Assembly (NCBI GenBank): GCA_902805845.1
Contig: CADCUI010000040.1
Span: 1-35,946, forward strand
Direction of reading: 5' to 3'
DNA: 35,946 nucleotides
Origin: an uncultured Nocardioidaceae bacterium
GTDB taxonomy: Bacteria > Actinomycetota > Actinomycetes > Propionibacteriales > Nocardioidaceae
Part shown: positions 1 through 35,946 of the stretch, piece after piece
Position numbering within the stretch: position 1 is the first letter of the stretch
Layout: each line of letters starts with the position of its first letter
Program-made: the position numbers and the translations under genes
Notes under the pieces: model-generated
What the model was told of the DNA's origin: nothing
Seen by the model: the letters and a program-made list of their open reading frames with translations, nothing else
The model's database searches: none

Positions 1-491
1 AGTACGTCGAGCAGCCCTGCGCCTCCGTGGAGGAGCTCGCCGCCGTCCGCCGCCGCGTCGAGGTGCCGGTCGCCGCCGACGAGTCGATCCGCCGGGCAGG
101 TGACCCCTACCGGGTGCGCGACCTCGAGGCGGCCGACGTGGCGGTCCTCAAGGTGCAGCCGCTCGGCGGCGTGCGGGCCTGCCTGCGGATCGCGGAGGAG
201 ATCGGTCTGCCGGTGGTGGTGAGCAGCGCCCTGGAGACCAGTGTCGGGATCGCCGCAGGCGTTGCCCTGGCGGCGGCCCTGCCGGAGCTCCGGCACGCCT
301 GCGGCCTCGCCACGGTGCAGCTGCTCACCGAGGACGTGGTCGGTGAACCGCTGCTCCCGGTGGCCGGGTCGCTGTCCGTCGTACGACCGGAGGTGGACCC
401 GACAAGGGCGGCGGCGGTGGCTGCCGCTCCTGAACGGCAGGCGCACTGGGCGGCGCGGCTGGAACGGATCAGGCAGGATCAGCCCTCGTGA
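1..491 (+). CDS. menC: o-succinylbenzoate synthase, 3' part (partial)
   Basis: This is the C-terminal part of a MenC-type enolase-superfamily enzyme, which dehydrates SHCHC to o-succinylbenzoate in menaquinone synthesis. The gene runs in from the left edge, and the frame is open back to base 3. Visible residues start with YVEQPC, whose Glu is a metal ligand in the family. They continue with VAADES, whose Asp is the next metal ligand, and VLKVQPLGG, which carries the second catalytic Lys. The barrel then closes with a short tail ending RQDQPS. The TGA stop overlaps the GTG start of menD by 4 bases, so the two are translationally coupled. MenC sequences are divergent and can be confused with N-acylamino acid racemases, but the menD neighbour makes MenC the likely role. 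The N-terminal capping domain is outside the window. Confidence 0.9.
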   Translation, partial: YVEQPCASVEELAAVRRRVEVPVAADESIRRAGDPYRVRDLEAADVAVLKVQPLGGVRACLRIAEEIGLPVVVSSALETSVGIAAGVALAAALPELRHACGLATVQLLTEDVVGEPLLPVAGSLSVVRPEVDPTRAAAVAAAPERQAHWAARLERIRQDQPS

Positions 492-2233
492 CCCCGGCGA
501 ACGCCTCCACCGCGCTGGCGGTCGTCGTCCTCGACGAGCTCGTTCGCGGCGGTGTGCGGCACGTGGTGGTCTGTCCCGGCTCGCGCTCGGCGGCGCTCGC
601 CTTCGCGGCGTACGACGCAGCGGCAGCCGGGCGGCTCACCCTGCACACCCGTCTCGACGAGCGCACGGGGGGCTTCCTGGCTCTCGGCCTGGCGAGGTCG
701 TCGCACCGGCCGGTCGCCGTGGTGACCACCAGCGGAACGGCGGTGGCCAACCTCCACCCGGCGGTGCTCGAGGCCGCCGCCGCCGGCGTGCCGCTGGTGC
801 TGCTCACCGCGGACCGCCCGGCGGGGCTGCGCGGCACCGGCGCCAACCAGACGACCGACCAGGTGAAGATCTTCGGTGCTGCGGTCCGGTCGTTCGCCGA
901 CGTGCCGCCGCCCGTGCCGGGGCACCGGGAGGCCGAGCAGACACGCGGGTGGCGCTCGCTGGTCGCCCGCAGCCTCGTCACGGCGGGAGGAGGTGCTGGT
1001 ACGGCGCCGGGGCCGGTGCACCTCAACCTGCAGTTCGCCTCGCCGCTGACCCCGGACGCTCCGGACGGCTGGTCGACGGAGCCGGCCGGCCGGCCGTTCG
1101 CCGGTCCGTGGCTCCGGGCGGCCGAGACCCGCGGGGGCGAGCCCGACGACGTGTCGAGCGAGCGCCGGACCGTGGTGGTGGCCGGTGACGACGCCGGGCC
1201 ACCGGCACGGGTGCTCGCCCAGGCAGCCGGGTGGCCGTTGCTGGCCGAGCCGACGAGCGGCGCCAGGACCGGACCCAACGCCCTCCGCACCTACCGGCTG
1301 CTGCTCGGCGACGAGGAGCTGGCCGGGCGCATCGAGCGCGTGGTGGTCGCCGGTCACCCGACGTTGAGCCGACCGGTCACGCAGCTGCTGTCACGACCGG
1401 ACCTCGAGGTGGTCGGGCTCGTGCCGCCGGGCTCGCCGACCCGCACCTGGACCGACCCGGGCCACACGGTGAGCCGGCTGGTCGAGGTCGGGGTCATCCC
1501 GGGCAAGGAGCCGCGGTGGACTGCTGACCCGCCGGCCGCCGGGCACACCGTGGATCCGTCACCGTGGCTGCGGGAGTGGCTCGATCGTGACGCCGAGCTC
1601 GGCGCCCGCCTCGACGACCTGCTCGCTGCCCGGGACGGGCTCACGCCGCACACGGTCGCCGGCGCCGTGGCTCGAGCGCTGCCCGCCGGCGGCCTGCTGT
1701 TCGTCGGCGCGTCCAACCCGATCCGTGACCTCGACCTCATGGTGCCGCGCTACGAGGTGGGTGGGCGCCGCATGGTCCTCGCCAACCGGGGGCTCTCCGG
1801 CATCGACGGAACTGTCTCCTCTGCGGTCGGAGCAGCGCTCGGCCGGCCGCACACCACCCGCGCCCTCGCGCTGCTGGGCGACGTGACCTTCCTCCACGAC
1901 CTCCCCGGGCTGGTCCTGGGACCTGAGGAGCCCCGGCCCGACCTCACGGTGGTGGTGGTGAACGACGACGGCGGCAGCCTCTTCTCCCTGCTGGAGCAGG
2001 GAGCGGCCGAGCACGCGGAGTCGTTCGAACGGCTCTTCGCGACGCCGCACGGCGCCGACCTGGGAAAGGCATGCGAGGCGACCGGGACACCCCACCGCCG
2101 GGTCGGCGACCTGGCTTCCCTCGAGGCCGCTCTCGACCGGGCCCCGGAGGGCATCGAGGTCGTCGAGGCCGTCGTACGCCGCGATGACCGCCGGGCCCTC
2201 GAGGCCGCCATCCGCTCGCTCGTCAGCGGCTGA
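488..2233 (+). CDS. menD: SEPHCHC synthase, thiamine diphosphate dependent
   Basis: MenD joins isochorismate and 2-oxoglutarate to give SEPHCHC, the first committed step of menaquinone synthesis, using ThDP and Mg2+. The product is 581 residues, close to the usual family length of about 550-580. Near the N-terminus CPGSRSAAL (residues 29-37) and LDERTGGFLALG are family motifs, and Glu58 is the residue expected to activate ThDP. The segment TTSGTAVANLHPAV is typical of the PYR domain. The C-terminal PP domain has SNPIRDLDL, ANRGLSGIDGT, and the ThDP/Mg signature running from GDV at about 464 to NDDGG at about 492. The GTG start overlaps the menC stop (GTGA). A second transketolase-like gene in this context is unlikely, so I am confident in the call. 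Confidence 0.96.
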   Translation: MTPANASTALAVVVLDELVRGGVRHVVVCPGSRSAALAFAAYDAAAAGRLTLHTRLDERTGGFLALGLARSSHRPVAVVTTSGTAVANLHPAVLEAAAAGVPLVLLTADRPAGLRGTGANQTTDQVKIFGAAVRSFADVPPPVPGHREAEQTRGWRSLVARSLVTAGGGAGTAPGPVHLNLQFASPLTPDAPDGWSTEPAGRPFAGPWLRAAETRGGEPDDVSSERRTVVVAGDDAGPPARVLAQAAGWPLLAEPTSGARTGPNALRTYRLLLGDEELAGRIERVVVAGHPTLSRPVTQLLSRPDLEVVGLVPPGSPTRTWTDPGHTVSRLVEVGVIPGKEPRWTADPPAAGHTVDPSPWLREWLDRDAELGARLDDLLAARDGLTPHTVAGAVARALPAGGLLFVGASNPIRDLDLMVPRYEVGGRRMVLANRGLSGIDGTVSSAVGAALGRPHTTRALALLGDVTFLHDLPGLVLGPEEPRPDLTVVVVNDDGGSLFSLLEQGAAEHAESFERLFATPHGADLGKACEATGTPHRRVGDLASLEAALDRAPEGIEVVEAVVRRDDRRALEAAIRSLVSG

Positions 2234-2243
2234 AGGAGCTGTC

Positions 2244-4121
2244 GTGCACATCGTCCCCTGGCTCGTCCTCCTGGTCGTCACGGTCGTCGCGGTCGCCGCC
2301 GCGAGCCGTCGGCTCGACCTGTCCACGCCGGTGGTGATGGTGTCGGTCGGCGTGGTCGCGTCGTACCTGCCGTTCGTCCCCGAGGTCCAGCTGACCCCCG
2401 ACCTCGTCCTGGTGGGGTTGCTGCCCCCGCTTCTCTACAACGCCGCGCTGCAGACCAGCCTCATCGACTTCAACGCGCACCGCAGGTCGATCCTGTCGCT
2501 CTCCATCGGCCTGGTCGCCTTCACGACCGTCGGCGTGGCGGTGGTGGTGCACTCCGTCGTGCCCGGCATGGACTGGCCGGCCGCCTTCGCCCTCGGCGCC
2601 GTGGTCGCGCCTCCGGACGCCGTGGCGGCGACCGCCGTGGCCCGCCGGATCGGGCTGCCGCGGGGCATGGTGACGGTCCTGGAGGGCGAGTCACTGCTCA
2701 ACGACGCGACGGCGCTGGTCGCCCTCAAGACCGCGATCCTCGCCGCCTCCGGGGCTGCCACGCTGACGGGCGTCGGCGTCGACTTCCTGCAGTCCGCCCT
2801 GGGCGGGGTCGCCTGCGGGGTGGCGCTCTACCTCGTGGTCGGCTGGGTACGCCGACACGTCACCGACCCGGTGATGGACACCTGCGTCTCGCTGGTCACC
2901 CCGTTCATCGCCTACGTGGCAGCCGAGGAGCTGCACGCCAGCGGGGTCCTGGCCGTGGTCATCGCCGGGCTGCTCCTGGGGCACCAGGCGCCGGTGCTGC
3001 AGACGGCGTCCTCCCGGATCGCAGAACGGCTCAACTGGCGGACGATCTCCTTCCTGCTGGAGAACGCGGTGTTCCTGCTGATCGGCATGCAGACGCGCCG
3101 GATCCTCGATGCCGTGTTCGCGAGCGGACTGGCCGCGGGGACCGTCGTGGGGACCTGCCTGGCCGTGCTGGGCACGGTGATCGTGCTGCGGATGGCCTGG
3201 GTCTTCCCCTCCCGCTACCTGCTGGCAAGGAGCGACTTCCCAGGAGGTCGTCCTCCCCGGACCTACACCGCGGTCGTGGGCTGGGCCGGCATGCGCGGGG
3301 TGGTCACGCTCGCCGCTGCGTTCGCGATCCCGGCCGACGCCCCACAGCGCGAGCTGCTGGTCCTGGCGGCGCTGGCGGTCACCGGCGGCACCCTGGTGCT
3401 GCAGGGGCTGTCGCTGCCCTGGCTTGTCCGCCGGCTGCGCGTCCCGGGCCCCGACCCGCGCGAGGACGCGCTGGCACGGGCCGAGCTGCTGCAGCAGGCC
3501 ACCCGGGCGGGGCTGGCCCGGCTCCACGAGATCGAGGCCGATGAGGGCGAGCAGGAGACCGCCGTCCGTGAGCTCCTGCGCTCACGGCTCGAGCAGCGCG
3601 ACTTCGCCGCCTGGGAACGGCTGGGGCGGGGCGAGCCCACGGGGGAGACCCCGAGCGAGCGTTACGCTCGGTTGCGCCTGGAGATGCTGCAGGCAGAGCG
3701 TCGCCGGGTGCTGGAGCTGCGAGGGCTCGGGCGGCTGCCGCACGAGGTGGTCTCGGACGTGCTCTCGACCCTGGACGTCGAGGAGTCCATGGTCGGCCGG
3801 CTCATGGCGCAGCGGGAGCAGCTGACCTCACAGCACGAAGGAGGACCGGTGGCACAGAGAGTCGTCGACGGCTGCACACACCTCGCCGAGGCCGGCGCGG
3901 CCCAGGAGCCGGCCGACCGCAGGTGCGAGGACTGCCTGCGAGAAGGTACGACGTGGGTCCATCTGCGGTCCTGCCTGGCATGCGGCCACGTCGGCTGCTG
4001 CGACTCCTCACCTCGTCGGCACGCCTCCGGCCACTTCAGGGGCACCGGACACCCGGTCGTCGCCTCGGCGGAGCCGCGTGAGCACTGGCGATGGTGCTTC
4101 GTCGACGAGGTCCTCGGCTGA
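2244..4121 (+). CDS. CPA1 Na+/H+ antiporter with C-terminal UBP-type zinc finger
   Basis: This looks like an inner-membrane sodium/proton exchanger of the CPA1 (NhaP/YjcE-like) family, 625 residues from the chosen GTG start. That start is preceded by AAGGAG at 2233-2238 with 5-base spacing and leads straight into a hydrophobic segment; an upstream in-frame start would overlap menD. About 12 membrane segments fill residues 1-390. They include APPDAVAATAVARR and GESLLNDATAL (Asn153-Asp154), the conserved ion-binding region. Residues 400-540 are charged and helical, probably cytoplasmic. From Cys544 to the end there is a UBP-type zinc finger with CTHL, CEDC, CLACGHVGCC and H..GHF..TGHPV. The gene follows menD by 10 bases. 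The zinc finger's role is unknown to me. Substrate choice (Na+, K+ or both) cannot be read from sequence. Confidence 0.9.
   Translation: MHIVPWLVLLVVTVVAVAAASRRLDLSTPVVMVSVGVVASYLPFVPEVQLTPDLVLVGLLPPLLYNAALQTSLIDFNAHRRSILSLSIGLVAFTTVGVAVVVHSVVPGMDWPAAFALGAVVAPPDAVAATAVARRIGLPRGMVTVLEGESLLNDATALVALKTAILAASGAATLTGVGVDFLQSALGGVACGVALYLVVGWVRRHVTDPVMDTCVSLVTPFIAYVAAEELHASGVLAVVIAGLLLGHQAPVLQTASSRIAERLNWRTISFLLENAVFLLIGMQTRRILDAVFASGLAAGTVVGTCLAVLGTVIVLRMAWVFPSRYLLARSDFPGGRPPRTYTAVVGWAGMRGVVTLAAAFAIPADAPQRELLVLAALAVTGGTLVLQGLSLPWLVRRLRVPGPDPREDALARAELLQQATRAGLARLHEIEADEGEQETAVRELLRSRLEQRDFAAWERLGRGEPTGETPSERYARLRLEMLQAERRRVLELRGLGRLPHEVVSDVLSTLDVEESMVGRLMAQREQLTSQHEGGPVAQRVVDGCTHLAEAGAAQEPADRRCEDCLREGTTWVHLRSCLACGHVGCCDSSPRRHASGHFRGTGHPVVASAEPREHWRWCFVDEVLG
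3838..4121 (+). other. candidate internal start for stand-alone UBP zinc-finger protein
   Basis: Inside the antiporter gene, just before the zinc-finger domain, a full AAGGAGG sits at 3838-3844. It is followed after 4 bases by an in-frame GTG at 3849. Starting there would yield a 90-residue protein (VAQRVVDGCTHLAEAG...) containing exactly the UBP-type zinc finger and nothing of the transporter. The bases also encode a Gly-rich linker (HEGGPV), so the match may be fortuitous. The 4-base spacing is slightly short. Small free-standing UBP-type zinc-finger proteins exist in bacteria, which makes a dual product reasonable but unproven. Confidence 0.35.
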
Positions 4122-4160
4122 CGCGCCACCCGGCGTGCCGGGCCTGACAGGATGGCGGGC

Positions 4161-4799
4161 ATGCGCGTCACCAAGTTCGGCCACTCCTGCGTCCGGCTGT
4201 CCGGCGGCGGCCGGGACGTCGTCCTCGACCCCGGCGGCTGGTCGGAGCGGGAGGCCGTGGACGGGGTGGCCGCGGTCCTCGTCACCCACGAGCACGCGGA
4301 CCACTGGGACGTCGAGCACCTGCGGGCCACCGACGCACCCATCTACACGATCGCGGCGGTCAGGGACCAGATCCGGGAGGCCGACCCCGGGGTTGCCGAG
4401 CGCGTCACGGTCGTGGCACCCGGAGACCAGATGGACATCGCGGGGTTCGACGTCCGGGTCGTCGGTGAGCGGCACGCGGTCATCCACCCCGAGCTGCCGA
4501 CGTACTTCAACTCCGGCTACGTGCTGACCGGCGAGGGCACGTCGGTCTACCACCCCGGGGACTCCTTCGAGAGGCCCGGCCAGCAGGTCGACGTCTTCTG
4601 CGCGCCGGCGAGCGCCCCCTGGGCCAAGATGTCGGAGCTCCTCGACCTCGCCCGCGACGTCGCGGCGCCCCGGACGCTGGCGATCCACGACAAGATCTAC
4701 ACCGACCTGGGGTTCGGGATCGTCGACGGCATGATGCAGCGGTTCCTCGAGCCCGTCGACAGCAGCTACGTCCGTCTCACCCCCGGCCAGGACCTCTGA
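4161..4799 (+). CDS. metallo-beta-lactamase-fold hydrolase (UlaG-like)
   Basis: This predicted cytoplasmic metal-dependent hydrolase has 212 residues. It begins MRVTKFGHSCVRL, a typical opening of the UlaG/L-ascorbate-6-P lactonase-like branch of the metallo-beta-lactamase superfamily. The metal-binding motif THEHADHWD gives His43, His45, Asp47 and His48. Further ligands are probably in ERHAVIH, YHPGDSF (Asp) and LAIHDKIYTD. An ATG 9 bases upstream (4152) is possible. I prefer 4161 because the family opening starts there and CAGGAT (4148-4153) lies 7 bases before it, resembling a leaderless -10 box. The substrate is unknown. The gene converges on menF across the repeat block. Confidence 0.82.
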   Translation: MRVTKFGHSCVRLSGGGRDVVLDPGGWSEREAVDGVAAVLVTHEHADHWDVEHLRATDAPIYTIAAVRDQIREADPGVAERVTVVAPGDQMDIAGFDVRVVGERHAVIHPELPTYFNSGYVLTGEGTSVYHPGDSFERPGQQVDVFCAPASAPWAKMSELLDLARDVAAPRTLAIHDKIYTDLGFGIVDGMMQRFLEPVDSSYVRLTPGQDL

Positions 4800-4809
4800 C
4801 CCCACCCCC

Positions 4810-4892
4810 TGCCGAGTCGGCGCTTGTGCACGGCTGCGCGTGCACAAGCGCCGACTCGGCAGAGTTCGTGCGTGCACAAGCGCCGACTCGGC
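4810..4892. repeat. three copies of a 22-bp repeat; perfect hairpin, likely two-way terminator
   Basis: Copy 1 (4811-4832) reads GCCGAGTCGGCGCTTGTGCA plus CG. Copy 2 (4839-4860) is its exact reverse complement. With one extra paired base at each end the arms are 23 bp around a 6-base loop, GCTGCG (4833-4838). Copy 3 (4871-4892) has the same orientation as copy 2, starts 32 bases after it, and is followed by GGGGTTTT. Within each copy GCCGA...TCGGC is itself a small palindrome. The block fills the gap between two convergent gene ends, where a transcript ending in either direction would form the hairpin. It looks like a REP-type dispersed element, but copies elsewhere in the genome cannot be seen here. 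Confidence 0.85.
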
Positions 4893-4901
4893 GGGGTTTT
4901 G

Positions 4902-6152
4902 TCAGGGGGTGAGGGAGTTGCGGACCGGGAGGAACTTCGCCTGGGCCTCGGCGAGCTCGGCCTCGGGGTCGGAGTCGGCGACGATCCCGCAGCCCGCGAA
5001 GAGCCGCACCGAGTCGCCCTCGACCAGCCCGGCCCGCAGCGCGATGCCCCACTCGCCGTCACCGGAGGCGTCGATCCACCCGACCGGGCCGGCGTAGCGG
5101 CCGCGCTGCATCCCCTCGAGCTCGGCGATGAGCTCCGTGGCGGCCGCGGTCGGGGTGCCGCCCACGGCGGCGGAGGGGTGCAGGGCCGCGGCCAGCTCGA
5201 GCGACGTCGCCCGGTCCTCGATCACCCCGGCCACGTCGGTGGCGAGGTGCATCACGTTGGGCAGGTGGAGGACGAACGGCGCCTCGGGGACGTTCATCGA
5301 CGTGCAGTGCGGGGCGAGCGCGTCGGCCACCGAGCGCACCGCGTACTCGTGCTCCTCGAGGTCCTTGGACGAGCGCGCCAGCGAGGCCGCGAGCTGCAGG
5401 TCGCGGGCGTCGTTCCCGGTGCGCCGGATGGTGCCGGCCAGCACCCGGGAGGTCACCAGCCCCCGCTCGCGTCGGACCAGCATCTCCGGCGTCGCCCCGA
5501 AGAGCCCGTCGACGTGGAAGGTCCAGCACGTCGGGTAGTCCTCGGCCAGCCGGCGCAGCGGCCACCGCACGTCGACCGGCCCGCTCGTCCGCGCCACCAG
5601 GTCGCGGGCGAGGACGACCTTCTCGAGCCGGCCCTCCCCGATCCGGCGTACCGCCTCCGCGACCTGGCTCTCCCAGGCGGGGCCGCTGAGGGCTCCGTCG
5701 GTGAAGTGCACGCCGCGTGGCTCGGGGGGTGGAGCCGCGGGTCGCAGGGTGGTGGCCGACCCGATGCTGGAGACGCCGATGTGGGTGAGCCACGTCGTCC
5801 CGTTCCGACGGCCCACCACCACCCGGGGCACGACCAGCCTGCTGTCACCCGGCTCGTCGGCGAAGGCGAAGGACCCGAAGGCCACCAACCCGGTCCCGGG
5901 CAGGTCCACCTCGTCGCGCACCACCGCGTGCCGGCCCGCGTCCTGCCACCAGCGGTGGGCGTCGGCGAAACGGTCGGCACCGAAGGTGTGCACCTCCGCC
6001 GCGACGCCCCACCCGACCAGGCCGTCACCCCTGCGGATCCAGGCGACCCCCTCCGGATCGGGCAGCAGGTCCAGCAAGGTCCCCGGATCAGGGACCAGCA
6101 CGGTGCGGACGACGAGCGAGGGCTGCTGGCGAGGCACCGGACTCGACGTCAC
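4902..6152 (-). CDS. menF: isochorismate synthase
   Basis: This chorismate-binding enzyme of 416 residues converts chorismate to isochorismate, the substrate of MenD. The C-terminal two thirds carries the family pattern. LEKVVLARDL has the catalytic Lys178, and SRVLAGTIRRTG is the motif around 235-246. HPSAAVGGTP spans 325-334, and the C-terminal block RYAGPVGWIDASGDGEWGIA is followed by GCGIVADSDPEAEL, whose acidic residues bind Mg2+. The N-terminal region is variable, as usual for the family. An anthranilate or salicylate synthase is a weaker alternative; the men context and the overall pattern favour isochorismate synthase. The GTG start is set by a TAGGCT box 8 bases upstream. It is divergent from menG and convergent with the hydrolase gene. 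Confidence 0.92.
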   Translation of the reverse strand: MTSSPVPRQQPSLVVRTVLVPDPGTLLDLLPDPEGVAWIRRGDGLVGWGVAAEVHTFGADRFADAHRWWQDAGRHAVVRDEVDLPGTGLVAFGSFAFADEPGDSRLVVPRVVVGRRNGTTWLTHIGVSSIGSATTLRPAAPPPEPRGVHFTDGALSGPAWESQVAEAVRRIGEGRLEKVVLARDLVARTSGPVDVRWPLRRLAEDYPTCWTFHVDGLFGATPEMLVRRERGLVTSRVLAGTIRRTGNDARDLQLAASLARSSKDLEEHEYAVRSVADALAPHCTSMNVPEAPFVLHLPNVMHLATDVAGVIEDRATSLELAAALHPSAAVGGTPTAAATELIAELEGMQRGRYAGPVGWIDASGDGEWGIALRAGLVEGDSVRLFAGCGIVADSDPEAELAEAQAKFLPVRNSLTP

Positions 6153-6160
6153 GATCGGTC

Positions 6161-6166
6161 AGCCTA
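6161..6166 (-). promoter_or_regulatory. putative leaderless -10 box of menF
   Basis: On the minus strand TAGGCT (TANNNT type) ends 8 bases before the menF GTG. Actinobacterial leaderless transcripts commonly have TANNNT about 6-8 bases before the first codon. No ribosome binding site is seen in the remaining bases. Confidence 0.55.
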
Positions 6167-6178
6167 CGGCGGGCCACC

Positions 6179-6184
6179 TAGCAT
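6179..6184 (+). promoter_or_regulatory. putative leaderless -10 box of menG
   Basis: TAGCAT (TANNNT) is followed by 6 bases and then the menG GTG start at 6191, the spacing expected for a leaderless transcript. It lies 12 bases from the opposing menF box, so the two polymerases would compete for one small region. Confidence 0.55.
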
Positions 6185-6190
6185 GACCCG

Positions 6191-6880
6191 GTGACCCGCG
6201 CCGACCTCGACAAGGACCCCGTCGACGTCGCGGCGATGTTCGACGGGGTGGCCAGGCGCTACGACGTCACCAACGACGTGCTGTCGCTGGGCCAGGACCG
6301 ACGGTGGCGATCCCGCGTCGTCACGGCGGTCGCACCCCGCAGTGGTGAGTGGATCCTCGACCTCGCCGCGGGAACCGGCACCTCCAGCCAGCCCTTCGCC
6401 GACGCGGGCGCGCTCGTGGTGCCCTGCGACTTCAGCCAGGGGATGCTCCAGGTCGGCAAGCAGGCGCGGCCGCGGCTGCCGTTCGTCGCCGGTGACGGCA
6501 CCCGGCTGCCGTTCGCCGACGGCACCTTCGACGCGGTGACGATCTCGTTCGGCCTGCGCAACATCGTGGACCCCGACGCGGGGCTGCGCGAGCTGCGCCG
6601 CGTGACCCGGCCGGGGGGCCGGATGGTCGTGTGCGAGTTCAGCTCGCCGACCTGGAGGCCGTTCCGGACCGTCTACACCGAGTACCTGATGCGGGCGCTG
6701 CCTCCGGTCGCGCGGGCCGTGTCGTCCAACCCCGACGCCTACGTCTATCTCGCGGAGTCCATCCGGGCATGGCCCGACCAGCCGGCGCTGGCCCGTCGCA
6801 TCCAGGAGGCCGGCTGGCGCCGCTGCGAGTGGCGGAACCTCAGCGGGGGCATCGTCGCCCTGCATCGCGCCTCCGCTTAG
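6191..6880 (+). CDS. menG: demethylmenaquinone methyltransferase
   Basis: This UbiE/MenG-family SAM-dependent C-methyltransferase of 229 residues adds the ring methyl group to demethylmenaquinone, the last head-group step. The N-terminal region [24 protein letters not shown] is the family's first signature. The SAM-binding glycine loop is [10 protein letters not shown] (residues 57-66). Then come [10 protein letters not shown] and the strongly conserved second signature, [20 protein letters not shown] followed by [18 protein letters not shown]. The GTG start at 6191 is chosen because of the TAGCAT box 6 bases upstream and because the N-terminus fits the family. It sits divergently from menF and upstream of menJ, both in the same pathway. 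Older literature also uses ubiE or menH for this enzyme. Confidence 0.95.
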
Positions 6881-6888
6881 CCTCGACA

Positions 6889-6894
6889 TACACT
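6889..6894 (+). promoter_or_regulatory. putative -10 box of the menJ-nuo operon
   Basis: TACACT fits the actinobacterial -10 pattern TANNNT and lies just after the menG stop. No good -35 is seen. A start site near 6901 would put the Rex-like operator at about +9 to +26, where a bound repressor would block transcription. Confidence 0.4.
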
Positions 6895-6908
6895 GGCATC
6901 AGCCTGTC

Positions 6909-6926
6909 TCGTGAAAGTCTTCACAA
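6909..6926. promoter_or_regulatory. putative Rex (redox-sensing repressor) operator
   Basis: TCGTGAAAGTCTTCACAA matches the 18-bp Rex consensus TTGTGAANNNNTTCACAA at 13 of 14 specified positions; only the second base differs. Rex is the NADH/NAD+-sensing repressor of Gram-positive bacteria and controls respiratory operons in Streptomyces. The site lies 54 bases before the menJ ATG and precedes the entire Complex I operon. An outer inverted repeat, CTCGTGA (6908-6914) with TCACGAG (6929-6935), overlaps it. The rex gene itself is not in the window. Confidence 0.65.
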
Positions 6927-6980
6927 GGTCACGAGCCGGTGAGGCAGGCGACGCGCTCAAGGAAGAAAGCGGGCTGGCAC

Positions 6981-8279
6981 ATGACGCGGACCACCGCTGA
7001 TGAGCGGCAGGCCGACGTCATCGTCGTCGGGGCAGGTCCGGCCGGCTCCAGCACCGCCTTCCACCTCGCCCAGGCCGGTGCCGACGTGCTGCTGCTCGAG
7101 AAGAGCGCCTTCCCCCGGGACAAGGTCTGTGGTGACGGGCTCACTCCCCGTGCGGTCAAGCAGCTGGTCGGCATGGGGTTCGACCTCGACGAGCCCGGCT
7201 GGCAGAAGAACGTCGGCCTGCGGATCGTCGGTGCCGGGCACCGGCTCGAGCTGCCGTGGCCCGACCTCACGTCGTTCCCGCCGTACGGCGCCGTCCGCAC
7301 CCGCCTCGACCTGGACGAGCTGCTGGCCAGGCACGCGCAGAAGACCGGGGCGCGGCTCCAGGAGCGCACCTCGGTCACCGGTCCGGTGGTCGACGAGCGC
7401 ACCGGACGCGTGGCGGGCGTCACCGCGAAGCCGGTGGACGACCGCGGCCGTCGCACCGGTGACGACGTGACCTACCGGGCGCCGATGGTGGTCGCCTGCG
7501 ACGGCGTGTCCGCGCGGCTGGCCCTCGCGCTCGGGCTCGAGCGCCGCGAGAACCGGCCGATGGCCGTCGGGATCCGGGCCTACTACACGACCCCGCGCAG
7601 CAACGACCCCTGGATGGAGTCGTGGCTGGAGCTGTGGGACGGCACGCCCGGCAGCAGCAACCTCCTGCCCGGCTACGGCTGGATCTTCGGTGTCGGCGAC
7701 GGCACCGCCAACGTCGGGCTCGGCATCCTCAACAGCTCCGCTGCCTTCAAGTCGGTCGACTACAAGCGGATCCTCCGCAGCTGGCTGGCGAACACACCGC
7801 CCGAGTGGGGCTTCACCGAGGAGAACCGCATCGGCGCCATCGGCTCCGCAGCGCTCCCGATGGGGTTCAACCGCAAGCCGCACTACACTCGCGGACTGCT
7901 GCTGGTCGGCGACGCGGGCGGCATGGTCAACCCGTTCAACGGCGAGGGCATCGACTACGCGCTCGAGTCCGGCGAGCTGGCCGCCCGCACCATGCTGCAG
8001 GCGCTGGCCCGGCCGGAGGGCCCGGCGCGCGAGCGGGTGCTCGAGGGCTACGCCTCGGCGTTGGCAGCGGCGTACGGCGGCTACTTCACGCTCGGCCGGG
8101 GCTTCGCCAGGCTCATCGGCAACCCGACGTTCATGAAGCAGGCGACGCGCTACGGCCTCCCCCGAGAGGCGCTGATGCGGTTCATGCTCAAGCTGATGGC
8201 CAACCTGACCGACCCCCGGGACGGTGATGCGGGTGACCGGATCGTCAACGCATTGAGCAGACTGGCACCCGAGGCATGA
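6981..8279 (+). CDS. menJ: geranylgeranyl-reductase-family flavoprotein, probable menaquinone reductase
   Basis: This FAD-dependent reductase of 432 residues probably saturates one or more isoprene units of the menaquinone tail, like mycobacterial MenJ (Rv0561c). The FAD-binding Rossmann motif is VIVVGAGPAGSSTAFHLAQA near the N-terminus, followed by DKVCGDGLTPRAV. The middle has PGYGWIFGVGDGTANVGLGI and the C-terminal part has GDAGGMVNPFNGEGIDYALE, all characteristic of the family. I chose ATG 6981. A GTG at 6939 is open and in frame but adds a basic, unconserved stretch. Only weak purine-rich sequence (AAGGAAG near 6959) lies upstream. It heads the nuo operon 61 bases before nuoA, with no promoter evident between them. 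A lipid geranylgeranyl reductase role is the main alternative. Confidence 0.85.
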   Translation: MTRTTADERQADVIVVGAGPAGSSTAFHLAQAGADVLLLEKSAFPRDKVCGDGLTPRAVKQLVGMGFDLDEPGWQKNVGLRIVGAGHRLELPWPDLTSFPPYGAVRTRLDLDELLARHAQKTGARLQERTSVTGPVVDERTGRVAGVTAKPVDDRGRRTGDDVTYRAPMVVACDGVSARLALALGLERRENRPMAVGIRAYYTTPRSNDPWMESWLELWDGTPGSSNLLPGYGWIFGVGDGTANVGLGILNSSAAFKSVDYKRILRSWLANTPPEWGFTEENRIGAIGSAALPMGFNRKPHYTRGLLLVGDAGGMVNPFNGEGIDYALESGELAARTMLQALARPEGPARERVLEGYASALAAAYGGYFTLGRGFARLIGNPTFMKQATRYGLPREALMRFMLKLMANLTDPRDGDAGDRIVNALSRLAPEA

Positions 8280-8340
8280 CCCGTCGACCGTCCACCGTCA
8301 CGTCCACGACCGCGAACCACCAGGAAGGAGGCCAGGGCTG

Positions 8341-8700
8341 ATGGAGCTGTACACGCCCGTCGTCGCGCTGGCTGTGCTCGCCGCGGGCTTCGCGGTGTTC
8401 TCGATCGTGATGAGCGTGCTCACCGGGCCCAGGCGCTACAACCGGGCCAAGCTCGACTCCTACGAGTGCGGGATCGAGCCGACCCCGCAGCCGATGGGCG
8501 GCGGTCGCTTCCCGGTCAAGTACTTCATCACGGCCATGCTCTTCATCATCTTCGACATCGAGATCGTGTTCCTGTTCCCGTGGGCGGTCGCCTTTGACTC
8601 CATGGGGCTGTTCGGGCTGATCGAGATGGTCGTCTTCATCGCCACGCTCTTCGTGGTGTACGCGTACGTCTGGCGCCGCGGCGGACTGGAGTGGGACTGA
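8341..8700 (+). CDS. nuoA: NADH-quinone oxidoreductase subunit A
   Basis: NuoA is a small membrane subunit of Complex I at the junction of the membrane arm and the quinone site. The product has 119 residues with three membrane helices: one at the N-terminus (about 5-28), then after the conserved loop two near 60-80 and 88-108. The loop [23 protein letters not shown] is the family signature; its Cys sits in the switching loop beside the quinone channel. [13 protein letters not shown] is also conserved. AAGGAGG at 8325-8331 gives a strong ribosome binding site 9 bases before ATG. The last base of the stop is the first base of the nuoB ATG. Confidence 0.97.
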
Positions 8701-9254
8701 TGGGCCTTGAAGAGAAGCTCCCCAGCGGAGTGCTGCTGACCACCGTCGAGGGGGTCGCGGGCTACATGCGCAAGGCGTCGTTCTGGCCCGCGACGTTCGG
8801 TCTCGCCTGCTGCGCCATCGAGATGATGACCTCCGGCGGGCCGCGCTACGACCTGTCGCGCTTCGGCATGGAGGTCTTCCGGGCCTCGCCGCGGCAGGCC
8901 GACCTCATGATCGTCGCCGGGCGGGTGAGCCAGAAGATGGCGCCGGTGCTCCGCCAGATCTACGACCAGATGGCAGAGCCCAAGTGGGTGCTCTCCATGG
9001 GCGTGTGCGCCTCGTCGGGCGGGATGTTCAACAACTACGCGATCGTGCAGGGCGTGGACCACATCGTGCCGGTGGACATCTACCTCCCCGGCTGCCCGCC
9101 CCGGCCCGAGATGCTGATCGACGCCATCCTCAAGCTGCACGACCAGGTGAAGAACGGCAAGCTCGGCGTCAACCGCGAGCGGCAGGTCCTGGAGCTCGAG
9201 ACCGAGGCGCTCAACGCGCTGCCGACCTCGGAGATGAAGGGCATGCTCCGGTGA
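8700..9254 (+). CDS. nuoB: NADH-quinone oxidoreductase subunit B
   Basis: NuoB binds the terminal [4Fe-4S] cluster N2 that hands electrons to menaquinone. The product is 184 residues. The four ligands are visible: the adjacent pair Cys37-Cys38 in LACCAIEMM, Cys103 in [10 protein letters not shown], and Cys132 in [19 protein letters not shown] and [16 protein letters not shown] are further family motifs. The chosen ATG overlaps the nuoA stop by one base (TGATG), which removes three extra residues that an upstream GTG would give. This is the complete version; a shorter paralogue begins at 35250. It belongs to the peripheral-arm Q-module with NuoC, NuoD and NuoI. Confidence 0.97.
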
Positions 9255-10060
9255 CCAGCGGGCCGACCGGCTCCCCCGGAGGGACGGGACCCACCGAACG
9301 CGGCAGCGGCAGCGGCCCGGCCGGCACCACCGACAGCAGCACGTCGGGGATGCCGGAGGACGCCACCCCCGGCAGCACGCTGCCCGCGGCTCCGGGCGCC
9401 CGCTACCACGAGGCCGTCGACACGCGCACCGGCATGTTCGGGACCCGTGGCAGTGGCGACACCACCGGCTACGGCGGACTGGTGCAGCCGGTCACGATGC
9501 CGCCGCCGAGCGAGCCGCCGTACGGCGGGTGGTTCGACGAGGTGGCCCAGGCGCTGTCCTCCGGGCTGGCGGAGATGGGGCTGCCCGACACGGTGGAGCA
9601 GGTCGTCGTCGACCGCGGCGAGATCACGTTCTTCATCCGGCGTGCGGGGCTGCTGGAGACGGCCCGTCTGCTGCGCGACGGCGAGGCGCTGCGCTTCGAG
9701 ATGTGCCTCGGCGTCAGCGGCGTGCACTTTCCCGGCGAGAAGGGCCGTGAGCTCCACGCGGTCTACCACCTGCTCTCGATGACCCACAACCGCCGGATCC
9801 GGCTCGAGGTGGCCTGCCCCGAGGGCGACCCGCACATCCCCTCGGTCGTGTCGGTGTACCCGACCAACGACTGGCACGAGCGCGAGACCTACGACTTCTT
9901 CGGCATCGTGTTCGACGGCCACCCTGCGCTGACCCGCATCCAGATGCCGGACGACTGGCCCGGCCACCCCCAGCGCAAGGACTACCCGCTGGGCGGCATC
10001 CCGGTGGAGTACAAGGGCGCCACCATCCCGCCACCGGACGACCGGAGGTCCTACAACTGA
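9251..10060 (+). CDS. nuoC: NADH-quinone oxidoreductase subunit C
   Basis: This is the 30-kDa subunit of the Complex I peripheral arm, 269 residues and separate from NuoD (fused in E. coli). The folded part starts near residue 88 ([14 protein letters not shown]). It ends with the 30-kDa signature [20 protein letters not shown], then [18 protein letters not shown], which contacts NuoD. The first 87 or so residues are low-complexity and rich in Gly, Ser, Thr and Pro, probably disordered. The GTG start overlaps the nuoB stop (GTGA). A later start is possible and would trim the extension, but the coupling and the uninterrupted frame favour 9251. A short open frame follows before nuoD. Confidence 0.95.
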
Positions 10061-10116
10061 TGACCACCCCACAACGCTGCTCGCTGCGCTCACACCGCTG
10101 CGGGGGCCCCGCATGA
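10060..10116 (+). other. 18-codon open frame bridging nuoC and nuoD
   Basis: In the 52-base gap between nuoC and nuoD there is an 18-codon frame, [18 protein letters not shown]. Its ATG overlaps the nuoC stop (TGATG) and its TGA overlaps the nuoD start (ATGA). No ribosome binding site is obvious in front of nuoD. This frame could therefore carry ribosomes from nuoC to nuoD rather than make a functional peptide. It may also be chance. Confidence 0.25.
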
Positions 10117-11468
10117 GCACCGCACACGACGCCACGCACGACCCCTACGGCGCCTCCGAGTCCGAGACCACGAGCGGTCGGGTGTTCACCGTCACCGGGC
10201 AGGACTGGGACACCGTCACGTCCGGCGTTGCCGACGAGGCCGAGGACCGGATCGTCGTCAACATGGGCCCGCAGCACCCCTCGACCCACGGTGTGCTGCG
10301 GCTGATCCTCGAGCTCGAGGGCGAGACCATCACCGAGGCGAGGTGCGGCATCGGCTACCTCCACACCGGCATCGAGAAGAACATGGAGTACCGCTCCTGG
10401 GTGCAGGGCGTCACCTTCTGCACCCGGATGGACTACCTCTCGCCGTTCTACAACGAGCAGACGTACTCGATGGGCGTCGAGAGGCTGCTCGGCATCGAGG
10501 ACCAGGTCCCCGAGAAGGCCCACGTCATGCGGGTCCTGCTCATGGAGATCAACCGCATCTCCTCCCACCTGGTCGCGATCGCCACCGGCGGCATGGAGAT
10601 CGGCGCGCTCACCGTGATGACGATCGGCTTCCGCGAGCGGGAGATGTGCCTGGACCTCTTCGAGCTGATCACCGGCCTGCGGATGAACCACGGCTTCATC
10701 CGGCCCGGCGGCGTCGCCCAGCGGATGCCGCCCGGCGCCCTCGACCAGATCCGTGACTTCATCGCGCTCATGAAGAAGCGACTCCCGGAGTACGCCGCGC
10801 TGTGCAACGCCAACCCGATCTTCAAGGGCCGGCTCGTCGACGTCGGCTACCTCGACCTGGCCGGCTGCATGGCACTGGGGATCACCGGCCCGGTGCTGCG
10901 GTCGACCGGCTACCCGTGGGACCTGCGGAAGACCCAGCCCTACAGCGGCTACGAGGACTACGAGTTCGACGTCGTCACCTGGGACACCTGCGACGCCTAC
11001 GGCCGCTTCCGCATCCGGCTGGAGGAGATGTACCAGTCGCTGCGGATCATCGAGCAGTGCGCCGACCGCCTGGAGGGGCTCCAGGGCGCTCCGATCATGG
11101 TCGAGGACAAGAAGATCGCCTGGCCCTCGCAGCTCGCGGTGGGCGCCGACGGGATGGGCAACAGCCTCGACCACATCAAGCACATCATGGGCGAGTCCAT
11201 GGAGGCACTGATCCACCACTTCAAGCTGGTCACGGAGGGCTTCCGCGTCCCGGCGGGGCAGGCCTACGTGCCCGTCGAGTCGCCGCGCGGCGAGCTGGGT
11301 GCCCACGTGGTCTCCGACGGCGGCACCCGGCCCTACCGGGCACACTTCCGCGACCCGTCCTTCACGAACCTGCAGGCGACCTCGGTGATGACCGAGGGCG
11401 GCATGGTCTCCGACGTCGTCGTCGCCATCGCCTCGCTCGATCCGGTGATGGGAGGCGTCGACAGGTGA
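10113..11468 (+). CDS. nuoD: NADH-quinone oxidoreductase subunit D
   Basis: This 49-kDa subunit forms the quinone-binding pocket with NuoB. The product is 451 residues and homologous to the large subunit of [NiFe] hydrogenases, without the nickel ligands. Signatures include [20 protein letters not shown], whose His/Gly loop lines the quinone site, then [31 protein letters not shown], and the C-terminal [16 protein letters not shown] followed by DPVMGGVDR. About 45 unconserved residues precede the conserved core. The ATG is chosen because it overlaps the bridging 18-codon frame and because the core is complete. The stop overlaps the nuoE GTG. Confidence 0.97.
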
Positions 11469-12238
11469 CCACCACCGAGCCGAGCGGCGTGCGGCGCGGG
11501 CTGGACGCCCAGACGCTGGAGGAGCTGCGTCAGATCGGCGCCCGCTACCCCCAGGCCCGCTCCGGGCTGCTGCCGATGCTGCACCTGGTGCAGAGCGTGG
11601 AGGGCCAGGTGACCGCCGAGGGCATCGAGGCGTGTGCCCAGATCCTCGGCATCAGCGCAGCGGAGGTGGCCGGAGTGGCCACCTTCTACACGATGTACAA
11701 GCGCCGTCCGGTCGGCGACTACTACGTCGGCGTCTGCACCAACACCCTCTGCGCGGTGATGGGCGGGGACGCGATCGTCGAGCGGCTCGAGGAGCACCTC
11801 GGCATCGGCAACGACGAGACGACCCCCGACGACGGCACCGGCCGGACGATCACCCTCGAGCACGTCGAGTGCAACGCCGCCTGCGACTACGCACCGGTGG
11901 TGATGGTCAACTGGGAGTTCATGGACAACATGGATCCCGCGTCGGCGACCCGGCTCGTCGACGACCTCCGGGCCGGCGCAGAGGTGCGCTCCACGCGGGG
12001 TCCTCGCATCTGCACCTGGCGGGAGGCCGAGCGGGTGCTCGCCGGCTTCAACGACGGGTTGGCCGACGAGGGCCCGGCCGCCGGCCCGGCGACCCTTGTC
12101 GGGCTGCGGACCGCGCGGGCCAACGGCTGGCGGGCGCCGGAGGCCAGCACGAGCTCCGACGACGCCGACAACGAGGCGGACCCGGCGGGCGACAAGCAAG
12201 ACTCGAACGACGGCAACGACAGCAGGGGTGGGAAGTGA
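11465..12238 (+). CDS. nuoE: NADH-quinone oxidoreductase subunit E
   Basis: NuoE is the 24-kDa thioredoxin-like subunit of the NADH-oxidising module and carries the [2Fe-2S] cluster N1a. The product is 257 residues from a GTG that overlaps the nuoD stop. The cluster ligands are Cys91 and Cys96 in VCTNTLC, and Cys136 and Cys140 in ECNAACD. An N-terminal helical region ([18 protein letters not shown]) and [15 protein letters not shown] are typical. Beyond about residue 195 there is a tail of some 60 residues ending in an acidic, Asp/Asn-rich stretch, longer than the usual family length near 170-200. It is adjacent to nuoF, its partner. Confidence 0.96.
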
Positions 12239-13545
12239 CGGACATGCTGACGCCGGTCCTCTCGGACAACTGGGACGCGGACCGGGCGTGGACACTGCCC
12301 TCGTACGAGCGCGGGGGCGGCTACCGGGGGGTGCGCAAGGCGCTCAGGATGCAGCCCGACGAGGTCGTCCAGCTCGTGAAGGACTCCGGCCTCCGGGGCC
12401 GCGGCGGGGCCGGCTTCCCCACCGGCATGAAGTGGGGCTTCATCCCGCAGGACAACCCCAAGCCGAAGTACCTCGTGGTCAACGCCGACGAGTCCGAGCC
12501 GGGCACGTGCAAGGACATCCCGTTGATGCTGGCCAGCCCGCACACCCTGGTCGAGGGCGTCATCATCTCGTCGTACGCGATCAGGGCGAACACCGCCTTC
12601 ATCTACGTGCGCGGTGAGGTCCTCCACGTGGTCCGCCGGCTGCAGGCGGCGGTGGCCGAGGCGTACGCCGCCGGCTACCTCGGCAAGAACATCGAGGGCT
12701 CGGGCTACGACCTCGACCTGGTCGTGCACGTGGGGGCCGGCGCCTACATCTGCGGCGAGGAGACCGCCCTCCTCGACTCCCTCGAGGGCCGGCGGGGCCA
12801 GCCGCGGCTGCGGCCGCCGTTCCCCGCGGTCGCGGGGCTCTACGCGTCGCCGACGGTGATCAACAACGTCGAGTCGATCGCCTCCGTGCCGTCCATCGTG
12901 GCCAACGGAGCCGAGTGGTTCTCCTCCATGGGCACCGAGCGCAGCAAGGGCATGACGCTGTACTCGATCTCGGGCCACGTGAAGCGTCCCGGCCAGTTCG
13001 AGGCGCCGCTGGGCATCACCCTGCGTCAGCTGCTCGACCTGGCAGGCGGCGTCCGGGAGGGCCACCAGCTGAAGTTCTGGACGCCCGGCGGGTCGTCGAC
13101 GCCGCTGCTGACCGCCGAGCACCTCGACGTCCCCCTGGACTACGAGGCGATCGGCAAGGCGGGCTCGATGCTCGGCACGAAGGCCCTGCAGATCTTCGAC
13201 GAGACCACGTGCGTGGTGCGTGCGGTGCTGCGCTGGACGGAGTTCTACAAGCACGAGTCGTGCGGCAAGTGCACACCGTGCCGCGAGGGCACCTGGTGGA
13301 TGGTGCAGGTGCTGGCACGGCTCGAGCGCGGCCAGGGGAGCGAGACCGACCTCGAGCAGCTCCTCGACCAGTGCGACAACATCCTGGGCCGCTCCTTCTG
13401 CGCACTCGGGGACGGAGCCACCAGCCCGATCACCTCGTCGATCGAGTACTTCCGCGACGAGTACCTCGACCACCTCCGGCAGGGCGGCTGTCCGTTCGAC
13501 CCGGCCGCCTCGACGTTGTTCGCCACCGTAGGAGCAGACGCATGA
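12235..13545 (+). CDS. nuoF: NADH-quinone oxidoreductase subunit F
   Basis: NuoF is the 51-kDa NADH-oxidising subunit that binds FMN and the [4Fe-4S] cluster N3. The product is 436 residues. The FMN/NADH-binding glycine loops are GRGGAGFPTG (residues 55-64) and GAGAYICGEETALLDSLEG (from about 167). Cluster ligands are Cys343, Cys346 and Cys349 in ESCGKCTPCREGT, plus Cys389 in RSFCALGDGA. I chose the GTG at 12235, which overlaps the nuoE stop as at several other junctions in this operon; an ATG three codons later (12244) is equally possible. The stop overlaps the nuoG ATG. Confidence 0.97.
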   Translation: MTDMLTPVLSDNWDADRAWTLPSYERGGGYRGVRKALRMQPDEVVQLVKDSGLRGRGGAGFPTGMKWGFIPQDNPKPKYLVVNADESEPGTCKDIPLMLASPHTLVEGVIISSYAIRANTAFIYVRGEVLHVVRRLQAAVAEAYAAGYLGKNIEGSGYDLDLVVHVGAGAYICGEETALLDSLEGRRGQPRLRPPFPAVAGLYASPTVINNVESIASVPSIVANGAEWFSSMGTERSKGMTLYSISGHVKRPGQFEAPLGITLRQLLDLAGGVREGHQLKFWTPGGSSTPLLTAEHLDVPLDYEAIGKAGSMLGTKALQIFDETTCVVRAVLRWTEFYKHESCGKCTPCREGTWWMVQVLARLERGQGSETDLEQLLDQCDNILGRSFCALGDGATSPITSSIEYFRDEYLDHLRQGGCPFDPAASTLFATVGADA

Positions 13546-16118
13546 CGGCCGTGGCCTCGACCACCTCGACCGACGGCAAGGGCGTGGAGCGCACCGACCT
13601 GGTGTCGCTGACGATCGACGGGATCGACGTGAGCGTGCCCAAGGGGACGCTCGTGATCCGGGCCGCCGAGCAGATCGGGGTCCAGATCCCCCGGTTCTGC
13701 GACCACCCGTTGCTCGCGCCCGTGGGCGCCTGCCGCCAGTGCCTGGTGGAGATCGCCATGCCCGGCCCGGACGGGGAGCTCAAGACGATGATGGGTCCGC
13801 CCGGTCGGGTCAAGCCCCAGGCGTCCTGCACCATGCCGGTGTCGGAGGGCATGCAGGTCAAGACGCAGATCTCGTCCCCGGTCGCCGACAAGGCCCAGCA
13901 CGGCGTCATGGAGCAGCTGCTCATCAACCACCCGCTCGACTGCCCGGTCTGCGACAAGGGCGGCGAGTGCCCGCTGCAGAACCAGGCCATGACGAACGGC
14001 CGGGGGGAGACCCGGTTCACCGAGGTGAAGCGGACCTTCCCCAAGCCGATCAACATCTCCGCCCAGGTGCTCCTGGACCGCGAGCGCTGCGTGCTGTGCG
14101 CGCGGTGCACCCGGTTCTCCGAGCAGATCGCGGGGGACCCCTTCATCGCACTCGTCGAGCGGGGCGCCCTGCAGCAGGTGGGCATCTACGAGAAGGAGCC
14201 CTACCGCTCCAACTTCGCCGGCAACGTGATCCAGATCTGCCCTGTCGGGGCCCTCACCTCGGCCGACTACCGGTTCCGGGCGCGGCCGTTCGACCTGGTC
14301 TCGACCCCGTCGGTCGCCGAGCACGACTCCTGCGGCTCGGCCATCCGTGTCGACCACCGGCGCGGCAAGCCCGTGCGCCGGCTGGCCGGGAACGACCCCG
14401 AGGTCAACGAGGAGTGGATCACCGACAAGGACCGCTTCGCCCTCCACTACGCCGGTCAGTCCGACCGGCTCACCCATCCCCTCGTGCGCGACGAGGAGAC
14501 CGGGGAGCTGCGGGGAGCGTCGTGGCCGGAGGCCTTCGCCCTCGCCGCCCGCGGGCTGCAGGCAGCCGGCACCGCCGGGGTGCTGACCGGGGGACGGCTG
14601 ACGCGCGAGGACGCCTACGCCTACGCGAAGTTCGCCCGGGTCTGCCTGGGCACGAACGACATCGACTTCCGGTCCCGGCCGCACTCGGCGGAGGAGGCAC
14701 AGTTCCTCGCCGCCCGCGTGGCCGGGCGCCCGATGGACGTCACGTTCGGCGCGCTGGAGAAGGCGACCGCCATCGTGCTGCTCGGGCTCGAGCCGGAGGA
14801 GGAGGCCGGAGCGCTGTTCCTGCGACTGCGCAAGGCCAGCCGGGCCAGCAAGGGCCGCCCGCGGATCTTCGCGGTCGCCCCGTTCACCAGCCGTGGGCTG
14901 GGCAAGATGAAGGCGACCGTCGTCCGGACCGCTCCAGGAGCGGAGCCGGCCGCGATCGAGGCGCTCGCACACGACGGTGAGCTCGCGCTCGACGGCGGTG
15001 GGGTCATCCTCGTCGGCGAGCGGCTCGCCACGGTGCCCGGTGCGCTGTCGGCCGTGGCGGTGCTCGCCTCGCAGACCGGCGCCAAGCTCGCCTGGGTGCC
15101 GCGTCGGGCAGGCGACCGGGGTGCCCTGGACGCGGGCTGCCTGGGTGGCGTCCTCCCCGGTGGAAGGCCGTCGGCCGACGCTGCCGCCCGGGTCGACGTC
15201 GGCGCGGTGTGGGGCATCGACGTCACCGACGCCCCGTGGCGCGACACCACCGGCATGCTCACCTCGGCGGCAGCCGGCCGCCTCGGCGCACTGGTCGTGG
15301 CCGGGGTCGACCTCGACGACCTCGACGACCCGGCCGGTGCCCGGGCAGCCGTGGAGGCGGCGGGGTTCGTGGTCAGCCTCGAGATCCGCGAGAGCGCGGT
15401 CACCCGGCGCGCGGACGTGGTCCTGCCGGTGGCGCCGCCGGCCGAGAAGTCCGGCAGCTTCATGACCTGGGAGGGCCGCGTCCGGCCGTTCCCGAAGGTC
15501 CTCACGGGCAGCAACGCGATCGCCGACGTGCGGGCGCTGGCCGGCATCGCCGACGAGCTGGGACGACCGCTCGGGTTCAAGACCCCTCAGGGCGCGGCGG
15601 CCGAGCTCGACGAGCTGGGGCGGTGGGACGGCGTGCGCGCCGCCGACCCGGCCGTGCCGCCGGCGTCGAGCGACGGACAGGGCGACACCGGGTCGACCGG
15701 CTCGACCGGTGCCACCGCCGACGGCGTGGGCACCCGCCACCGGATGCGGCTGACGACCTGGAAGACGATGGTCGGGGACGGCCCGATGCAGGACGGTGAC
15801 CCGGCGTACCATGCCAGCGGCCCGACTCCCACCGTGCTGCTCAGCGAAACCGCACTGGACGCGCTGGGTGTCGTGGTCGGGGAGCCGGTGCAGCTGTCGA
15901 CCGACCAGGGCTCGGCGGTGTTCCAGGTCGGCGTGGGTGACCTGGACGACGACGTGGTCTGGGCGCCGACCAGCAGCGGTGGCGTCAACCTGGGCCGGGA
16001 CCTGGGCGCCGGTGCCGGCTCCGAGGTGACCGTGTCGCGGGTCCAGGCGCCGGCCATGGCGGCATCGCCTGCATCGCCTGCATCGCCCGCAAGCACTGAG
16101 ACGACGGGAGCTTCGTGA
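13542..16118 (+). CDS. nuoG: NADH-quinone oxidoreductase subunit G
   Basis: NuoG is the largest peripheral subunit, 858 residues, and relays electrons through several iron-sulfur clusters. The N-terminal ferredoxin-like domain has [18 protein letters not shown] for the [2Fe-2S] cluster. The His-Cys3 cluster motif is [17 protein letters not shown], and the N4/N5-region ligands are CVLCARC and ICPVGALTS. Next, where many bacterial NuoG proteins carry four Cys for cluster N7, this protein reads [12 protein letters not shown] (257-268) and NEEWITDK, with only one, misplaced Cys. A molybdopterin-oxidoreductase-like domain follows (about 320-600). A low-complexity Gly/Ser/Thr linker occurs near 710-725, and the tail contains a short SPA repeat. 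The stop touches the nuoH start. Confidence 0.95.
16062..16088 (+). repeat. three 9-bp tandem repeats at the nuoG 3' end
   Basis: GCATCGCCT, GCATCGCCT and GCATCGCCC lie in tandem and in frame, encoding the repeated ASP of the [12 protein letters not shown] tail of NuoG. The number of units could vary between strains by slippage without breaking the frame. Confidence 0.8.
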
Positions 16119-17458
16119 TGGTCGGGACAGAGCAGGTGCCCCTCGTGGTCTTCCGCGCCGACGACCTGAGCGCCTTCGGTGGTGATCCCCTGTGGGTCGT
16201 GATCCTCAAGGCCGTGCTGATCTTCCTGGTGCTGGTCCAGCTCACGCTCTTCAACATCTGGGCGGAGCGTCGCGTGGTCGCCCGGATGCAGCACCGGGTC
16301 GGCCCCAACGTGCACGGACCTTTCGGGCTCCTGCAGAGCCTCGCCGACGGGGTGAAGCTGGCGCTCAAGGAGGACATCACCCCCAAGGCGGCGGACAAGG
16401 TCGTCTTCGTCATCGCGCCCGTGCTCTCGGTCATCCCCGCCTTCGTGGCGTGGGCGGTCATCCCGCTGGGGCCGGACGACGTCCGCATCCCCTTCACCGA
16501 CATCACCACGCCCCTGCAGCTGACCGACATGCCGGTGGCGGTGCTGTTCGTGCTCGCCGCCGCGTCGGTCGGCATCTACGGCATCGTGCTCGGTGGCTGG
16601 TCGTCCGGCTCGACGTACTCGCTCCTCGGCGGGCTCCGCTCGTCGGCGCAGATGATCAGCTACGAGGTGGCCATGGGCCTCTCCCTGGTCGCGGTCTTCC
16701 TGTACGCCGGGTCGATGTCGACCTCCGAGATCGTCGACGCCCAGGCGGACATCTGGTACGGGCTGATCCTCCTGCCCTCCTTCGTGATCTTCATGATCTC
16801 GATGGTGGGGGAGACCAACCGTGCACCGTTCGACCTCCCCGAGGCGGAGGGCGAGCTGGTCGGCGGCTTCCACACCGAGTACTCCTCGCTGAAGTTCGCG
16901 CTGTTCTTCCTCGCCGAGTACGTCAACATGGCGACGGTCTCCGCGGTCGCGACGACGCTGTTCCTCGGCGGCTGGAGGGCACCATGGCCCCTCAGCCTCT
17001 GGGACGGGGCCAACGAGGGCTACTGGCCGTTCCTGTGGTTCATGGCCAAGGTCATGATCTTCATCTTTCTCTTCATCTGGCTGCGCGGCTCGCTTCCGCG
17101 GCTGCGCTACGACCAGTTCATGGCCTTCGGGTGGAAGCGGCTGATCCCCATCGCGCTGGCGTGGATCGTCGCCGTGGCCACCGTCCGCGCCATCACCCTC
17201 GACGGCGGCATCGACCGGGGCACCCTCCTGATCGCGATCGGCGTCATCGGCGTCGTCATGCTCGGGCTGCTCCTCATCGGCGGCTCCGACGAGGACGACC
17301 GGGAGGCGGCGGACCGGACCCAGGGCGAGCCGGCTGACGACTCGTTCGACGCCTTCGCCGGCGGCTACCCGGTGCCACCGATGCCGGACCAGTCACTGCA
17401 GAGCACGAGCCGGACAGTCCGGCCCGGACCCGAGACCGCTAGCCGCCAGGAGCGCTGA
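16118..17458 (+). CDS. nuoH: NADH-quinone oxidoreductase subunit H
   Basis: NuoH is the membrane subunit that anchors the peripheral arm and forms the entrance of the quinone channel. The product is 446 residues with eight predicted membrane helices over about residues 20-390. Signatures are [20 protein letters not shown] with [16 protein letters not shown], and [20 protein letters not shown] with FHTEYSS. The latter carries the Glu residues of the E-channel. Residues 391-446 are a hydrophilic, acidic then Pro-rich tail not needed for the core. ATG 16118 is 7 bases from GGGAG and overlaps the nuoG stop; a GTG one codon earlier is possible. Confidence 0.97.
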
Positions 17459-17459
17459 G

Positions 17460-18026
17460 ATGCCCACCCTGAAAGAGCAGTTCTGGGACCCGGTCGCCGG
17501 GTTCGGGGTCACCTTCCGGACGATGTTCCGCAAGGTCGTCACCGAGCAGTACCCCTTCGAGAAGAAGCCGACCGCACCGAGGTTCCACGGCCGGCACCAG
17601 CTGAACCGCTGGCCCGACGGGCTCGAGAAGTGCATCGGCTGCGAGCTCTGCGCGTGGGCGTGCCCCGCGGACGCGATCTACGTCGAGGGGGCGTCGAACA
17701 CCGCCGATGAGCGGTTCTCGCCCGGCGAGCGCTACGGCCGCGTCTACCAGATCAACTACCTGCGGTGCATCCTGTGCGGCCTGTGCATCGAGGCGTGCCC
17801 CACCCGGGCACTGACGATGACCAACGAGTACGAGCTCGCCGACGCGGTCCGCGCCGACCTGATCTACGAGAAGCAGGACCTGCTCGCGCCGCTGCTGCCG
17901 GGCATGGAGCAGCCACCGCACCCGATGCGGCTGGGCAACGACGACGGCGACTACTACCGCGGGAACTTCCAGCGGTCCGCAGAGGGCGCCCCGACCGACG
18001 GGGGATCCGAAGGAGGGGCGCGGTGA
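17460..18026 (+). CDS. nuoI: NADH-quinone oxidoreductase subunit I
   Basis: NuoI is the 23-kDa ferredoxin-like subunit with two [4Fe-4S] clusters, N6a and N6b, passing electrons to NuoB. The product is 188 residues. The two motifs are [12 protein letters not shown] (Cys58, 61, 64, 68) and [12 protein letters not shown] (Cys103, 106, 109, 113), followed by the expected [14 protein letters not shown]. The N-terminal amphipathic region ([11 protein letters not shown]) likely lies on the membrane. AGGAG at 17448-17452 precedes ATG by 7 bases. The TGA stop overlaps the nuoJ GTG. Confidence 0.97.
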
Positions 18027-18778
18027 TCGCGTTCTGGATCCTGGCGCCGGTGATGGTGCTGGCCGCGCTCGGCATCCTCGTGGTCCGCAAGGCCGTCCAC
18101 GCCGCGCTGCTGCTCGCGGTGGTGATGGTCAGCCTCGCCGTCCTCTATCTCGTCCAGGACGCGCCGTTCCTGTTCGCGGTGCAGATCATCGTCTACACCG
18201 GCGCGATCCTGATGCTGTTCCTGTTCGTCGTCATGCTCGTCGGCGTCGACGCCTCCGACTCGCTGGTGGAGACGATCCGCGGCCAGAGGCTGCTCGCGAT
18301 CGTGACCGGGCTGCTCTTCGGCCTCACCCTGCTGGTGGGGGTCGCGCAGGTCTCGGTCGGCGCCGTGACCGGGCTGTCGACGGCCAACGAGGACGGCAAC
18401 GTGTTCGGGCTCGCCCGGCTGCTCTTCACGAGGTACGTCTTCGCGTTCGAGGCGACGAGCGCCCTGCTCATCACCGCGGCGATGGGGGCGATGGTGCTCG
18501 CCCACCAGGAGCGGCTGCGGGCCAAGCCGACCCAGGCGGACCTGGCACGGCAGCGGATGCAGGACTACGCCGACCACGGCAAGCACCTCGGCCCGCTCCC
18601 GGGCCCCGGCGTCTACGCGCGGCACAACGCGGTGGACACCCCCGCGCTGCTTCCCGACGGCACCCCGTCCGAGGCCTCGGTTTCGCGGGTCCTCGCTGCG
18701 CGGGGTACCGTCCGCCCGACCCCGGAACGTGCCGATGCCGTGACGGAGCTTCCGGCCGGTGACGAGGAGGGGCGTTGA
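18023..18778 (+). CDS. nuoJ: NADH-quinone oxidoreductase subunit J
   Basis: NuoJ is a membrane subunit beside NuoA and NuoK with a role in coupling quinone reduction to proton pumping. The product is 251 residues. Five membrane helices fall within about residues 1-165, including the conserved third helix [21 protein letters not shown], which carries the pi-bulge region. The remaining 85 or so residues are a soluble tail (from [14 protein letters not shown]) much longer than in the E. coli protein. AAGGAGG at 18010-18016 precedes the GTG start by 6 bases, and the GTG overlaps the nuoI stop. Confidence 0.96.
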
Positions 18779-19074
18779 GCGCGACACCCTTCCTGGTGCT
18801 GTCCGCGATCATCTTCACGATCGGGTGCGTCGGCGTGCTCACGCGCCGCAACGCGATCGTGGTGTTCATGTGCGTCGAGCTGATGTTCAACGCCTCGAAC
18901 CTCGCGCTGGTCACCTTCGCCCGGGTCCACGGCAACCTCGACGGACAGATCGCTGCGTTCTTCGTGATGGTCGTCGCCGCGGCCGAGGTCGTCGTCGGTC
19001 TCGCCATCATCATGACCATCTTCCGCACCCGTCGTTCGGCCTCGGTCGACGACGCGAGCCTGCTCAAGTACTGA
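18775..19074 (+). CDS. nuoK: NADH-quinone oxidoreductase subunit K
   Basis: NuoK is a small antiporter-like (MrpC-related) membrane subunit of 99 residues with three helices. The conserved acidic residues needed for proton translocation are visible in [18 protein letters not shown] (first Glu) and [19 protein letters not shown] (second Glu). The start is a TTG that overlaps the nuoJ stop (TTGA) with GAGGAGG 4 bases upstream. TTG is rare among these genes, but no ATG or GTG fits the conserved N-terminus. Confidence 0.95.
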
Positions 19075-19084
19075 GAGGCAGTCC

Positions 19085-21043
19085 ATGGTTGTCGCACCCG
19101 CGGTCCAGGCAGGTCTGCTGCCTCACCTGGAGACCGTCCCGGTCGTCTCGCCCGGCCCGGCGGAGGGCGTGTTCTCCCTCCTGTGGGTGATCATCGCGCT
19201 GCCTGCCCTCGGCGCCGCGCTGATCCTCGTGCTGGGCAACCGGCGGAGCCAGGCCTGGGCCCACCTCCTCGGGACCGCGACCGTCGCCGGGTCCTTCGTG
19301 CTCGCGGCGGTGATGATGGTGGCGCTCGTGGGTCGTGGCGAGGAGGACCGCCAGGTCGGCCAGCACCTCTACACCTGGTTCGAGGCCGGCCGCTTCCAGG
19401 CCGACGTCGCGCTGCTGCTCGACCCGCTGTCGGCGCTGTTCGTGCTGCTCATCACCGGCGTCGGAGCGCTCATCCACCTCTACTCCGTGGGCTACATGGC
19501 CCACGACGAGCGCCGCGCACGGTTCTTCGGCTACCTCAACCTCTTCGTGGCCGCGATGCTCGTGCTCGTCCTGGCCGACAACTACCTGTTGCTCTTCCTG
19601 GGCTGGGAGGGTGTCGGCCTCGCGTCGTACCTCCTCATCGGCTTCTGGCAGCACCGCACCTCCGCGGCGGTCGCAGCGAAGAAGGCCTTCGTGGTCAACC
19701 GGGTCGGTGACATCGGGCTGGCGCTCGGGGCGATGCTGCTCTTCGCCACGTTCGGCACGGTTTCCTTCGCCGGTGTGTCGGAACGGGCCGGCGGGGCGTC
19801 CGAGACGACGCTGACGATCGTGGGGCTGCTCCTCCTGCTCGGGGCGTGCGGCAAGTCGGCCCAGGTGCCGCTGCAGTCGTGGCTCCTGGACGCGATGGAG
19901 GGCCCCACGCCGGTGTCCGCGCTGATCCATGCCGCGACGATGGTGACCGCCGGGGTCTACCTCGTGGTGCGGTCGAGCTTCATCTTCGAGCGCGCCGAGG
20001 TCGCCCGCACGGCGGTGATGCTCGTCGGCCTGGTGACGCTCCTCGTGGGCGCGGTGATCGGGTGCGCCAAGGACGACATCAAGAAGGCACTGGCCGGATC
20101 CACGATGAGCCAGATCGGCTACATGATGCTCGCGGCGGGGCTGGGGGTCGCCGGCTACGGGTTCGCGATCTTCCACCTGCTCACCCACGGCTTCTTCAAG
20201 GCGAACATGTTCCTCGGCGCCGGCTCGGTCATGCACGCGATGGACGACGACGTCGACATGCGCCACTACGGAGCGCTGCGGACGGCCGTCCCCGTCACCT
20301 TCCTCACGTTCGCGATGGGCTACCTCGCGATCATCGGGTTCCCCGGGTTCGCGGGTTTCTGGTCCAAGGACAAGATCATCGAGACCGCGTTCGGCGTGAA
20401 CTTCTGGGCGGGACTGGCCGCGCTGGCCGGTGCGGGGATCACCGCGTTCTACATGACGCGGCTGATGATCATGACGTTCCTCAGCGAGAAGCGCTGGGCG
20501 CCGGAGGCGCACCCCCACGAGTCGCCGGCGGTGATGACCGTGCCGCTCATCGTCCTGGCAGCGCTGTCCGTCCTGGGCGGGGTGCTGTACCTGGGCGGGT
20601 GGATCACCGACTGGTTGGCGCCCGTCACCAGCGTGGAGGAGCATCACGAGCTCGCGGTCTCGCCGCTGGTCCTCACGCTCATCGTGGTGGCGGTGGTCGC
20701 CGTCGGCGTGGCGGCCGCCTGGTTCCTCTTCGGCCGGCGCGAGATCGCCCGGGAGGCGCCGCGCAAGGTCAGCTTCGCGACCCGTGCCGCTCGCGCCGAC
20801 CTGTACGGCGACGCGATCAACGAGCAGCTGCTGATGCGGCCCGGTGACCGGCTGGTGGAGTCTCTGGTCACCTTTGACGACGCGATCGTGGACGGCACGG
20901 TCGACGGCACCGGGGGGGCGGCGCTCGGCATGTCCGGCACCTTCCGCCGGGTGCAGTCGGGCTACGTGCGCAACTACGCCCTGTCGGTGCTCGCCGGGGC
21001 CCTCATCGTCGCGGTGACCCTGCTGGCGGTGAACCTCGCATGA
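19085..21043 (+). CDS. nuoL: NADH-quinone oxidoreductase subunit L
   Basis: NuoL is the distal, MrpA-like proton-pumping subunit. The product is 652 residues with about 15-16 membrane helices, the last after the long lateral helix. Key motifs are [18 protein letters not shown] (conserved Glu), [31 protein letters not shown] (Lys before it in the same helix), [20 protein letters not shown] and [14 protein letters not shown]. The start ATG at 19085 has only a weak GAGAGG upstream and is separated from nuoK by 10 bases. The stop overlaps the nuoM ATG (ATGA). Confidence 0.97.
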
Positions 21044-22635
21044 GCTTCCCCTGGCTGACCCTGGCCCTGGTGCTCCCACTCACGGGTGCGCTCGTCCTCA
21101 TGCTGCTGCCGAAGAGCAGCTCCGCCCGGCCCGGCGAGAGCGCGAGCGCGCTGCCGCAGCAGGTCGCGCTGGCCTTCTCCTTGCTCACGCTGGCGTTGAC
21201 CGTCGGCCTCGCCCTGCGCTTCGACCCGAATGCCGAGGGGTTCCAGTTCGAGGAGGTGCACACCTGGATCGAGGGGTTCGGCGCGCACTACGCCCTCGGG
21301 CTGGACGGCATCGGACTCACGCTGGTGCTGCTGACCGCGGTGCTGACCCCGATCGTGGTGCTGGCCTCCTGGGGCGACGCCGACCGCGGACGCTGGTCGG
21401 TCAACTCGTTCTTCGCGTGGCTCCTCGCCCTTGAGGGGCTGGCGATCGGCGTGTTCGCCGCCACGGACGTCTTCTTGTTCTACGTGCTCTTCGAGGCGAC
21501 GCTGCTGCCGATCTACTTCCTCATCGGCGGCTTCGGTGGCGCCCGCCGCTCCTACGCCGCGACGAAGTTCCTCGTGTACTCCCTCCTCGGAGGGCTGGTC
21601 ATGCTCGCCTCGGTGATCGGCCTGTACGTCGAGTCGGCCAGGTCCAGCGGCGGACCGACGTACCTGCTCTCCGAGCTGGTCCCGATCATGGGCGACGTCG
21701 ACACCGGGGTGGGCCGCTGGCTCTTCCTCGGGTTCTTCGTCGCGTTCGCGATCAAGGCGCCGATGTTCCCGGTGCACACCTGGCTCCCTGACGCCGCCGA
21801 CGAGGCGACCCCCGGCACCTCGGTGATGCTGGTCAGCGTGCTCGACAAGATCGGCACCTTCGGGATGATCCGGTTCTGCCTCGGCCTGTTCCCCGAGGCG
21901 TCGACCTGGGCCACCCCGGTCGTGCTCGTCCTGGCGGTCGTCAGCATCCTGTACGGCGCCCTGGTCGCGATCGGCCAGCGCAGCATCCCGAGGCTCATCG
22001 CCTACACGTCGGTGTCGCACTTCGGGTTCATCGTCCTGGGCATCTTCGTCATGAACAGCCAGGGCCAGGTCGGCTCGACGCTCTACATGTTCAACCACGG
22101 GCTGTCGACGGGACTGCTGTTCCTGGTGACCGGCTTCCTCATCGCCAGACGCGGCTCCCGGATGATCCCCGACTTCGGCGGCGTGCAGTCGGTGGCCCCG
22201 CTGCTGGCCGGGATCTTCCTGGTGGCCGGCCTCTCCTCCCTGTCGTTGCCGGGGCTCTCGCCGTTCGTCTCGGAGTTCCTGGTGATGACCGGCGCGTTCG
22301 TGCGGGACTGGTGGTACGCCGCCTTCGCGGTGCTCGGGATGGTGCTCGCGGCGCTCTACATCCTGCTGATGTACCAGCGCACCATGACCGGGCCGGTGCG
22401 TCCGGCCATCGAGGGCATGCGCGACCTCGGCCGCCGCGAGCTGGCGGCCATGGCACCGCTGGTGACGCTCATCGTCGCGCTGGGGTTCTTCCCCCAGCCG
22501 CTGACCGACGTCATCCGCCCGGCCGTGGCCGACACCCTCAGCCATGTCGGCCGGGCGGACCCCGGACCGACCGTCACCGGGGCCGACACCGAAGCTGAGA
22601 CCGGGGCCGACGCCGAGACCGAGGGGGCCGACTGA
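21040..22635 (+). CDS. nuoM: NADH-quinone oxidoreductase subunit M
   Basis: NuoM is the middle antiporter-like proton-pumping subunit, 531 residues with about 14 helices. Motifs include [19 protein letters not shown] with the conserved Glu, [20 protein letters not shown] with the conserved Lys, and [14 protein letters not shown]. The last 25 or so residues form an acidic tail with imperfect [15 protein letters not shown] repeats. The ATG overlaps the nuoL stop, and the last stop base is the first base of the nuoN ATG. Confidence 0.97.
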
Positions 22636-24224
22636 TGACCGTCGAGGCACCGCACATCGAGTACGGCACGCTGTCGCCGCTCCTGCTGATCCTCGGCGTC
22701 GCCATCGTCGGGGTGATGGTCGAGGCGTTCCTCCCACGGCGGCTGCGCTACCTCGTGCAGACGCTGCTGGCCATCGCCGGCACGCTCGGCGCCTTCGCGG
22801 CCACGATCTACGTCGGCACCCGGCTCGCCGACCGCGCCGACGGGCGGGCTCGTGGCTCGATCGTGGCCGAGGGTGCGATCGCGGTCGACGGCCCGACGAT
22901 CTTCCTCTGGGGGGTGCTGCTGCTGCTCTCCTTCGTCAGCGTGCTGCTCTTCGCCGAGCGTCACCTCGACGGCGGCGTCACCGCGTTCGCCGGACAGGCC
23001 GCGGCGCTGCCGGGGACCGAGGCCGAGCGTGAGGCGTCGACGAGGGGGCTCGAGCACACCGAGGTCTTCCCGCTGATGATGTTCGCGGTGGCCGGCATGA
23101 TGCTGTTCCCCGCGTCGAACGACCTGCTGACCATGTTCGTGGCGCTCGAGGTGCTCTCGCTGCCGCTCTACCTGCTGTGCGGGCTCGCACGCCGACGCCG
23201 GCTGCTCAGCCAGGAGGCGGCGCTCAAGTACTTCATGCTCGGTGCCTTCAGCTCCGGCTTCTTCCTCTACGGCATCGCGCTCGTCTACGGGTACGCCGGC
23301 GGCACCAGCTTCGCCGCCGTCGCCGAGGCGGTGGCCGGGCGCATCGGCTCCCAGGGCCTGCTCCTCGGTGGGGTGGCGCTGATGTCGGTGGGGCTGCTCT
23401 TCAAGGTCAGCGCGGCTCCGTTCCACGCCTGGACCCCCGACGTCTACCAGGGCGCCCCCACGGCGGTCACCGGCTTCATGGCCGTGTGCACCAAGGTCGC
23501 CGCGTTCGGCGCCCTGCTCCGGCTGTTCTACGTCGCCTTCGGCGGCGCCCAGCGGGACTGGACGCCGATGATCTGGATCGTGGCCATCGTGACGATGGCG
23601 GTCGGCTCGATCTTCGCCCTGACCCAGAGCGACATCAAGCGCATGCTGGCCTACTCCTCGATCGCGCACGCCGGGTTCCTGCTCGTGGGCTTCGTGGGGC
23701 TCTACCAGGCCACCGGTGCGGCCGGCAGCGAGATCACCTCGCTCCAGTCGGTGCTCTTCTACCTCGTCACCTACGGGTTCATGACGATCGGTGCCTTCGG
23801 CATCGTGACGCTGGTGCGGGATGCGGGCGGCGAGGCGAACCACCTCTCGCGGTGGGCCGGTCTGGGCAAGGAGTCGCCGCTGGTGGCGGGTGTCTTCGCC
23901 TTCTTCCTGCTCTCGATGGCGGGCATCCCGCTCACCAGCGGGTTCACCGGCAAGTGGGCGGTGTTCACCTCGGCAGCCCAGGGCGGCGCGTGGCCGCTGG
24001 TCGTGGTCGGGGTCATCCTCAGCGTCGTCGCGGCGTACTTCTACCTGCGCGTCATCGTGCTGATGTACTTCGCCGAGCCGGCGGGCGAGGGTCCCACGGT
24101 CGCGGTCCCGAGCGTGCTGACCGTGGCGGTGATCGCGGTCGGTCTGGCGGCGACCGTGGTGCTCGGTGTTCTTCCCGGCCCGGTGCTCGACCTCGCCGCG
24201 CAGGCCGGTGCCTTCGTCCGGTGA
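22635..24224 (+). CDS. nuoN: NADH-quinone oxidoreductase subunit N
   Basis: NuoN is the proximal antiporter-like subunit of the membrane arm, 529 residues with about 14 helices. Conserved segments are FVALEVLSLPLYLLCGLARR with the functional Glu, LKYFMLGAFSSGFFLYG, KVSAAPFHAWTPDVYQGAPT with the key Lys, and QSDIKRMLAYSSIAHAGFLL. A hydrophilic loop at about 110-138 (TAFAGQAAALPGTEAERE) separates two helices. The ATG shares a base with the nuoM stop (TGATG). The TGA stop overlaps the GTG of the polyprenyl synthase, which therefore belongs to the same transcript. Confidence 0.97.
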   Translation: MTVEAPHIEYGTLSPLLLILGVAIVGVMVEAFLPRRLRYLVQTLLAIAGTLGAFAATIYVGTRLADRADGRARGSIVAEGAIAVDGPTIFLWGVLLLLSFVSVLLFAERHLDGGVTAFAGQAAALPGTEAEREASTRGLEHTEVFPLMMFAVAGMMLFPASNDLLTMFVALEVLSLPLYLLCGLARRRRLLSQEAALKYFMLGAFSSGFFLYGIALVYGYAGGTSFAAVAEAVAGRIGSQGLLLGGVALMSVGLLFKVSAAPFHAWTPDVYQGAPTAVTGFMAVCTKVAAFGALLRLFYVAFGGAQRDWTPMIWIVAIVTMAVGSIFALTQSDIKRMLAYSSIAHAGFLLVGFVGLYQATGAAGSEITSLQSVLFYLVTYGFMTIGAFGIVTLVRDAGGEANHLSRWAGLGKESPLVAGVFAFFLLSMAGIPLTSGFTGKWAVFTSAAQGGAWPLVVVGVILSVVAAYFYLRVIVLMYFAEPAGEGPTVAVPSVLTVAVIAVGLAATVVLGVLPGPVLDLAAQAGAFVR

Positions 24225-25249
24225 CCCCTTCCCCGGTGGCCCGGCAACGTCCCCAGCTGGGGTCGTCCTTGGCGATGCCCGTGCTCGACGGCCGCCTGGA
24301 GACGCGGCTGCGCTCTCGGATGGCCGAGGTGGAGGCGCTCCTCGAGCGTGAGATCGAGTCCGAGGCGTCGTTCGTCACCGAGGCGTGCCGGCACCTGCTG
24401 CACGCCGGTGGCAAGCGGATCCGGCCTCTCCTCGTGCTCATGGCGGCGGAGGCAGGGGACGCGGACGCACCCGGCGTGCTGACCGCTGCGTGCGTGGTGG
24501 AGCTGACCCACCTGGCCTCGCTCTACCACGACGACGTCATGGACGAGGCCGCGCTGCGGCGGGGCGCCGACTCCGCGAACGCCCGCTGGGACAACCACGT
24601 CGCGATCCTGGCCGGCGACTGGCTGTTCTCGAAGTCCTCCGAGCTCACCGCCCAGCTCGGTCCCGAGGCGGTCCGCATCCAGGCAGAGACCTTCACACGG
24701 CTGGTGGAGGGACAGATCCTCGAGACCCAGACGCCCCGGTCCGACGAGGACCTCCTCGACCACTACCTTCGGGTGGTGGCGGGCAAGACCGGGTCGCTGA
24801 TCGCCACCTCCGCCCGCTACGGCGCGATGTTCGCGGGCACGTCCCCCGAGGTGGTCACCGCCCTGTCGACCTACGGCGAGCGGGTCGGCGTCGCCTTCCA
24901 GCTCTCCGACGACATCCTCGACGTGGGCAGCGACACGGCGGAGTCGGGCAAGACTCCCGGCACCGACCTGCGTGAGGGGGTGCCGACGCTGCCGGTGCTC
25001 TTCGCACTCCGGTCGACCGACCCGGGGGACGACCGGCTGCGCGCGCTGCTGTGCGGCCCGCTCGACGACGACGCGCAGCTCGGCGAGGCACTGCGGCTGC
25101 TGCGCGCACATCCGGCGATGACGGAGGCGCGGGCCTACGTGCTGCGACTGGCGGAGGAGGCCACCGCTGCCCTCGACGTCCTCGACGAGGGACCGGTCAA
25201 GGAGGCGCTGGTCGCCTTCGCCGACCTCATCGCCACCCGCACCGCCTGA
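24221..25249 (+). CDS. long-chain trans-polyprenyl diphosphate synthase
   Basis: This enzyme condenses isopentenyl diphosphate units into the long isoprenoid tail used for menaquinone. The product is 342 residues from the GTG overlapping the nuoN stop. A start inside the gene, such as the ATG at 24275, would remove 18 unconserved residues. The first aspartate-rich motif is YHDDVMDEA (Asp104-Asp108) and the second is FQLSDDILDVG (Asp230-Asp234). GGKRIRPLL binds diphosphate and GKTGSLI is conserved. The residue five before the first motif is Ala, a small residue, which in this family permits long products rather than C15 or C20. Its place at the end of the nuo operon and near menJ supports the menaquinone role. 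Exact chain length cannot be read. Confidence 0.9.
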   Translation: MTPSPVARQRPQLGSSLAMPVLDGRLETRLRSRMAEVEALLEREIESEASFVTEACRHLLHAGGKRIRPLLVLMAAEAGDADAPGVLTAACVVELTHLASLYHDDVMDEAALRRGADSANARWDNHVAILAGDWLFSKSSELTAQLGPEAVRIQAETFTRLVEGQILETQTPRSDEDLLDHYLRVVAGKTGSLIATSARYGAMFAGTSPEVVTALSTYGERVGVAFQLSDDILDVGSDTAESGKTPGTDLREGVPTLPVLFALRSTDPGDDRLRALLCGPLDDDAQLGEALRLLRAHPAMTEARAYVLRLAEEATAALDVLDEGPVKEALVAFADLIATRTA

Positions 25250-25269
25250 CCGCGGCGTGCGCGTCCGAG

Positions 25270-25292
25270 GCGCCGGAGGCCCAGCCCGGCGC
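25270..25292. terminator. candidate bidirectional terminator hairpin
   Basis: GCGCCGG (25270-25276) and CCGGCGC (25286-25292) form a perfect 7-bp GC-rich stem with a 9-base loop. They lie between two convergent genes, and the second arm overlaps the stop of the phosphoesterase by one base. There is no T-run on either side, so it may act as a pause or a 3'-end stabiliser. Confidence 0.4.
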
Positions 25293-26212
25293 TAGTGACA
25301 GCTGCCCGAGAAGCTGTCCATCGTCTCCCCGGTGACGCTCACGAAGGTCCCGGTGTAGCCCTTCTTGCCGAGCACGAGGCGAAGGGCTCCGAGGTCGGTG
25401 TTCTGCCGGTACTCGGTGCGGTCGGTGTCAGCCCAGTCGTGCAGGTCCGCGCCGCCGGTGCCGATGACCATCGACCGGACCCCGCGGGTCGGGTCGTCGG
25501 TGCCGTCGGGCCGCTTCGGCGCGAACCGCTGGTAGGTGTGGTCGTGCCCCGAGAGATAGAGGTCGCCTCCGGCGGCGTACGTCGTGGCGAAGAGCTGGGC
25601 GCCCCAGTCACTGTCCCCGTGCTTGCCGTCGGAGAGAAACGGGTAGTGCGCGAAGACGAGCTCACACCTCTCGGACTCCGCCAACGCGGACCGGATGAAC
25701 TCCCCCTGGTCGCTGGCCGCGAAGCAGCCGCCCACGCTTCCGCAGGTGGAGTTCGCGGCGACGACCCGCCACCTCCCCAGCATGAAGGAGTACCACCCCT
25801 CGCCGCGCCTCCCGGCCCTGTCGCCCCAGTAGTCCCAGTAGCCGCTCGCACCGGAGGTGTTGTAGTCGTGGTTCCCCACCGTGGGCCAGGTGAGGTCGCG
25901 GAGGCCGGGAGCCATCTGCTCGTCGTAGTAGTCCTCGTACTCCTGCAGGGTGCCCTCCTCGTACTGCGCGTCACCGACGAGCAGCACCGCTTCCGTCGCC
26001 TCGTCGGCCCTGATCAGCGCGTTGACGTCGTCACACCCCTCCGGGTCCTCGAACGCCTCGCAGAGGTCGCCGACCACCCACACGACCGGGTCGGCGGTCT
26101 CGGGATGGCTGGGATCGGTCCGAGCCGGCGTGTCGCCGGTTCCGCCGGCGCAGGCGGAAAGTCCGGCGACGAACGCGGCCGTCACGGCCACCACAGCGGG
26201 CACGCGCCTCAT
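25292..26212 (-). CDS. calcineurin-like metallophosphoesterase, predicted lipoprotein
   Basis: This probable secreted phosphoesterase of 306 residues is anchored as a lipoprotein: basic start, hydrophobic stretch, and lipobox LSAC with Cys21. Metal-binding motifs appear in the standard order: VVGD (Asp49), VGDAQY (Asp81, Tyr84), GNHD (Asn114, His115), FAHYP (His189) and SGHDH (His223, His225). The Tyr next to the second motif is reminiscent of purple acid phosphatases. Several Cys (51, 60, 157, 163, 183) could form disulfides outside the cell. The substrate is unknown; phosphate scavenging is possible. The ATG lies 19 bases after the rarD stop, so it may be the last gene of the kor-rarD transcript. 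Confidence 0.85.
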   Translation of the reverse strand: MRRVPAVVAVTAAFVAGLSACAGGTGDTPARTDPSHPETADPVVWVVGDLCEAFEDPEGCDDVNALIRADEATEAVLLVGDAQYEEGTLQEYEDYYDEQMAPGLRDLTWPTVGNHDYNTSGASGYWDYWGDRAGRRGEGWYSFMLGRWRVVAANSTCGSVGGCFAASDQGEFIRSALAESERCELVFAHYPFLSDGKHGDSDWGAQLFATTYAAGGDLYLSGHDHTYQRFAPKRPDGTDDPTRGVRSMVIGTGGADLHDWADTDRTEYRQNTDLGALRLVLGKKGYTGTFVSVTGETMDSFSGSCH

Positions 26213-26231
26213 GAGGATCCGGTCCGCGCCC

Positions 26232-27143
26232 TCATGCCTTCACCGTAGCCGCCGCCAGCTCGAGGCGGGCCGCGCGGTGGCGGCGCAGCGAGTCGACGGA
26301 GAAGAGAGCGAGCGCGACCCAGATCAGCGCGAAGCCCAGCCATCGCGTCGCCGGCATCGGCTCGCCGAAGACCAGCACACCGAGCAGGAAGTGCATCGTG
26401 GGGGCGACGTACTGCAGGAGCCCGAGCGTGCTCAGGGGCACCCGGGTGGCGGCCGCCCCGAAGAGGAGCAGCGGGAGCGCCGTCACCACCCCGCTCGTCG
26501 TGAGCAGTGCCACGTGCCCCGGCCCGCCGGCAAGGGCCTGCGCCTGTCCCTGGATGCTGAGCCAGACGAGAAAGCCCACGGCCACGGGCGCACTCACGAG
26601 CGTCTCGATGGTGAGCCCCTCGATGGCGCCCGCACCGGCCCGCTTCTTCACCAGCCCGTACGTGGCGAAGCTGAACGCCAACGCCAGCGCCACCCACGGT
26701 GGCCGGCCGTAGTCCACCGCGAGGCCGACCACTGCGGTCGCCGCCAACCCCAGGGCCACCCACTGCGTCCGCCGCAGCCTCTCGGCCAGGAGGACCACGC
26801 CGAACACCACGGTCACCAGCGGGTTCATGAAGTAGCCGAGACTGGTCTCCACGACATGACCGTTGCTCACGGCCCAGATGAAGGTGCCCTGGTTCACCGA
26901 GACGACGGCGGCCGCCACCACGAGCAGGCGTCGCTGCCGCGACGACCTCAGCACCGCCCGGAGCTGCCGGCCCCGGCGTAGGAGCACCACCAGCAGCACC
27001 ATGACCACGGCCGACCAGACGGTGCGGTGGGCGAGGAGCTCGAGGGCCCCCGCGGGTTCCAGGAGCGGCCAGTAGAGCGGGAGGAGGCCCCAGAGGCCGT
27101 AGGCGGCGAGGCCGAACAGGAAGCCCTTGCGGGCCTCAGCCAT
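26232..27143 (-). CDS. rarD: RarD-type EamA/DMT superfamily transporter
   Basis: This integral membrane transporter of 303 residues has about ten predicted helices in two EamA repeats. The N-terminus GFLFGLAAYGLWGLLPLYWP with ELLAHRTVWS is characteristic of the RarD subfamily; E. coli RarD is close in length. Further conserved pieces are NWAVS-like FIWAVSNGHVVETSLGYFMN with PLVTVVFGVVLLAERL, and LGLLQYVAPTMHFLLGVLVFGE. I chose ATG 27143, where the family similarity begins, although the frame is open upstream into korB. The start is 10 bases after the korB stop, so it is probably cotranscribed. The substrate is not established for this family, and RarD is a family label rather than a proven function. 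Confidence 0.85.
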   Translation of the reverse strand: MAEARKGFLFGLAAYGLWGLLPLYWPLLEPAGALELLAHRTVWSAVVMVLLVVLLRRGRQLRAVLRSSRQRRLLVVAAAVVSVNQGTFIWAVSNGHVVETSLGYFMNPLVTVVFGVVLLAERLRRTQWVALGLAATAVVGLAVDYGRPPWVALALAFSFATYGLVKKRAGAGAIEGLTIETLVSAPVAVGFLVWLSIQGQAQALAGGPGHVALLTTSGVVTALPLLLFGAAATRVPLSTLGLLQYVAPTMHFLLGVLVFGEPMPATRWLGFALIWVALALFSVDSLRRHRAARLELAAATVKA

Positions 27144-27153
27144 GACCGCGATG

Positions 27154-28274
27154 TCAGACGACCGTCCAGGTGTCGCCGCCATGCAGGAGGCCGGCGAGCG
27201 CGGAGCTCTTGTCGAGCGGCTGCTCGCTCCCGTTCGCGGCCGCGGCCGTGACGAGCTGGGCACGGGCCTGGTCGTCGTACGTCGGGCGCTCCACCTGCCG
27301 GAAGATGCCGATCGGCGCCTGGTGCAGGTAGCCGGCGTCGGTCAGCCGCGACAGCGCGAACGCCGTCGTCGGGTCGGCGGCATGGGCGTCGTGCACGACG
27401 AGGTCGGCCTCGGACCAGCCCTCGGCCGAGCCGAGGTCGACGACCCTGATCTCACCGGTCTCGCGGTCGCGGGCCACGCCCTTGGTCCCGAGGCCGTCCT
27501 CGCCCGGTACGCCGAAGCGGATCGGCTCGCCGTGGCGCAGCGGGATGATGGCGTTGGCCGCCTCCGAGTCCTTGGCACCCTTGAGCGCGTCGAACGCGCC
27601 GTCGTTGAAGATGGGGCAGTTCTGGTAGATCTCCACCAGCGAGGTGCCCCGGTGCGCCGCCGCGGCGGCAAGCACCTCGGTGAGGTGCTTGCGGTCGGAG
27701 TCGACGGTGCGGGCCACGAAGGTGGCCTCGGCTCCCAGCGCGAGCGACACCGGGTTGAACGGCTGGTCCAGCGAGCCCATCGGCGTGGACTTGGTGACCT
27801 TGCCGATCTCGGAGGTGGGGGAGTACTGCCCCTTGGTCAGCCCGTAGATGCGGTTGTTGAACAGCAGGATCGTCATGTTGACGTTGCGACGCAGCGAGTG
27901 GATCAGGTGGTTGCCGCCGATGGACAGCGCGTCGCCGTCACCGGTCACCACCCACACCGACAGCTCCTCGCGGGCGGTGGCGATGCCGGTGGCGATGGCC
28001 GGTGCGCGCCCGTGGATCGAGTGCATGCCATAGGTGTCGAGGTAGTAGGGGAACCGCGACGAGCAGCCGATGCCGGAGACGAACACGATGTTCTCCCGAC
28101 GCAGCCCGAGGTCGGGAAGGAACCCCTGCACCGCGGCCAGCACCGCGTAGTCACCACAGCCGGGGCACCAGCGGACCTCCTGGTCGGAGGTGTACTCCTT
28201 GCGGTTCTGCGGCCCGTCGGCGGTGGGCACGCCGGCGGTGCCCGGCCTTCCGAGGAGCGGCAGCTCGACGGTGC

Positions 28275-28278
<4 letters not shown>
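27154..28278 (-). CDS. korB: 2-oxoacid:ferredoxin oxidoreductase, beta subunit (2-oxoglutarate type)
   Basis: This thiamine-diphosphate-binding subunit acts with KorA to decarboxylate 2-oxoglutarate to succinyl-CoA while reducing ferredoxin. The product is 374 residues. RWCPGCGDYAVLAA (Cys38, Cys41) and GCSSRFPYYLDTYG with HSIHGRAPAIATG are typical. The ThDP/Mg motif runs from GDGDALSIGGNH (113-124) to NNRIYGLTKGQYSPTS (from 141). No extra ferredoxin domain is fused. The ATG overlaps the korA stop by four bases (ATGA). Pyruvate or branched-chain oxoacid use cannot be ruled out, but the two-subunit layout is that of mycobacterial KorAB (Rv2454c-Rv2455c). Confidence 0.92.
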
Positions 28279-30212
<1,934 letters not shown>

Positions 30213-30251
30213 GCCGTCCTCGCCCTTCTCCGTCTCACCCTCCGACCTTCG

Positions 30252-30257
30252 AGTCTA
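30252..30257 (-). promoter_or_regulatory. putative -10 box of korAB
   Basis: On the minus strand TAGACT fits TANNNT. Transcription would start near 30245, giving a leader of about 33 bases before the korA GTG. No convincing -35 box is seen, in keeping with a promoter that needs an activator. Confidence 0.35.
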
Positions 30258-30281
30258 CGTGGGCGCGACGGTCGACCCCCG

Positions 30282-30297
30282 CGTGAATCGGATCACG
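30282..30297. promoter_or_regulatory. candidate CRP/FNR-family binding site
   Basis: CGTGA-ATCGGA-TCACG has both inner half-sites (GTGA and TCAC) and the 6-base spacing of the CRP consensus TGTGAN6TCACA; only the outermost base of each arm differs. Its centre is about 44 bases upstream of the predicted korA start, near the position used by class II activation. It could also affect the divergent sbp promoter, whose putative -10 is about 50 bases away. Confidence 0.4.
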
Positions 30298-30331
30298 GAC
30301 GACACGCTGTGTCCGCGTGGTCGCTTAATCA

Positions 30332-30352
30332 AGTAAAGTCCAGTAAGTTACT
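30332..30352 (+). promoter_or_regulatory. putative sbp promoter region with AGTAA repeats
   Basis: An AT-rich island holds two TANNNT boxes, TAAAGT (30334-30339) and TAAGTT (30344-30349). AGTAA occurs at 30332-30336 and again at 30342-30346, one helical turn apart. The second copy forms the palindrome AGTAA-G-TTACT (30342-30352). This fits a core promoter overlapped by an operator for a sulfur- or nutrient-responsive regulator, which I cannot name. A GC stem, CCCGG (30370-30374) with CCGGG (30380-30384), lies in the presumed leader. Confidence 0.4.
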
Positions 30353-30406
30353 CGCGTTAGTCAGAAGTGCCCGGCGCGACCGGGCCCGAAACACGAGGAC
30401 ATCGAC

Positions 30407-31426
30407 ATGCACAAGAAGACAACGGCCGGCCTGGCGGGGGCGGCAGCGGCGCTGCTCGGGCTGACGGCGTGCGGAGGCACCTCCGACGCCGCCAGCGGAG
30501 GAGGGGCCGAGCTCGACCTGGTGGGGTTCTCGGTGCTCGAGGCCGGCAACAAGGAGCTCATCAGCGCCTTCGGCGGGACCGATGCGGGCCAGGACGTCGA
30601 GTTCGTGACCTCGTACGGCTCCTCCGGCGACCAGAGCCGCGCGGTCGAGGCGGGGAAGGCGGCCGACTTCGTGCACCTTTCGCTCGAGCCCGACATGCAA
30701 CGGCTCGTCGACGCCGATCTGGTCGGCTCGGACTGGAACAGCGACGACTCCGCAGGCATCGCGTCGCAGTCGGTGGTGGTCTTCGTCGTCCGGCCCGGCA
30801 ACCCCAAGGGCATCGACTCCTGGGACGACCTGGTAGCCGACGGCGTCTCCGTGATCACCCCGAACCCCGCGTCCTCCGGCTCGGCGAAGTGGAACATCCT
30901 CGCGGCCTACGGCCAGGCGATCGCGGCCGGGGGTGACGAGGCCGACGCGGAGAAGTTCCTCGCCGGCATGCTCGCCAACGCCGCGGCGCTCCCGGAGAGC
31001 GCCCGTGACGCCACGACGCTGTTCACCGGTGGCACCGGTGACGTGCTGCTGTCCTACGAGAACGAGGCGATCCTCGCCAAGCAGAGCGGGGCCGAGCTCG
31101 ACTACGTGGTGCCCGACACCACCCTGCTCATCGAGAACCCAGCCGCGGTGACCAACGACGCCGATCCCGCAGCGCAGGACTTCAAGGACTTCCTCCTGTC
31201 CGAGGAGGGTCAGACGATCTACGCGAAGTACGGCTTCCGGCCGCTCGTCGAGGGCGTCGAGGTCGAGGTCGAAGGTGCGGCCGACCCGGCCGACCCGTTC
31301 CCGACCCCGGACGAGCTGCTCACCGTCACCGAGGACTTCAACGGCTGGGGTGAGGCCAACACGAAGTACTTCGACGAGGAGAAGGGCATCGTCACCGAGC
31401 TGCTCGCGGAGAGCGGCAAGGGATGA
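30407..31426 (+). CDS. sbp: sulfate ABC transporter, substrate-binding lipoprotein
   Basis: This extracellular binding protein of 339 residues delivers sulfate (or thiosulfate) to the CysTWA transporter. It has a lipoprotein signal with lipobox LTAC and Cys22. The sulfate-binding signature is visible as TPNPASSGSAKWN (residues 151-163), with FVTSYGSSGDQSRAV near 66-80 also contacting the ligand in relatives. VHLSLEPDMQRLVDADLV is typical of the family. GAGGA at 30395-30399 precedes ATG by 7 bases. The stop overlaps the cysT ATG (ATGA), so the four transporter genes form one operon. CysP and Sbp homologues cannot be separated by eye, so the symbol is approximate. Confidence 0.92.
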   Translation: MHKKTTAGLAGAAAALLGLTACGGTSDAASGGGAELDLVGFSVLEAGNKELISAFGGTDAGQDVEFVTSYGSSGDQSRAVEAGKAADFVHLSLEPDMQRLVDADLVGSDWNSDDSAGIASQSVVVFVVRPGNPKGIDSWDDLVADGVSVITPNPASSGSAKWNILAAYGQAIAAGGDEADAEKFLAGMLANAAALPESARDATTLFTGGTGDVLLSYENEAILAKQSGAELDYVVPDTTLLIENPAAVTNDADPAAQDFKDFLLSEEGQTIYAKYGFRPLVEGVEVEVEGAADPADPFPTPDELLTVTEDFNGWGEANTKYFDEEKGIVTELLAESGKG

Positions 31427-32298
31427 CAGCAGTAGCGACGCCCGCGCTCGCCTCACCGGAGCCGGCGGGGCCCTCCCGCCGGTCCGGTCGGCGACGTGGC
31501 GCGTCGACCTCGGGCCAGCTGACGGGCGTCTCCACGCTCGGGCTGGGCGTGGCGGTGCTGTGGTTCAGCCTGCTGGTGCTGATCCCGCTCGCCGCCGTGG
31601 TGGCCAGCTCGGCGGCCGGCGGCCTCGACGGCTTCTGGCAGGTGCTCACCAACGACGCCACCGCGGCGGCGCTGCGCCTCACCGTCGGAACCGCGCTGCT
31701 CACCACGGCCCTCAACATCGTCATGGGCACCGTGATCGCCTGGGTGCTGGTGAGGGACCGCTTCTGGGGTCGCTCGGTGCTCAACGTCGTCATCGACCTT
31801 CCGTTCGCGCTGCCCACGGTGGTCGCCGGCCTGGTGCTGCTGTCGCTCTACGGCCCGCAGAGCCCGATCGGGGTCAACGTCGCGAACACGCGGATCGCGG
31901 TCTTCCTCGCGCTGGCTTTCGTGACTCTTCCGTTCGTGGTGCGGACCGTGCAGCCGGTCCTGGAAGAGCTCGAGGCCGACGTCGAGGAGGCTGCCGCCTC
32001 ACTCGGCGCGGGTCGGCTCACCACGGCGCGCCGGGTGATCCTGCCGAGCCTCGTGCCGGCCATCACCGCGGGTGCGGCGCTGGCGTTCGCGCGGGCGATC
32101 AGCGAGTACGGCTCGCTGGTCCTGCTCAGCGGCTCGCTGCCCTTCCAGACGCAGGTCGCCTCGGTGCGGACGCTCGCCTATCTCGAGGGCGGCAACCGCG
32201 CCGGAGCAGCGACCGTCGCGACGGTGCTGCTGGCCGTCGCCCTCTTCGTCATCGTGCTCCTCGACATCATCCAGAGGCGGGTGGCCCGCCGTGGCTAA
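31423..32298 (+). CDS. cysT: sulfate ABC transporter permease CysT
   Basis: This first membrane subunit of the sulfate importer has 291 residues. A Pro/Arg/Ser-rich, cytoplasmic N-terminus of about 35 residues is followed by six predicted helices. The EAA loop that contacts the ATPase is EEAAASLGAGRLTTARRVILPSLV. IDLPFALPTVVAGLVLLSLYG and RAISEYGSLVLLSG are conserved in CysT (CysU). The ATG overlaps the sbp stop, and the 3' end overlaps cysW by 8 bases in another frame. Confidence 0.93.
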   Translation: MTAVATPALASPEPAGPSRRSGRRRGASTSGQLTGVSTLGLGVAVLWFSLLVLIPLAAVVASSAAGGLDGFWQVLTNDATAAALRLTVGTALLTTALNIVMGTVIAWVLVRDRFWGRSVLNVVIDLPFALPTVVAGLVLLSLYGPQSPIGVNVANTRIAVFLALAFVTLPFVVRTVQPVLEELEADVEEAAASLGAGRLTTARRVILPSLVPAITAGAALAFARAISEYGSLVLLSGSLPFQTQVASVRTLAYLEGGNRAGAATVATVLLAVALFVIVLLDIIQRRVARRG

Positions 32299-33115
32299 TT
32301 CCCAGCTCCGGGAGCCCGTCGGCGTTCAGTGGGGACTCCGCCTGCTCGCGATCGGCTACGTCTTCATGCTGGTGGCGTGGCCGACCTCCCTCATCGCGAA
32401 GTACACCTTCGCCGACGGCTTCACCACCCTGCGGACCGCGCTCGAGGACCCTGTGGTCCTGAACTCGTTGAAGCTGACCGCGATCGTGGCTCTCTCGGCC
32501 GTCGTCATCAACACCGTGTTCGGGGTCGGGATCTCGCTGCTCCTCACCCGCTACGAGTTCCGCGGCAAGCGACTGCTGTCGGCGCTCATCGACATCCCGA
32601 TGTCGGTGTCCCCGATCGTGGTGGGACTCGCGCTCGTGCTCGTCTACAACGGGCGGTTCGGCTGGTTCGGACCGACCCTGGAGGGCGCGGGGCTGCAGGT
32701 CATCTTCGCGACCCCGGGCATGATCATGGCCACCGCCTTCGTGGCGCTGCCGTTGGTGATCCGCGAAGTGGTCCCGGTCCTGCTGGAGATCGGCGACGAC
32801 CAGGAGTGGGCCGCGCGCTCCCTCGGGGCGAACGCGTGGCAGACCTTCCGACGGATCACCCTGCCCAGCATCAAGTGGGCGGTGGTCTATGGCGTCGTGC
32901 TCAGCCTCGCCCGCTCGATCGGCGAGTTCGGAGCGGTCAAGGTCGTCTCCGGGAACATCGAGAACCAGACACAGACCGCGACGCTGGTCGTGGAGCAGAA
33001 GTACCAGAACTTCGAACAGACAACGTCGTACGCGACCGCCTTCATTCTCGCCTTCGTGGCGATCCTCTGCATCGTCATCGTGTCCCTCCTCCGACCCAAG
33101 GAACAGCTGTCATGA
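32291..33115 (+). CDS. cysW: sulfate ABC transporter permease CysW
   Basis: This second membrane subunit is 274 residues with six predicted helices. The EAA loop is [22 protein letters not shown]. Conserved CysW features include [22 protein letters not shown] and [17 protein letters not shown]. The GTG at 32291 lies within the last codons of cysT (8-base overlap) and gives a short N-terminus ([17 protein letters not shown]) like other CysW proteins. The stop overlaps the cysA ATG. Relation to molybdate ModB is distant; the sbp and cysT neighbours settle the assignment. Confidence 0.92.
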
Positions 33116-34092
33116 GCATCGAGATCTCCCGCGTGGGCAAGAAGTTCGGGGACTTCGTCGCCCTCGACGACATCAACCTGTCGATCCCGGCGGGCGAGCT
33201 GACCGCTCTCCTCGGGCCGAGTGGCGGCGGCAAGTCGACCCTGCTGCGCATCATCGCCGGGCTGGAGTCGGCCGACACCGGCAGCGTGTCGATCGAAGGC
33301 GTCGTCGCGACGCACCTGCCTGCTCAGAAGCGCAACGTCGGCTTCGTGTTCCAGCACTACGCCGCCTTCAAGCACATGAGCGTGGCCAAGAACGTCGCCT
33401 TCGGCCTGGAGATCCGCAAGCGGCCCAAGCAGGAGGTGAAGGACCGGGTCGCCGAGCTGCTCGACCTGGTGCACCTCAGCCAGTTCGCGCACCGGCTGCC
33501 GGCGCAGCTCTCCGGCGGTCAGCGGCAGCGGATGGCCCTGGCGCGCGCCCTGGCCGTCGAGCCCACGGTGCTCCTCCTCGACGAGCCCTTCGGGGCTCTC
33601 GACGCCAAGGTGCGCAAGGAGCTGCGCGAGTGGCTGCGCCGGCTCCACGACGAGGTGCACGTCACCACGGTCTTCGTCACCCACGACCAGGAGGAGGCGC
33701 TCGAGGTGGCCGACCAGATCGTCGTGATCAACGAGGGCCGCATCGAGCAGATCGGGAGCCCGGACTCGCTCTACGACAGGCCTGCCAACGACTTCGTGAT
33801 GTCGTTCCTCGGACCGGTCACCAGCCTCGCCGGGCGGCTCGTGCGCCCGCACGACATCGACCTCGCCGAGCGCGACGGGGTGCTCGGGTCGGTGCCGGGG
33901 GTCATCACGCGCATCCAGCGGGTGGGGTTCGAGGTCCGGATCGGCGTCCGGACCGACGAGGACCCCGAGGTGACGGTCACCATGACCAAGACGCACGCGC
34001 GGGGCCTGGAGAGAGGCAGCAAGGTGTGGCTGGTGCCTACGCCCGGGGCGATCACCGTGCCCACGATGCCGCCGCGGGCGCTGTCGGCATGA
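33112..34092 (+). CDS. cysA: sulfate ABC transporter ATP-binding protein
   Basis: This ATPase that powers the sulfate importer is 326 residues. Walker A is GPSGGGKST (near 36-44), the Q-loop is [13 protein letters not shown], the signature is [16 protein letters not shown], Walker B is [12 protein letters not shown], and the switch His is in [10 protein letters not shown]. The C-terminal 80 or so residues, [20 protein letters not shown] onward, are the regulatory domain typical of CysA. AAGGAA at 33098-33103 precedes ATG by 8 bases, and ATG overlaps the cysW stop. It is the last gene of the sbp-cysTWA operon. Confidence 0.95.
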
Positions 34093-34093
34093 T
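34088..34093 (+). promoter_or_regulatory. possible leaderless -10 box of the alpha/beta hydrolase gene
   Basis: CATGAT overlaps the cysA stop codon and ends 6 bases before the hydrolase ATG, the same spacing as at menG. The first base departs from TANNNT, so the support is modest. No ribosome binding site is visible before the ATG. Confidence 0.3.
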
Positions 34094-34099
34094 GGACCG

Positions 34100-34999
34100 A
34101 TGACGAAGCTCGACCGCCGGACGGTTCGCAGCGGACCTGTCGACCTTGCCGTCTTCGAAGGCGGCAACCTCGACGGTCCGACGCTGGTGATGGTGCACGG
34201 GTGGCCCGACACCTCTCGCCTGTGGACGCGGGTGGTCGAGCACCTCGCCGAGGACTTCCACGTGGTGGCCTACGACACGCGCGGGCAAGGCGAGTCGACC
34301 GACCCGGGATCCACGGCGGCCTTCGCGCTGCCGGAGCTGGCGAAGGACTTCTTCGCAGTCGTCGACGCGGTCAGCCCGCACGAACCCGTCCATGTCCTGG
34401 GCCACGACTGGGGCTCGGTGCAGGTGTGGGAGGCGGTGTGCGAGCCGGATGCGGAGCGGCGGGTGGCGTCGTTCACCTCGATCAGCGGTCCCAACGTCGA
34501 CCATCTCTCGCGGTGGGCACGCGAGAGCGTGGTGCACCCGAGCCCGCGACGGCTCGCGGCCGTGGCAGCGCAGGGGCTGTCCTCGTCGTACATCGGCTTC
34601 TTCGTCTCCCCGGCGGCGCCGCCGCTGTTCCGCAGGTTCTTCGACCGTCAGCGGTGGACGGCCTTCCTCCGCCGCGCGGAGGGCATCGACCCCGAGCCGG
34701 ACCTCCTGGCGGACACGCTGGCCGACGACATGGTCAACGGGCTGCGGTACTACCGCGCGAACGTCCACCGGGGCCTGGGGGGCCCGCGGGAGCGGCGTAC
34801 GGCGGTGCCGGTGCTGCTGCTCGTGCCCACCAAGGACAAGGCGATCCGGGACGCCAGCTACGACGAGACCGCGCACTGGGTGGACCGGCTGCAGCGTGTC
34901 GACGTCCCCTACGGCCACTGGCTCCCGATGGCAGCGCCCGAGGTCGTGGCCGCGGAGACCGCAGGCTTCATCAGGTCACTGTCAGCTCGGCCCGTGTGA
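34100..34999 (+). CDS. alpha/beta hydrolase, epoxide-hydrolase-like
   Basis: This is a predicted cytoplasmic alpha/beta-fold hydrolase of 299 residues. HGWPD (33-37) forms the oxyanion hole, and the nucleophile elbow is GHDWG with Asp103. An Asp nucleophile in this motif is typical of epoxide hydrolases and haloalkane dehalogenases rather than Ser esterases. The catalytic His is probably in YGHWLPMAAPEVV near the end. The sequence strongly resembles the N-terminal domain of mycobacterial EphD as I recall it (VASFTSISGPN, VHVLGHDWGSVQVWE), but the short-chain dehydrogenase domain that follows in EphD is absent here. The ATG is chosen from a possible leaderless -10 box. The substrate is unknown. 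The stop overlaps the next small gene. Confidence 0.82.
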   Translation: MTKLDRRTVRSGPVDLAVFEGGNLDGPTLVMVHGWPDTSRLWTRVVEHLAEDFHVVAYDTRGQGESTDPGSTAAFALPELAKDFFAVVDAVSPHEPVHVLGHDWGSVQVWEAVCEPDAERRVASFTSISGPNVDHLSRWARESVVHPSPRRLAAVAAQGLSSSYIGFFVSPAAPPLFRRFFDRQRWTAFLRRAEGIDPEPDLLADTLADDMVNGLRYYRANVHRGLGGPRERRTAVPVLLLVPTKDKAIRDASYDETAHWVDRLQRVDVPYGHWLPMAAPEVVAAETAGFIRSLSARPV

Positions 35000-35166
35000 G
35001 CGTTCCCGTGCGGCAGGACGCAGGTCTCGGCTCGGCGTTCGGCGCCGCGTTCTGCCTCGTCCTGGTGCTGCTGGTCCTCTCCGAGCAGTTCGCCCAGTCC
35101 CTTGCCGCCCTGGTGGCCTTCGCCGCGGCGTGGCGGATCCTGCGCTCGCACACCGGGCCGGCCTGA
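34996..35166 (+). CDS. small hypothetical membrane protein
   Basis: This is a 56-residue open frame whose GTG overlaps the hydrolase stop (GTGA), the same junction type as many real gene pairs here. After a short polar start (VSVPVRQDAGLG) comes a hydrophobic segment, SAFGAAFCLVLVLLVLS. A second moderately hydrophobic one follows (SLAALVAFAAAWRIL), ending with the basic RSHTGPA. Two membrane passes or one pass plus an amphipathic helix are possible. I recognise no family. Coupling to the hydrolase suggests coexpression. The low complexity and high GC leave a real chance that it is not a gene. Confidence 0.5.
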   Translation: MSVPVRQDAGLGSAFGAAFCLVLVLLVLSEQFAQSLAALVAFAAAWRILRSHTGPA

Positions 35167-35237
35167 CGACCTCAGCCGTCGACCCCTGGCCGCTCGTCGC
35201 CCACCTGACGTCGAGCGGGCTCTCGTCGGCGCGGGCA

Positions 35238-35243
35238 TAGGGT
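35238..35243 (+). promoter_or_regulatory. putative leaderless -10 box of the second NuoB-like gene
   Basis: TAGGGT (TANNNT) is followed by 6 bases and the GTG at 35250. The 83-base gap before the gene shows no ribosome binding site close to the GTG, which supports a leaderless transcript and marks the start of a new operon. Confidence 0.55.
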
Positions 35244-35249
35244 GGCGAC

Positions 35250-35654
35250 GTGGACTTCCGGCTCTGGCTCTTCGACGCCGGTCTTGCCTGCTGCGCGGTC
35301 GAGTTCGGCGCGGCGACGTCGTTGGCGGAGTCGATGGCCGGCCTGGGCGTCGACAGCCTCGCGTCGGAGCCCGAGCAGGCGAACGTCCTGGTCGTCGCCG
35401 GCACCGTGACCGACAAGATGGGGCCCGCGGTGCGCCGGCTCTACGACCGGATGCCCGAGCCGCGGCACGTGATCTCGTTCGGCTCGTGCGCCAACACCGG
35501 CGGCCCGTACTGGGACTCCTACTGCGTGGTGAAAGGCGTCGACTCGCTGGTTCCCGTGGACGTCTACGTGCCCGGCTGCCCGCCTCGGCCCGAGGCGCTG
35601 CTCGACGGGCTGGCCACCCTCGAGACCAAACTGGGGGAGCGGGCGTCCCGGTGA
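35250..35654 (+). CDS. short NuoB-like [4Fe-4S] subunit of a second complex-I-like module
   Basis: This is a 134-residue relative of NuoB and of the small subunit of energy-converting hydrogenases. All four cluster N2 ligands are kept: Cys14-Cys15 in LACCAVEFG, Cys80 in [10 protein letters not shown] and Cys110 in VPGCPPRPE. Compared with the window's full NuoB it lacks about 23 N-terminal and about 30 C-terminal residues and differs widely in sequence, so it is not a recent duplicate. The GTG start follows a TAGGGT box by 6 bases. Its stop overlaps the start of a NuoC-like gene. It could belong to a truncated Complex I or a group 4 hydrogenase-like complex; the genes beyond the window would decide. 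Confidence 0.85.
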
Positions 35655-35946
35655 GTCCCGCCACGCTTCTCCAGGCACTCCCCGACGGCTCGGTGGACGA
35701 GGGCTTCGGCCCGACGACCATCGAGGTGCCTGTCGATCAGTGGCTGTCGTCGGTCCGCACGGCCCGTGCCAGCCTGGGGTGCGACTTCTTCGACTTCCTC
35801 ACCGCCGTCGACGAGCCGACCGGCCTGCAGGTGGTGTGCCACCTGGTCTCGCTGCGCCCCTTCGACCACGTCGTGCTGCGCACCGTCCTCCCGCACGGGG
35901 ATCCCGTGGTGGCCTCGGTCGGGACGGTCTACGACGGGGCGGGTTG
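35651..35946 (+). CDS. NuoC-like 30-kDa subunit of the second module (partial, 5' end)
   Basis: The N-terminal 98 residues of a NuoC/30-kDa-family protein are present, cut by the window end. The GTG overlaps the preceding stop (GTGA). [20 protein letters not shown] with VCHLVSL is the opening of the 30-kDa domain. The last visible residues, VYDGAGW, come just before where the signature W.ERE..D(M)FG should follow. Unlike the main NuoC there is no long low-complexity leader. Its pairing with the short NuoB indicates a second peripheral module in the same order (B then C) as in nuo operons. Confidence 0.78.

Follow-up and report, generated by a model that had tools for sequence, protein, structure and literature searches.

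Does one gene in this uncultured Nocardioidaceae bacterium make two proteins, a membrane antiporter that ends in a zinc finger and the zinc finger by itself? The window analysed, a stretch of 35,946 nucleotides, carries on its forward strand (as with the other features of this locus given below) a gene of 625 codons (2244–4121, GTG start at 2244) encoding a CPA1-type Na+/H+ antiporter with a C-terminal zf-UBP domain. Its own Shine-Dalgarno (SD) sequence, AAGGAG (2233–2238), overlaps the stop codon (2231–2233) of an upstream menD-like gene, and its product scores 307.7 bits against TIGR00831 (curated cut-off 279.6), which places it among the CPA1 Na+/H+ antiporters. The product consists, in order, of the Na_H_Exchanger transmembrane domain (PF00999, 2280–3431), a cytoplasmic helical tail closing with the motif LDVEESM, a hypervariable linker of 27 codons (3792–3872) that runs from this motif to the first zinc-finger Cys, and the zf-UBP domain (PF02148 match at 3924–4106), the sole PF02148 match in its genome assembly. 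The first-pass annotation had noted at the boundary between helical tail and zinc finger an AAGGAGG motif, a 4-base gap and an in-frame GTG that would open a 90-residue product, and every one of these particulars was exact on recheck: AAGGAGG (3838–3844) is followed by ACCG and then by GTG (3849–3851), in frame with the ORF that ends at 4121, leaving 90 codons (3849–4121), and the site lies within the linker, with LDVEESM upstream and the first zinc-finger Cys codon (3873) downstream.

The window's own assembly has no 16S rRNA gene; the 16S 3' end of a genome of the same genus, G003 (GGATCACCTCCTTTCT, reverse strand of L127), carries a standard anti-SD. Against this tail the internal site combines a complementary SD, a workable spacing and an in-frame start codon, with a duplex energy of -12.5 kcal/mol compared to -8.7 for the antiporter's own start. 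It outpairs roughly 96% of the 329 called gene starts, although the precise location of these starts is an estimate, the 335 genes in the 387 kb searched having been called by a simple codon-usage script and not by a gene finder; a 4-base gap between SD and start is found at 8 of the 37 called starts having matches of at least 6 bases. Three codons at the SD are rare ones (GAA 5%, GGA 8% and GGA 8% of synonyms). The further claim that a match of this quality would be unlikely at a domain edge is too strong, since genes contain others like it: among the 4967 in-frame internal starts scored in the same 387 kb, 7 are as strong (the count includes the site itself), 31 have matches of at least 7 bases, and by extrapolation some dozens of equally strong sites are expected per genome. 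The window contains 6 copies of AAGGAGG where 2.54 are expected, and 6 of 100 shuffles reach as many. Taken alone, then, the strength of the match is only moderately above chance.

Fusion of this antiporter to zf-UBP is widespread. A tail-plus-finger query found matches in 238 of 294 family genomes (E <= 1e-12; stand-alone fingers are counted in), and the best places listed were long frames covering both tail and finger in all but one case, that one lying at a contig end. The species collection contained at least 564 stretches encoding relatives, and the fusion is present in many Actinomycetota (Kribbella, Nocardia, Arthrobacter, Terrabacter and others; L128–L207), among which the window gene is unexceptional, its domains standing in the same order. 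Literature searches on zf-UBP with antiporter and on bacterial UBP-type zinc fingers returned no paper on the fusion. Split-gene ancestry was considered and rejected: no recent fusion was seen in a sample of 35 zf-UBP places taken with 1.5 kb on each side (L001–L035), as all six loci with an antiporter adjoining the finger (L001–L005, L020) are long fused frames.

From 170 fused loci (30, then 60 further places in rank order with some skipped, then 80) we scored 156 distinct genes, leaving out three that could not be parsed (L188, L203, L204) and 11 that repeat an earlier linker. A codon alignment of 30 fused genes revealed no SD and GTG shared outside the genus, the linker varying in both length and sequence, and this together with the linker scoring of all 156 genes rejects family-wide conservation of the site: a comparable SD and start occur together in 4 of 5 genus members and in only 4 of 151 other homologues. 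Even a near-identical pair differs, with SD and GTG in L052 and GTC in L061. At the level of the family, the alignment of homologues that had been proposed as a check does not support the original reading. What stands of that reading is that the site is real and not demanded by the protein; it is not a general property of the gene, and the match by itself does not decide the matter. In the group of near relatives L052, L054, L061 and L064 (linker HEQ[ED]EPVGLR) SD and start codon come and go, and these genes are likely an example of an unselected site.

Within the genus the result is different. The four best sites combining an SD with an in-frame start among the 156 fused homologues belong to the window and to three of its four genus mates (G001, G003 and G004), with duplex scores of -13.0, -12.7, -12.5 and -12.3, and in no other clade of the 156 genes is a strong internal ribosome-binding site shared. 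The GTG lies at the end of the linker, 6–8 codons ahead of the first Cys, except that the GTG with the best pairing in G001 is 4 codons away from it, and the better-placed GTGs of that genome pair at only -9.0 and -5.0. The spacing between SD and GTG is about equal among the four, whereas the SD falls in two codon phases and the residues encoded differ (HEGGPV, VTGEVV, SRGDAV, QERSDVV), which bears out the claim that the protein does not dictate the SD. In G002, the fifth member of the genus, an SD-like stretch is present and the start codon is missing. In a tree of 45 proteins built with the linker excluded, the genus forms one clade (99/94) in which G002 branches first, and the other four group together as a clade (96/94), their end branches measuring 0.28–0.41 changes per column; a single gain suffices to explain the site in these four. 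The neighbouring menD-, menF- and menG-like genes and nuo genes keep their order in the sister genomes (the names come from reading the sequences, with Pfam matches supporting part of them). Among the four, linker identity is 19–35% compared to 63–76% for the zinc finger. Inside the genus, in a clade of four genomes only, the site has thus been kept beyond what the protein sequence demands, which was not the case outside it, and its retention in four species despite this turnover of protein sequence is evidence for selection on the site.

The alternative that best survives is chance, namely that an unconstrained, purine-rich linker in a GC-rich genome where GTG is common produced such a site and that four species agree by luck or by inheritance. 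It is consistent with the 7 of 4967 internal starts mentioned above, and linkers favour such sites in general: 8 of the 156 linkers reach -10, against a mean of 2.2 for other stretches of the same genes and 5.8 for their own permuted codons (44 of 200 permutations reach 8), while at -8 the figures are 21 against 12.9 for permuted codons (2 of 200 permutations reach 21; 156 genes, genus included). In Mycobacterium tuberculosis, too, in-frame internal starts are numerous and many are expected to reflect pervasive translation (PMC9094748). This excess nonetheless places its four strongest sites in a single clade. In simulations of neutral drift to the observed divergence (mean linker identity 25%), a -12 site survived in 4.2% of lineages, and none of 300 runs retained it in all four; the -12 threshold was chosen after the data had been seen, and -10 gives the same picture. 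Synonymous resampling gave draws as strong as the observed site in 4.3% of cases for the window, 0.43% for G001, 0.17% for G003 and 0.37% for G004, and permutation of linker codons in 0.8%, 0.2%, 1.2% and 10%, respectively, the weak results being those for the window by resampling and for G004 by permutation.

Sites of equal strength in the neighbouring genes lack such retention. Of 5745 stretches of equal size taken across the five genus genomes, 25 reach -12 (a background that includes the antiporter loci). For the neighbourhood control, 29 of 31 called window genes were entered and 27 were represented in at least three genomes, all five genomes being available for only 10. Counted per genome, these 27 genes contain, apart from the linker, 17 sites that score -10 or better; 15 of them recur in no other genome, 2 recur in one other and none in two or more, whereas of the five linker rows in the same control 4 are kept in three other genomes and 1 in two. 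We consider it unlikely that chance accounts for the site.

We regard as probable that a clade-specific internal start supplies a free zf-UBP protein of 88–90 residues beside the fused antiporter, at a site kept by selection. Initiation at 2244 would give the complete antiporter, membrane part and zf-UBP tail together, and ribosome binding at AAGGAGG with initiation at GTG 3849 would yield just the tail, a soluble protein some 90 residues long. A common ancestor of four among the five genus members examined would have gained the site, which selection at the nucleotide level would then have preserved as the residues of the linker diverged. By itself the finger would probably do what a separate stand-alone zf-UBP protein does in many relatives, or compete with the fused finger for a partner.

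The predicted product holds a complete zf-UBP domain (PF02148, 45.8 bits over the 90 residues, cut-off 22.7), which establishes its membership of that family. Its length would be 90 residues in one clade member, 90, 89 or 86 in another depending on the start, 88 in G004 and 89 in the fourth. G004 has in addition a second strong SD in frame (AAGGGAG-CTCGAG-ATG, L038 1716–1731), eight codons upstream of the GTG, from which a 96-residue finger would start. AlphaFold2 gave a mean pLDDT of 84.4 for the 90 residues, the only segment below 50 being residues 1–5, and predicts that they fold alone. The best solved match to the model is 2IDA, the protein RPA1320 of Rhodopseudomonas palustris (52% identity over the model, E 1.5e-8), which has the same domain and is similar in size (102 residues against 90) but is a stand-alone bacterial protein with no antiporter part. 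The next structural matches are the ZnF-UBP domains of USP49 and HDAC6; the zf-UBP of USP5 and HDAC6 binds a free C-terminal Gly-Gly tail.

Stand-alone zf-UBP proteins are widespread in the family, and many of them occupy open frames of roughly 115–120 codons. Like the predicted product they are free zf-UBP domains from this family of bacteria, but they have a longer C-terminus and other conserved residues, and none was found in the five genus genomes, each of which has a single, fused zf-UBP copy. Among the loci of 89 genomes (L068 was left out of 90 as a repeat), only one zf-UBP match is present in 7 of 7 family genomes whose linker site reaches -10 or better compared to 44 of 82 of the rest (Fisher 0.019, kinship ignored); since 4 of the 7 belong to one clade, this association is a hint only. 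We tentatively suggest, as a possibility about which we are more doubtful than hopeful, a system of one gene and two products, in which the internal start would supply a soluble zf-UBP where the stand-alone copy is absent and the bound and free fingers would compete for the same bacterial partner. Bacterial zf-UBP domains occur both free and fused to antiporters, and the locus may offer a handle on their role.

The most serious functional rival to a free zinc finger is that the internal start serves the gene downstream, which encodes a hydrolase of the metallo-beta-lactamase fold (4161–4799, PF13483; alternative start ATG 4152) and could be a partner in translational coupling: ribosomes starting at 3849 would stop at 4121 and, by termination and reinitiation, raise translation of the hydrolase independently of the antiporter. 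The hydrolase gene lies directly downstream in all five genus genomes, with 39, 27, 6, 2 and -1 bases from stop to start, its own starts pair at -8.1, -4.3, -3.1, -8.8 and -7.2, and G002, which has the tightest overlap (TGATG), is the genus member without the internal start. However, the hydrolase is also close in other genera (13 to 24 bases; L058, L059, L048, L055), where the linkers reach only -6.4, 0, 0 and 0, and the window's hydrolase start carries a moderate SD of its own. An explanation from genus-specific presence of the hydrolase is weakened, as other genera have it too, and we judge coupling through the internal start to be improbable. The interval from antiporter stop to hydrolase start, -1 to 39 bases in the genus (window 4119–4163; L243, L248, L249, L250), in itself suggests that the two genes may be translationally coupled there.

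It is very improbable that the SD-like stretch acts by pausing ribosomes, so that the membrane part is inserted before the zinc finger is made, with the GTG incidental: such a stretch at -10 or better is present in the linkers of all five genus members (G002 included) compared to 29 of 151 other homologues, and effects of such stretches on elongation have been proposed and are disputed (PMC5100845), but a suitably placed in-frame start accompanies the strong linker SD in 4 of 5 cases in the genus and in only 4 of 29 elsewhere.

The internal start favoured here has parallels in M. tuberculosis, where Ribo-RET identified in-frame internal starts, described as 'isoform' ORFs (PMC9094748). It resembles these in having an internal start with an SD, a stop codon shared with the longer frame, a predicted product truncated at the N-terminus and an actinobacterial host. 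The M. tuberculosis examples are known from ribosome profiling, and for them codon usage cannot tell whether the starts are selected, as PMC9094748 states, whereas the site described here is known from sequence retention in four species. Internal starts in bacteria come mostly from profiling of a single species and are hard to separate from noise; retention across four species provides evidence for selection on an internal ribosome site.

Local mRNA structure gave a mixed result. Over the interval -22 to +22 around the start, the structure rank was 15 of 603 for the window, 6 of 603 for G001, 321 of 574 for G004 and 13 of 574 for G003; over -40 to +20, the interval applied to M. tuberculosis in PMC9094748, the ranks were 29 of 613, 498 of 613, 45 of 584 and 15 of 584, respectively. 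Structure is thus weak in three of the four by either interval, the exception changing from G004 to G001. At a fixed position seven codons ahead of the Cys the genus ranked 3rd, 9th, 17th, 44th and 52nd of 156, and these mixed ranks reject weak structure at that position as a genus-wide hallmark. A scan of 3500–4300 found no internal promoter of sigma-70 type, such a scan being of little value at the local G+C content.

Weaker shared sites were also seen. At -8, the neighbourhood control contains one non-linker site common to three genus genomes, an internal SD with start in the gene at 22635–24224, which is probably dictated by the amino acids encoded, and at -7 there are several common sites, one of them at the EESM motif. 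Just ahead of the linker, the codons for EESM (3780–3791, GAGGAGTCCATG) form an SD-like stretch 3 bases ahead of an in-frame ATG, with a comparable counterpart in all five genus members; it looks amino-acid-driven, and could also be a further internal start. Finally, in genome G138 (L015) a zf-UBP domain ends an open frame of 669 codons whose upstream part does not match this antiporter, and which possibly represents another fusion partner of zf-UBP.
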